NCBI GenBank assembly: GCA_902774265.1
Contig: CACYHR010000011.1
Coordinates: 43,613-89,402, forward strand
Source: an uncultured Eubacteriales bacterium
GTDB lineage: Bacteria > Bacillota > Clostridia > Peptostreptococcales > Anaerovoracaceae
Reading direction: 5' to 3'
DNA: 45,790 nucleotides
In this document: piece after piece, positions 1 through 45,790 of the stretch
How the letters are laid out: each line of letters begins with the position of its first letter
Numbering within the stretch: position 1 is the first letter of the stretch
Made by a program: the position numbers and the translations under genes
The notes under the pieces: generated by a model
What the model saw: the letters and a program-made list of their open reading frames with translations, nothing else
What the model was told of the DNA's origin: nothing
Database searches by the model: none

Positions 1-30
1 CAACGCCGTATGATCCGGAGGAAGCATTTA

Positions 31-140
31 CAGACACCGGGAGCTTCAGCTCCTGAGAGCATCAGTGGGGGATTGTTACCCACCACTGATGGTCGAAAAA
101 GGAACCCGCCGCCTAAGAGGCGGGGGACATCCGGTGGCTG
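31..140 (+). repeat. Structured multi-hairpin repeat, copy A
   Basis: This is an intergenic element with two strong hairpins. One has arms CATCAGTGG and CCACTGATG around a GGGATTGTTACCC-type loop (about 60-91). The other is a GC stem with arms CCCGCC and GGCGGG (about 104-125). A small hairpin, GGAGC-TTCA-GCTCC, lies just upstream (41-54). The core 50-136 recurs in inverted orientation at 23534-23620 with a single difference in 87 bases. In this copy CAGACACCGG (31-40) and CCGGTGGCTG (131-140) make an imperfect terminal inverted repeat. It carries no credible ORF. It could be a small non-autonomous mobile element or a structured RNA; the family is not identified. Confidence 0.75.
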
Positions 141-235
141 TAATAATGCGCAATTGTTCAATAAATACAACTGTAATATAAGACTGATATTGACGAAATA
201 GGGTAAAAACCGAACAATTGACCAGATAATTCCTC

Positions 236-266
236 TTTTGACACAAAAATTGTCAAAAATTGTTAT
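236..266 (+). promoter_or_regulatory. Promoter with overlapping palindromic operator, upstream of alpha-galactosidase
   Basis: TTGACA (238-243) is followed after 17 bp by TGTTAT (261-266), a plausible sigma-A promoter. The -35 box lies inside an inverted repeat, TTTTGACA-N7-TGTCAAAA (236-258). A dimeric repressor or activator bound there would control the galactoside operon. The regulator itself is not in the window. Confidence 0.55.
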
Positions 267-305
267 GAAAAAAACATAAATAAGCATGCATATACAGCTG
301 GTAAC

Positions 306-314
306 TGTTATAAT
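306..314 (+). promoter_or_regulatory. Extended -10 promoter element
   Basis: TGTTATAAT is a perfect TGnTATAAT extended -10 element about 40 bp before the alpha-galactosidase start. No good -35 box lies 17 bp upstream. It may be a second start site downstream of the palindrome-controlled promoter. Confidence 0.45.
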
Positions 315-355
315 ACATTTTGTATTGTGATGAACCTGTGTGATGAATTTTAGAT

Positions 356-2275
356 ATGTCCGACAGCAATTACAAAATCAGTGACAATGGAATGATTGAT
401 ATCCATCTCGGAACAATAAGACTCAGGGACATTTATCCGGGCATAGATGAGAGACCTGTGCTCCCGTTGTCGTTTGAAACCCGTGAGGATGAGATCTCTT
501 ATTCAACTTCCTGCGGAACGGTGTCTCTGAGACTGAGAACAGACCGTGTTGGAACAAAAGCATCGGACAAATGCCGTGAGTGTCTTATCATCTCATCCGC
601 TGTTGAATGCAGTGACGGATTCCATGATTTTGAGCCGTTAGCCTCGGCAGTGGTGACCGGAGCTGATCATATATATGTACAGGGCTTCGGAATGGAAGGA
701 CCATCGGGATATTACAGGCTTGATGATACGATGAGAATGTCTTACGGTCTGATCGGGCTGGTCTGTAATGAGTCAGCTGCTGTAATATTTACAACGGATC
801 ACAGCAGATATATATCCTCGTTCAGTGTGTTCAGGATGAAAGGAATGTATTCCGAACGGGCGCTGCTTACAGCAGGCATTGATCTTGAGGGAACAGCTGC
901 GGGCAGAATTGAAATGCCGGATCTGTATATTCTGACCGGAAAAGATCTTACAGACTGTCTGGCAGGAGCTGCTGAGATAATAGCGGATAAAATGAATGCA
1001 AGGACCGGCATGCCACCGGCTTTTCACTGGTGCAGCTGGTACTATCACTACGAAAATCTGTCGCAGGAGATCCTGAACAGCTTTATGGCTGATCTTAAAG
1101 AAGAACCTGTTGATTTCAGATATATACAGATAGATGCGGGATATACAGCTCACATAGGAGACTGGCTCAGATTCAATCACAGATATCCGGGCGGCCTGAA
1201 GGCTGCGGCTGCATCGATTATCGATTCCGGATATGCAGCAGGGATATGGATAGCGCCATTCCTGATTGGAGACGGATCGGATACATTCACAGAACATCCG
1301 GACTGGGTCATCAGAGACCCGGACGGCAGACCGCATGTGGTATTCCGCAGTTACACAGAGCCGAAGATCTGGGGCAATACGGATAACGACTATTACATCC
1401 TGGATATGACACATCCGGGTGCATGCAAATACATAAGAGATGTTTTCAGAGCATACAGAGACTGGGGATTCACACTTTATAAAATTGATTTTATATTGTG
1501 GGGAATGGTCGACACATCGGCAGTAATAAGGGATGATAATACTGTGACATCGACAGAAATCCTGAGAAGAACTCTGTCGCTTATAAGAGAAGAAACAGGA
1601 GATGACTCTTATCTGCTCGCGAGTATAGCACCGTTCATGCCTTGTCTGGGATATGCGGACGGTATGCGTATAGCAAGCGATATGGGAGCGCAGTGGACTG
1701 AGGGAGCCTTCGGCCCGGCCAACCTGCTGCAGGAACTCCCGTATGATAATTATTTCAACAATATATTCTGGCAGAACGATCCTGATTCTATCATACTGAG
1801 AGATTTCGGCTCACATCTGACAGAAGACGAGACATGGAGCATTGCTTTGCTGCAGGCTCTGTCCGGAGGCATAATCACAACCTCCGATCCGGTCTGCAGA
1901 CTGTCGGCGGACCGCAGGAAACTGCTCGATTTTATAAAACCCGGCAGTGAGAGAGTGAAAGCGGTTTTCCCGCTTCTTACCGATGAAACATCGGAAGAGA
2001 TACTGATAACACATAATTTAATTGATTGGAATCTGCTTTTTATCCTGAATCCTACGGATCATCCTATCAGGATCTGTCACAGGATGGACGAATTATTCGG
2101 GAATGAGGCGTTTTTTCAATACCGATTCGATTGGAATGGTGGCGACGTCGCTGCGTCCGTAAAAAGCGAAATATTCACGGATACGCTTGCGCCGCACAGC
2201 TCGGTACTTCTGTTCCTGACTGAAATGCCGATGACAGAGAAGCCATCGAACCTGTGGTGTCGGAACAAATGTTAA
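356..2275 (+). CDS. Alpha-galactosidase, GH36 family
   Basis: The 639-residue cytoplasmic enzyme (no signal peptide) should hydrolyse terminal alpha-1,6-galactose from melibiose or raffinose-type sugars. GH36 landmarks are WCSWYYHYE, YIQIDAGY, GIWIAPF and the nucleophile motif YKIDF with D378. RIASDMGAQW carries the expected acid/base D442, 64 residues later, close to the spacing known in the family. It is the first gene of a six-gene run that continues with an ABC importer, so imported galactosides are probably its substrate. The ATG at 356 lacks an obvious Shine-Dalgarno sequence, which is unusual in this window; a short 5' leader from the promoter at 309-314 is possible. Exact substrate preference cannot be read from the sequence. 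Confidence 0.9.
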   Translation: MSDSNYKISDNGMIDIHLGTIRLRDIYPGIDERPVLPLSFETREDEISYSTSCGTVSLRLRTDRVGTKASDKCRECLIISSAVECSDGFHDFEPLASAVVTGADHIYVQGFGMEGPSGYYRLDDTMRMSYGLIGLVCNESAAVIFTTDHSRYISSFSVFRMKGMYSERALLTAGIDLEGTAAGRIEMPDLYILTGKDLTDCLAGAAEIIADKMNARTGMPPAFHWCSWYYHYENLSQEILNSFMADLKEEPVDFRYIQIDAGYTAHIGDWLRFNHRYPGGLKAAAASIIDSGYAAGIWIAPFLIGDGSDTFTEHPDWVIRDPDGRPHVVFRSYTEPKIWGNTDNDYYILDMTHPGACKYIRDVFRAYRDWGFTLYKIDFILWGMVDTSAVIRDDNTVTSTEILRRTLSLIREETGDDSYLLASIAPFMPCLGYADGMRIASDMGAQWTEGAFGPANLLQELPYDNYFNNIFWQNDPDSIILRDFGSHLTEDETWSIALLQALSGGIITTSDPVCRLSADRRKLLDFIKPGSERVKAVFPLLTDETSEEILITHNLIDWNLLFILNPTDHPIRICHRMDELFGNEAFFQYRFDWNGGDVAASVKSEIFTDTLAPHSSVLLFLTEMPMTEKPSNLWCRNKC

Positions 2276-2305
2276 TGCTATGGTTTTATTTTAGGAGGAA
2301 AAAGA

Positions 2306-3610
2306 ATGAAAAGTAGCACTAAGAAATTGCTGACCATCCTGCTTGCTCTCGCGATGGTATTCTCCATGGCAGCATGCGGCGGCGGTTCATCTTCTGAGGA
2401 AGAGTCCACCGAAGGCGGCGGAGCCGGAGACGGAACATCGATCACACTGTTCAACTCCAAGAACGAGATCCAGGAGAATCTTGAGGACCTCGCTAAGGTT
2501 TATGAAGAGCAGACCGGTGTTCATGTAGAAGTCTATTATTCACAGGACACAGTATCGGCTCATCTCGCAACAAAGTATGCTTCAAAGGCTCCTTATACAC
2601 TCAACATGGTTGATGCTAAGGATATCTATTCCCTTGGTAAGCAGTACGGAGCTGACATGACAGGATCAAAGTGGGTTGATGATACCGACTATGCTATCTC
2701 TGTAGATGACAAGGTACTCGGCTTCCCGACATGTATCGAAGCAAGAGGTATTCTCTACAATACAGCTGCAATCAAGAAAGCTCTCGGCGAAGACTTTGAT
2801 CCTGCAAGTGTAAAGACTCTTGACGATTTCAAGGCAATGTGCGACAAGCTTGTAGCAGCAGGAATGGAAGCTCCTACAGCTGTACTCAAGCCTGACTGGT
2901 CACTCGCTGCTCACTATCTGCAGCAGGTATATGAAGAGAGAGAAGATCCTGAAGCATTCGTTCAGGATCTGTATGCAGGCAAGGTTGACCTGATGAAGGA
3001 CGAGAAGTTCAACGCTCTCATGGATACATTCGATGCACTCAAAGAGTACAACATGTTCAAGTCCGCACCACTCTCCGCAGAGGATGAACTCGTTCACCAG
3101 GCTATGTCCGAAGGACAGGATGCATTCCAGTTCGGCGGATGCTGGGAGTGGAATGACCTGCAGACTTATGACTATAACGGACCTGTTGGCATCATGCCTG
3201 TTCCACAGAACCTTAAGGACGATTACACAGGTAAGCTCGTAGGCGGCGGTTCCAAGTATTTCTATGTTGATGGAAGTGAATACACATCAGAAGCTGACCA
3301 GGAAGCTGCTAAGGCATTCCTCGACTGGCTCGCTACATCAGATGAAGGTAAGGAATTCGTTTCCGGAACATGCGGAATGGTATCCCCATTCAAGAGCAAC
3401 ACTGTAGAGTGCACAAATGACATCGGTAAGGTTGTTAAGGAATACGTAGATGCAGGAAATCTCGTTCCTAACTATGACTATGACCCTGATGATCACTATT
3501 CAAAGCTCGGTATCGAGATGCAGAAATACCTTGCAGACCAGTGCACACGTGAAGAGCTCGCAAAGGCTATTCAGGATTACTGGGCAAATGTAACACCTGT
3601 AGAACACTAA
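2306..3610 (+). CDS. Sugar ABC transporter substrate-binding lipoprotein (family 1)
   Basis: This is an extracellular solute-binding lipoprotein of 434 residues. A lipoprotein signal peptide ends in the lipobox MAAC, so the mature protein starts at C23 and is anchored to the outer face of the membrane. The spacer after the Cys is rich in Gly, Ser and Glu. The start at 2306 is supported by AGGAGG at 2293-2298. The mature part has the layout of carbohydrate-binding proteins (ITLFNSKNEIQENLEDLAKVYEEQTGVHVEV). It sits between the alpha-galactosidase and two sugar permeases, so alpha-galactosides are the likely ligand (inferred from context). A very strong hairpin just downstream probably keeps its mRNA more abundant than that of the permeases. 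Confidence 0.9.
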   Translation: MKSSTKKLLTILLALAMVFSMAACGGGSSSEEESTEGGGAGDGTSITLFNSKNEIQENLEDLAKVYEEQTGVHVEVYYSQDTVSAHLATKYASKAPYTLNMVDAKDIYSLGKQYGADMTGSKWVDDTDYAISVDDKVLGFPTCIEARGILYNTAAIKKALGEDFDPASVKTLDDFKAMCDKLVAAGMEAPTAVLKPDWSLAAHYLQQVYEEREDPEAFVQDLYAGKVDLMKDEKFNALMDTFDALKEYNMFKSAPLSAEDELVHQAMSEGQDAFQFGGCWEWNDLQTYDYNGPVGIMPVPQNLKDDYTGKLVGGGSKYFYVDGSEYTSEADQEAAKAFLDWLATSDEGKEFVSGTCGMVSPFKSNTVECTNDIGKVVKEYVDAGNLVPNYDYDPDDHYSKLGIEMQKYLADQCTREELAKAIQDYWANVTPVEH

Positions 3611-3629
3611 TTTTATAAATTTATTGTAA

Positions 3630-3706
3630 GGTAACTGTTCAGATCATTTGCCGGTAGGAGGAGGTACTATGCCTCCTCCTACCGGAGGTATTTCCGAACA
3701 GTTACC
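3630..3706 (+). promoter_or_regulatory. Long intercistronic hairpin between binding protein and permease genes
   Basis: The inner stem is a perfect 14 bp: CCGGTAGGAGGAGG (3651-3664) pairs with CCTCCTCCTACCGG (3672-3685) over a 7-nt loop. The outer stem is 11 bp: GGTAACTGTTC (3630-3640) with GAACAGTTACC (3696-3706). No T-run follows, so it looks like an mRNA-stabilising or partial-attenuation structure rather than a full terminator. Apparent in-frame starts for the permease at 3648 (TTG) and 3669 (ATG) fall inside it. Confidence 0.8.
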
Positions 3707-3731
3707 GGTTTCATATTTACAAGGGGACAAT

Positions 3732-4610
3732 ATGAAAAGGAACACATTAAGCTATAAAGTCAGACAATATCTGATGTTCGGCGGCGTTGGAACCTTTCTG
3801 TTCGCCGCTGTCGTGATCGTTCCGTTCATCTATGGTATCTACCTGACATTTACCAGCTGGGATGGAGTATCTCCTGAAAAGCCTTTTGTTGGACTGGCAA
3901 ACTATGCTGCGGCATTCGGAGACCATGAATACTGGCTCGCAATGGGCAGAACAGTAATCTACTCGGTATTCTCCGTTGTGCTGATCAACATCCTTGCTTT
4001 TGTACTGGCATATCTGGTAACAAGCGGGGTCAAAGGACAGAACTTCTTCCGCGCAGGTTTCTTCGTACCAAACCTGATCGGCGGTATCGTACTCGGTTAT
4101 GTATGGAAATTCGTATTCAACAGAGCGTTTGTAGCTATCGGAACTGCAATTACAGGACATCCGACCAATTCGCTTCTCGCAACGCCATCGGGTGCAATGT
4201 TCTGTCTGATATTCGCCTCAGTCTGGCAATATGCGGGCTACATGATGCTTATTTATGTAGCGGGCTTCATGAGTGTATCCGATTCACTCAAGGAAGCTGC
4301 TATGATAGATGGATGCACACCTTCGCAGGCTATGCGTAATGTAACGATCCCGTTGATGCGCTCTTCATTTGTACAGTGCATCTTCCTCAGCATTACAAGA
4401 TGCTTCGTTATATACGATGTAAACCTGTCACTGACAAAGGGCGAACCGTTCGGACAGTCAGTCATGGCAGCGATGCATGTATACAATACTGCGTTCACAT
4501 ACAAGAACTATGGTATGGGTCAGGCAGAAGCGCTTATACTCTTCGTAGTATGCGCTGTAGTAGGTGTAACACAGGTATGGGTAGGTAAGAAAGGAGAGGT
4601 TGAAGCGTAA
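3732..4610 (+). CDS. Sugar ABC transporter permease (MalF/UgpA type)
   Basis: This is an integral membrane subunit of a carbohydrate importer, 292 residues, with about six hydrophobic segments. The EAA loop that contacts the ATPase is visible as EAAMIDGCTPSQAMRNVTIPLM. The start at ATG 3732 (MKRNTLSYKVRQYLMFGG) is chosen because AAGGGG precedes it at 3721-3726 and the upstream in-frame codons lie inside the large intercistronic hairpin. Its stop codon overlaps the start of the next permease (TAATG), showing translational coupling. It forms the channel with the 4610-5473 product; the ATPase is probably the MsmK-like protein at 6183. Confidence 0.9.
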   Translation: MKRNTLSYKVRQYLMFGGVGTFLFAAVVIVPFIYGIYLTFTSWDGVSPEKPFVGLANYAAAFGDHEYWLAMGRTVIYSVFSVVLINILAFVLAYLVTSGVKGQNFFRAGFFVPNLIGGIVLGYVWKFVFNRAFVAIGTAITGHPTNSLLATPSGAMFCLIFASVWQYAGYMMLIYVAGFMSVSDSLKEAAMIDGCTPSQAMRNVTIPLMRSSFVQCIFLSITRCFVIYDVNLSLTKGEPFGQSVMAAMHVYNTAFTYKNYGMGQAEALILFVVCAVVGVTQVWVGKKGEVEA

Positions 4611-5473
4611 TGACTCAGAATGAAAAAGCTGCAGCAGCTAAAAAGAGAAATCATGCGATCATGATCGCTATACTGATTCTGCTCTTCATCTTCTTCATCA
4701 GCCCGTTCATACTGGTACTGATCAACGTATTCAAAGATAAGGCAGATATCGTAACAGATCCGCTCGCACTCATCGGTGCACACGGATTCACATTGAAGAA
4801 CTTCCCTGAAGCAATGCAGAAGATGGACTTCTTCAATGTATTCAAGAACTCTCTGATAATCACAGTTTGTGCGACAATACTGACAATACTGATTTCGGCT
4901 ATGACATCGTTCGTAATCGTACGTAACGGCAAATGGAAAATGTGCACCGCAGTCTTCGCGCTGATGGTTGCTTCGATGGTCATTCCGTTCCAGGTACTGA
5001 TGGTACCTCTGGTATCCGTATACGGCGGTATTTTCGGACTGCTGAATCATCGTGCCACGCTTATATTCATGCATGTAGGGTTCTCGGTTTCCATGGCAAC
5101 ATTCATGTTCCACGGAGCAATACATACCAATATACCTCTTGAGCTCGAGGAAGCGGCGCTCATCGACGGATGTACCAGATGGCAGACATTCTGGAAGATC
5201 GTCTTCCCGCTTCTGAAGCCTACAATTGCAACAGTAGCTATCATTGACGCTATGGCATTCTGGAACGACTACCTCCTGCCAAGCCTGGTGCTGACAGATA
5301 AGGCAATCTATACTATTCCAATTGCCACACAGCAGTTCTATGGTACATATTCCACAGATATCGGTCTGGTAATGGCTGCGCTCGTGCTGGCCATGATGCC
5401 GATCCTCATCCTGTATCTCTTCCTGCAGAAATACATCGTTGCGGGAGTTACATCAGGAGCTGTTAAGGGTTAA
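4610..5473 (+). CDS. Sugar ABC transporter permease (MalG/UgpE type)
   Basis: This is the second membrane subunit of the importer, 287 residues with about six transmembrane segments. The first runs through HAIMIAILILLFIFFISPFIL. The EAA motif appears as EEAALIDGCTRWQTFWKIV. The ATG overlaps the stop of the upstream permease by one base, so the two subunits are probably made in equal amounts. The family (CUT1, MalG-like) imports oligosaccharides; ligand specificity comes from the binding protein, so alpha-galactosides are inferred from the neighbours. Confidence 0.9.
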   Translation: MTQNEKAAAAKKRNHAIMIAILILLFIFFISPFILVLINVFKDKADIVTDPLALIGAHGFTLKNFPEAMQKMDFFNVFKNSLIITVCATILTILISAMTSFVIVRNGKWKMCTAVFALMVASMVIPFQVLMVPLVSVYGGIFGLLNHRATLIFMHVGFSVSMATFMFHGAIHTNIPLELEEAALIDGCTRWQTFWKIVFPLLKPTIATVAIIDAMAFWNDYLLPSLVLTDKAIYTIPIATQQFYGTYSTDIGLVMAALVLAMMPILILYLFLQKYIVAGVTSGAVKG

Positions 5474-5504
5474 ATTGTATCTGGTCGGAGTGTATAGATA
5501 ACGA

Positions 5505-6128
5505 ATGAGTAAATTCTTTGATTCTGAAAATCCTGTAATGAGGTTCCTCGCAAGACTGGTTGATCTGGCATTGCTGAACATCATCACTGTTGTGTGCTGT
5601 ATCCCGCTGATAACAGCAGGCGGTGCGCTGACTGCGATGAACTATGTGCTGCTTCATCTGGTGAGAGAGGATGAGACATATGTCACAAGGATGTTCAAAA
5701 AGTCTTTCATAGAGAATTTCCGCCAGGGAATACCGGAAGGCCTGATAGTCCTGCTGGCGTCTGCAGTAACAGCTGTGGACATGTGGGCTCTCCACGGATC
5801 GGAATCAAGGATGGCAACTATGATGATGATAGTTATCACGATCATAGGAGTCATGATATTCGTAACATGTGTATACATGTTCGCTCTTCAGTCAAGATAT
5901 GAGAACACAGTAGGCGGGACGATCCTGAACGCTGTGAGACTGGCTATCGGCAACCTGCCAAGGTCTGTGGTGATGGCTGTTATATGGCTGATCTGGATAC
6001 TGATACTGGTATACCTGCATAAAGCGGCATCTACATTCTTCCTGATATTCGGACTCACACTTCCGGGATATCTATGTACGATGCTGTATAACAAAGTGTT
6101 CGAAGATCTTGAGTCGGATGAAAAGTGA
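5505..6128 (+). CDS. YesL-like membrane protein (DUF624)
   Basis: This is a predicted membrane protein of 207 residues. The N-terminal pattern (FFDSENPVMRFLARLVDL, then hydrophobic segments with NIITVVCCIPLITAGGALTAMNYV) is typical of the YesL/DUF624 family. That family is commonly found in Firmicutes beside CUT1 sugar importers, but its biochemical role is not established. Here it lies 31 bp after the second permease and 54 bp before the ATPase, inside the same transcription unit. An accessory role in transport or its regulation is inference from position. Confidence 0.8.
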   Translation: MSKFFDSENPVMRFLARLVDLALLNIITVVCCIPLITAGGALTAMNYVLLHLVREDETYVTRMFKKSFIENFRQGIPEGLIVLLASAVTAVDMWALHGSESRMATMMMIVITIIGVMIFVTCVYMFALQSRYENTVGGTILNAVRLAIGNLPRSVVMAVIWLIWILILVYLHKAASTFFLIFGLTLPGYLCTMLYNKVFEDLESDEK

Positions 6129-6182
6129 ACTGTATGATCCGGCCGGACAAGTGCATATATTGGAATAAAGGAGAATACGAAT

Positions 6183-7289
6183 ATGGCAAGTTTATCATTG
6201 AAACATATTGAGAAGGTTTACCCTAACGGCTTCCACGCTGTACAGGACTTTAACCTCGAAGTTGAAGATAAGGAATTTATTATCTTCGTTGGTCCTTCCG
6301 GCTGCGGAAAGTCCACAACTCTGCGTATGATCGCAGGTCTTGAAGATATCTCCTCCGGAGAGTTCAAGATCGACGGAGTTCTGATGAACGACGTAGAACC
6401 TAAGGACAGAGACATCGCGATGGTATTCCAGAGCTACGCTCTCTATCCTCACATGACAGTAAGAGACAACATGGGATTCGCACTCAAGCTGAGAAACGTT
6501 CCTAAAGATGAAATAGACAAGAAGGTTAACGAAGTAGCTAAGATCCTCGACCTCGAGAAACTGCTTGACCGTAAGCCAAAGGCTCTGTCCGGCGGACAGA
6601 GACAGCGTGTAGCTATGGGACGTGCTATAGTAAGAAGCCCTAAGGTATTCCTCATGGACGAGCCTCTCTCCAACCTCGATGCTAAGCTGAGAGTACAGAT
6701 GAGAACAGAGATCGCAAAGCTCCATGAGAGACTGGGAACTACTATCATTTACGTAACACACGACCAGACAGAGGCTATGACACTCGGTACACGTATCGTT
6801 GTTATGAAAGACGGTATCGTTCAGCAGATCAACTCACCTGAACATCTTTATAACAAGCCTTGCAACCTCTTCGTAGCAGGATTCATCGGGTCACCTCAGA
6901 TGAACTTCCTCGATGCAGTAGTAGAGAAAAAGGGCAATGATACATTCCTGAATGTTGCAGGATTCGATATCAAGCTTCCTGCTGATAAGGCAGCAGCTGT
7001 TAAGGGATACGAAGGCAAAACTATTGTTATGGGTATCAGACCTGAACACCTCATCGATGGAAGAGGCAAGGAGAATCAGTTCTGCACTATAAAGGCAACA
7101 GTTGAAGTACGTGAGCTGCTCGGTGCAGAGGCTTATCTGTACTTCACACTCGGAGGCAGACAGTGCACTGCAAGAGTTGCTTCTGATGTTGACCTCTATG
7201 TCGGCATGGAAGGAACTATGGCACTTGATCTTAACAAGCTTCAGCTCTTCGATAAGGAGACAGAGCGCAGCCTGCTGTGGGACGAATAA
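6183..7289 (+). CDS. msmK: Sugar ABC transporter ATP-binding protein, MsmK/UgpC type
   Basis: This is the ATPase subunit that energises CUT1 sugar importers, 368 residues, peripheral on the inner membrane face. Walker A is [10 protein letters not shown] with K43; the signature is [14 protein letters not shown]; Walker B is [13 protein letters not shown]; the switch His lies in [10 protein letters not shown]. The C-terminal third (about 240-368) is the TOBE/MOP-like regulatory domain expected for MsmK/UgpC. Proteins of this type can serve several importers in one cell, so it may not be exclusive to this operon. It is the last gene before a strong terminator, and GGAG precedes its start. Confidence 0.92.
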
Positions 7290-7323
7290 GATCCCGCCGA
7301 AGAGGCAATTAATCACAAACACT

Positions 7324-7349
7324 GAGGAGGCCGCATGGCCTCCTCTTTA
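7324..7349 (+). terminator. Intrinsic terminator of the galactoside operon
   Basis: The stem GAGGAGGCC-GCAT-GGCCTCCTC is a perfect 9 bp (7324-7345) followed by TTT. It closes the transcription unit that starts upstream of the alpha-galactosidase. Confidence 0.85.
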
Positions 7350-7634
7350 CGTGTGTGCCTGCGTTACAATTCAGTAAACAGCCAGAGCCATACATAAAGC
7401 GAAATACTCTGCTTATCATCATGAGCTGCGTTCAGTGCACTGCTACTCCGCCGAATGCTGATGCGCAGATGCATTTCGCTCTCTGCATTCCTCAGAATCG
7501 GCCGATGACTGAATTATCTGCCGTTGTAATTACCGCGTCGGAAAACGTTGGAATTCTTGCATTTTACAGGTAAAAATGGTAGTTTTATTACATAGATAAA
7601 GCACAGATCAGTGCCGGATTTTCGAATAGAAATG
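7350..7634. other. Non-coding stretch with one arm of a dispersed inverted repeat
   Basis: No credible gene is visible between the terminator and the secreted-protein gene. Positions 7368-7392 (starting AATTCAGTAAAC) are repeated exactly, in inverted orientation, at 15504-15528. The remainder up to the ribosome site is unique sequence with a weak A+T-rich promoter-like segment near 7560-7600. Confidence 0.6.
7368..7392 (+). repeat. 25-bp dispersed repeat, copy 1
   Basis: This is an exact 25-base match to the reverse complement of 15504-15528. Both copies are intergenic, just downstream of a gene or terminator. The sequence between them (about 8.1 kb) holds the sucrose genes, DUF5688 and hydF. 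Confidence 0.7.
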
Positions 7635-7645
7635 AGGTGAATGAT

Positions 7646-8344
7646 ATGAAAAATAAACAGTTCAGAAAAACGATTTCTCTGATGACAGCGCTGATGATGG
7701 CGCTAAGCATGTTTTGTATCAGCTTCACTTTTGTATGCGCTGAGAGCGGTATAGAGGAAGCGCGAATCAAGGAGACTTCGGATTATATTAATATACCGGG
7801 CGTTATGTGGAAAGGTGAATCCAGGCATATCAGTGTTTCATCAAGTTCCGGAAAGATGGCTGAGATCACTAAAATCCAGTCAAGTGATACTTCTGTGGTA
7901 AAAAAGGTAAAGGGTATCGATTCTCTGAAAGCACTTAAGAAGGGAAAAGTCTTTATTACCGTAAATTACAAATTCAGCAAAAAAGAGACCGGAACACGTA
8001 CCGTGCCGGTTCAGGTAAAGGCTTATCCGAATAATATCAAAAGCCTTGCAGTCAACGGTAAGAGTGTCACGATCAAAAAGCATAAATTCAGTTATACAGA
8101 TGCAAAGTATAAGAAAACAAGCCTGAAGATAAAGATGGCTCTTAAGGATGGCTGGAAGATTAGCGATGTATGGGGGTTTAAAACGAGAAACGGCAAATCA
8201 ACTCAGATCAAAATAACAAAAGCTACGATAAAAAACGGAGGAAAGATATCATTTCCTAAAAAATACACTTCTATGTATATCACTGTTGTGATGAAGAACA
8301 ACAAGGGCGAACAGTTTATTTATGACTTTAACCTTTACAGATAG
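7646..8344 (+). CDS. Secreted protein with Ig-like (Big_2-like) fold, function unknown
   Basis: This is a predicted exported protein of 232 residues. The N-terminus MKNKQFRKTISLMTALMMAL followed by a hydrophobic stretch to VCAES is a Sec signal peptide. The start is ATG 7646, seven bases after GAGGTG; the in-frame GTG at 7637 lies inside that ribosome site. The mature part is Lys-rich and beta-strand-like. A segment resembling bacterial Ig-like domains (SSDTSVVKKVKGIDSLKALK, then KGKVFITVNY) occupies about residues 40-115. Such domains usually occur in surface adhesins or wall-associated proteins. No catalytic motif is visible. It has its own terminator, so it appears monocistronic. Confidence 0.65.
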   Translation: MKNKQFRKTISLMTALMMALSMFCISFTFVCAESGIEEARIKETSDYINIPGVMWKGESRHISVSSSSGKMAEITKIQSSDTSVVKKVKGIDSLKALKKGKVFITVNYKFSKKETGTRTVPVQVKAYPNNIKSLAVNGKSVTIKKHKFSYTDAKYKKTSLKIKMALKDGWKISDVWGFKTRNGKSTQIKITKATIKNGGKISFPKKYTSMYITVVMKNNKGEQFIYDFNLYR

Positions 8345-8368
8345 GAGCGCTTGACTGCATAATATATG

Positions 8369-8409
8369 CGCACCGCTACATTAATGAGAATGCAGCGGTG
8401 CGTTTTGTT
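8369..8409 (+). terminator. Intrinsic terminator after the secreted-protein gene
   Basis: CGCACCGCT (8369-8377) pairs with AGCGGTGCG (8394-8402), nine base pairs over a 16-nt loop, followed by TTTTGTT. Confidence 0.8.
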
Positions 8410-8456
8410 AACAGGAGAATGCAGAACTGATTTTTAATTCTAAGGAGATGAAGTAT

Positions 8457-10070
8457 ATGATAAGTAAGGAACTTGCAGCTGCAAGAGAATATGAAAAAAG
8501 AAAAAGCGCTGAGGTAACAGAAGAGGAAAGACCTGTATACCATTTGTCTCCGCTGATCGGATGGCTGAATGACCCTAACGGATTTTCATATTACGGAGGG
8601 AAATATCATCTGTTCTATCAGTATCATCCGTACAGCTCGCATTGGGGACCGATGCATTGGGGGCATGCGGTAAGTGATGACCTGGTCAGATGGGAATACA
8701 GACAGGCTGCGATGGCTCCTGATACTGATTACGACGGAGCAGGCTGTTTTTCGGGTTCAGCCATAACAATGCCTGACGGGAGACAGCTTTTGATGTATAC
8801 CGGCTGTGATCCTGAGAATCTGGACCCGGACGGCAGATGGAGACAGACACAGTGTATAGCAGTCAGCGAAAAACCTGTTACGGATGATGGAGCTGAGATG
8901 GATGAAACAAATGAGTTCATAAAATACGAGGGCAATCCTGTGCTTACAGGAGCGGATCTTCCGTCAGGCGGTGATCCGTATGAGTTCCGGGATCCGTATA
9001 TCTGGCGTACAAAGGACGGCAGTTACAGATCAATAATAGCGAACGCCAACAGAGATGAGAGCAAGGCTACACAGCTCTGCCTCTACAGCAGTCCTGACGG
9101 ATTTGAATGGAAATTTGATAAGGTGCTTTTTGAGGACTCCAGACATGTCGGCCTGATGTGGGAATGCCCTAACTTCTTCAGTATAGATGACAGACAGATC
9201 CTCATTGCAAGTCCGATGGATATGGAGGTCGAGGATGCGGAAGGATCCATAAGATTTCCTAAGGGAAACAATGTATGCTATATGGTCGGCGATTATGATG
9301 AAGCGGAAGAGGTCTTTACACCTCATCAATCGGCTGCACAGGAAAAATCCGAAAAAGATCCTGTCGCATCGTATCATCCGGTTGACTGCGGACTTGATTT
9401 CTATGCGCCGCAGGTAATGACAGCACCTGACGGGAGACGCATCATGATAGGCTGGATGCAGGATCCGAGCATGGGTAATCTTCACGGTGAAGATGAATTC
9501 AGAATATTCTGTCAGATGACTGTACCGAGGGAGCTGACACTGAGAAATGAAAGACTGATACAGCGTCCGGTCAGGGAACTGGAATCGTACTGGAGCGGCA
9601 GAGTGAGACTTGCCAGTATAGAGACAGGGCCTGATGAAAGGTCCATAGAGGAGATTTACGGCAGAACCCTGGATATCGAACTGGAACTCAGACCGGCGGA
9701 ACAAACGGCTGAGGATGAAAGCGAAGAGTGTTCGTACAGCAGTTTCAGCATGAAGTTTGCCGCGGACGATGAACACTGCTGCGAGCTGATATATGATCCG
9801 CAGCGGTCAATACTCACGATAGACCGCAGCAGATCGGGACAGAATGATGAAATGACAAAAAGACGCAGTATCAGAGTCAGAAGGCGCGGAGGAAGCCTCG
9901 ATCTGAGGATACTGCTTGACAGATGGAGCGCTGAGATCTTTATCAACGGAGGCGAACAGGTAATGTCTGTTACATACTACACACCGATTGAAGCCGACAG
10001 AATAACATTCAGATCCGAGGGAAAGGCTGTTCTTGATATAAGCTCTCATAAAATTGCCGCAGATGCATAG
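8457..10070 (+). CDS. scrB: Beta-fructofuranosidase / sucrose-6-phosphate hydrolase, GH32
   Basis: This intracellular enzyme cleaves the fructosyl bond of sucrose or sucrose-6-phosphate. GH32 landmarks are WLNDPNG with nucleophile D39, FRDP with D179 (transition-state residue) and WECPN with acid/base E236, numbered from ATG 8457. That start is preferred because AAGGAG at 8442-8447 abuts the in-frame ATG at 8448 but is well spaced for 8457. Length (537 residues) is slightly above the family norm; an insert of acidic and polar residues lies at about 415-430. The C-terminal beta-sandwich (about 380-537) is present. The nearby importer is ABC rather than PTS, so free sucrose released from raffinose may be the real substrate. 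Fructokinase follows. Confidence 0.9.
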   Translation: MISKELAAAREYEKRKSAEVTEEERPVYHLSPLIGWLNDPNGFSYYGGKYHLFYQYHPYSSHWGPMHWGHAVSDDLVRWEYRQAAMAPDTDYDGAGCFSGSAITMPDGRQLLMYTGCDPENLDPDGRWRQTQCIAVSEKPVTDDGAEMDETNEFIKYEGNPVLTGADLPSGGDPYEFRDPYIWRTKDGSYRSIIANANRDESKATQLCLYSSPDGFEWKFDKVLFEDSRHVGLMWECPNFFSIDDRQILIASPMDMEVEDAEGSIRFPKGNNVCYMVGDYDEAEEVFTPHQSAAQEKSEKDPVASYHPVDCGLDFYAPQVMTAPDGRRIMIGWMQDPSMGNLHGEDEFRIFCQMTVPRELTLRNERLIQRPVRELESYWSGRVRLASIETGPDERSIEEIYGRTLDIELELRPAEQTAEDESEECSYSSFSMKFAADDEHCCELIYDPQRSILTIDRSRSGQNDEMTKRRSIRVRRRGGSLDLRILLDRWSAEIFINGGEQVMSVTYYTPIEADRITFRSEGKAVLDISSHKIAADA

Positions 10071-10155
10071 ACGAACGGAGCTTCAAAGTATAAAATAGGA
10101 ATGGTTAGAATACTGTATATAAAGAAATATCATAACTAACACGGAGGGGGAATAT

Positions 10156-11112
10156 ATGGCTGATATCATAACACTCGGAGAACTGCTTATAGATCTCACA
10201 CAGGGCGGCACTGATGAACTCGGCAACGGCAAATTTACGGCTTTTCCGGGAGGAGCACCGGCAAATGTCGCAGTTGCGGCGGCCAGACTTGGTGCTGAAA
10301 CAGGATTTATAGGTAAGGTAGGCAAAGACGCCTTCGGGCGCAGCCTGCGCGATACGCTGAAAAAAGAAGGTGTAGATATTTCAGGATTATATGAGGATGA
10401 AAATGAACCTACGACTCTCGCTATAGTGGCAGTCGATGATACAGGAGAGCGCGAGTTCTCATTCTACAGAAATCCGGGTGCGGATACGCAGCTGAGTGTC
10501 GATGAAGCGGTAGCAGCTCTTGGCAATATGCCTGAGATACTGCATATCGGTTCGCTTTCGATGACAAATTCTCCGTCAAAGGAAGCCTGTGTTGCTGCAG
10601 TCCGTTTCGCAAAAGAGGGCGGCGCTCTGATCAGCTATGATCCGAATTACCGCGGAGCTTTGTGGGACAGTGAAGAACGCGCTGTGGAAATGATGAAGAG
10701 CTTGCTTCCTGAAGCGGACATACTCAAGGTTTCCGATGAGGAAATGGTTATGCTTACAGGAACAGATGACTTTGAAGAGGGCAGCCGCATTCTGTCAGAA
10801 TACGGAATCAGACTGGTAATGGTCACACTGGGATCGGAAGGTGTATTCCTGAGATGCGGTGATATGACTGAAGCCATACCGGGATTCTCTGTAAAGGTAG
10901 CAGACACAAACGGCGCCGGAGACACTTTCCTCGGAGCTATGCTTGCTCAGCTGACAAAGCGCGGGAAAGAGAACGGAGGAGATCCGTTAGAGGGACTTGA
11001 CTGGGACGAGCTTAAATCTTATGTAAAATACGCAAACAAGGCAGCATCGATAACCTGCTCCCGCCACGGAGCTATACCGGCGATGCCAGTAGCAGAAGAA
11101 GTTATCCTATAG
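10156..11112 (+). CDS. scrK: Fructokinase, PfkB family
   Basis: This is a cytosolic ribokinase-like sugar kinase of 318 residues. It phosphorylates fructose released by the GH32 enzyme, feeding it to glycolysis. The family entry motif is GGAPANVAVAAARLGA near residue 35, and the ATP/anion-hole motif is DTNGAGDTF with catalytic base D256. The ribosome site GGAGGGGG is 7-8 bases before ATG 10156. It lies between the GH32 and amylosucrase genes in the same direction, with gaps of 85 and 23 bp, so the three probably form one sucrose operon. Other PfkB substrates cannot be excluded from sequence alone; context strongly favours fructose. Confidence 0.88.
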   Translation: MADIITLGELLIDLTQGGTDELGNGKFTAFPGGAPANVAVAAARLGAETGFIGKVGKDAFGRSLRDTLKKEGVDISGLYEDENEPTTLAIVAVDDTGEREFSFYRNPGADTQLSVDEAVAALGNMPEILHIGSLSMTNSPSKEACVAAVRFAKEGGALISYDPNYRGALWDSEERAVEMMKSLLPEADILKVSDEEMVMLTGTDDFEEGSRILSEYGIRLVMVTLGSEGVFLRCGDMTEAIPGFSVKVADTNGAGDTFLGAMLAQLTKRGKENGGDPLEGLDWDELKSYVKYANKAASITCSRHGAIPAMPVAEEVIL

Positions 11113-11135
11113 AGATACAGAAACGGATGTGAGTT

Positions 11136-13028
11136 ATGGCAAAGAAAAGTACTTTTGATATCCGTCTTGAGCAGTACATGGATGAGCTGAAATGGCTCTA
11201 TATGGAGATTTATGATGATCAGAACGCTTTTGATTATTTCATAAATATGCTCAAACGCAATTATAAGGAGCGCAAAGCGACTCTCAGAGAAGTGGATAAG
11301 AGGCGCGAGTCCAATCCGGATATACATCATTCCAATAAGATGATGGGAATGATGATGTACACTGAGAATTTCGGAGGTGATCTGCAGGGTGTCAGAGCCA
11401 GACTGGGTTATCTCAAGGAATGCGGCATAAAGTACATGCATCTGATGCCGCTGCTCGATTCTCCGGCTGACAGAGAGAGAAGCGACGGCGGATATGCGGT
11501 TTCGGATTTCCGCAAAATCAGACCGGACCTCGGGACAATGAAGGATCTCGAAGACCTGGCCGGTTCATGCCACAGACGCGGTATCAGGATCTGTCTGGAT
11601 TTCGTAATGAATCACACCAGTGAAGATCACGAATGGGCAAGAGCTGCAAGACAGGGCGATCCGGAGGCAATGGCCAGATATTTCTTCTACGATAACTGGG
11701 ATATTCCGAGCTGGTATGATCAGACAATGCCTCAGGTTTTCCCTGAAACAGCACCGGGCAATTTCACATATCTTCATGACTGCGGCAAGATCGTCATGAC
11801 TTCGTTCTATCCGTTCCAGTGGGATCTGAATTATGCCAACCCTATGGTTTTCAATGATATGACGGATAATATGCTGTATCTCGCCAACAGGGGCGTAGAT
11901 ATAATCAGACTTGATGCGGTGCCTTATATATGGAAGGAGCTCGGAACCAACTGCCGTAACCGACCGCAGGTACATACGCTGACAAGGATGATGAACATCG
12001 CCTGCCGCATAGTATGTCCGAGCGTACTTCTGCTTGGAGAGGTCGTGATGGAGCCGAAGGAGGTCGTTCCGTATTTCGGTACAGAGGACAAGCCTGAATG
12101 CGATATGCTCTATAATGTTACGACAATGTGCACTATCTGGCATACCCTTGCTACGAGAGATACAAGACTTCTCAAACATCAGCTTGAGATCACGGAAGGA
12201 CTGCCGTCAAACTGCATGTTCCAGAACTACCTCCGCTGTCATGATGATATAGGCTGGGGCCTCGATTACGGATATCTGGGATGGTTCGGGATCAGAGAGA
12301 GCACTCACAAAAAATACCTCAATGACTGGTTTACCGGGAAATGGCCGTTCAGCCCGTCAAGAGGAGAGACATATAATGATTCGGAAATGCTGCAGGATGC
12401 AAGGCTGTGCGGAACTGCTGCATCGCTTTGCGGCATAGAGTCTGCAGTCTATGAGCAGAATGAAGAGGGTATCGAAAGAGGCATTGACGCTGATGTTATG
12501 CTGCATGCTCTGATGCTGACTCTCAGAGGTATTCCTGTTTTCTACAGCGGCGATGAGATCGGTATGCTCAACGACTACTCATATCATGAAGATCCTTCCA
12601 AATGGGCTGACAGCAGAAATCTGCACAGAGGCAAATTCCGCTGGGATCTCGCTGAGGAAAGACATGATTCTTCTACCCTTACCGGCAAGGTGTTCGGCAG
12701 GATAAGCCAGCTGGCCAGGATCAGGAAATATAACGACATCTTCCATTCGGATGCGCGTACGCATGTTTTTGATACCGGGGACGACAGAGTATTGGGAATA
12801 GAACGTGAATACAACGGCAAGAAAATGATAGCACTTTTCAATTTCTCAGAGAATGAATGCCGTATCAATGTGGAAACAGCCGACTGGCTGGATATGATCG
12901 AGCCTCAGCGTGAATTCGTACCGGGTACAGGACGCAGGAGCGAATTGCTGCTTGAACCGTATGGGTTCCGCTGGTTCATAGCAAAGAAAAGGGATTTGAA
13001 AACGCCAAAAAAGGCAGTAAAGAGATAA
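11136..13028 (+). CDS. Amylosucrase-like glucosyltransferase, GH13 subfamily 4
   Basis: The protein has 630 residues and no signal peptide. Amylosucrases use sucrose to build alpha-1,4-glucan and release fructose; close relatives hydrolyse sucrose. The helical N-terminal domain (about 1-85) typical of the subfamily precedes the barrel. The GH13 triad is D260 (IIRLDAVPYIW), E302 (LLGEVVM) and D370 (RCHDDIGWG). Spacings of 42 and 68 residues are close to those of the well-studied Neisseria enzyme (42 and 65). Its place after GH32 and fructokinase fits sucrose use: the fructose could be phosphorylated next door while glucose is stored as glucan. Whether it polymerises or only hydrolyses is not decidable here. 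Confidence 0.82.
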   Translation: MAKKSTFDIRLEQYMDELKWLYMEIYDDQNAFDYFINMLKRNYKERKATLREVDKRRESNPDIHHSNKMMGMMMYTENFGGDLQGVRARLGYLKECGIKYMHLMPLLDSPADRERSDGGYAVSDFRKIRPDLGTMKDLEDLAGSCHRRGIRICLDFVMNHTSEDHEWARAARQGDPEAMARYFFYDNWDIPSWYDQTMPQVFPETAPGNFTYLHDCGKIVMTSFYPFQWDLNYANPMVFNDMTDNMLYLANRGVDIIRLDAVPYIWKELGTNCRNRPQVHTLTRMMNIACRIVCPSVLLLGEVVMEPKEVVPYFGTEDKPECDMLYNVTTMCTIWHTLATRDTRLLKHQLEITEGLPSNCMFQNYLRCHDDIGWGLDYGYLGWFGIRESTHKKYLNDWFTGKWPFSPSRGETYNDSEMLQDARLCGTAASLCGIESAVYEQNEEGIERGIDADVMLHALMLTLRGIPVFYSGDEIGMLNDYSYHEDPSKWADSRNLHRGKFRWDLAEERHDSSTLTGKVFGRISQLARIRKYNDIFHSDARTHVFDTGDDRVLGIEREYNGKKMIALFNFSENECRINVETADWLDMIEPQREFVPGTGRRSELLLEPYGFRWFIAKKRDLKTPKKAVKR

Positions 13029-13037
13029 AAGCAGAAC

Positions 13038-13069
13038 GCGGTCCGCTGTAGCTGAAAGGACCGCTTTTT
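13038..13069 (+). terminator. Intrinsic terminator of the sucrose operon
   Basis: GCGGTCC (13038-13044) pairs with GGACCGC (13058-13064), followed by TTTTT. It lies directly after the amylosucrase-like gene. Confidence 0.85.
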
Positions 13070-13208
13070 GTTGACGTATAATATTATTCTGCCCGAAATC
13101 CTGCAATTTATCCACGACATCCTGCAAGCCTATTGAAGTGTATTCTCCAAAAGAGCAATATGACCTTACAAAAGGATTGAGTTGCGAAAAGGAGAAAGGA
13201 GCTAAGAT

Positions 13209-14177
13209 ATGACACTTCAGGATTTCATTATAGAGTGCAAAAACGAAGTAGGTGCCTGTCTCGTCAATAACGGGATAGATGATGCCGAGGTTAAGGACAC
13301 AGAGGTGATCAAATCCAATGATGTAAGGCTGCACGGGATAGTGATCATCAGGAAGGGATGTTCGGCAGGTGTGAATGTTTATATCGATGATCTGTTTATG
13401 AGATATGAACACGGCGAGGAACTGACTCAGCTGCTTGATGAGGCCAAAACACGATGCATGGATGCCCTGCAGACGGCGATACCGCCGATACCGAGGGAAA
13501 GCAGCTTCAGACTGGACAGGATACGTGACAGGCTGACAGTTAGATTGCTGGATGTCAGGAGCAACAGATCTTACATGATGGATCGTCCGTATATTGATGC
13601 CGGAAACGGGCTCGTCATGGTTGTACAGGTGAATGCCGAGGAAACCATAATGAGTGAGTGGATTATAACGGTAAATAATACACTGCTGGAATCTATAGGA
13701 TGCAGCAGGGAAGAACTGCTCACGGCGGCATTGTCAAATACTATCAGGCTTGAACCTCCGGTAATGCTTAGATTAAGAGACTTCGTTTTTTCGGACGAAC
13801 AGCAGAATCTGTTTGAGGAATATGATGAGTCTGTAAAAACAGACAGCGAAAGTGCTTATATGCTTACCAATAAGAGCAGATTCAAGGGGGCGGCGGTATT
13901 GTTTTATCCGGGAGTCATGGCAAAAACTGCAGATATTCTGGGATGCGGATACTATATACTGCCGAGCTCGATGCATGAATTAATAATCATTCCGGATTCG
14001 ATGGGAATGTCGATAAGGGCAATGACAGAGATGCTGCATCACGGCAATGAGGCTTATGTGGATGAAGAGGAATTCCTCTCAGACAGAGTATTCCACTATG
14101 ATCCCTTTGAAGGTCATCTCAGAATAGCGAGTAACGGAAAGGAGTTCAGGGACAATGAAAACAGCAAGCTGGCGTGA
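13209..14177 (+). CDS. DUF5688 family protein
   Basis: This is an uncharacterised cytoplasmic protein of 322 residues. The opening MTLQDFIIECKNEVGACLVN and the central VVVQVN-type strand with ILPSSMHELIIIPDS near the C-terminus match the pattern I associate with DUF5688, a family common in Lachnospiraceae and relatives, often in many copies per genome. No catalytic motif or membrane segment is visible. The start is supported by GGAGAAAGGAG about 8 bases upstream. It is followed 81 bp later by hydF, but there is no evidence of a shared function. The family assignment is from recognition, not a search. Confidence 0.65.
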   Translation: MTLQDFIIECKNEVGACLVNNGIDDAEVKDTEVIKSNDVRLHGIVIIRKGCSAGVNVYIDDLFMRYEHGEELTQLLDEAKTRCMDALQTAIPPIPRESSFRLDRIRDRLTVRLLDVRSNRSYMMDRPYIDAGNGLVMVVQVNAEETIMSEWIITVNNTLLESIGCSREELLTAALSNTIRLEPPVMLRLRDFVFSDEQQNLFEEYDESVKTDSESAYMLTNKSRFKGAAVLFYPGVMAKTADILGCGYYILPSSMHELIIIPDSMGMSIRAMTEMLHHGNEAYVDEEEFLSDRVFHYDPFEGHLRIASNGKEFRDNENSKLA

Positions 14178-14258
14178 AAACGGCCTGAGCATGTGAAATA
14201 GATGTATCATATCCCTGAATGATAGTATGGCAATGAATATACAGAGAGGAAGAGGGAA

Positions 14259-15473
14259 ATGGCAGGTATGAACGAAACTCCGGGTGGAGAGCGCATACAT
14301 ATAGGTTTTTTCGGACGAAGAAATGCAGGTAAATCAAGCCTGGTGAATGCAGTTACAGGTCAGGATCTGGCGGTGGTATCTGAAGTAAGAGGAACGACCA
14401 CTGATCCGGTTACCAAATCAATGGAAATACTGCCTCTCGGACCTGTAGTCGTGATAGATACTCCGGGTTTCGATGATGAAGGCGGACTGGGAGAACTGCG
14501 GGTCAGAAAGACAAGACAGATACTCAATAAAACGGATATAGCCGTTCTGGCGGTGGATGCTGCCGAAGGCCTTAAGGACTGCGATAAAGAACTTATTTCT
14601 CTGTTCAAGGATAAAGATATCCCGTTTATTACGGTATTCAATAAGGCTGATCTGCTCGGAGAGACAGACAGAGATACAGCCGGATCCGAAGCGGAGAACA
14701 CTATGTATGTGAGCGCTCTTACGAATGAGGGCATAGATGATCTCAAGGAACGTATAGCATCTATGAGACCTGCAGATGAGGGTAAGCGGCTGATAGCGGA
14801 TAAGATAAATGCCGGAGATATGATATTGCTTGTAGTGCCTATAGATAAGGCGGCTCCAAAAGGCCGCCTTATACTTCCGCAGCAGCAGACTATAAGAGAT
14901 ATACTTGACGCAGGTGCATCAGCCATAGTCGTACGCGACAGCGAGCTTGCCGAAACACTGGAAAAGCTCGGAAAATGCAGACCGGCACTTGTGATAACAG
15001 ACAGCCAGGTATTCGGAAAAGTGGATGAGATACTGCCGGCAGACATACCGCTGACCTCTTTTTCAATACTTATGGCAAGATATAAGGGACTGCTCGATAA
15101 CGCAGTCAGGGGAATAGCCGCAATAGACAAACTCAAAGACGGAGATACGGTCCTCATAGCCGAGGGATGCACCCATCACAGGCAGTGCGGAGATATAGGC
15201 ACTGTCAAAATACCGAAATGGCTCAACGACCATAGCGGAAAGAAGCTTGTCATTAAGACCGTCAGCGGAACGGAATTTCCCGAAGACCTCAGTCCATATG
15301 CGCTGATCGTCCACTGCGGAGGCTGTATGCTGAATGCGCGTGAAGTCACATATCGGAGCAAATGCGCAGCTGATCAGGGCGTTCCAATCACCAACTACGG
15401 AACGATGATAGCATATGTACACGGGATACTGGGACGCAGCCTGGAGATATTTCCCGAGCTGCACGTTGAATAA
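14259..15473 (+). CDS. hydF: [FeFe]-hydrogenase H-cluster maturation GTPase HydF
   Basis: HydF is the GTPase scaffold on which HydE and HydG build the 2Fe subcluster before transfer to [FeFe]-hydrogenase. The 404-residue protein has the N-terminal GTPase domain (G1 GRRNAGKSS, G3 DTPGFDDEG, G4 FNKADLL). A central dimerisation region is followed by a C-terminal cluster-binding part with the CTHHRQCGD and HCGGC motifs, the CxH...HCxxC ligand set of the family. Its presence implies the organism makes [FeFe]-hydrogenase, and hence a fermentative anaerobic life. HydE, HydG and the hydrogenase itself are not in the window. Confidence 0.93.
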   Translation: MAGMNETPGGERIHIGFFGRRNAGKSSLVNAVTGQDLAVVSEVRGTTTDPVTKSMEILPLGPVVVIDTPGFDDEGGLGELRVRKTRQILNKTDIAVLAVDAAEGLKDCDKELISLFKDKDIPFITVFNKADLLGETDRDTAGSEAENTMYVSALTNEGIDDLKERIASMRPADEGKRLIADKINAGDMILLVVPIDKAAPKGRLILPQQQTIRDILDAGASAIVVRDSELAETLEKLGKCRPALVITDSQVFGKVDEILPADIPLTSFSILMARYKGLLDNAVRGIAAIDKLKDGDTVLIAEGCTHHRQCGDIGTVKIPKWLNDHSGKKLVIKTVSGTEFPEDLSPYALIVHCGGCMLNAREVTYRSKCAADQGVPITNYGTMIAYVHGILGRSLEIFPELHVE

Positions 15474-15503
15474 TGTTACAATTTATGGCACTGCCTTACA
15501 GTA

Positions 15504-15528
15504 TATGGCTCTGGCTGTTTACTGAATT
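15504..15528 (-). repeat. 25-bp dispersed repeat, copy 2 (inverted)
   Basis: This is the exact reverse complement of 7368-7392. It lies in the 273-bp gap after hydF, which otherwise holds A+T-rich promoter-like sequence ahead of the acyl-CoA synthetase. Confidence 0.7.
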
Positions 15529-15746
15529 ATAACTGCATAACAGTTTACAAGTGGAAATATTTCCCAGACTGTGGTCAAAAACAGCATTATCTGTTAGAAT
15601 AAATACAATACTTATTGCTGAGGATACAGCTTAACAGACTGATGTTAAGGCAATGCTGTATCGATAACAGGCAATCACCGCCGCAGGCGGCCGGGTACTA
15701 TGCGGACAAAGTGCCGCAAATGATCAGGAATCTGAGGAGATTGCTA

Positions 15747-17408
15747 ATGAGAAAATATGAATGCAAATATGACATAGAATTCCAGGATATCAAAGAAATC
15801 CTGGATTTTACTGTGGATAAATACGGTGACAATACCGCTTTCATCTACAAGAGCAAAGACAGGAAGACTAAGACGGAGATAACATACCGCAAGTTCAGAA
15901 ATAATCTCGATGCGCTTGGAGCATATCTTATCAGCAAAGGACTTAAGGACAAACGCATTGTGGTCATAGGGTCAAATTCCTATCAGTGGCTGGTCGCTTA
16001 CTATGCAGTAGTCATCAATGTCGGAGTGGTTGTTCCTCTGGATAAGGGCCTTCCGGAAGAGGAGATAATCAATTCGCTTGTCAAGTGCAAGGCCGATGTC
16101 ATCATCTATGACGACGATCTCAGCATCGATTTTGCAGAGATCATCAAAAATGACGGGATAACTGTGAAGACACTCATTCCTATGAGTGATTTCTCACAGG
16201 ATAAAATGCCTGAGCTTGCAAAGCTTGTTGAAGAATATAAGCCGGAATTCAAGGTGATAGATAAGGATGCAGTCGACATAATACTGTTTACTTCCGGCAC
16301 ATCGGCAGACGCCAAGGCAGCTCAGCTGACCCAGCGCAATATAGCATCTACGATTGCCGCAATGCGTAAAGTGGAACCTATATATGAAGATGATGTAGAG
16401 ATGATACTTTTGCCGCTCCACCATGCTTTCGGCAATCAGGGCGTGCTGATGTTTATCAGCAACGGATGTACCAATGTATTCTGCAGCGGACTCAAATATG
16501 TACAGAAAGAACTCAAGGAATACGGAGTAAGCGCATTCTTCTGTGTTCCTCTCATCATCGAGTCCATGATCAACAAAGTGCTTAAGACAGCCGAAAAAGA
16601 GGGCAGGCTGCAGAAACTCGAAACCGGACGCAAGATATCGAAGGCTCTTATGAAGATCGGTATTGATGTAAGGCGCAGGATATTCAAGGATGTCATCGAC
16701 GGACTCGGCGGCAGACTCAGATTTCTCATCAGCGGAGCTGCAGCTCTCGATCTGAAGATACTTGAATATGCGACAGACTTCGGCATTCTTACAGTACAGG
16801 GATACGGACTTACAGAGACTGCTCCTACGATAGCATCGGAAAGCTATTTCTTCCGCAAAGCAGGATCGGTAGGTCACGCTATGCCGGGAGTAGAGGTCAA
16901 AATCAATGATCCGGACGAGGATGGCATAGGAGAATTATTTGCGAGAGGCCCTAATATCATGAAAGGCTATCTCGATGACGAAGAAGCTAACAGCAAGGTC
17001 TTTGTTGACGGATGGTTCAACACTGGTGACCTTGCACGCATAGATAAAGAAGGATATATTTTCCTGACAGGCCGTAAAAAGAACGTTATCGTACTGAAGA
17101 ACGGCAAGAATATATATCCTGAAGAGGTAGAAGCCCTGATCGACAAGATCCCGTATGTAGTCGAGAATGTGGTCATGGGTGAAGAGATCGGCGATGATTA
17201 CAGGCTTGTGGCATATGTAGTATATGATACGGAAGCAGATGTATTTAAGGGCAGAAGTCCTGAGGAGATACAGGCGATAGTTGATGCCGATATTGAGAAA
17301 ATCAACGACGAGATGCCGAAATACAAGCGTGTAAAACAGACATATCTCAGAACGGAGGAGTTCGAGAAGACAACTACACAGAAGATCAAGCGCCGCAAGG
17401 TTAAGTAA
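15747..17408 (+). CDS. AMP-dependent synthetase, long-chain acyl-CoA ligase type
   Basis: The protein has 553 residues and should activate a carboxylic acid as acyl-adenylate and then acyl-CoA. Motif A5 is VQGYGLTETAP. The hinge region is NTGDLARIDKEGYIFLTGRK, and the C-terminal catalytic Lys lies in the usual TTQKIKRRKV tail. The first ATP-loop motif is divergent: FTSGTSADAKAAQ instead of TSGTTGxPKG. The start is placed at ATG 15747 (MRKYECKYDIEFQDIK), with GAGGAG about 7 bases upstream; the open frame extends to 15615 but without family-like sequence. Substrate is unknown. It is transcribed alone and followed by a terminator. Confidence 0.82.
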   Translation: MRKYECKYDIEFQDIKEILDFTVDKYGDNTAFIYKSKDRKTKTEITYRKFRNNLDALGAYLISKGLKDKRIVVIGSNSYQWLVAYYAVVINVGVVVPLDKGLPEEEIINSLVKCKADVIIYDDDLSIDFAEIIKNDGITVKTLIPMSDFSQDKMPELAKLVEEYKPEFKVIDKDAVDIILFTSGTSADAKAAQLTQRNIASTIAAMRKVEPIYEDDVEMILLPLHHAFGNQGVLMFISNGCTNVFCSGLKYVQKELKEYGVSAFFCVPLIIESMINKVLKTAEKEGRLQKLETGRKISKALMKIGIDVRRRIFKDVIDGLGGRLRFLISGAAALDLKILEYATDFGILTVQGYGLTETAPTIASESYFFRKAGSVGHAMPGVEVKINDPDEDGIGELFARGPNIMKGYLDDEEANSKVFVDGWFNTGDLARIDKEGYIFLTGRKKNVIVLKNGKNIYPEEVEALIDKIPYVVENVVMGEEIGDDYRLVAYVVYDTEADVFKGRSPEEIQAIVDADIEKINDEMPKYKRVKQTYLRTEEFEKTTTQKIKRRKVK

Positions 17409-17437
17409 TACCGATAATATCCGGATTATCCGGCAGC

Positions 17438-17466
17438 AGCTGCACCGCATTCGCGGTGCAGCTTTT
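17438..17466 (+). terminator. Intrinsic terminator after the acyl-CoA ligase
   Basis: AGCTGCACCGC-ATTC-GCGGTGCAGCT is a perfect 11-bp stem (17438-17463) ending in TTTT. Confidence 0.88.
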
Positions 17467-17650
17467 AAGATGTATGCAATGTATGCAGAGGAATGCGTGA
17501 TAAATAGTTAATATTTATACCATCGGTATACAGAATAGATTTGATCAATTACTATAAAGCGACGCCGGATAGTAGAATAAAAATGAGCGTGACGCAATCA
17601 GGCAAACGCATATTGTATAGAGTGGATATTTATAAAGGGAGAGACTTATT

Positions 17651-18919
17651 ATGGCAGATAATCAGAAAATGTGGGGCGAACTTGGAATGAACCTCGAGAT
17701 GCATGACCAGCTTTGTGCAGTGCTTCCGGGAGCTATCGGCGATGTATTCCTGTCGCAGGAAAACAGACCTGAGTGCATGGATTATTTCGATATGGTACTT
17801 GCTGATGTACACGGACTCAGACCTTCTGAACTCGTAGAGTTCCGCAAAAACGGCGGCAAGGTGTTCGGTACCTTCTGCGCTTATGTTCCTGATGAAGTGA
17901 TCGTAGCAGCAGATGCTATCGCAACTGGTCTTTGCGCAGGTTCACAGTTCTGGGTGCCTGGCGGAGAGAGATACCTTCCGGCTAACACCTGCCCGCTGAT
18001 CAAGGCTATGCTCGGAGCAAGATTCGACAGGACATGCCCTTTCTACAGACTTGCAGATGTATATATCGGTGAGAACACATGCGACGGCAAGAAGAAAGCA
18101 TATGAGATACTCGGAACAGACGTGCCGATGCACATCATGGATCTGCCTCAGATGAAGAGACCTAAGGACTATCTCAAGTGGGCGGATGAGATCAAAGATC
18201 TTAAGGATCTCGTTGAGAAGACTACCGGCAATAAGGTAACAGAGGAGAAGCTCGCAGAGGCTATCAAAACCATCAATGCCAAGAGAGCGGCTCTGCAGAG
18301 ACTGTATGATCTGAGAAAGAACCTCAATGTTCCTATCTCCGGCACAGATACACTGCTGATCAGCCAGATCGCATACTATGACGATCCTGCAAGATTTGCT
18401 TCAATGGTCAACAAGCTCTGCGATGAGCTCGAAAAGAGAGTTGCAGATGGCGTAAACGTTGCTGAAGGCAAAAAGAGGATCCTGATCACAGGAACACCGA
18501 TGGCTATTCCAAACTGGAAGATGCACAATCTCGTTGAGACAAGCGGCGGCGTAGTTGTATGTGAAGAGACCTGCACAGGTACAAGATATTTCGAGAACCA
18601 GGTAGATGAGAGCGGCAAGACCATGGACGAAATGATTCAGAACATCGCTGACAGATACATGGGAATCAACTGCGCATGCTTCACACCAAACACAGCAAGA
18701 GCTGACGATGTGATCAGACTGGCTAAGGACTTCAAAGCTGACGGAATCATTGATGTCAATCTCATGTTCTGCCAGACATATGATATCGAAGGACGCAGCC
18801 TTGAGGAGAGATGCAAGGCAGAAGGTATTCCTTTCCTCGGTCTCGAAACAGATTACACAGACAATGATGCTCAGCAGCTCAAGACGAGGATCGGCGCATT
18901 CATCGAGATGCTCGGCTAG
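17651..18919 (+). CDS. Double-cubane-cluster anaerobic reductase (2-hydroxyacyl-CoA dehydratase superfamily)
   Basis: This 422-residue protein belongs to the HgdB/HgdC-like family (2-hydroxyglutaryl-CoA dehydratase D component). Conserved cysteines occur in TFCAYVP, NTCPL, RTCPFYR, ENTCDG, EETCTGTRYF and MFCQTYDIEG, suitable for iron-sulfur ligation. A single-subunit member followed by a DUF3343 protein and one activase matches the double-cubane-cluster proteins known in Clostridia. In those, an [8Fe-9S] cluster performs low-potential, ATP-driven reductions of small molecules. True dehydratases normally have two subunits, and only one is seen here. The physiological substrate is unknown. GGGAGAG lies upstream of ATG 17651, and a hairpin follows the gene. 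Confidence 0.82.
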   Translation: MADNQKMWGELGMNLEMHDQLCAVLPGAIGDVFLSQENRPECMDYFDMVLADVHGLRPSELVEFRKNGGKVFGTFCAYVPDEVIVAADAIATGLCAGSQFWVPGGERYLPANTCPLIKAMLGARFDRTCPFYRLADVYIGENTCDGKKKAYEILGTDVPMHIMDLPQMKRPKDYLKWADEIKDLKDLVEKTTGNKVTEEKLAEAIKTINAKRAALQRLYDLRKNLNVPISGTDTLLISQIAYYDDPARFASMVNKLCDELEKRVADGVNVAEGKKRILITGTPMAIPNWKMHNLVETSGGVVVCEETCTGTRYFENQVDESGKTMDEMIQNIADRYMGINCACFTPNTARADDVIRLAKDFKADGIIDVNLMFCQTYDIEGRSLEERCKAEGIPFLGLETDYTDNDAQQLKTRIGAFIEMLG

Positions 18920-18951
18920 TGCTTGAATCATTTGAGTAAAACATCTAGAAT

Positions 18952-18981
18952 CGGGGCGGAGATCATCCGCCCCGTTCTTTT
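18952..18981 (+). terminator. Hairpin between reductase and DUF3343 gene
   Basis: CGGGGCGGA-GATCA-TCCGCCCCG is a perfect 9-bp stem (18952-18974) followed by TTCTTTT. It would end or reduce transcription before the downstream accessory genes, leaving more reductase than activase mRNA. Confidence 0.75.
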
Positions 18982-19035
18982 GGAACAGGAATGGCGGGAC
19001 TTCCGGCCCGTGCCGGGAGAAAAGGAGCTGTATAA

Positions 19036-19299
19036 ATGGCAGAATATCTGCATTATTACGTATTATTTCAGAATCATACAGACGCGATGGCGATGTACCG
19101 CACGCTCAAAAGCAGCGGTATTTTTGCACAGATAAGTCCGACTCCGCGTGAACTGAGTGTGTGCTGCGGAGTCTCACTGCTGATCAGGGGAGAAGATGTC
19201 GAAGAGATTCGAACCATCGCATCTCAAAGCAGCCTGGCTTATCTTTCGATCGAAGGTCTGAACAATGCCTTTGATAATACAAGACATAAATACGGTTAG
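19036..19299 (+). CDS. DUF3343 family small protein
   Basis: This is a short cytoplasmic protein of 87 residues, starting MAEYLHYYVLFQNHTDAM. The pattern (a Tyr/Phe-rich strand, a helix with MAMYRTLKSSGI, then SPTPRELSVCCGVSLL with two adjacent cysteines) is typical of DUF3343. Members are regularly found next to double-cubane reductases and their activases and near other redox enzymes. Its role is unknown; the paired cysteines may matter for redox or metal handling (inference). GGAG lies at an appropriate distance before ATG 19036, and the activase starts 47 bp after its stop. Confidence 0.75.
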   Translation: MAEYLHYYVLFQNHTDAMAMYRTLKSSGIFAQISPTPRELSVCCGVSLLIRGEDVEEIRTIASQSSLAYLSIEGLNNAFDNTRHKYG

Positions 19300-19345
19300 T
19301 TATTACATTTACAGATAAGAAGATTTCAGAAAGTGAACGGAAAAT

Positions 19346-20113
19346 ATGGGAAAGAAATACATCGGTATCGATATTGGTTCGACAGCATCCAAGGTGTGCG
19401 TCCTTGAAGAGGGAAAAGAGCCTTTATATGAAGTGCTTCCTACCGGATGGAACAGCAAGATAACAGCAGGAATAATCAAAGAAGATCTTGAGAAGAGATA
19501 CGGTGAGATCGATGATGCGCACATAGTAGCCACGGGATACGGACGCATCAGTGTTGATTACGCTAATCATGTGATCACGGAAATCAGCTGCCACGGAAGA
19601 GGCGGATATGAAATGATCGGACGCGACTGCACGATAATCGATATAGGCGGACAGGATACCAAGTATATCGATGTAAAGAACGGCAAGCCTGTCGATTTCC
19701 TGATGAACGATAAGTGCGCAGCGGGCACGGGTAAATTCATCGAAGTCATGGCTAACAGGCTGGGACTGACTATAGAGGAATTATTCGACCTTGCCGAGAT
19801 AGGCGATCCGATTTCCATCAGTTCACTCTGTACGGTTTTTGCTGAATCGGAGGTTATAAATTACATGGGTGAGGGCAGGAGCCGTGAAGATCTGGCGGCA
19901 GGAGTCATAGACTCGGTAGCGCTCAAGGTGGCTACTTTGGTGCAGCGTAAGGAACTGCAGGATACGATAATCATAACCGGCGGTTTCAGCAACAATGAAT
20001 TCTTCGCATCCCTGCTGTCCAAAAAGCTCGGTAAGACGGCTCTTGCCATGCCTGACGGCCGGTATGCCGGGGCTTACGGCGCAGCGCTGCTTGCAAAGGA
20101 AAAGAGCGCATAA
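19346..20113 (+). CDS. Acyl-CoA dehydratase activase (BadF/BadG/HgdC ATPase)
   Basis: This 255-residue ATPase of the actin/HSP70-like fold transfers one low-potential electron to the partner reductase with ATP hydrolysis. The phosphate-1 motif is GIDIGSTASKVCVLEEG and the phosphate-2 motif is TIIDIGGQDTKYI. Cys residues in DKCAAGTGKF and SSLCTVFAESEV are the pair that holds the [4Fe-4S] cluster at the homodimer interface of HgdC. It lies downstream of the double-cubane reductase and is almost certainly its electron donor. The length matches the family. Confidence 0.9.
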   Translation: MGKKYIGIDIGSTASKVCVLEEGKEPLYEVLPTGWNSKITAGIIKEDLEKRYGEIDDAHIVATGYGRISVDYANHVITEISCHGRGGYEMIGRDCTIIDIGGQDTKYIDVKNGKPVDFLMNDKCAAGTGKFIEVMANRLGLTIEELFDLAEIGDPISISSLCTVFAESEVINYMGEGRSREDLAAGVIDSVALKVATLVQRKELQDTIIITGGFSNNEFFASLLSKKLGKTALAMPDGRYAGAYGAALLAKEKSA

Positions 20114-20152
20114 AAGCGCATAGAAATCAAATGAAATAAGTAATCGTAAAGG

Positions 20153-20186
20153 CCTGCATAAAAGTTTAGCTTTATGCAGGTTTTTT
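20153..20186 (+). terminator. Intrinsic terminator after the activase
   Basis: CCTGCATAAA (20153-20162) pairs with TTTATGCAGG (20171-20180), followed by TTTTTT (20181-20186). Confidence 0.88.
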
Positions 20187-20292
20187 GTGCCGCACCGGCC
20201 GGATTGTAAGTATCCGCCCTGATATGATATTATCTAAACAGAATTAGCGGTTGCGGCATCAGCCTGACGGTCTGCCGCGGGAAGGATAACTG

Positions 20293-21753
20293 ATGTTCAG
20301 AAAACTCAAGGAAAGTCCATATTTTAAGGCGACTGTCGCGCTCGTGATAGGCGGAGCGATTCTGATCATGTTAAGCAACTGGGTCAGCAAGACAAGGTTT
20401 TCTGTCGGATTTGAGACATTCCAGGAAACGATGATACCTGTGTATATAGGCGGTATCTTTGCCTTCATACTTTGTCCTGTATATAACGCATGCGTGAAAT
20501 GGTGCTATGCGCATATGCTTGCGGGCGCAAAGAGAAAAGGCTTTTCCATCGGAGCAATGATAGTTCATGATACCAGTGAAGAGCTTGTCGTTGATAAGGA
20601 GGAGAAACGCAGGATACTCGGCGTCGCCAGAGCAGCAGCTACTATGGTTTGTGTTATACTCGTCGTAGGTCTTGTTGGCCTGTTTATATATTTTGTAGTA
20701 CCGCAGGTCGTAGCAAGTGCCTGGAATCTGGCAAATACCATGCCGACCAGACTTAAGGCTCTGTCCCAGTGGTGTACTGTTCATCTGTCCCATTTTCCTC
20801 TGATAGCTATATGGGTCGACAATATAGCTCATGCCGGAAATAATGAGATACTCACCTGGATACAGGAACATATCCTGTCCGATAACGCAGTCAATATAGC
20901 GACCATGGTATCCAACGGAGTACTGACCGCTGTAAACTATGTCATAGATGCCTTCATCGGTCTTCTGATCATGGTATATCTCCTCAATTATAAGGAGCGG
21001 CTCTTTGCCATTATGCGGAAGATCGTCAATGCAACATGCGGTCAGAAGAGAAAGGCAAAACTCTATGAGTTTGCATCTATAGTGAATGAGACATTCATAG
21101 GATTCATTGTAGGAAGGATAATCGATTCGTTCATCATAGGAGTTCTGACATTTATTGTTCTCAATATCTGCGACATTTCATTCGCGCTGATGATAAGCGT
21201 GATCGTAGGCATTACTAATATTATTCCTTTCTTCGGACCTTTTATCGGAGCTGTGCCTTCGGTCTTTATTTTGATGCTCGAAGAACCCATAGAGGCGTTA
21301 TATTTTGTTATAATTATTGTGATTATACAGCAGATAGACGGTAATATTATCGGTCCGAAGATAGTGGGAAATGCAATAGGAATAAGCAGTTTCTGGGTGC
21401 TGATAGCAGTACTCGTAGGAGGAGGCCTTTTCGGATTCCCGGGAATGGCACTGAGCGTTCCGGTATTCGCGGTGTTTTACAGATATGCCGACAAGATGAT
21501 AATGGCCAGTCTGAAGCGCAAGGATAAGAATACGCATACTTCATACTATTTCAGTCTGGAGCCTTACGGTCTTGAGGATGATGAAGTGGATCTTGAACCG
21601 GATAAGAAAAAACAGCAGTCTATATTCGCAAAGTTCAGAAATAAAGAAAAAAAAGATTTCACACAGCACAAATTCGCCTATGATCACAGGGAAGGCGAAG
21701 AAGAAGTGTATCACGACAGATCTATAGTACAAAGAGATTCTGAGGAGGAATAA
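20293..21753 (+). CDS. AI-2E family transporter-like membrane protein
   Basis: This multi-pass membrane protein of 486 residues belongs to the AI-2E/PerM/YtvI family. Hydrophobic segments at both ends frame a soluble central region. The conserved C-terminal core is visible in GFIVGRIIDSFIIGVLTFIV, then TNIIPFFGPFIGAVPSVF and QQIDGNIIGPKIVG. Some family members export autoinducer-2 and others act as ion exchangers, so the substrate here is not known. The tail (about 415-486) is long, charged and cytoplasmic (DDEVDLEPDKKKQQS, EGEEEVYHDRS). The stop is 12 bp before murB, suggesting co-transcription with it. Confidence 0.85.
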   Translation: MFRKLKESPYFKATVALVIGGAILIMLSNWVSKTRFSVGFETFQETMIPVYIGGIFAFILCPVYNACVKWCYAHMLAGAKRKGFSIGAMIVHDTSEELVVDKEEKRRILGVARAAATMVCVILVVGLVGLFIYFVVPQVVASAWNLANTMPTRLKALSQWCTVHLSHFPLIAIWVDNIAHAGNNEILTWIQEHILSDNAVNIATMVSNGVLTAVNYVIDAFIGLLIMVYLLNYKERLFAIMRKIVNATCGQKRKAKLYEFASIVNETFIGFIVGRIIDSFIIGVLTFIVLNICDISFALMISVIVGITNIIPFFGPFIGAVPSVFILMLEEPIEALYFVIIIVIIQQIDGNIIGPKIVGNAIGISSFWVLIAVLVGGGLFGFPGMALSVPVFAVFYRYADKMIMASLKRKDKNTHTSYYFSLEPYGLEDDEVDLEPDKKKQQSIFAKFRNKEKKDFTQHKFAYDHREGEEEVYHDRSIVQRDSEEE

Positions 21754-21765
21754 TTACAGAGCAAT

Positions 21766-22713
21766 ATGGCAGATATAAAGATAAAAAAAGAAAATCTGGA
21801 AAGAGCCGGAAAGATCATAGCCGGGGTAATACCTGCAGACAGGATTCTAAAGAATGAACCGATGTCAAAGCATACATCGTTCAGGATAGGAGGACCGGCC
21901 GCGCTTTTCGTTCATGTAGAGACGGAAAAAGAGCTTGCCGCAGTCCTGGCAGCGGCGAAAGCGGAAAATGCGGAACACATACTGGTGGGCAACGGATCCA
22001 ATTTCCTTGTATCAGATGAAGGATATCCTGGCATCATGATTCATCTTAACGGTGATTTTGAAGCTGTTGAACTGTCAGGACCTGTGCAGGTCAGGGCGGG
22101 TGCGGCAAAGCTGCTGTCCGGTATCAGCTCTTTTGTGACAGAAAAAGGGCTGGCTGGATTTGAGTTCGCAAGCGGCATACCGGGAAGCCTCGGAGGCGCG
22201 ATATTCATGAATGCCGGCGCATACGGCGGAGAGATGTGCGATATCGTTGAATCAGTCCGGCTGATGAAGGGTGACGGCAGCGGGATCGCTGAAGTTCCCG
22301 GGAGTAAAATGGATTTTTCATACAGGCACAGCAATGTCGGAGAGAGCGGCATGATAGTACTGTCTGCGACGATGAGGCTGCTTCCGGATTCACCTGATGC
22401 AATAGCTGCAAGAGTATCGGAGCTGCAGGCTAAGCGAAATGCCAAGCAGCCGGTAAATTACCCGAGTGCAGGCAGCACCTTCAAGAGACCTGCTGTCGGT
22501 TTTGCGGCAGCCCTTATTGATGAAGCCGGACTCAGAGGATACAGGGTAGGCGGAGCTATGGTTTCTGAAAAGCATGCGGGCTTCGTTATAAACGCAGGTG
22601 GTGCAACAGCAGATGATGTTCTGGCAGTGATGCGTCATGTGCGGGATACGGTAAAGGAAAAATCAGGCGTCACGCTCGAACCTGAGGTGAGACTGATAAA
22701 CTGCAGCCTATAG
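21766..22713 (+). CDS. murB: UDP-N-acetylenolpyruvoylglucosamine reductase
   Basis: MurB is a cytosolic FAD enzyme that reduces UDP-GlcNAc-enolpyruvate to UDP-MurNAc in peptidoglycan synthesis. The 315-residue protein shows HTSFRIGGPA, the FAD-binding LVGNGSNFLVSDEGY and the IPGSLGGAIFMNAGAYGGEM loop. The catalytic serine is S237 in YPSAGSTFKRP, and the glutamate is E307 in LEPEVRLI. This is the short type II MurB typical of Firmicutes. It leads the murB-PHP-rapZ-whiA run known in Clostridia and follows the AI-2E-like gene after 12 bp. No strong ribosome site sits close to its ATG, so translational coupling is plausible. Confidence 0.95.
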   Translation: MADIKIKKENLERAGKIIAGVIPADRILKNEPMSKHTSFRIGGPAALFVHVETEKELAAVLAAAKAENAEHILVGNGSNFLVSDEGYPGIMIHLNGDFEAVELSGPVQVRAGAAKLLSGISSFVTEKGLAGFEFASGIPGSLGGAIFMNAGAYGGEMCDIVESVRLMKGDGSGIAEVPGSKMDFSYRHSNVGESGMIVLSATMRLLPDSPDAIAARVSELQAKRNAKQPVNYPSAGSTFKRPAVGFAAALIDEAGLRGYRVGGAMVSEKHAGFVINAGGATADDVLAVMRHVRDTVKEKSGVTLEPEVRLINCSL

Positions 22714-22735
22714 TGGCTCAAGAAAGGATCTTGAT

Positions 22736-23503
22736 ATGGATCTGGAACAACTGACAAAGAGATTTCGCCTGAAAGGCGATTACCACACTCATACGGTATA
22801 TTCCCGTATGGGATTTTATCTGCACGGCAAAGGACGGATTATTGACAATGTACGTGCAGCAGCAGAGAAGGGTTTACTGGAGCTCGGTATCACAGAGCAT
22901 GGCCCGTGGGATTTTTACGGCATGGCAATCTCTAAGATACCAGAGATGAGAAATGATATTGCAAAGGCTGTAAAGGAATTTCCGTTGGTAAGCGTTTATC
23001 TGGGGGTAGAGGCTGATATCGTCGACAGTCCGAACGGGCTCGATATTGCGCCGGAGGATTTCAGCAAATTCGATTATGTTAATGCGGGTTATCACTATGT
23101 GCCGCACAGCGGGATGATAATGAACTGGCTTTCCTTCCATATCCCGTTTCCGGCCGCTGCAAAGGAAAAGCTGCGCCGCAGGAATACCGACAGGATAGTA
23201 AAGGCTCTCACAAATAATAATATAAAGATACTTACCCATCCGGGCGATAAGGCATTTATTGACGAGAATGAGGTTGCAAAAGTCTGTGCCGAGACCGGAA
23301 CACTGGTTGAGATCAATGTGAGACACAAACATCCTGATGCCAATGACCTTAAGATATATGCCGCATACGATAACAGATTCGTGATAAGCAGCGATGCCCA
23401 CAAACCGGAAAATGTCGGCAGATATGCCAAAAGTCTCGAGCTGGCGATGGAGGCAGGCATCGCAACGGACAGGATAGTGAATATTGAAGAGGTTAACGCA
23501 TAA
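22736..23503 (+). CDS. PHP-domain phosphoesterase
   Basis: This 255-residue cytosolic metalloenzyme has the PHP fold. Metal-binding motifs are visible in order: DYHTHTVYSR (first), GITEHGPWDF (second), ILTHPGDKAF (third) and VISSDAHKPENVG (fourth). The family includes histidinol phosphatases, YcdX-like phosphatases and polymerase-associated domains. In Clostridia a PHP gene regularly sits between murB and rapZ, as here, but its substrate has not been settled. AAGGA is 7-8 bases before the ATG. The gap after it is interrupted by the structured repeat. Confidence 0.85.
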   Translation: MDLEQLTKRFRLKGDYHTHTVYSRMGFYLHGKGRIIDNVRAAAEKGLLELGITEHGPWDFYGMAISKIPEMRNDIAKAVKEFPLVSVYLGVEADIVDSPNGLDIAPEDFSKFDYVNAGYHYVPHSGMIMNWLSFHIPFPAAAKEKLRRRNTDRIVKALTNNNIKILTHPGDKAFIDENEVAKVCAETGTLVEINVRHKHPDANDLKIYAAYDNRFVISSDAHKPENVGRYAKSLELAMEAGIATDRIVNIEEVNA

Positions 23504-23528
23504 AATATATACGTTTTGATTCGCTATA

Positions 23529-23620
23529 ACAGACACCGGATGTCCCCCGCCTCTTAGGCGGCGGGTTCCATTTTCGACCATCAGTGGTGGGTAACAATCC
23601 CCCACTGATGCTCTCAGGAG
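23529..23620 (-). repeat. Structured multi-hairpin repeat, copy B
   Basis: This is the inverted copy of the element at 31-140; 86 of 87 core bases are identical (23534-23620). Both hairpins are intact. It lies in the 232-bp gap between the PHP gene and rapZ, in a cluster that is compact in related genomes. The near identity of two copies 23.5 kb apart suggests recent movement or a functional constraint. Confidence 0.75.
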
Positions 23621-23735
23621 GAGCATGTCGAATGAAGGCCGTCATACAATACATTGATACAGTAAAAAGGGTGTTTGGGGTCTGACAGATGTACTTTGTA
23701 TAAGCGTAATAATACGGAGAAATTATAAAAATATT

Positions 23736-24608
23736 ATGAAAGTTGTAATAATAACGGGATTATCAGGCGCCGGAAGGAGCAGAACAGCAGACTGGTTCGA
23801 GGATCAGGGTTATTATTGTGTCGATAATATGCCGCCTGCACTGATAGATGCCTTTCTGGACATGGCTGCCATAGAGAGCGGCAGGCTGGAGCATGTAGCG
23901 TTTGTGGCAGACCTCAGAAGCGGGAGCTTTTTTGATAAACTCTCGCGCGTCATAGATGATCTCAGGAAGAGAAACGGGATAGAGCTGACAGTGTTGTACC
24001 TTGAGGCTTCCTCATCCGAGATCGTCAGGAGATATAATGAGGTCAGACGCAACCATCCTCTGACAGGCGGAGAGGCGAGTGTGGATGTCATAGAATCTGA
24101 GGCAGAGCAGCTTAAGGATATCCGCAAAAAGGCTGATTTTATAGTCGATACGACCAACCTCAAGCCTGCGGAAATGCATCTGGAACTGGATAAGCTGATA
24201 TTCGGCGGAAGCAGTTCATCCAGTTTTGCGGTCAACATCAGTTCGTTCGGATTCAAATACGGGATACCGAGTGAGGCTGATGTCATGTTTGATGTGAGAT
24301 TTATCCCTAATCCTTATTATGTTTCTAGCTTAAAGAATCTGACCGGAAACAATAAAAAAGTCAGGGACTATGTTTTCAGACATGAGATAGCCGGACAGTT
24401 CGTCGATTCGGTACATGATCTCGTTATCAATATGATGAAGGGCTTTATCAATGAGGGTAAATATCATCTGAATATAGCTTTCGGCTGCACGGGAGGACAT
24501 CACAGATCTGTTGCCGTGGCTAATGCTGTTGCAGAGCGTTTCAGGAAAGACGGATTAAGAGTAAGGGTAAATCACCGTGATATGGATCTGCAGGCGAGGA
24601 GGAAATAA
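23736..24608 (+). CDS. rapZ: RNase adapter / nucleotide-binding protein RapZ (YvcJ)
   Basis: RapZ-type P-loop protein, 290 residues. In Proteobacteria it guides RNase E to the small RNA GlmZ; in Firmicutes YvcJ is a GTPase/ATPase linked to competence and envelope regulation. Walker A is GLSGAGRSR, with Arg in place of the usual Lys. This substitution is also known in some Actinobacterial members, so it need not be inactivating. The motif CVDNMPP follows, and the C-terminal ligand-binding domain has GCTGGHHRSVAVAN. The stop codon directly abuts the whiA ATG, so both are coupled. In many Clostridia yvcK lies between rapZ and whiA; it is missing here. Confidence 0.92.
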   Translation: MKVVIITGLSGAGRSRTADWFEDQGYYCVDNMPPALIDAFLDMAAIESGRLEHVAFVADLRSGSFFDKLSRVIDDLRKRNGIELTVLYLEASSSEIVRRYNEVRRNHPLTGGEASVDVIESEAEQLKDIRKKADFIVDTTNLKPAEMHLELDKLIFGGSSSSSFAVNISSFGFKYGIPSEADVMFDVRFIPNPYYVSSLKNLTGNNKKVRDYVFRHEIAGQFVDSVHDLVINMMKGFINEGKYHLNIAFGCTGGHHRSVAVANAVAERFRKDGLRVRVNHRDMDLQARRK

Positions 24609-25619
24609 ATGTCATTCTCATCGGATGTGAAGGGAGAACTCGCCAGACTGGATAACACAAGGAAGTGCTGCATGCTGGCAGAGATAGCGGGATTTCTTCG
24701 TGTGTCGAGTTCCATAAAGCTGGCAGGGGGAGGCCGTTTCGGAATAGTCGCCGCTACGGAGAATGCAGCTGTTGCCAGACATTATAAAAAACTGATACAG
24801 GAATATTTCAGAAATAATGTATCGCTCGGAATCGGTGATTCGCAGATGCCCGGCAGCAGCAGGAAAAAGAGCAGGAACAGGTATTATCTGAATATCTCGC
24901 CGGAAGAAAAATCCATGCAGATACTGAGAGAGACAGGCATGATGCTGATACGCGAGGGCGATGATTATTTCAGCGACGGTATCTATCAGCCGGTAGTGAG
25001 ATCAAAGTGCTGCAAAAAGTCTTATATGAGAGGTATGTTCCTGAGCTGCGGCACGATGTCTGATCCGCATAAGAGCTATCACTTGGAGTTCGTGGTGGAT
25101 AAAAGCCAGAGCGCAAGTGACCTCAGAAAACTTATATGCTCTTTTGTTGACCTGTCGGCAAATATGACGATGCGCGGCGATGATCATATCGTGTATATGA
25201 AGAAGGCTCAGTATATCAGCGACATGCTCGGGATAATGGGTGCAGATAATGCTGTTCTGGAATTTGAGAACATCAGGATAAACAAAGGTCTGCGTGGAGA
25301 TGTTCAGAGGCTGATGAACTGCGATAACGCAAATGTGGACAGGACACTGTCGGCGGCAGAGGAGCAGAGAGGCTGGCTGCGCTTGATAGCAGAGAATGAA
25401 CTTGGCAGAACCGCAGAGCCCGAAGAGCTTGCTGATGCCGGATCCGGATTCTGGGCGGAGGGACTCAAAAATCTCCCGCCTCAGCTCAAAGAGGTCGCAT
25501 ATCTCAGATTGTACAAACCGGGAGCAAGCCTTGGAGAAATAGGAGAATCACTTGATCCTCCGATAGGCAAGCCGGCTGTAAGCAAGCGCTTTGCAAAGAT
25601 AAAAGCACTGGCGAAGTGA
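24609..25619 (+). CDS. whiA: DNA-binding protein WhiA
   Basis: WhiA is a conserved Gram-positive DNA-binding protein that controls sporulation septation in Streptomyces and affects division and chromosome segregation in Bacillus. The 336-residue protein starts with SFSSDVKGELARL. The homing-endonuclease-like domain (about 20-210) contains AEIAGFLR and RGMFLSCGTMSDPHKSYHLE. The C-terminal helix-turn-helix (about 250-336) contains LPPQLKEVAYLRLYKPGASL and SKRFAKIKALAK. The GGAGG that serves as ribosome site is in the last codons of rapZ. Length and domain order are normal. Confidence 0.93.
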   Translation: MSFSSDVKGELARLDNTRKCCMLAEIAGFLRVSSSIKLAGGGRFGIVAATENAAVARHYKKLIQEYFRNNVSLGIGDSQMPGSSRKKSRNRYYLNISPEEKSMQILRETGMMLIREGDDYFSDGIYQPVVRSKCCKKSYMRGMFLSCGTMSDPHKSYHLEFVVDKSQSASDLRKLICSFVDLSANMTMRGDDHIVYMKKAQYISDMLGIMGADNAVLEFENIRINKGLRGDVQRLMNCDNANVDRTLSAAEEQRGWLRLIAENELGRTAEPEELADAGSGFWAEGLKNLPPQLKEVAYLRLYKPGASLGEIGESLDPPIGKPAVSKRFAKIKALAK

Positions 25620-25767
25620 GGCTGTGATCAAAAGAATAGCTGCCGGACGGATATAATATATGCGTCAACTATCGAGCGGGCGGCGCCGACTTCGAAGTGG
25701 CACAACCTGCTCTGCCGGCATTGTACAAAAATGCTATAGTTTCGCCCGGACAAAGAGGAAAAGTAAA

Positions 25768-27678
25768 ATGGAAAAAAATCAGATAATAGAACTTACAGTA
25801 GAAGATATGCTTGATGACGGCAGAGCCTTTGGCAGATACGAGGGCTGTGCCGTTTTCATAAGCGGCGGGATATCCGTGGACGGGAATAATTCCGGAGCAA
25901 GCGGAAGAAACAGTGATAAATCGGCCGACAGAGGACCGACCGGTGGATACGGATGTAAAATCACCGGCGCCATTCCGGGAGATACAGTAAGTGCCCGTGT
26001 TACAAAGGCTAAAAAATCAGCAGCGGAGGCAGTGCTGATGAGAATAATCAGTCCGTCTCCCGACAGAGTTAAAGCGGAGTGTCCGTATGCTGCGGAGTGT
26101 GGCGGCTGCTCTCTGCAGGAGATGTCTTATGAAGCTCAGAAAAAGCTCAAGACAAAGCAGCTCATATCCAAACTGCAGAGACTGGGCGGCATAGAAGATC
26201 CGAAAGTGAATGAGATGATAGGCGCAGTGACTCTGAAGTATTACCGCAACAAGGCGGTATTCGCGGTCGGACCGAATGGAGAAGTCGGATTCAGAAAGGG
26301 CAAAAGCCATCATGTGATAGATGTCGATGACTGCATGCTGCAGTCGGATGCAGCAATGGTATGTGCAGATGCATTGAGAAAATTCCTTAAAGATACCGGA
26401 ATCAGATGCATTAGCCAGATGACTGTAAAGACCGCATTCGGAACAGGCGAGGTAATGGTGGTCCTCGAGAAATCCGATGAAGGGGATGATTTAGATAATG
26501 GAGGACGCGGCGGCAGAAGCGGTCCGAAAGGACGAAAGGGCGGAAAACAGAATAATAATGCTAAGGGCAGCCGGGGAAAGGACCGGAACAAGCGCGGAAA
26601 TGAGAGCGCGGACATACCGCAGATAGAATTGCTGGCAGAGCTTCTGGATGATGCCGTATACAGCCTGAACCGGACAGATGAGGAATATAGCGAGAGTTCA
26701 GTAAACAATGCAGATAGCAAAGCTGAAAGCGATGCACCGGAAAGATCGGATGAAAATGCAGGATCGAATAGCGACGTTCTGACTGAAGGAATGCAGCGAA
26801 GATACAGTCTGGAATCCCTGGCGGTCATACATCAGGGCAAATGCCGCATTATCGCAGGCAAGCCTACTATTACCGATATAGTTAGAAGGGGAGACGGACG
26901 CGAATTCAAATTTGAGATCGCGCCGCAGTCATTCTATCAGGTCAATCCGGAACAGATGGTTAAGCTGTATGATAAGGCTATGGAATACGCGTTTGGAAGT
27001 ATATGTGATGAAGCATCCGAGTGCCCTGTAACGGGGAATGATCAGCCGATGCGGATCGATCAGGATGATAAGACCGAAAGTAACGTAAGTGATCACACAT
27101 ACGAACCTGATAAGAAAAGATGCGATATTCAGAACCGTAGCACAGATAAGCCTGAGACAGAAAATTCCGCGAAAATCGGGACCTTGTTGGATCTGTACTG
27201 CGGAGTAGGCACCATAGGGATATGGATGGCTGACAGGGCGGAACAGGTAATAGGGATAGAATCTGTGAAGTCTGCGGTCATAGATGCCAACAGGAACTCT
27301 GTCATCAACGGTCTTGTCAATACCAGATATATCTGCGGTAAGGCAGAGGAAGAGCTGCCGGGCATGATGGGGCTTGCTAAACTGTATAAATGGAATGAAG
27401 TAAATGAGCGGGTGGAAAGGGAGCCCGATATCAGAATTGGATCGGCGGATGTGGCAGTTGTCGATCCGCCGCGTGCCGGCTGCGGCGAGGCGCTGCTCGC
27501 CGCAGTGGCGACTGCGTCGCCGGGTCGCATCGTGTACGTGTCGTGCGACCCCGGCACGCTCGCCCGCGACATCAAATACCTGACTGCCCATGGCTACGAA
27601 TTTATCGGATGTACAGCCATTGATCAATTCCCAATGACAACTCACACGGAATGTGTCTCACTCATGAGACACTCCTGA
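25768..27678 (+). CDS. 23S rRNA (uracil-5-)-methyltransferase, RlmD/RumA type, with large insertions
   Basis: This SAM-dependent RNA methyltransferase makes 5-methyluridine in rRNA. It has an N-terminal TRAM domain, then iron-sulfur ligands C105, C111 and C114 (CPYAAECGGC). SAM motif LLDLYCGVGTIG, the VDPPRAGC motif and catalytic C593 (YVSCDPGTLARD) follow. At 636 residues it is about 180 longer than usual. Extra segments are a Gly/Lys/Arg/Asn-rich then acidic stretch at about 240-345 and a second polar stretch at about 411-471, both low in complexity. The start is ATG 25768 (MEKNQIIELTVEDM), after AGAGGAAAAG; the upstream open frame is not protein-like. Bases 27440-27600 are markedly more GC-rich than the rest. 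It may act on another RNA uridine site. Confidence 0.85.
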   Translation: MEKNQIIELTVEDMLDDGRAFGRYEGCAVFISGGISVDGNNSGASGRNSDKSADRGPTGGYGCKITGAIPGDTVSARVTKAKKSAAEAVLMRIISPSPDRVKAECPYAAECGGCSLQEMSYEAQKKLKTKQLISKLQRLGGIEDPKVNEMIGAVTLKYYRNKAVFAVGPNGEVGFRKGKSHHVIDVDDCMLQSDAAMVCADALRKFLKDTGIRCISQMTVKTAFGTGEVMVVLEKSDEGDDLDNGGRGGRSGPKGRKGGKQNNNAKGSRGKDRNKRGNESADIPQIELLAELLDDAVYSLNRTDEEYSESSVNNADSKAESDAPERSDENAGSNSDVLTEGMQRRYSLESLAVIHQGKCRIIAGKPTITDIVRRGDGREFKFEIAPQSFYQVNPEQMVKLYDKAMEYAFGSICDEASECPVTGNDQPMRIDQDDKTESNVSDHTYEPDKKRCDIQNRSTDKPETENSAKIGTLLDLYCGVGTIGIWMADRAEQVIGIESVKSAVIDANRNSVINGLVNTRYICGKAEEELPGMMGLAKLYKWNEVNERVEREPDIRIGSADVAVVDPPRAGCGEALLAAVATASPGRIVYVSCDPGTLARDIKYLTAHGYEFIGCTAIDQFPMTTHTECVSLMRHS

Positions 27679-27697
27679 AATCTTCACAGTAATACGG

Positions 27698-27725
27698 TTG
27701 AAAAAACTGTTTTTCTTGATATAAT
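27698..27725 (+). promoter_or_regulatory. Strong promoter upstream of RhuM-Fic gene
   Basis: TTGAAA (27698-27703), a 16-bp spacer and TATAAT (27720-27725). Transcription would start near 27732, which is upstream of the terminator hairpin at 27748, so the transcript must pass that hairpin before the gene. Confidence 0.7.
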
Positions 27726-27747
27726 CGAGCCATCGATACAAGCAAAT

Positions 27748-27773
27748 CGGAGACAGGGCTCTCCGGTTTTTTT
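27748..27773 (+). terminator. Intrinsic terminator or attenuator before RhuM-Fic
   Basis: CGGAGA-N6-TCTCCG is followed by G and seven Ts. It may end the rlmD-like transcript, but it also lies between a promoter and the next gene. GAGCC (27727-27731) could pair with GGCTC (27757-27761), which overlaps the hairpin, offering a weak alternative fold. Confidence 0.75.
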
Positions 27774-27823
27774 ATGCCTCGGGAAACCGGGGTTTTTCAT
27801 TTATAGCGAAAAGGAGGAGCATT

Positions 27824-28768
27824 ATGAACAAGAATGAAATCGTATTATTTGAAACTGACGACAATGAAGTGTCATTGCAGGTACAGATACAGGATGAGAC
27901 TGTGTGGCTGTCACGCAATCAGATGGCTGAGTTGTTTGACAGAGATGTCAAAACAATCGGCAAGCACATCAACAATGCAATCAGAGAAGAACTTGCTGGC
28001 CAAGTGGTAGTCGCAAAATTTGCGACCACCACTCAGCATGGTGCTATTCCAGGAAAGACTCAAACGCATATGACAGAATTTTACAATCTAGACGTAATCA
28101 TTTCTGTCGGCTATCGAGTCAAGTCTCAGCGTGGCGTGGAATTCCGCCGGTGGGCCAACTCGGTGCTCAAAGACTATATTCTCCGTGGCTATGCTGTTAA
28201 TGACAGAAGAATCAGCCAGCTCGGTCAGATCGTGCAGATCATGAAGCGTGCAGAGGATCAGCTGGATGCACAGCAGGTTCTTTCTGTTGTAGAGAGTTAT
28301 TCAGCTGCTCTGGATATGCTGGATGATTATGATCACCAGACGATGTCCAAGCCTAAAGGAAATAAGGCAACATATGTACTTTCTTATGATGAGTGCCGGG
28401 AGGTCATAGACAAAATGAAATTCGCCTCAGACAGCGACCTTTTCGGGAATGAAAAGGATGATTCTTTCAAGGGGTCAATAGGCGCGATATATCAGAGTTT
28501 TGACGGGAAAGATCTGTACCCTTCACTGGAAGAGAAGGCGGCCAATCTCCTGTACTTTGTCACAAAAAATCACAGCTTCTCAGATGGCAACAAGAGAATT
28601 GCGGCTACGATGTTTCTGTACCTTCTGGATAAAAATAAAGCCTTGTTTGTTGAAGGATCTAAGCGAATAGCAGATTTCACGCTTGTCGCTCTGACGATCA
28701 TGATTGCAGAGTCCAAGCCTGAAGAAAAAGAGATGATGATAAAAGTAATTATGAACTGTATGGTATAA
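27824..28768 (+). CDS. RhuM-Fic fusion protein
   Basis: This 314-residue protein carries two domains. The N-terminal part (about 1-150) is RhuM-like, with VSLQVQIQDETVWLSRNQMA and YNLDVIISVGYRVKSQRGVE. The C-terminal part (about 185-314) is Fic/Doc, with the active-site motif HSFSDGNKR, where H250 is the likely catalytic base. Fic enzymes transfer AMP or another phosphate-containing group to target proteins; Doc-type members act as toxins. RhuM was named from a Salmonella virulence locus and its biochemical role is unclear. It is the first gene of the accessory island, with GGAGG before its ATG, and the next small gene starts 11 bp after its stop. An antitoxin is not recognised. Confidence 0.85.
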   Translation: MNKNEIVLFETDDNEVSLQVQIQDETVWLSRNQMAELFDRDVKTIGKHINNAIREELAGQVVVAKFATTTQHGAIPGKTQTHMTEFYNLDVIISVGYRVKSQRGVEFRRWANSVLKDYILRGYAVNDRRISQLGQIVQIMKRAEDQLDAQQVLSVVESYSAALDMLDDYDHQTMSKPKGNKATYVLSYDECREVIDKMKFASDSDLFGNEKDDSFKGSIGAIYQSFDGKDLYPSLEEKAANLLYFVTKNHSFSDGNKRIAATMFLYLLDKNKALFVEGSKRIADFTLVALTIMIAESKPEEKEMMIKVIMNCMV

Positions 28769-28779
28769 GGAGGACAAAA

Positions 28780-29139
28780 ATGGAACCGGTAAATCTCAGT
28801 ATCCTTGTAGTGAATTGTAAACAGTATATACCGTCTTACAATTGGTACTTTTGCAAAAGCGGAAGATATTTCTGCGGAACAGCAAATTCACCTGATGATA
28901 TATGTTTCAATGAAACACGATTAAAAGAATTTAATGATTCTGACGACTATGTACTGATGCCGGAATGTCCGGGAATGACAGATGAAGAAGCAGCTGTAGT
29001 ATTAAAATGGTGGTGCAGGCAAAACGATATCCCATATAACGATGATATGGATAATTTCGATGCAGCATATCGATGGTATTATAAATGTGAAGATGAGGGC
29101 GATAATTACTCACCGATATATCATTTGGCTATGCACTGA
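28780..29139 (+). CDS. Hypothetical protein downstream of RhuM-Fic
   Basis: I do not recognise this 119-residue protein. It is acidic and rich in aromatic residues and cysteine (VVNCKQYIPSYNWYFCKSGR near the N-terminus, WWCRQNDIPYNDDMDNFDAA near the C-terminus). No signal peptide or membrane segment is evident. Its start follows AAGGAGG closely and lies 11 bp after the RhuM-Fic stop, so the two are co-transcribed. A partner or antidote role for the Fic protein is a guess from position only. Confidence 0.6.
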   Translation: MEPVNLSILVVNCKQYIPSYNWYFCKSGRYFCGTANSPDDICFNETRLKEFNDSDDYVLMPECPGMTDEEAAVVLKWWCRQNDIPYNDDMDNFDAAYRWYYKCEDEGDNYSPIYHLAMH

Positions 29140-29206
29140 AGCCTTATAGCATATGATATTATTCATAATTAAACTACAGGTTGAATTTACAAATACTTGA
29201 CAGCTG

Positions 29207-29215
29207 TGGTATATT
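29207..29215 (+). promoter_or_regulatory. Extended -10 promoter of the rtcB leader
   Basis: TGGTATATT is an extended -10 (TGnTATATT). TTACAA lies 17 bp before the hexamer as a weak -35. The HTH2 leader has the same arrangement at 32472-32480, which supports the call. Transcription would start near 29222, about 85 nt before the leader ORF. Confidence 0.6.
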
Positions 29216-29307
29216 CACAGAGGAAAAGAGAGGTCATGGCCCGGTGCGTGATATCACGTCTTAACCAACACATATAACCAAACACAGAAAGAGGAAAAAC
29301 AAACCAA

Positions 29308-29439
29308 ATGTCATATCTAAGATTTGCGCCGAAGAGCATAAATACAGAATCGAAACATCAGGGTATTGATCTGATGGGAAGTTGCTTTGCGTGCAAATAT
29401 GAGACAAGAAAAATCGGGGTACGGCATGATATAAGTTAG
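29308..29439 (+). CDS. Leader peptide of rtcB (43 aa), attenuator-linked
   Basis: This short ORF begins MSYLRFAPKSINTESKHQGI and ends CKYETRKIGVRHDIS. AGAGGA lies 12-13 bases before the ATG, a slightly long spacing. The composition is notable: 18 different amino acids are used within the first 26 codons and 19 overall (Trp is absent). Codons 31-34 (TAT GAG ACA AGA) overlap the 5' strand of an antiterminator. The stop codon lies in the loop of a hairpin, GTACGGC with GCCGTGC (29419-29425, 29439-29445). A related 41-codon ORF precedes the second HTH gene; the two share the end CKYE-T/M-R...VR. Regulation by ribosome stalling is inferred from this layout. Confidence 0.72.
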   Translation: MSYLRFAPKSINTESKHQGIDLMGSCFACKYETRKIGVRHDIS

Positions 29440-29508
29440 CCGTGCATGTTTTGAAGGATACAGAAATTCAGATCCGCTTGTCTCAAAACGAGATGAGCGG
29501 ATTTTTTT
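29397..29508 (+). promoter_or_regulatory. Transcription attenuator (antiterminator / terminator) before rtcB
   Basis: The terminator is ATCCGCTTGTCTC (29472-29484) paired with GAGATGAGCGGAT (29490-29502) through two G-U pairs, then seven Ts. The competing antiterminator is TGAGACAAG (29400-29408) paired perfectly with CTTGTCTCA (29477-29485). A third option, TCATAT (29311-29316) with ATATGA (29397-29402), would occupy the antiterminator strand when the leader is not translated. This is the 1:2 / 2:3 / 3:4 logic of amino-acid operon attenuators. The pairings are visible; the response is inferred. Confidence 0.72.
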
Positions 29509-29532
29509 ATAGCAGAAAGGATTTAGGAAAAA

Positions 29533-30732
29533 ATGTTACAGATCAAAGGCAAAGTGAATACAGCTATCTGCTTTGCCAGAGTAGTGGAAGATGAGGCGAT
29601 AGAGCAGATCCGCAGGATGTGCGATAACGAGATGACAAGAGGGAGCCGTATCAGGATCATGCCTGACGTGCACGCCGGCAAGGGCTGCACCATCGGTACG
29701 ACAATGACGATCACAGATAAGGCGGTACCTAATGTCGTAGGTGTAGATATCGGATGCGGTATGTACACAGTAAAGCTTGGCAAAACAGACATCGATTTTG
29801 AGAAGATTGACGAGGCCTGCCATATCATCCCATCAGGATTCGACACATGGGATGGTGTAAAGCGGCCGTTCGACCTGACAGAACTGAGATGTTACAGAGA
29901 ACTCAGAGATGCCAAGAGGTTGAACAGATCTCTCGGAACTCTCGGTGGTGGTAATCATTTCATCGAGATAGATGCAGCAGAGGATGGAACGAAATTTCTC
30001 GTCATCCACTCAGGATCAAGAAACCTGGGTAAGCAGGTAGCTGAGTTCTATCAGCAGCTGGCAATCGACCTGAACCACGGCAAGGAAGAGTACTTCGCAA
30101 AGCGTGATCAGATCATCGAGGAGTACAAGGCGACCGGCAGAAAGACAGAGATCCAGGCTGCACTGAAGGCTCTCAAGTGGGAGAAGAAGGATGCAGACGT
30201 ACCTGACGACCTCTGCTACCTGTACGGCACATACCTCGACGACTACCTGCACGATGTAGTGATCTGCCAGCGTTTTGCACTCGAGAACAGAGAGCACATG
30301 GCGGAGGTAATCCTCGAACATGCAGGGCTAGAGGCGCTTGACGCATTCCACACCATCCACAACTACATCGACACTGATGAAATGATTTTGCGTAAGGGAG
30401 CTATCTCCGCCCATGAGGGCGAGCTCGTGCTAATCCCTATCAACATGAGAGACGGCTCAGTCCTGGCAACAGGCAAGGGGAACCCTGACTGGAACTATTC
30501 TGCACCACACGGCGCAGGCAGGATCATGTCAAGAACAAAGGCCAGAGACGTAATTGAGATGGAGGACTACAGAAAGTCGATGGAGGGTATCTACACCACA
30601 TCGGTAAGTACAGCTACTCTGGATGAAGCACCAATGGCTTACAAGTCACTTGAAGACATCATAGATGTCATCGAGGAATCAGTAGACGTTATTGAAGTAT
30701 TAAGACCAATTTTCAACTATAAGGCAAGCTAG
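29533..30732 (+). CDS. rtcB: RNA-splicing ligase RtcB family protein
   Basis: RtcB joins a 2',3'-cyclic phosphate or 3'-phosphate RNA end to a 5'-OH end using GTP and Mn2+, and repairs tRNA or rRNA cut by nucleases. The 399-residue protein has the metal site motifs MPDVHAGKG and GVDIGCGM (C75), LGTLGGGNHFIEI and IHSGSRNLGKQV. The guanylated histidine is H326 in YSAPHGAGRIMSRTKA. All catalytic motifs are intact, and length is normal for the compact bacterial type. It is preceded by a leader-peptide attenuator and followed by an HTH gene and an array of tRNA genes, which points to tRNA repair as its job. No archease or RtcA gene is present. Confidence 0.95.
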   Translation: MLQIKGKVNTAICFARVVEDEAIEQIRRMCDNEMTRGSRIRIMPDVHAGKGCTIGTTMTITDKAVPNVVGVDIGCGMYTVKLGKTDIDFEKIDEACHIIPSGFDTWDGVKRPFDLTELRCYRELRDAKRLNRSLGTLGGGNHFIEIDAAEDGTKFLVIHSGSRNLGKQVAEFYQQLAIDLNHGKEEYFAKRDQIIEEYKATGRKTEIQAALKALKWEKKDADVPDDLCYLYGTYLDDYLHDVVICQRFALENREHMAEVILEHAGLEALDAFHTIHNYIDTDEMILRKGAISAHEGELVLIPINMRDGSVLATGKGNPDWNYSAPHGAGRIMSRTKARDVIEMEDYRKSMEGIYTTSVSTATLDEAPMAYKSLEDIIDVIEESVDVIEVLRPIFNYKAS

Positions 30733-30782
30733 GCCGGTACATCTTTCAGGCCTGAGCAGGGCCGGAAAGGACGGACAATGCA

Positions 30783-31100
30783 ATGAACGTTAGAACGGTC
30801 GTCACCTGGACTGTCCCGGTGATCGACCTCAAGGCAACAGGACAGAACATCAAGACACTCCGTAAGTCTGCAGGTATCTCTGTAAGAGATCTCCAGGCTG
30901 TACTCGGATTCACTAACCCGCAGGCGATCTACAAGTGGCAGAACGGTAATTCACTCCCATCAATCGACAACCTTGTGATCCTTGCTGCGGTGCTCGGAGT
31001 CACCATCGACGAGATCCTCGTGACTGATGGTGACGAGACCGGCGACGGTAAGAACGATCAGGAGAGTCTTGCAATAACAGGCATTATTGCTCAGTGGTGA
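30783..31100 (+). CDS. HTH (XRE-like) DNA-binding protein 1
   Basis: The protein has 105 residues with one helix-turn-helix domain (about 17-80): ATGQNIKTLRKSAGISVRDL, then GFTNPQAIYKWQNGNSLPSI and DNLVILAAVLGVTIDEIL. It is a close paralogue of the protein at 32729. It starts 50 bp after rtcB and ends 47 bp before the first tRNA, so it belongs to the rtcB transcript. The likely role is control of the island, but no target site was identified. A mini-ORF ATGCAATGA just upstream overlaps the start and may couple translation. Confidence 0.85.
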   Translation: MNVRTVVTWTVPVIDLKATGQNIKTLRKSAGISVRDLQAVLGFTNPQAIYKWQNGNSLPSIDNLVILAAVLGVTIDEILVTDGDETGDGKNDQESLAITGIIAQW

Positions 31101-31147
31101 CGACCACAAGGCAATAACATCCGGCTCGGGATTCCGGGCCGGAATGA

Positions 31148-31223
31148 GTGGCATTGGTGTAATGGCCAAGCATATCAGTCTTCCAAACTGAAGGTTCGGG
31201 TTCGAATCCCGGATGCCGCTCCA
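31148..31223 (+). tRNA. tRNA-Gly(UCC)
   Basis: Acceptor GTGGCAT pairs with ATGCCGC; discriminator T; encoded CCA. The anticodon loop CTTCCAA gives UCC (GGA codons). It is the first tRNA of the array, 47 bp after HTH protein 1. Confidence 0.9.
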
Positions 31224-31226
31224 TAA

Positions 31227-31305
31227 GCTCCAGTATCCCAATCCTGGTAGAGGAAACGGAATGAGAGTCCGTACAGTACAGGTTCGAGTCCTGTCTGGAG
31301 CACCA
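31227..31305 (+). tRNA. tRNA-Leu(GAG), class I shape
   Basis: Acceptor GCTCCAG/CTGGAGC; discriminator A; CCA encoded. Anticodon stem ACGGA/TCCGT with loop ATGAGAG gives GAG. The variable region is only 5 nt (ACAGT), whereas bacterial Leu tRNAs normally have a long variable arm. The D-arm is large (19 nt). Confidence 0.8.
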
Positions 31306-31308
31306 ATC

Positions 31309-31352
31309 GTCATAAGGATTCCACCACCGCGAGCGGTGGTCCCCCTTGTGAC
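31309..31352 (+). repeat. Intra-array hairpin element, copy 1
   Basis: Outer stem GTCATAAGG (31309-31317) pairs with CCTTGTGAC (31344-31352) through one G-U pair. The inner stem is CCACCG with CGGTGG. It is not a tRNA: it has no CCA, T-arm or D-arm. A second copy lies at 34210-34255 with small compensating differences. It separates tRNA-Leu(GAG) from tRNA-Gly(GCC). Confidence 0.75.
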
Positions 31353-31358
31353 AAACTT

Positions 31359-31434
31359 GTGGCAGTAGTTCAGTAGGCAGAACATCGGCTTGCCAAGTCG
31401 AAGGTCACGGGTTCGAGACCCGTCTGTCACTCCA
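31359..31434 (+). tRNA. tRNA-Gly(GCC)
   Basis: Acceptor GTGGCAG/CTGTCAC; discriminator T; CCA encoded. The anticodon loop TTGCCAA gives GCC (GGC and GGU codons). Confidence 0.9.
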
Positions 31435-31438
31435 TTAT

Positions 31439-31516
31439 CGGGGCGTAGCTCAGTTTGCGCAGAACATCCGGCTTGGGACCGGAAGGTCGAGAGTTCGAAT
31501 CTCTCCACCCCGACCA
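31439..31516 (+). tRNA. tRNA-Pro(UGG)
   Basis: Acceptor CGGGGCG/CACCCCG with one C-A mismatch (6:67); discriminator A; CCA encoded. The anticodon loop CTTGGGA gives UGG. Confidence 0.9.
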
Positions 31517-31521
31517 CTCAT

Positions 31522-31605
31522 CGGCAGGTGGCACAGCGGCGACTGCAGGCGGCTGTAACCCGCTTACACAGAAACACGTAGGTTCGAGTCCTACCCTGCC
31601 GACCA
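31522..31605 (+). tRNA. tRNA-Tyr(GUA)
   Basis: Acceptor CGGCAGG/CCTGCCG; CCA encoded. The loop CTGTAAC gives GUA. It has the long variable arm expected of bacterial Tyr tRNA. Confidence 0.9.
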
Positions 31606-31610
31606 CATGT

Positions 31611-31686
31611 GTGCCTTTAACTCAATTGGGAGAGTGCCTGCCTTGCACGCAGGAAGCTGCGGGTTCAAGTCCCGCAAGGTACACCA
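31611..31686 (+). tRNA. tRNA-Ala(UGC)
   Basis: Acceptor GTGCCTT/AAGGTAC; discriminator A; CCA encoded. The anticodon loop CTTGCAC gives UGC. The acceptor has a G-T pair at 3:70, in line with the G3:U70 identity element of Ala tRNAs. Confidence 0.9.
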
Positions 31687-31692
31687 ACTATT

Positions 31693-31781
31693 GGAGAGAT
31701 AACCCTAATGGTAAGGGAGCGGTTTGCTAAACCGTCAGTAGCCTCGCCGGCGTGGAGGTTCAAATCCTCTTCTCTCCGCCA
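31693..31781 (+). tRNA. tRNA-Ser(GCU)
   Basis: Acceptor GGAGAGA/TCTCTCC; discriminator G; CCA encoded. The loop TTGCTAA gives GCU (AGC and AGU codons). A long variable arm is present. Confidence 0.9.
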
Positions 31782-31785
31782 ATAC

Positions 31786-31873
31786 GGATGGTTACCGAAA
31801 TGGTTATAACGGCGCGGTCCTGAAAACCGATGTGGCGAAAGCCCTGTGGGTTCGAATCCTACACCATCCGCCA
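31786..31873 (+). tRNA. tRNA-Ser(UGA)
   Basis: Acceptor GGATGGT/ACCATCC; discriminator G; CCA encoded. The loop CCTGAAA gives UGA. A long variable arm is present; the outer pair of the anticodon stem (G-A) is mismatched. Confidence 0.88.
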
Positions 31874-31878
31874 ATCAT

Positions 31879-31956
31879 GCTCCATTATCCCAATCTGGTA
31901 GAGGAGACGGATTCAGATTCCGTAAAGTGCAGGTTCGAATCCTGTGTGGAGCACCA
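31879..31956 (+). tRNA. tRNA-Leu(CAG), class I shape
   Basis: Acceptor GCTCCAT/GTGGAGC; discriminator A; CCA encoded. Stem ACGGA/TCCGT with loop TTCAGAT gives CAG. The variable region is 5 nt (AAAGT), with no long arm, as in the other two Leu-anticodon genes of the array. Confidence 0.8.
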
Positions 31957-31961
31957 ATTAT

Positions 31962-32036
31962 ATCTCGTTCGTCTAATGCAAAGGACACGGAGCTACGGAC
32001 TCCGGAATGCGGGTTGGATTCCTGCACGGGATACCA
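31962..32036 (+). tRNA. tRNA-Arg(ACG) with swapped 19-56 pair
   Basis: Acceptor ATCTCGT/ACGGGAT; discriminator A; CCA encoded. The loop CTACGGA gives ACG. The T-loop is TTGGATT, so position 56 is G instead of the near-universal C. The D-loop has GC instead of GG, so position 19 is C. The 19-56 tertiary pair is thus C-G instead of G-C. Confidence 0.85.
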
Positions 32037-32037
32037 T

Positions 32038-32113
32038 GATTCTCTCGTCTAACTGGTAGGACACCGGCCTCTTAATCCGGGAGATGTGAATTCGAATCTC
32101 ACGGGGATCACCA
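32038..32113 (+). tRNA. tRNA-Lys(CUU)
   Basis: Acceptor GATTCTC/GGGGATC; discriminator A; CCA encoded. The loop CTCTTAA gives CUU. The 31:39 pair is a C-T mismatch. It begins only one base after the preceding tRNA's CCA and strongly resembles the Lys(UUU) gene at 32196. Confidence 0.87.
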
Positions 32114-32117
32114 ATAA

Positions 32118-32192
32118 GCTCCTGTAGCACAACGGTAATGCAACTGCCTTGTAAGCAGTGGATTGTCGGTTCGAATCCGACTGGGAGCTCCA
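32118..32192 (+). tRNA. tRNA-Thr(UGU)
   Basis: Acceptor GCTCCTG/TGGGAGC; discriminator T; CCA encoded. Stem ACTGC/GCAGT with loop CTTGTAA gives UGU. Confidence 0.9.
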
Positions 32193-32195
32193 TAT

Positions 32196-32270
32196 GATTC
32201 TCTCGTCTAATGGTAGGACACCGGCCTTTTAAGCCGGGTGATGTGGGTTCGAATCCCACGGGGATCACCA
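32196..32270 (+). tRNA. tRNA-Lys(UUU)
   Basis: Acceptor GATTCTC/GGGGATC; CCA encoded. Stem CCGGC/GCCGG with loop CTTTTAA gives UUU. Confidence 0.92.
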
Positions 32271-32272
32271 AT

Positions 32273-32349
32273 GTTCCTGTAGCCCAATGGGCAGAGGCAG
32301 CAGGTTTAAACCCTGCAAAGTGTAGGTTCGACTCCTATCAGGAACACCA
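32273..32349 (+). tRNA. tRNA-Leu(UAA), class I shape
   Basis: Acceptor GTTCCTG/CAGGAAC; discriminator A; CCA encoded. Stem GCAGG/CCTGC with loop TTTAAAC gives UAA. The variable region is 5 nt (AAAGT). It is the third Leu-anticodon tRNA in the array lacking the long arm. Confidence 0.8.
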
Positions 32350-32354
32350 GTTAT

Positions 32355-32431
32355 TGCGGAGTGGCAGCAGTGGTTAGCTCAGCAGCCTCATAAGCTGAAG
32401 GTCGAGGGTTCGAATCCCTCCTCCGCAACCA
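32355..32431 (+). tRNA. tRNA with CAU anticodon (Met or Ile2)
   Basis: Acceptor TGCGGAG/CTCCGCA; discriminator A; CCA encoded. The loop CTCATAA gives CAU. The 1:72 pair is T-A and the anticodon stem lacks the three G-C pairs of initiators, so it is an elongator Met or an Ile2 tRNA, not initiator. It is the last gene of the first block; a short T-run follows. Confidence 0.82.
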
Positions 32432-32471
32432 TTTTTAAACTACAGCTTTACTATACAGGGTTCTGCACCAG

Positions 32472-32480
32472 TGATATATT
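32472..32480 (+). promoter_or_regulatory. Extended -10 promoter of the HTH2 leader
   Basis: TGATATATT is an extended -10 matching the one before the rtcB leader. Transcription would start near 32487, about 36 nt before the leader ORF. No clear -35 box is present. Confidence 0.55.
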
Positions 32481-32522
32481 AACTGCAGAAAACAGGCCTT
32501 AGAGCCGGAAAGGAAAAATGAA

Positions 32523-32648
32523 ATGACTTACAGACTCATATGTGCACAGATCAACAGATTCGAACAAGACTTTCATATCATAGATTGGGAGAATGACTTT
32601 GTGTGCAAATATGAGATGAGATGGAAAGAGGTGCGGCAGCTGAGTTAG
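32523..32648 (+). CDS. Leader peptide of HTH2 (41 aa), attenuator-linked
   Basis: This short ORF begins MTYRLICAQINRFEQDFHII and ends CKYEMRWKEVRQLS. AAAGGA (32509-32514) is 8 bases before the ATG, a good ribosome site. It resembles the rtcB leader at both ends (M-S/T-Y...; CKYE-T/M-R...VR...S), while the middle is diverged. Seventeen or eighteen different amino acids are used; Gly and Pro are absent. The codons for YEMR overlap the antiterminator strand, and the stop codon lies in a hairpin loop (32631-32656). Preservation of ORF plus structure in two diverged copies argues that translation of this leader matters. Confidence 0.72.
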   Translation: MTYRLICAQINRFEQDFHIIDWENDFVCKYEMRWKEVRQLS

Positions 32649-32712
32649 TGCCGGACCGAATAGATAACGACATCATATCCGCTTGTCTCATATCTGGGAT
32701 AAGCGGTTTTTT
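32609..32712 (+). promoter_or_regulatory. Transcription attenuator before HTH2
   Basis: Terminator: CCGCTTGTC (32679-32687) pairs with GATAAGCGG (32698-32706), then six Ts (32707-32712). Antiterminator: ATATGAGATGAG (32609-32620) pairs with CTTGTCTCATAT (32682-32693), 12 bp with two G-U pairs. CTCATAT (32535-32541), early in the leader, can pair with ATATGAG (32609-32615). The scheme is the same as before rtcB, although the terminator arms have diverged. Confidence 0.72.
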
Positions 32713-32728
32713 ATACGGAGGAAACGAA

Positions 32729-33043
32729 ATGAGAACAGGATTGGCCGGCAGCAAGGTCCCGGCAGTAAATCTTAAAAAGACAGGTGAGAATATCAGAAGG
32801 ATGAGGAAAGAAGCAGGCATCTCAGTACGAGAGCTTCAGGTGATCTTCGGCTTCACCAACCCTCAGTCAATCTACAGCTGGCAGAACGGCAACAGCCTAC
32901 CGACGATCGATAACCTTATTATCCTGGCAGCAGTACTGGGAACAACGATCGACGAGATCATCGCTGTCGATACTGACAAACCGGAAGAAAGTGAAATCTC
33001 GTGCTTTTATCCCCAAATAAAAATATTTAATTCGGTCTCTTAG
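32729..33043 (+). CDS. HTH (XRE-like) DNA-binding protein 2
   Basis: The protein has 104 residues with one helix-turn-helix domain: KTGENIRRMRKEAGISVREL, GFTNPQSIYSWQNGNSLPTI and DNLIILAAVLGTTIDEII, closely matching the paralogue at 30783. ATG 32729 is chosen because CGGAGG lies 7 bases upstream and the terminator hairpin ends just before; the longer open frame runs through the leader. The last codons overlap the 5' end of the tRNA-Asn gene (33034-33109) by ten bases, so tRNA processing would cut this mRNA. It is probably a regulator of the island; target unknown. Confidence 0.82.
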   Translation: MRTGLAGSKVPAVNLKKTGENIRRMRKEAGISVRELQVIFGFTNPQSIYSWQNGNSLPTIDNLIILAAVLGTTIDEIIAVDTDKPEESEISCFYPQIKIFNSVS

Positions 33044-33109
33044 CTCAATAGGTAGAGCGGCACCCTGTTAAGGTGAGGGTTGCAGGTTCGATTCCTGCAG
33101 AGACCGCCA
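33034..33109 (+). tRNA. tRNA-Asn(GUU)
   Basis: Acceptor GGTCTCT/AGAGACC; discriminator G; CCA encoded. The loop CTGTTAA gives GUU. Its first ten bases contain the stop codon of HTH protein 2. Confidence 0.92.
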
Positions 33110-33112
33110 TAT

Positions 33113-33188
33113 GGTCTCCTCGTCTAAAGGAAAGGACGTCGGGTTTTCATCCCGGAAATGATGGGTTCAAGTCCCACGGAGATCACCA
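33113..33188 (+). tRNA. tRNA-Glu(UUC)
   Basis: Acceptor GGTCTCC/GGAGATC; discriminator A; CCA encoded. The loop TTTTCAT gives UUC. Confidence 0.9.
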
Positions 33189-33191
33189 TGT

Positions 33192-33266
33192 AGCCCTTTC
33201 GTCTAACTGGCAGGATGCCGGATTCTGATTCCGGAGGTGTGAGTTCGATTCTTGCAGGGGCTGCCA
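33192..33266 (+). tRNA. tRNA-Gln(CUG)
   Basis: Acceptor AGCCCTT/AGGGGCT; discriminator G; CCA encoded. Stem CCGGA/TCCGG with loop TTCTGAT gives CUG. Confidence 0.9.
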
Positions 33267-33269
33267 CAT

Positions 33270-33344
33270 ACTCCATTAGCTCAACGGATAGAGCATCGGT
33301 CTTCTAAACCGAGGATAAGAGTTCAATTCTCTTGTGGAGTGCCA
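33270..33344 (+). tRNA. tRNA-Arg(UCU)
   Basis: Acceptor ACTCCAT/GTGGAGT; discriminator G; CCA encoded. Stem TCGGT/ACCGA with loop CTTCTAA gives UCU. Confidence 0.9.
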
Positions 33345-33348
33345 ATAT

Positions 33349-33423
33349 GGTCCGTTCGTATAACGGCGATTATATCCGACTGTCTATCGGAAGACACGGG
33401 TTCAACTCCCGTACGGACCGCCA
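33349..33423 (+). tRNA. tRNA-Asp(GUC)
   Basis: Acceptor GGTCCGT/ACGGACC; discriminator G; CCA encoded. Stem TCCGA/TCGGA with loop CTGTCTA gives GUC. Confidence 0.92.
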
Positions 33424-33426
33424 CTT

Positions 33427-33500
33427 ATCCTGATAGTTCAACGGCAGAACAACGGTCTCCAAAACCGCAGATGGAAGTTCGAATCTTTCTCAGGGTGCCA
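33427..33500 (+). tRNA. tRNA-Trp(CCA)
   Basis: Acceptor ATCCTGA/TCAGGGT; discriminator G; CCA encoded. The loop CTCCAAA gives CCA. It is the last tRNA before the YkuK-like gene, 27 bp away. Confidence 0.9.
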
Positions 33501-33527
33501 AATACTAAGGAAAGGAGAGAGCATAAT

Positions 33528-34022
33528 ATGTGGAATTCAGAAACATACGGACAACTCGGTCTCAACGAGATCCCTGACAAGCTGATGCTTTTCTATGACA
33601 GAAATGCAGTATACGGAGAGCCTATGGAGCTTGCGATCGGTACAGATTCGCAAAACCATTGTGCCGGGACCAAAATCGTTACGGTAATATCCATGATCTG
33701 CAAAGGCCACGGCGGCATATTCTTCTATGAGACAGAGATCCGTGAACTCATCAAAGTGGTAAAGCAGAAGCTTGAGACGGAGACGTATATAAGTCTTGAG
33801 ACCGCGAAGGATCTTCTTGATGAGCTGGATGACGACAGATATCGAATCCTTACCGACAATTGTCCTCTCTCCATTCACATCGATGCAGGCAATGCGCCTC
33901 ATGGTAAAACGAGAGATCTCATCCTGGCCCTTACCGGATGGGTGCATGCAATGGGCTATGAATGCGAAGTAAAGCCGGATTCATACTCAGCATCAACAAT
34001 AGCTGACAGGATCAGCAAATAA
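33528..34022 (+). CDS. YkuK-type RNase H-like protein (DUF458)
   Basis: This 164-residue cytosolic protein lies inside the tRNA array. The pattern AIGTDSQNHCAGTKIVTVIS, then IHIDAGNAPHGKTRDLILAL and VHAMGYECEVKPDSYSASTI is that of the YkuK/DUF458 family, predicted to share the RNase H fold. Acidic residues that could bind metal are D in GTDSQ, D in HIDAG and D in KPDS. Its substrate is not known; involvement in tRNA processing, turnover or repair is suggested only by position. ATG 33528 is preceded by AAGGAGAG; upstream in-frame codons belong to tRNA genes. It must be transcribed with the flanking tRNAs. Confidence 0.82.
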   Translation: MWNSETYGQLGLNEIPDKLMLFYDRNAVYGEPMELAIGTDSQNHCAGTKIVTVISMICKGHGGIFFYETEIRELIKVVKQKLETETYISLETAKDLLDELDDDRYRILTDNCPLSIHIDAGNAPHGKTRDLILALTGWVHAMGYECEVKPDSYSASTIADRISK

Positions 34023-34048
34023 CATGCGATCGGTATGGTCGCTGTTAA

Positions 34049-34122
34049 TGTCCCTTCGTCTAATGGAAGGACATCAGATTTTGATTCTGACGGTGCAGGT
34101 TCGAATCCTGCAGGGGCAGCCA
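34049..34122 (+). tRNA. tRNA-Gln(UUG)
   Basis: Acceptor TGTCCCT/AGGGGCA; discriminator G; CCA encoded. Stem TCAGA/TCTGA with loop TTTTGAT gives UUG. Confidence 0.92.
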
Positions 34123-34129
34123 ATAATAT

Positions 34130-34206
34130 ACGCACTTAACTCAGTGGTCCAGAGTACCCGTCTGATACGCGGGCGGTCCGCAGTTCGAATCTGCGAGTGC
34201 GTACCA
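34130..34206 (+). tRNA. tRNA-Ile(GAU)
   Basis: Acceptor ACGCACT/AGTGCGT; discriminator A; CCA encoded. The loop CTGATAC gives GAU. The second hairpin element follows. Confidence 0.9.
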
Positions 34207-34209
34207 ATC

Positions 34210-34255
34210 GTCATAAGGGATCCACCACCGCAGAGCGGTGGTCCCCCCTTGTGAC
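34210..34255 (+). repeat. Intra-array hairpin element, copy 2
   Basis: The second copy of the element at 31309-31352: GTCATAAGGG pairs with CCCTTGTGAC, with an inner CCACCG/CGGTGG stem. It is two bases longer than copy 1, with changes that keep the stems. Both copies follow a tRNA 3' end through the same ACCAATC junction. Confidence 0.75.
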
Positions 34256-34261
34256 AAGCAC

Positions 34262-34337
34262 GGTCCCCTCGTCTAAAGGGTAGGACACCAGACTCTCAAT
34301 CTGGAAATGCAGGGTTCAAGTCCCGCGGGGATCACCA
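34262..34337 (+). tRNA. tRNA-Glu(CUC)
   Basis: Acceptor GGTCCCC/GGGGATC; discriminator A; CCA encoded. Stem CCAGA/TCTGG with loop CTCTCAA gives CUC. Confidence 0.9.
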
Positions 34338-34344
34338 ATAATGT

Positions 34345-34421
34345 GTGGGTCGTAGCTTAATTGGTAAAGCACCGGATTGTGGCTCCGGCATATGCAGGTT
34401 CAAGTCCTGTCGATCCTCCCA
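34345..34421 (+). tRNA. tRNA-His(GUG)
   Basis: The extra 5' G (-1) faces discriminator C, the His identity pair. The remaining acceptor is TGGGTCG/CGATCCT with a T-T mismatch at 1:72. The loop TTGTGGC gives GUG; CCA encoded. Confidence 0.88.
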
Positions 34422-34426
34422 GTTAT

Positions 34427-34503
34427 GAGCACGTGTCCCAGTGGTCTAAGGAGGCGGGTTGCAACCCCGTTGTTCGCTGGTTCGAATCCAGCCGTGCTCT
34501 CCA
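34427..34503 (+). tRNA. tRNA-Cys(GCA)
   Basis: Acceptor GAGCACG/CGTGCTC; discriminator T (typical for Cys); CCA encoded. The loop TTGCAAC gives GCA. Confidence 0.92.
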
Positions 34504-34506
34504 TAT

Positions 34507-34582
34507 GGTAATGTAGCTCAGTTGGTAGAGCGTCCGGTTGAAGCCCGGAAGGTCGCTGGTTCAAGCCCAGCCGTTACCACCA
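34507..34582 (+). tRNA. tRNA-Phe(GAA)
   Basis: Acceptor GGTAATG/CGTTACC; discriminator A; CCA encoded. Stem TCCGG/CCGGA with loop TTGAAGC gives GAA. Confidence 0.92.
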
Positions 34583-34586
34583 ATAT

Positions 34587-34665
34587 GGTGAAGTAGCTCA
34601 GCAGGTTAGAGCGGCGGCCTTATAAGCCGTGTCAGTCGCCGGTTCAAGTCCGGCCTTCACTACCA
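34587..34665 (+). tRNA. tRNA-Ile(UAU)
   Basis: Acceptor GGTGAAG/CTTCACT; discriminator A; CCA encoded. Stem GCGGC/GCCGT with loop CTTATAA gives UAU, which reads AUA directly. Most bacteria instead use a CAU anticodon modified to lysidine. The variable region is 7 nt. It is the last tRNA of the array. Confidence 0.88.
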
Positions 34666-34668
34666 TCA

Positions 34669-34712
34669 ACGGTAGGTGCTGATATAAGAAGTTGCACCTG
34701 CCGTTTTCTTTT
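34669..34712 (+). terminator. Intrinsic terminator of the tRNA array
   Basis: ACGGTAGGTGC (34669-34679) pairs with GCACCTGCCGT (34694-34704) through one U-G pair, followed by a T-rich run TTTTCTTTT. It closes the island transcript. Confidence 0.85.
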
Positions 34713-34828
34713 GCTCTGAAATAATTCGCAGAAATTACAACGCCTGTTATAGGAACATGTTCTTATGACGAGGTGCTGCGCAGAAAAGAGGTGTGATTAC
34801 AGATATATAAAGTGTTCCGAATATGGCA

Positions 34829-34859
34829 TTGACCTCGTCGTAACAACGAGATGTATAGT
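34829..34859 (+). promoter_or_regulatory. MerR-type promoter with 19-bp spacer and dyad
   Basis: TTGACC (34829-34834), a 19-bp spacer and TATAGT (34854-34859). The spacer contains the dyad CTCGT-N7-ACGAG (34834-34850). Overlong spacers with a central dyad are the hallmark of MerR-activated promoters, so the regulator encoded just downstream probably controls itself here. Confidence 0.72.
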
Positions 34860-34877
34860 TGGAAAGAGAGGTATGCA

Positions 34878-35309
34878 ATGTCACTGAATACGATCCGCGA
34901 AGTTATTGAAATCACAGGCATTACAGTGAATGCATTAAGATATTACGACAGCAAAGGGCTTCTGCATCCTACGGTACGCAACCCCGGAGGAAGAAAAGAG
35001 TGGCTGTATGATGATGAAGCTGTCAGACGGACGAAGAAAATACTGCTGCTGAGGAAGATCGGAATACCTGTTGAAAGCATAGCCTTTGTGCTGGAGAAGG
35101 TGGATAGCATGGACGAAAGTTTACTTAAAACCCGGCTTGATGAGCTGCGGGAGAAACGAAAAGCAATAGATGAACAGATCTCGGTAGCAAGTATCTGCTT
35201 CTGCTTGATCAGCTTTCCGCAGATTCTGAAGTCAAGGATGATCTTCTGGACAGGATGTTTGAAACGGTTTGTCGCGATAAGTAAAAGCATTGCGGGAAAA
35301 TCTGCATAA
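34878..35309 (+). pseudogene. MerR family regulator, apparently frameshifted near its C-terminus
   Basis: The N-terminal winged helix-turn-helix is clear: IREVIEITGITVNALRYYDS, then KGLLHPTVRNPGGRKEWLYD. The dimerisation helix follows (KTRLDELREKRKAIDEQIS). ATG 34878 is used, after GAGAGG. From about codon 104 (near 35185) the frame encodes an unlikely tail (VASICFCLISFPQILK). A -1 frame from the same point encodes a much more regular end, SKYLLLLDQLSADSEVKDDL up to VCRDK and a stop at 35282-35284. This suggests a one-base change that altered the effector-sensing end, or a sequencing error. Regulated genes are probably the next ones downstream. Confidence 0.65.
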
Positions 35310-35326
35310 ATGGAGGGATAAATCAA

Positions 35327-36988
35327 ATGAAGAAAATCATAACGGTCACTGTAGCGCTGATACTTATGCTGACATTGGTCAGCTGCGCAAAATCTGAAGA
35401 AGAGGTGGCAGCGGAGGAAGCGTTCAATGCCGAAGTAGCCAGAATACAGGCAGAACTTGAGGAACGGGACGCAGATGTAGAAGCTGCACAAGCAGTGGTA
35501 GATGATGAGAGGCCGGCTCTGGATGAGACACTTAAACCTGCACTCCAAACCGCTATCTCTGAAGCTAGCGCAATCGAGTTTGATGCTCCGAAAGCATCAG
35601 GCGGTGTTGAAGACATTAATTCAGCAACAGAGGAACTGAAAAAGATTACATATACTGATCAGCTGCAGTCATTGAAAGATGCAACAAAAGCGCTGTCTGA
35701 CAGTATCAAGAAATATGAGCTGGTAAATGCACCGGAAGAATCTTACGTGATCAAATGCCTGAATAAGATGTCCAAAGAGGATGGTGAGTTCGAAAGACTG
35801 CGGAACAATTATGAGCTTTCTATCAACAAAGCAATCAGCCCGCATTCTATACAGGAACTCCCATGTAGTTTTGTTGATGCGCAGGATTACAAAATCGGGA
35901 TTAAAGATGGCGATCATGAATTGGTAGATTATAGTCATTTTCAAGATTTGATTAGCCGGCTGAACTACTTTATTTCTCAGAAGGGATATCTCGGGAAACT
36001 AGACGCACCAATTATGGTATTAAAAGCTTCAATAGATGAAGTAACAGAGATGATTTCTGATAATGATGCTGATAGATCTTACCTCGCAGTTTTGTCTCGC
36101 TTAGAGAAAAAGGTGGATCAGCATAGAAACCAGATATCTATTCAGGCGCACAATATCATTAGACGTGGACTTAGTAAAATCACTAATTATGGTGATGAAC
36201 TGTCACGTAAGGTAGGCGTAGAGAAAGTAAAATGCACTGACAATGACATAGAAGAGTTGATTGCTAATACATGCCAAGATATTAACCAAAAACTGGAATC
36301 TCTCTGCAGCACCGGAATAGAACAATTAAATGAAGAAATAGACGAAGTTACATCAAGTGATGCTTTTTCATATTTCTTCAAATCAGTAGAGGGAGAATAC
36401 ACAGAAAAAGGCCATATATTTGAAAACAGGCAGTCAAAAATTAATAGAGCTAAAGTTGATTCAGTACGAAACATTCTTGAGACGATTTCAGGAAAAACTA
36501 TTAGCCTCACGACAAAAGCAGGGACTACTGTAACTAATACTATGTTTAAAATATCTGATGTTACTGGATCTCAATTGCACGAAGCGGTGCTTGCAATAGG
36601 CAAACAATTTGGATATAAGTTCAAACCATGGGAAGCAGCGAAAATTACAAAGAATATTGGCAACGCTGCGAAAATGATTGGAGCACTGATGTCAATTGTT
36701 GGTCTAGCAATGGATGTTAAGGAAACTGCAGATGAAATCGAGCAGGATGAAAAGATAAGAAAGCAGCGACTGGAAACTAGGCAAGTATTCGTCAATATTG
36801 CCTCAGACCTTGAGACTAAATACAGTGAAGAGCTATCCAGAATGTTTAATGTATATGACGAGATCAGCAATCAAATATCAAATGATAGGGATAAAGTTCA
36901 ACAACTTGTTAAAAGTAGCTCAATTATGAGTGAGAGACTATATGGGTACAAAAAGGACTTAATAGCTATACAAGGCGACATATTCTGA
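35327..36988 (+). CDS. Chimeric lipoprotein with coiled-coil and LeoA-like C-terminal part
   Basis: This exported lipoprotein of 553 residues begins with a signal MKKIITVTVALILMLTL ending in lipobox LVSC. Residues about 20-145 are acidic and helical and resemble the front half of small lipoproteins common in gut Clostridia; the usual second half is absent. From about residue 146 the sequence changes character and base composition becomes AT-richer. The end, with FGYKFKPWEAAKITKNIGNA followed by a hydrophobic helix and a long coiled coil, resembles the stalk of LeoA-type dynamin-like proteins, but no GTPase domain is present. The similarity is from memory, not a search. GGAGG precedes the ATG; it follows merR by 17 bp. 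Confidence 0.55.
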   Translation: MKKIITVTVALILMLTLVSCAKSEEEVAAEEAFNAEVARIQAELEERDADVEAAQAVVDDERPALDETLKPALQTAISEASAIEFDAPKASGGVEDINSATEELKKITYTDQLQSLKDATKALSDSIKKYELVNAPEESYVIKCLNKMSKEDGEFERLRNNYELSINKAISPHSIQELPCSFVDAQDYKIGIKDGDHELVDYSHFQDLISRLNYFISQKGYLGKLDAPIMVLKASIDEVTEMISDNDADRSYLAVLSRLEKKVDQHRNQISIQAHNIIRRGLSKITNYGDELSRKVGVEKVKCTDNDIEELIANTCQDINQKLESLCSTGIEQLNEEIDEVTSSDAFSYFFKSVEGEYTEKGHIFENRQSKINRAKVDSVRNILETISGKTISLTTKAGTTVTNTMFKISDVTGSQLHEAVLAIGKQFGYKFKPWEAAKITKNIGNAAKMIGALMSIVGLAMDVKETADEIEQDEKIRKQRLETRQVFVNIASDLETKYSEELSRMFNVYDEISNQISNDRDKVQQLVKSSSIMSERLYGYKKDLIAIQGDIF

Positions 36989-37191
36989 TGGCAATTAAAC
37001 GATGAAAGGGTTGGTTTTCAGCCCTTTGCATATTTATACACGATATACATTAGTGCAAAAATATGCAAAACAACGTGTATTTTTTCCATCCAGGTCTGCC
37101 CGGCCCAAAAAGTTTTTTCTATCCAGAACGACGCATACAGAAGGGGTATGTCTATTGAAAAAATACAATAATAGAGGATTTCATGAACAAA

Positions 37192-37608
37192 TCACTCGCT
37201 GATGCCGCTCATGAGATCTTTAAGCGTGATGGACTCAAGATGACGCTCCATTGCTGACTGAACGCCGGCAAGCTGTTCGCCGAGCACTGGATGTACGGAC
37301 CGTCCGACAGGACATTCAGGGTTAGGGTTCTCATGGAAATGGAACAAGTCTGTATCGGTTTCTACGGCGTTGAATACATCCAGGAGAGTAATATCAGCCG
37401 GATCACGGGCAAGTGAAGCGCCGCCGATACCAGCTTCGACTTTGACTAGTCCTGCTTTTTTCAGCTTTCCCAAAATGTTTCTTACAACAACAGGATTGAC
37501 ATTGACACTTCCCGCTAGGAAGTCCGATGTCAATTTTTCTTTGCCATGAAAATATCTGATGCACATAAGAATGTGTGCTGCGACTGTAAGTCTTGATGAA
37601 TAACGCAT
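37192..37608 (-). CDS. Rrf2 family transcriptional regulator
   Basis: This 138-residue winged-helix protein starts MRYSSRLTVAAHILMCIRYF. The recognition helix region is VNPVVVRNILGKLKKAGLVK, and the wing follows at GIGGASLARDPADITLLDVF, all typical of Rrf2 (YwnA/IscR-like). Only one Cys (NPECPVG) lies where IscR has three cluster ligands, so it probably does not carry an iron-sulfur cluster. AGGAGG is 7 bases before the start on the minus strand. It is divergent from the sirtuin gene; three matching 23-bp palindromes fill the shared promoter region and are likely its operators. Confidence 0.88.
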   Translation of the reverse strand: MRYSSRLTVAAHILMCIRYFHGKEKLTSDFLAGSVNVNPVVVRNILGKLKKAGLVKVEAGIGGASLARDPADITLLDVFNAVETDTDLFHFHENPNPECPVGRSVHPVLGEQLAGVQSAMERHLESITLKDLMSGISE

Positions 37609-37649
37609 AGAGCTGCCTCCTATGATTATTATAAATTAAACGCAACGAA

Positions 37650-37672
37650 GTTGTAATGTCAATAATTACAAC
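37650..37672. promoter_or_regulatory. Rrf2 operator 1 (palindrome)
   Basis: GTTGTAAT-N7-ATTACAAC is a perfect dyad, the copy nearest to the Rrf2 gene. It fits autoregulation. Confidence 0.75.
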
Positions 37673-37699
37673 GCACGAAAAAGAATACAAGAAGAATTG

Positions 37700-37764
37700 G
37701 GTGTAACTATTGACGTTACAACGGCGTCGTGCTATATTGTCGTTGTAATTGATAAAGTTACAAC
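37700..37764. promoter_or_regulatory. Sirtuin promoter flanked by Rrf2 operators 2 and 3
   Basis: Operator 2 is GGTGTAAC-N7-GTTACAAC (37700-37722) and operator 3 is GTTGTAAT-N7-GTTACAAC (37742-37764), the same layout as operator 1. A promoter TTGACG (37710-37715), 17-bp spacer, TATATT (37733-37738) lies between and overlaps operator 2, directing transcription toward the sirtuin gene. Binding would block RNA polymerase. Confidence 0.75.
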
Positions 37765-37810
37765 TAACCAACGGAAATTATGCTAAATACTGTGGATAGA
37801 AGGTGATACT

Positions 37811-38806
37811 ATGAAACTGATAACAAATATCAAACCGAATGGCTATCTTGAGAGTATAAGAAAAGGCTCGGCAGGAGTAAGCAGATTCCGCGGCGGTGTT
37901 TACTATGGCAGCGGGGACCGGGCAGCAGATATTGCCAGGCTCAGAGAAGAGATCAATACAGCAGATGCGATCATAATCGGTGCCGGTGCTGGGCTCTCGA
38001 CATCAGCCGGCTTTACATACAGCGGGGAACGCTTCGACATATACTTCTTTGATTTTGCCCGCAAGTTCGGAATAACGGACATGTACTCCGGTGGATTCTA
38101 TCCGTTCCCTGATGCGGAAACATTCTGGGCGTGGTGGGCCAGGCATATATACTTCAACCGCTATATCGATGCTCCAAAGCCTGTTTACAGACAGCTTCTT
38201 GAACTGGTAAAAGACAAAGACTATTTTGTAATCACGACGAATGTAGACCATCAGTTTCAGAGAGCAGGTTTCGATAAGGCGAGGCTGTTTTACACTCAGG
38301 GAGACTATGGACTGTTCCAGAGTGTAAGGACATCCAATCAGAAAACCTACGACAATGAAGAGTGGGTAATGAAAGCGATGGAGGCTCAAGGCTTCCTAAA
38401 GGATGAGAACGGAGTGTTCTGTGTACCTGAGGACCGCAGATTGGTGATGAGGATATCGTCTGATCTGATACCGAAGTGTCCCGATGATGGGAGCAATGTG
38501 ACGACCAACTTGAGAGCAGATATGAGCTTTGTTGAAGACGAAGGCTGGCATGAAGCATCTGCGAACTATGCGCACTTCCTGAAAAAACATGAGTCGGGCC
38601 ATGTACTGTACCTGGAACTGGGAGTGGGCAGCAACACCCCTGTGATAATCAAATTCCCGTTCTGGACCTTCACATATGACAACCCGGATGCGGTCTATGC
38701 GTGTCTGAATTACAATGAAGCATATGCACCTAAGCAGATAGCCGGACAGTCGATCTGCATAAGCGGTGATGTAGGTGATGTGCTTAAAGAATTAACGCTC
38801 AGATGA
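37811..38806 (+). CDS. SIR2 family protein, probably class M sirtuin
   Basis: The protein has 331 residues. The NAD-binding start is IIGAGAGLSTSAGFTYSG. The motif TTNVDHQF (N144, D146, H147) replaces the usual TQNID, and a single cysteine pair site (IPKCPDDGSN) is reduced compared with zinc-binding sirtuins. GGFYPFPDAETFWAWWARHI and similar segments recall class M sirtuins, which in other Firmicutes act in protein ADP-ribosylation linked to oxidative stress and lipoylated carriers. The usual macrodomain and lipoylation partners are not adjacent here. It is divergent from the Rrf2 gene and probably repressed by it. Deacylase activity cannot be excluded. Confidence 0.78.
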   Translation: MKLITNIKPNGYLESIRKGSAGVSRFRGGVYYGSGDRAADIARLREEINTADAIIIGAGAGLSTSAGFTYSGERFDIYFFDFARKFGITDMYSGGFYPFPDAETFWAWWARHIYFNRYIDAPKPVYRQLLELVKDKDYFVITTNVDHQFQRAGFDKARLFYTQGDYGLFQSVRTSNQKTYDNEEWVMKAMEAQGFLKDENGVFCVPEDRRLVMRISSDLIPKCPDDGSNVTTNLRADMSFVEDEGWHEASANYAHFLKKHESGHVLYLELGVGSNTPVIIKFPFWTFTYDNPDAVYACLNYNEAYAPKQIAGQSICISGDVGDVLKELTLR

Positions 38807-39118
38807 TTTTCGAGATACGACCTATGTTTTTCCCATAGACCTCGTCGTGGCAAAACCTGTTATTTCTGTCTATAAATTCAAGGCTTTCACGATTTGGCGA
38901 TTTTTGCAGATTTTAGCGAAAATCGCCATTGATAAAGAATATCGAGGAATTCTTCGAAACAGGCACCTGTGGCAATAATTGCATTGTGCCGGCTGTTTTT
39001 ATTTGAGAATACTTCCAGAAGTTGGCATAATATACATTACATACAGATGTCGTGTATGGCAGCAATATACAAGAGATGAGCACATGGCAGACGATGAAGA
39101 GAGATGGAGAAGACTATA
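38807..39118. other. Non-coding region with hairpin and NRPS promoter
   Basis: The 312-bp gap holds a perfect 10-bp hairpin, TGGCGATTTT (38895-38904) with AAAATCGCCA (38919-38928), and a T-rich stretch near 38995. A promoter TTGAGA (39003-39008), 17-bp spacer, CATAAT (39026-39031) precedes the NRPS gene. No ORF of interest is seen. Confidence 0.6.
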
Positions 39119-42052
39119 ATGAACATGGATTTCTTGGAAGAACAGACTTATTTTCTTGATGCCTGGAGGGAAAATGTTACAGCCGGACCGAATCGGCTGT
39201 TTCTGACGGATGAAGTCCATCCCCGGGGAATAACCAGAAGGGACACAGATGAATTATCGGCAAAAGTCTTTGCCTGGCTTAAAAAGCAGGGAATCGGGAA
39301 AGAAGATTTTGTGCTGGTGTGCCTTCCCCGCGGTATCATGATACCGATTGCCATGATGGGAGTATGGAAAGCAGGAGCAGCTGTAACCGTTGTGGAAGAT
39401 ACATATGCAGCAGAAAGGATCGAATTTATACGCAAAGACTGTAACTGCAAAGCAGTGATCGATATTTCCTCGTGGATGGAGATAATGACAGAAGAACCTC
39501 TCTCAGGATTTAAGAAAGCACAGGATCATGATGCAGCACTTGCAGTATATACATCCGGTACGACAGGATTCCCAAAAGGGGTCCTCCATGAATACGGGAA
39601 CTTAAAGCTTCATATGGCTACCAGAAACAATGACGGGAATGACAGAACCCGGATGGAGGAGAGGTTTGCGTTCATAGCTCCCCTGAACTTTGTGGCATTT
39701 TATAAAAACCTTGTTACTGCCATTGCAACCGGAACGCATTTATTTATTCTTCCTTATGACACGGTCAAGAACCCTGTTCTATTAAGGCGTTATTTCGAGG
39801 AAGAGGGGATCACTACGTCATTTCTCTCTCCGTCTATGATACGTGCGCTGAAGGGAAACCTTCCGCCATGTGTAAAAATGATTTACATAGGAAGTGAACC
39901 TGCAAATGGAATCTTCCTGGAACAGGTCAGACTTCTTAACGTATACGTAATGAGTGAAAGCTTCTTTACAATTGCGGAGTTCCCCCTTGAAAAAGCTTAT
40001 GAGATATGCCCGGTGGGGAAGCCTCCTTATAAAGGAATCAGGATCCTGATCATCAATGAGGAAGGCATGGAAGTACCTGATGGTGAAGTCGGGGAGGTCT
40101 GTGTGGAAATGCCTTTCTTCCGTGGCTATATAGGACTTCCGGAGAAGACGAAAGAAACGCTGCAGAATGGATTATTCCGCACGGGTGACCTGGCAAAACG
40201 TCTCCCGGACGGGAATCTTGTGATTCTTGGAAGAAAGGACGATATGATAAAGATCAACGGCAACCGCATAGAGCCGGCCGAGATCGAATCCGTGGCAAGA
40301 AAGCATCTTTGCGTAAAATGGGCGGCAGCCAAGGGCTTCATAAAACCGGAGCATTCATTTATTGCCCTTTATTATACCGGGGAAAAAGAAATAAACACGG
40401 AGCGGGCAAGAACGGTGCTGAAGGAATTCCTGCCCTATTATATGATCCCTTCATTCTTTATCCGTCTGGATCAGATCCCTCTGCTTCCCAACGGCAAACT
40501 GGATAAGAAGTCCCTTCCGGAGCCTGATATCAGCAGTTTTCGTACAGGATATGAAGCTCCGGCAAATGAGACAGAGAAGCGGATCGTGAATGGCTTCGAA
40601 CATATTCTCGGTATCAGACAGGTCGGTGTGAATGAAGACTTTTATGAGCTTGGAGGGGATTCCCTGTGTTCCTTACAGGTTGTGGAATTTGTCGGGGATC
40701 CTCTGTTCACAGTGCCATTACTGTATCAGCAAAGGACAGCACGAAAAGCTGCAGCCGCTATCCTGCAGAAAAGAATGAATACCATCAAGGGGGCGGAGGA
40801 CAGGGATGGCAATGCCAGGGAGCATGATCAGCCGTTGATTCCAATACAGCTTTACCTGATGGATATCCAGCTGTTTATGCCGAAGTCTACATTCTGTAAT
40901 TTGCCGGTGTTCTGGAGAATGCCGAAATATCAGGTGGACAGTGAAAGGCTTCTGGATGCGTTCCGTGAAATAATACATAATCAGCCTGTACTGCAGTCCG
41001 TGATCCGGATCGATCCGGATGTCTGCTTTGTACAGCACTATGACACATCCCTGGAACCGGAGCTGACCATAGAATACCTTTCAGAAAAAGATCTGGAAGA
41101 GATAAAAGATGATCTGATACAGCCGTTTACAATGATAAACAGGCTGATCTACCGAATCCGAATATTTGAAACAGAGGATCATGTATATGTATTCCTTGAT
41201 CTTAATCATCTGTTTAATGACGGAACATCCCTGAATATCCTTATCAGGAACCTTTCAGATGCTTATCATGGCAGACAGCTGCCTCCGGACCGTGCATATC
41301 TGTTCGCCAGGGATTCCAATAAATGGATTTATACAGATGAATATGAAGATGCAAAGAACAGGATGCTGGAAAAGTATGGGCAGAAAGACTGGCGCAGATG
41401 CATTACGCCGGATCTGGAATCCAGATCTACACATTGTGCCAGCATATCCTGTGATTTCCCTGCAGAACAGAAAGTTCTTACAACATTCCTTGAGTCAAAA
41501 GGGCTGTCTCTTAACGAACTTGGCGTAATGGCTGCCCTGATGACGCTACATGAATATGAACAGAAAGATGATATCATGGTCAGCTGGGCATACAGCGGAA
41601 GAGATCAGCTGATATTTAAGGATACCGTATATCCGATGACAAAGGAGTTTCCTGTCGCAGTTTCTTTTGAGCAGATCAGTACAATGCAGGATCTTATGAA
41701 GGAAACAAAAGAACAGATCCAGCTGGGAGTCGCATGCCAGATGTATCCATATATATTCAATAACACAACCATAGAAGTTGATAATCCCTTCCGCGTACGT
41801 ACACTGGGAACTATGAGGCAGTTCAAGGGAATAGAGGACATTGACTGCGAAGTTGTACCTATAGTGAATAAAGGTGCTGCCTGCGCTCTGATGAATATAC
41901 AGATTCTTACAAAAAAGGATGGAGAGCAGGAACTGCGGCTGACTTATAATGACGAAAAGTATAAGAAAAGTACTGCAGAGAAGGTGCTGGCGCTGTTCTG
42001 CAAAAACACTGAGAAAATCATGGCGGATATGACAGGGACAGAAGATAAATGA
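39119..42052 (+). CDS. Single-module non-ribosomal peptide synthetase (A-PCP-C)
   Basis: The protein has 977 residues. The adenylation domain (about 1-490) has A3 VYTSGTTGFPKGV, A7/A8 LFRTGDLAKRLPDGNLVILG and GRKDDMIKINGNRIEPAEIE, and A10 NGKLDKKSL. The carrier domain (about 490-560) has GGDSLCSLQ, whose serine takes the phosphopantetheine. A C-terminal condensation domain (about 570-977) has NHLFNDG for the canonical HHxxxDG: the second, catalytic His is kept and the first is Asn. ATG 39119 follows GGAGA by 8 bases; an in-frame ATG at 39104 is possible. There is no thioesterase or reductase, so the product is probably a small acyl or aminoacyl amide. A small peptide gene follows. Confidence 0.85.
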   Translation: MNMDFLEEQTYFLDAWRENVTAGPNRLFLTDEVHPRGITRRDTDELSAKVFAWLKKQGIGKEDFVLVCLPRGIMIPIAMMGVWKAGAAVTVVEDTYAAERIEFIRKDCNCKAVIDISSWMEIMTEEPLSGFKKAQDHDAALAVYTSGTTGFPKGVLHEYGNLKLHMATRNNDGNDRTRMEERFAFIAPLNFVAFYKNLVTAIATGTHLFILPYDTVKNPVLLRRYFEEEGITTSFLSPSMIRALKGNLPPCVKMIYIGSEPANGIFLEQVRLLNVYVMSESFFTIAEFPLEKAYEICPVGKPPYKGIRILIINEEGMEVPDGEVGEVCVEMPFFRGYIGLPEKTKETLQNGLFRTGDLAKRLPDGNLVILGRKDDMIKINGNRIEPAEIESVARKHLCVKWAAAKGFIKPEHSFIALYYTGEKEINTERARTVLKEFLPYYMIPSFFIRLDQIPLLPNGKLDKKSLPEPDISSFRTGYEAPANETEKRIVNGFEHILGIRQVGVNEDFYELGGDSLCSLQVVEFVGDPLFTVPLLYQQRTARKAAAAILQKRMNTIKGAEDRDGNAREHDQPLIPIQLYLMDIQLFMPKSTFCNLPVFWRMPKYQVDSERLLDAFREIIHNQPVLQSVIRIDPDVCFVQHYDTSLEPELTIEYLSEKDLEEIKDDLIQPFTMINRLIYRIRIFETEDHVYVFLDLNHLFNDGTSLNILIRNLSDAYHGRQLPPDRAYLFARDSNKWIYTDEYEDAKNRMLEKYGQKDWRRCITPDLESRSTHCASISCDFPAEQKVLTTFLESKGLSLNELGVMAALMTLHEYEQKDDIMVSWAYSGRDQLIFKDTVYPMTKEFPVAVSFEQISTMQDLMKETKEQIQLGVACQMYPYIFNNTTIEVDNPFRVRTLGTMRQFKGIEDIDCEVVPIVNKGAACALMNIQILTKKDGEQELRLTYNDEKYKKSTAEKVLALFCKNTEKIMADMTGTEDK

Positions 42053-42114
42053 TCTGGACACAGAAGCTATTTGACTGCAGGAACTGATGGAATTTTTAAA
42101 ACGAAGGGATCCGG

Positions 42115-42315
42115 ATGACAGCAGCTTTGGCGGGAGAAATGCGCTATGTGAATGTAATGAATCTGAACAATCTTTATATAATTGAAGAAAAGAAAAACAA
42201 ACTGATTGATCTTAAAGGTGCGAACAGCACCAAGAAGCTGGGACTGGTTCTTGGTGCTGCAATGGTTGTTGCTCTGATTGTGGGAGCATGTCTCAATGGA
42301 GGATATCAGCATTGA
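42115..42315 (+). CDS. Small hydrophobic peptide downstream of the NRPS
   Basis: I do not recognise this 66-residue peptide. The N-terminal two thirds are polar (MNLNNLYIIEEKKNKLIDLK). The end is a single hydrophobic segment, KKLGLVLGAAMVVALIVGAC, followed by LNGGYQH. GAAGGGA is 5 bases before ATG 42115; an internal ATG at 42157 would leave a 52-residue form. It lies 62 bp after the NRPS stop, in the same direction. It could be a membrane peptide, a bacteriocin-like precursor or a substrate of the neighbouring enzyme; none of these is shown. Confidence 0.5.
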   Translation: MTAALAGEMRYVNVMNLNNLYIIEEKKNKLIDLKGANSTKKLGLVLGAAMVVALIVGACLNGGYQH

Positions 42316-42428
42316 GTGATAGGGGTGAACTATGAATATGCTTAGATGTATAGACCATATCAATTTGCAGTAAAAACAATACAAATTATCATATATATAT
42401 ACTATAAAGTATGGATAGGAGGCTTGGT

Positions 42429-43407
42429 ATGGATAGGAAAAGACTACTGGCAATTATTTTGTGTCTGCTCATGATAACAATGATGACTGCCTGCAGCAGA
42501 AACAATGAGCCTGCAGCAGAAGAGAACCCTGATGTACAGCAGTCTGCTGGAGAAGAACAGCCGGCTGCTTTCACGGGAGATCTTATCATATCTGCTGAAG
42601 AAGCTGCGGCACTTGTAGGAAGTGATGATGTCATTTTTGTTGACTGCACCGGTGAAGCAGATAAAGGAACTGTGAAGGGAGCGGTAGCTACTACATGGCA
42701 GGATATGTGCACCTGTTCTGAAGAATATGGAAGCGCGGGAGATGACAGTTGGGGAAAGATTCCCGAACCGGCAGATCTCTCAGCCAGACTCGGAGCTCTG
42801 GGCCTTGACAAGAGCAAGCAGATAATAACGCTGGGACATACGCTTAAAGGCTGGGGCGAGGACGCAAGAATCGCCTGGGAACTCAGAGCTGCAGGCTATG
42901 AGAATGTCAGGATGCAAGAATCGCCTGGGAACTCAGAGCTGCAGGCTATGAGAATGTCAGGATCGTTGACGGAGGTATTGATGCGTTGTTTGATGCCGGT
43001 GCAGAGAAGCAGTCTGCAGCGAGCGATCCTGATCCTTGTGAAGTTACCGTAGATGATCTGGACAAGACTCATGTCATGGAAACATCTGAACTGGCCGCGA
43101 ACTTTGATCAGTATAAAGTAGTGGATGTAAGGACCGATGCTGAATATAACGGAGCTACAAAATATGGTGAAGCAAAAGGCGGGCATATCAAAGGTGCAGT
43201 ATTTGTACCATATTTGGATTTGTTTCAGAAAGACGGAACTCTAAAGAGACTAAAGGTGTAAAAAAGACCGACAAGGTTGTAACGTACTGTACCGGCGGTA
43301 TCCGATCCGCATACGTACAGATGGTGCTTGAAATGTGCGGATATGAAACTACATTTAATTACGACCAGTCTTACTGGAACTGGTGTGTAAATAATGAAGT
43401 GGAATAA
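42429..43407 (+). pseudogene. Two-domain rhodanese lipoprotein, disrupted
   Basis: The gene encoded a lipoprotein (signal ending MTAC, start ATG 42429 after AGGAGG) with two rhodanese domains, like thiosulfate or mercaptopyruvate sulfurtransferases. The first domain lacks the active Cys (TLGHTLKGWGEDARIAW). The second carries it in VVTYCTGGIRSAYV. The reading frame is broken twice. An exact 50-bp tandem duplication (42864-42913 and 42914-42963) shifts it after ENVR, and a one-base shift near 43240 separates LFQKDGTLK from TDKVVTYC. The last part runs to TAA 43405-43407. The product is probably non-functional in this strain. Confidence 0.8.
42864..42963 (+). repeat. Exact 50-bp tandem duplication
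   Basis: Bases 42864-42913 are repeated without change at 42914-42963. Fifty is not a multiple of three, so it breaks the rhodanese frame. Loss of one unit would restore that part of the gene. Confidence 0.93.
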
Positions 43408-43447
43408 TGTGTACGAACGAAATTGTGTTTTCGGGGAGCGTATCAAA

Positions 43448-43476
43448 TGACAGCGCTGATTTTGTTATGCTATAAT
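43448..43476 (+). promoter_or_regulatory. Promoter of the X-Pro dipeptidyl-peptidase gene
   Basis: TGACAG (43448-43453), a 17-bp spacer and an extended -10 TGCTATAAT (43468-43476). The start of translation is 82 bp further on. Confidence 0.7.
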
Positions 43477-43557
43477 GACTGACTGAAATAGTTAGCATTT
43501 AATGAATTGAAATGAATTACAAGGCATTGATGATATGTTAAGGAGGAGTGGAGTTAA

Positions 43558-45672
43558 ATGAGTGTTTATGATCAGGTTCCGGTTTTTGAGAATGGATTGG
43601 CGCAGCCTGTTTTCCCATTTACGGACGGCAAAAGCGGAGAGGCTTATGACGCCGTGAATTCTGCAGTTGTACGTTACTGCGTTTATGTAGAGTCGGATTA
43701 TGATGCCGACGGCGATGGTAAATGTGATCTTGTAAAGGCGTTAATACAGGTTCCGCGCAGCGCTGCAGAAGGCCATTACAAGGCTGCGACCGTTTTTGAG
43801 GCCCGTCCTTACTGTGCCGGAGTAAATGCGGATGGGTATGAGCATATGAAGGAAGCTGAGGATGCAGATACTCCTGCATTCGATTTTTCATCTCTGTACC
43901 GTAAGGCAGCTCATGGTGATCCTTCGGAATACATAAGCGCAATTGATGCGGCCATGAAGGCCGATCCGGTTGAATGGTACTTTGAGGATAAGGGGTCTGA
44001 AGGTTCTTACTGCTATGAGAACCTGGATAATTTTAATTATTATCTCGTCAGAGGATTTGCCGTAGTTGTGAGCGCGGGATTCGGATCACTCGGCTCGGAC
44101 GGATTTGAACTGGTCGGATCATCATATGAGAGAGATGCGTTCAGATGTGTGGTCGAGTGGCTTCACGGAGACCGCACAGCATATACGGACAGAACTCGTA
44201 CTGTTGCGACCCGTGCAGACTGGTCAAACGGCAAAGTCGCTATGACAGGACGCTCATATGCGGGAACTATGCCTTTTGCCGTTGCGGTTACCGGGGTTGC
44301 AGGACTTGAGACGATCATCCCTGTAGCGGGCATCTCTGACTGGTACAGCTTCCTCAATCAGCAGGGAGCACAGCGCTACTGGCCAAAGGAAATGCTCATG
44401 AGCTTCCTTTCTTACTACTGCACCAGCAGATACAGCGATCCGCAGCTGAGTGATGAGCAACGCGCAGAGCTTGACGCATTCCACCATCAGCTGAGCCTTG
44501 AACAGCTCAAAAGCGGCTGCGACTACAGTGATTTCTGGAAGGAGGGCAACTACACACTGCAGGCAGACGGCATCAGATGCTCTGCTCTGATAGTGCACGG
44601 ACTTCACGACGAAAACGTTTCTACCAAGCAGTTCGAAATGATGTATAAATCCTTCAGACAGGCCGGACAGAATGTAAAGCTGATGATACATCAGGGACCG
44701 CACATCACGCCGACAATGCCGAACAAGGGATACGGCATACTCATTGAAGGACAGTATTATGATGATATAGTAAACCGCTGGATCAGTCACTGGCTGTGCG
44801 GAATAGATAACGGCGCAGAGGATATGCCTGCTGTTCTCGTTCAGAGCAATATCGAACAGGACGTATGGGAAAAAGCGGATTCATGGGAGACAGGGATCGC
44901 TCTCGCGCTCGGCAGTGTTTCCGAGGGAGTCAGTTCTCTTAACACAGACTGGGCTGCAGCCGGCATAGATCAGAATAATTTCGACGAAAAGATGAGCACT
45001 GCTTCCGGATGCATGAACAGACGCTACATGACGCAGCATCTCGATGAATCAGTAACGATACAAGGCACGGTTTGTGTCGATTTCAGCGCTGCGCTCGAAT
45101 CAGGCGATGCCGCTGCAGCTTTTGAAGGTGAGAATGTAAACGACGCCGACAAATTGAGCTTTGCGCTCGGAACATCCGCCGGAAAAATGGATGACGTCAA
45201 GATGACGGTGCTGCTCTGCGATATCGCTGAAGAGGAGTTTGATTCGATACAGACGACCGATGCAGAGAGAAATGTCGTTCCTGTCAGAAACATAAACGAG
45301 GGCGGTCTGCCGATGGGCGGAGGCATTGATGCTCTGGATGTAAGGGAATTTGAGACTCAGCACAGGAACTGGAATGTTATAACACGCGCTTATATAGATC
45401 TCTGCAACCCGGATTCGGCTTATGAGCCGGAGACATCGGCTGATTCAGTTGAGCTTAAGACAGGCGAAGCTCATGCTTATCATGTTTATATGAACGCGGC
45501 CAGGTATACTGTAGTTCCGGGTCACCGTCTTGCGGTAGTGCTCGGGACAGAGGATCCCGTCAACTGCCTGATACACAAGAAATACACCGTTACCGTGGAT
45601 GATTCTTCGGTCCGGGCCATTCTGCCTGTAACAGCTACGGCTGAGCCTAAAGCACTGTATGCTGATAAATAG
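43558..45672 (+). CDS. X-Pro dipeptidyl-peptidase, S15 family
   Basis: This 704-residue serine peptidase of the alpha/beta-hydrolase fold (CocE/PepX group) removes X-Pro dipeptides from peptide N-termini, or hydrolyses related acyl bonds. The catalytic triad is S233 in GRSYAG, D351 in VHGLHDENV and H382 in HQGPHITP. The C-terminal jelly-roll domain (about 460-704) is present (ITRAYIDLCNPDS). There is no signal peptide, so it is cytoplasmic. AAGGAGG lies upstream of ATG 43558. It is monocistronic and probably serves peptide nutrition. Some S15 proteins are esterases, so the exact substrate is not certain. Confidence 0.88.
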   Translation: MSVYDQVPVFENGLAQPVFPFTDGKSGEAYDAVNSAVVRYCVYVESDYDADGDGKCDLVKALIQVPRSAAEGHYKAATVFEARPYCAGVNADGYEHMKEAEDADTPAFDFSSLYRKAAHGDPSEYISAIDAAMKADPVEWYFEDKGSEGSYCYENLDNFNYYLVRGFAVVVSAGFGSLGSDGFELVGSSYERDAFRCVVEWLHGDRTAYTDRTRTVATRADWSNGKVAMTGRSYAGTMPFAVAVTGVAGLETIIPVAGISDWYSFLNQQGAQRYWPKEMLMSFLSYYCTSRYSDPQLSDEQRAELDAFHHQLSLEQLKSGCDYSDFWKEGNYTLQADGIRCSALIVHGLHDENVSTKQFEMMYKSFRQAGQNVKLMIHQGPHITPTMPNKGYGILIEGQYYDDIVNRWISHWLCGIDNGAEDMPAVLVQSNIEQDVWEKADSWETGIALALGSVSEGVSSLNTDWAAAGIDQNNFDEKMSTASGCMNRRYMTQHLDESVTIQGTVCVDFSAALESGDAAAAFEGENVNDADKLSFALGTSAGKMDDVKMTVLLCDIAEEEFDSIQTTDAERNVVPVRNINEGGLPMGGGIDALDVREFETQHRNWNVITRAYIDLCNPDSAYEPETSADSVELKTGEAHAYHVYMNAARYTVVPGHRLAVVLGTEDPVNCLIHKKYTVTVDDSSVRAILPVTATAEPKALYADK

Positions 45673-45701
45673 GCAGGGCATTATGATTATATGTTCAACC
45701 A

Positions 45702-45774
45702 GGAGCAAAGCTCCAACAAGCTCGCTTGATTGGAGCGAGCGACGCCGTACTTATCGGAGGAGCTCAGCCTCCGG
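45702..45774 (+). repeat. Cluster of three hairpins after the peptidase gene
   Basis: The hairpins are GGAGC-AAA-GCTCC (45702-45714), GCTCGCT-N7-AGCGAGC (45719-45739) and CGGAGG-N7-CCTCCG (45756-45774). No T-run follows. The small GGAGC/GCTCC stem and an ACGCCGTA-type motif also occur at the left end of the window near copy A, so this may be part of a related structured element cut by the window end. Confidence 0.55.
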
Positions 45775-45790
45775 AGATCAATGCTTCCGA

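Follow-up and report, generated by a model that had tools for sequence, protein, structure and literature searches.

Arrays of tRNA genes are common in bacteria, phages and mobile elements, but little is known of the conditions and reasons for their expression. The stretch of DNA studied here (the window; 45,790 nucleotides of contig CACYHR010000011.1 from an uncultured Eubacteriales bacterium) raises this question in compact form, as it carries an island of 28 tRNA genes (ARAGORN) preceded by rtcB and a small XRE-type gene, with a second leader inside the array. What, then, would switch such an array on? The island, all of it on the forward strand, consists of two units. Unit A comprises leader A, rtcB, encoding an RNA ligase (29533-30732; PF01139 RtcB, E 5.5e-57), the gene for small XRE-type HTH protein 1 (30783-31100; PF01381 HTH_3, E 9.6e-12) and 15 tRNA genes (31148-32431; Gly Leu Gly Pro Tyr Ala Ser Ser Leu Arg Lys Thr Lys Leu Met), which together cover Gly, Leu, Pro, Tyr, Ala, Ser, Arg, Lys, Thr and Met. 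Unit B comprises leader B, the gene for small XRE-type HTH protein 2 (32729-33043; PF01381, E 2.5e-9) and 13 tRNA genes (33034-34665; Asn Glu Gln Arg Asp Trp, then Gln Ile Glu His Cys Phe Ile), covering Asn, Glu, Gln, Arg, Asp, Trp, Ile, His, Cys and Phe; an RNase H-like gene (33528-34022; PF04308, E 2.1e-36) lies inside this tRNA array, between Trp and the second Gln. The whole genome gave 69 Rfam tRNA matches, 26 of which are in the array, indicating that the array is extra. Ten neighbouring genes were analysed with Pfam, and several are ordinary chromosomal ones (e.g. WhiA, an AI-2E transporter and a dehydratase subunit).

Some further features of the island and its surroundings were observed. 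The three Leu tRNAs of the array (31227-31305, 31879-31956 and 32273-32349) are 77-79 nt long and have short variable loops, bacterial Leu tRNAs being usually long-armed. Two near-alike hairpins (GTCATAAGG...CCACCACCGC..GCGGTGGT...CCTTGTGAC) are located between tRNA genes, at about 31308-31354 and 34209-34257, and are perhaps decayed tRNAs or processing signals. A gene for a RhuM/Fic-domain protein (27824-28768) is located two ORFs upstream of leader A.

In front of rtcB the earlier note had described a leader-peptide attenuator, consisting of a 43-codon ORF, a 9-bp antiterminator and a terminator exclusive with it. This anatomy was borne out, with two amendments. Leader ORF A (MSYLRFAPKSINTESKHQGIDLMGSCFACKYETRKIGVRHDIS; 29308-29439, forward strand), taken from the ORF listing of the window and conserved in relatives, indeed has 43 codons, an ATG start and the sequence AGAGGA upstream. 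Within it, TGAGACAAG (29400-29408) is the exact complement, over 9 bp, of CTTGTCTCA (29477-29485), which is also part of the 5′ arm of the terminator at 29470-29504. By complementarity and folding, the former constitutes strand 2, the 5′ arm of the antiterminator (UGAGACAAG; 29400-29408, forward strand). The antiterminator stretch (29394-29486), when folded alone, reached -28.2 kcal/mol (z -4.7), and none of 200 shuffled versions was as stable; the same was found for the terminator stretch (29465-29510; -21.8 kcal/mol, z -6.95, 0/200 shuffles as stable). Intrinsic terminator A, identified by terminator search and folding, spans 29470-29508 on the forward strand and is made up of strand 3 (29477-29485), strand 4 and a T-run that ends 24 nt before rtcB. 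Its mutual exclusion with the antiterminator stood, but its stem has 15 pairs instead of the 13 bp given before. The second amendment concerns a pairing that had been missed: strand 1 (AUUUGCGC; codons 5-8, 29322-29329, forward strand) pairs with the region of strand 2, its partner GCGUGCAAAU lying just 5′ of that strand, and the calculated energy of this duplex is -15.1 kcal/mol (z -3.5 compared to codon shuffles). Folding also predicted a hairpin at the stop codon of leader A (GUACGGC/GCCGUGC; 29419-29445, forward strand), which is compatible with the antiterminator and whose letters vary among relatives. Separately, a 13-codon ORF (MARCVISRLNQHI) having a strong Shine-Dalgarno-like sequence was observed upstream of leader A, at 29236-29277.

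The part of the leader that precedes the switch, which we refer to as the sensor (codons 2-28 in leader A), contains 18 different amino acids, as had been noted. Random 27-residue pieces of window proteins contain 13.7 on average (sd 1.6), and the probability of finding 18 or more is 0.008. All ten amino acids of unit A are present in this sensor. A similar arrangement precedes unit B. Leader ORF B (MTYRLICAQINRFEQDFHIIDWENDFVCKYEMRWKEVRQLS; 32523-32648, forward strand, from the ORF list) contains all ten amino acids of unit B, which account for 21 of its 26 sensor codons. Its strand 1 (CUCAUAUGUGCACA; 32535-32548) has a single mismatch to the complement of UGUGCAAAUAUGAG at 32602-32615, giving a duplex of -18.3 kcal/mol (z -3.2). 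Strand 2 (AUAUGAGAUGAG; 32609-32620), assigned from sequence and folding, has its partner CUUGUCUCAUAU in strand 3; the antiterminator fold has an energy of -33.4 kcal/mol (z -3.4), and intrinsic terminator B is located at 32679-32712 (-18.0 kcal/mol, z -7.0), all on the forward strand. Together, these results support that the leader A region has the anatomy of a leader-peptide attenuator and that its broad codon set is a real feature. The design goes beyond chance, since it is repeated at 32523-32712 in the window and was found in relatives by profile or covariance model, as described below.

Upstream of leader A, the promoter region (29169-29215, forward strand, by sequence match) contains an inverted repeat (TTAAACTACAGGTTGAA), which has one mismatch to the motif and begins 139 nt before the leader ATG, followed by a promoter-like match at 29186-29215 (TTTACA and TATATT separated by 18 nt). 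The same repeat (TTAAACTACAGCTTTAC, two mismatches) and a TATATT box were matched upstream of unit B (32435-32480, forward strand). In most copies a TTAAAC-N5-GTTTAA-like repeat directly precedes the promoter boxes; with at most four mismatches it was found in 49 of 67 upstream regions, and the mean number of mismatches was 3.5 vs 7.0 in shuffles, the consensus being derived from the same 67-region set on which it was scored. We consider this repeat a putative operator of the small XRE protein, which would add a second layer of control.

Relatives of the leaders were searched for with a peptide profile built from the two leaders, which found copies within the same genus. A 13-leader profile gave 35 matches at E<=0.01, spread over 15 of the 47 genomes of the genus, and a 26-leader profile, run on the 349 genomes of the family, matched 20 at E<=0.002. 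Among the latter, G056 (peptide E 0.0015) was rejected as the covariance model gave an E of only 0.29 at that locus (L136). This covariance model was built without regard to the ORF and run on a sample of 345 genomes of the order. It produced 31 listed matches, 15 of them at E<=1e-4, which correspond to the 12 training copies plus three new ones; all 15 have an ATG ORF, although only three are independent of model building. Matches having E>=1e-3 (16 of the 31 rows) were dropped, and behind 14 of these 16 loci (L088-L100 and L107) neither rtcB nor an XRE gene of this type was seen by eye. Two of the dropped loci, L098 and L099 (covariance-model E 0.077 and 0.092), have a methyltransferase-like gene behind a candidate leader (MKTLFASANVNNNNTTLNNHQGDSFRSHIRGKKR), an antiterminator-like pair (AGAGGCAAGAAGC/GCTTGTCTCT) and a terminator; this is probably a separate system. 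Members with a named source (eight loci) come from goat and sheep gut MAGs, classed as Mogibacterium sp., and from RUG assemblies of uncultured Clostridiales.

In this way 41 leaders of what we call the first family were tabulated; G305:C45:16-117, at a contig edge, and G300:C91 and G304:C68:7202 (fetched as L145 and L146) were left out. An ATG ORF of 39-46 codons spans the antiterminator strand in 41/41 leaders, and a Shine-Dalgarno-like motif defined by a simple pattern is present in 38, those of L069, L071 and L074 being the exceptions. Homologous leaders that keep the structure without the ORF were looked for and none was seen among the 41, a result obtained largely by construction because most copies were first found via the peptide profile. 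The first of five sought genes behind the leader is rtcB in 15 cases, an XRE gene in 20 and an RNase H-like gene in four; none of the five follows L039 and the second leader of L077, and both are followed by tRNAs. Among relatives more widely, tRNA genes stand first behind the leader in L039, L206 and L222. Eight of the 41 leaders have no tRNA gene in the fetched stretch: six of these precede rtcB, one precedes an XRE gene, a DUF2828/DUF7788 gene and rtcB, and one precedes an RNase H-like gene. The proposal that RtcB is the output controlled by the leader therefore holds only in part: rtcB belongs to unit A, but the main output is tRNAs, and rtcB comes first behind only 15 of the 41 leaders.

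Other genes recur in these units. Relatives of the RNase H-like gene were observed behind several other leaders and are the sole match of the five genes in L072, L075 and L078. In the leader units of several relatives, a DUF2828/DUF7788 gene joins rtcB and the XRE gene and lies downstream of the two (e.g. L033, 9748-11340); the L033 gene had by eye resembled Ro60/TROVE, but Pfam gave DUF2828 and DUF7788 and no TROVE match. In L118, a gene that looks DUF2828/DUF7788-like (10480-12290) has two tRNA-like sequences at its flanks, one with a closing stem of GGCACG/CGTGCC and the other of GGCGCGG/CCGCGCC; by appearance the two are relatives of Y RNAs.

Leader codons tend to correspond to the tRNAs encoded in the same unit. 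For 11 hand-picked first-family representatives, permutation of the units gave an in-unit codon fraction of 0.593 vs 0.449 (p 1e-5) and a coverage of unit amino acids of 0.953 vs 0.803 (p 1.5e-5). When the window's own pair and the B-like L071 were omitted (n=8), the p values were 5e-5 for the fraction and 3e-4 for the coverage. Compared with random pieces of window proteins, single leaders are often not significant alone; p<0.05 was reached in 5/11 by in-unit count and in 5/11 by coverage. Locus L118, which belongs to another genus, illustrates the match: leader MIFNRQYLPTIEQTHRSHFNYGGGSDCLLC, before Ser Leu Cys Pro His Thr Gly, contains all seven amino acids, and leader MLNKSIFAQMMNRFMEQRSFDRNIDQEQSFAC, before Glu Arg Met Gln Arg Phe Ile, contains all six. 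Loci having two leaders and two units allow an internal comparison, and in 12/12 the amino acids exclusive to a unit are enriched in its own leader (Fisher p 0.0019-0.094 each, several of the loci being closely related). At the level of codon boxes, CGN codons make up 12/22 Arg codons where the unit has Arg(ACG) and 2/28 where it does not (first family, related copies). Box agreement in this family is mixed for Ser and Leu, and clear for Arg CGN and for units whose Leu is TTR only.

A second family, from the same class, was reached via the small XRE protein; close relatives of XRE protein 1 adjoin tRNA genes there too. An XRE match at E<=1e-14 was present in 115/319 genomes, and 40 regions were fetched, 24 of which contain tRNAs on the same strand. 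Leaders were called by a pipeline blind to composition, which required a terminator at most 250 nt from a tRNA or XRE gene, an ATG ORF with a Shine-Dalgarno-like motif and an antiterminator of at least 7 bp; the rule for choosing among ORFs (ATG start, stop nearest the terminator) was fixed after preliminary leader output had been seen. The pipeline yielded 26 rows from 19 of the 24 tRNA-bearing loci and no leader in the other five (L207, L208, L233, L234 and L237). Tested on the 25 rows that have tRNAs, the in-unit codon fraction was 0.326 vs 0.194 (sd 0.018) and the coverage of unit amino acids 100% vs 79%, each with p 5e-6, the lowest value that the test can give. The rows include a false leader located within an XRE gene; it was part of this test and was removed from the combined set described below. 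Clear cases are a leader MRSTMMMREMNMRR... before two tRNA-Met genes and a leader MFTLFLRRPHTMREMAPFRRMNRGFRNM... before two tRNA-Arg genes, the first and second leaders of L222. The leaders of this family include MRSTMMMREMNMRRLTAYARSMFN (before Met Met), MNTMIHNYCFNQISQQSALFCKSQQGFKF (before Phe Ile Ser Lys Cys Gln Gln), MKCINVLSSSYVLYLSLLLYGSK (before Tyr Leu Leu Leu Leu Ser Ser) and MLYAATMIFRQHEQEKERCWHRQERQF (before Trp Gln Lys Glu Glu Phe Cys Gln Arg Arg His).

Five leaders obtained later (L246, L247, L252, L276 and L255) cover 20/21 unit amino acids by counts only; the same ORF and terminator rule was used, and the leaders were picked from lists by eye and their sensors cut by hand. 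The one amino acid missed is one of two in the unit of L247, where a 93-nt 'Pro' tRNA call may be wrong. The 250-nt limit was not applied throughout, and about 1.4 kb separate the leader of L255 from its XRE gene. A leader-like ORF without tRNA was found in L254. Among 40 more second-family loci having weaker XRE matches, three have same-strand tRNAs and one a leader, and a plasmid search with one second-family XRE protein gave no match at E 1e-12. In L246, L252 and L255 the leader-XRE-tRNA units are on contigs classed as viral (IMG/VR) or phage (MT839421), L255 being a faecal phage record, which suggests that some of the arrays may be carried by prophages or by mobile elements of other kinds.

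Combining both families gave 57 leader/unit pairs. The fraction of codons belonging to the own unit was 0.443 vs 0.304 when units were swapped (z 10.2), and coverage was 0.973 vs 0.798 (z 7.0). For 15 representatives sharing less than 38% identity the fraction was 0.483 vs 0.304 (z 5.7, p 3e-6), with a z of 4.2 for coverage. Nineteen of the 20 amino acids are commoner in leaders whose unit holds their tRNA, the exception being Asn, and Ala barely differs. For some tRNAs of a unit the leader has no codon; this mostly concerns Trp, whose codon is present in 10/15 leaders that have a Trp tRNA.

The position and reading frame of this signal were informative. In 51 leaders having a tail of at least six residues, the sensor gave a z of 9.1 and the tail past strand 2 a z of -0.5. 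The codon excess occupies most positions between 22 and 2 codons ahead of strand 2 and is no longer seen once strand 2 begins. Over the 57 pairs, frame 0 gave a z of 10, frame +1 a z of -2.3 and frame +2 a z of 0.8; over the 15 representatives frame +2 gave a z of 1.7 (p 0.047). One antisense frame gave a z of 2.6 (coverage z 3.6) over 57 pairs and of 2.4 over the representatives, an excess that may be explained by shared codons. For two leader types (nine distinct sequences each) pN/pS was 0.39 and 0.32 in the sensor and 0.69 and 1.32 in the tail, and between strands 1 and 2 of the leader A type it was 0.39. The sensor codons are thus under purifying selection in both leader types, and the tails less so. 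Together these results show that the leader codons nearly list the amino acids for which tRNAs are encoded in the same transcription unit. The earlier note had suggested that a delay of the ribosome at almost any codon, hence damage to any of many tRNAs, would be sensed; this proposal was correct in type but not in breadth, as the codons follow the tRNA list of the own unit and differ between units.

The pairings were analysed across both families. In the first family, the strand 1:2 pairing had a mean z of -2.0 over 37 distinct leaders compared to codon-shuffled versions, strand 1 corresponding to codons 5-8 in leader A and 5-9 in leader B; in the second family, codons 1-18 gave a mean z of -0.2 (21 leaders). 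The strand 2:3 pairing gave a z of +2.3 in the first family (38 distinct leaders) and of +2.0 in the second (25), where antiterminators are individually weak (10/25 at p<=0.05) and pairing was a selection criterion. The strand sequences differ between the families and the pairing stays. Likewise, the antiterminator of the first L118 leader differs (GATAAGCAGT/ACTGCTTATC), so that pairing is kept while letters change. Most checklist codons are located between strands 1 and 2.

Based on these results we propose, with a probability of roughly 0.8, that these leaders are four-strand ribosome-mediated transcription attenuators in which the leader peptide serves as a checklist for the tRNAs that its unit encodes. 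The computation established the ORFs, the mutually exclusive pairings and their conservation, and a frame-specific match of codons to units that ends at strand 2. Translation of the leader, stalling and readthrough are predicted from the sequence, and would act as follows. Without translation, or with a fast ribosome, strand 1 would pair with strand 2, the terminator (strands 3 and 4) would form and the tRNA unit would be off. This OFF state needs the strand 1:2 pairing, because a ribosome at the stop codon (29437) would not reach strand 2; in the second family it lacks such an account, as strand 1:2 is unsupported there at codons 1-18. When a listed tRNA is scarce, cleaved or uncharged, the ribosome would wait in the sensor between strands 1 and 2 and hold them apart. 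Strand 2 could then take strand 3, the terminator could not form, and RNA polymerase would continue through rtcB and the XRE gene to the spare tRNAs. Expression of the unit would restore the tested tRNAs as new copies, and RtcB, where present, would repair broken ones. Loss of tRNA would presumably be the natural signal of the leaders.

We lean only slightly towards the wider interpretation, according to which each leader would be a test strip for exactly the tRNAs of its unit and the design a general self-control of tRNA supply. A single loss, for instance by anticodon nucleases in phage-host conflict, would free the full replacement set, together with the RNA ligase where present, and the list would be rewritten by evolution at each change of the unit. 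If this is true, the control of an array can be read from its DNA, the leader naming the tRNA losses that switch the array on, and predictions can be tested by altering small numbers of codons. Classical attenuation would then be broadened from amino acids to the tRNAs themselves, leader and array would be seen to evolve together, and there would be a natural sensor of tRNA cleavage, which is central to phage defence and counter-defence.

A possible but on balance doubtful alternative retains the same attenuator and assigns it another natural signal, namely amino-acid starvation or ribosomes slowed by translation-blocking antibiotics. Stalling looks alike whatever its cause, and excerpts of two reports are in line with such a signal: the Anabaena operon of 26 tRNAs and rtcB are induced by translation-targeting antibiotics (PMC10272220), and a single E. 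coli uORF reports several antibiotic classes (PMC12121999). Starvation, however, would not be cured by extra tRNA or RNA ligase, and the codon boxes partly follow the isoacceptor, as seen for Arg CGN with Arg(ACG) in the unit or not (12/22 vs 2/28). Far less probable is that the leader ORF encodes a functional small protein or is a hypothetical gene, the terminator simply marking the end of its transcript. The peptide is conserved within each leader type, with pN/pS below 1, but its composition follows the tRNA unit and not a protein family, peptides across units and families share little sequence, and the antiterminator sits inside the ORF. We also regard direct, T-box-like sensing, in which the codons would be specifiers read by uncharged tRNA without translation, as very improbable. 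The T-box mechanism is common in Firmicutes, and codons that match tRNAs would fit it; however, up to about ten amino acids per leader would require equally many specifiers, and the signal is mainly in one reading frame that has a start and a stop. In addition, neither a T-box nor any other Rfam leader family reached the gathering score in the window or in ten second-family loci, where only tRNAs matched. At E<=10, the region 29150-29560 of the window gave five weak Rfam matches, none to a T-box; the only candidates for a known leader, FuFi-1 (E 0.38) and Trp_leader (E 2), were rejected as none reached the gathering score. Finally, that related leaders and arrays were co-inherited and match without functional meaning is scarcely credible and already largely refuted: many leaders are homologous and the idea was formed on part of the data, but the z of 5.7 persists over representatives below 38% identity, the match was replicated in a second family having unrelated peptides and agrees with five loci examined afterwards, the tails used as a control give no signal, and over the 57 pairs the remaining forward frames lack an excess.

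We therefore return to the tRNA checklist attenuator in comparing these leaders with known systems. RtcB RNA-repair operons are known, and the units of several relatives resemble them in joining rtcB, XRE and DUF2828/DUF7788 genes; unlike these operons, the unit described here ends in a near-complete tRNA set and is, by prediction, attenuated. According to excerpts of PMC12121999, toiL is a multipurpose E. coli uORF upstream of topAI-yjhQ that senses several antibiotics. It is similar to the present leaders in that one short ORF reports many kinds of ribosome stalling, and differs from them in controlling translation and Rho-dependent termination of a toxin-antitoxin gene; in its abstract the codons are tied to no tRNA genes.

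The nearest biological parallel is the trn operon of Anabaena and the TrcR regulon (PMC10272220). There, a silent operon of 26 tRNAs and rtcB are repressed by TrcR and induced by translation antibiotics. Both systems have a long extra tRNA operon, and rtcB belongs to the same regulon in Anabaena. The Anabaena operon is kept off and is raised by translation stress, a behaviour that would be predicted for the island. The repressor TrcR is a ribbon-helix-helix protein that acts at the promoter, unlike the island, which has an XRE-type gene plus an attenuator, with rtcB inside the same unit. Pfam gave no ribbon-helix-helix match among four proteins of units A and B (RtcB, the two XRE-type HTH_3 proteins and the RNase H-like protein), and a word search of the main text of PMC10272220 for 'attenuat' or 'leader' gave no match.

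In mechanism, these leaders most likely work like leader-peptide transcription attenuation of amino-acid operons (trp, his, thr and ilv), modelled in PMC1183508. Among the matches listed in the open-licence PMC literature, no report of tRNA genes under leader-peptide attenuation was found. Both have a short leader with regulatory codons, translated in the amino-acid operons and predicted to be so here, and mutually exclusive antiterminator and terminator structures, and in both the codons are cognate to the product of the operon (PMC1183508). The operon described here, however, makes tRNAs, plus an RNA ligase, and not an amino acid, and a single leader can name as many as ten or eleven amino acids, tracking the tRNA set.
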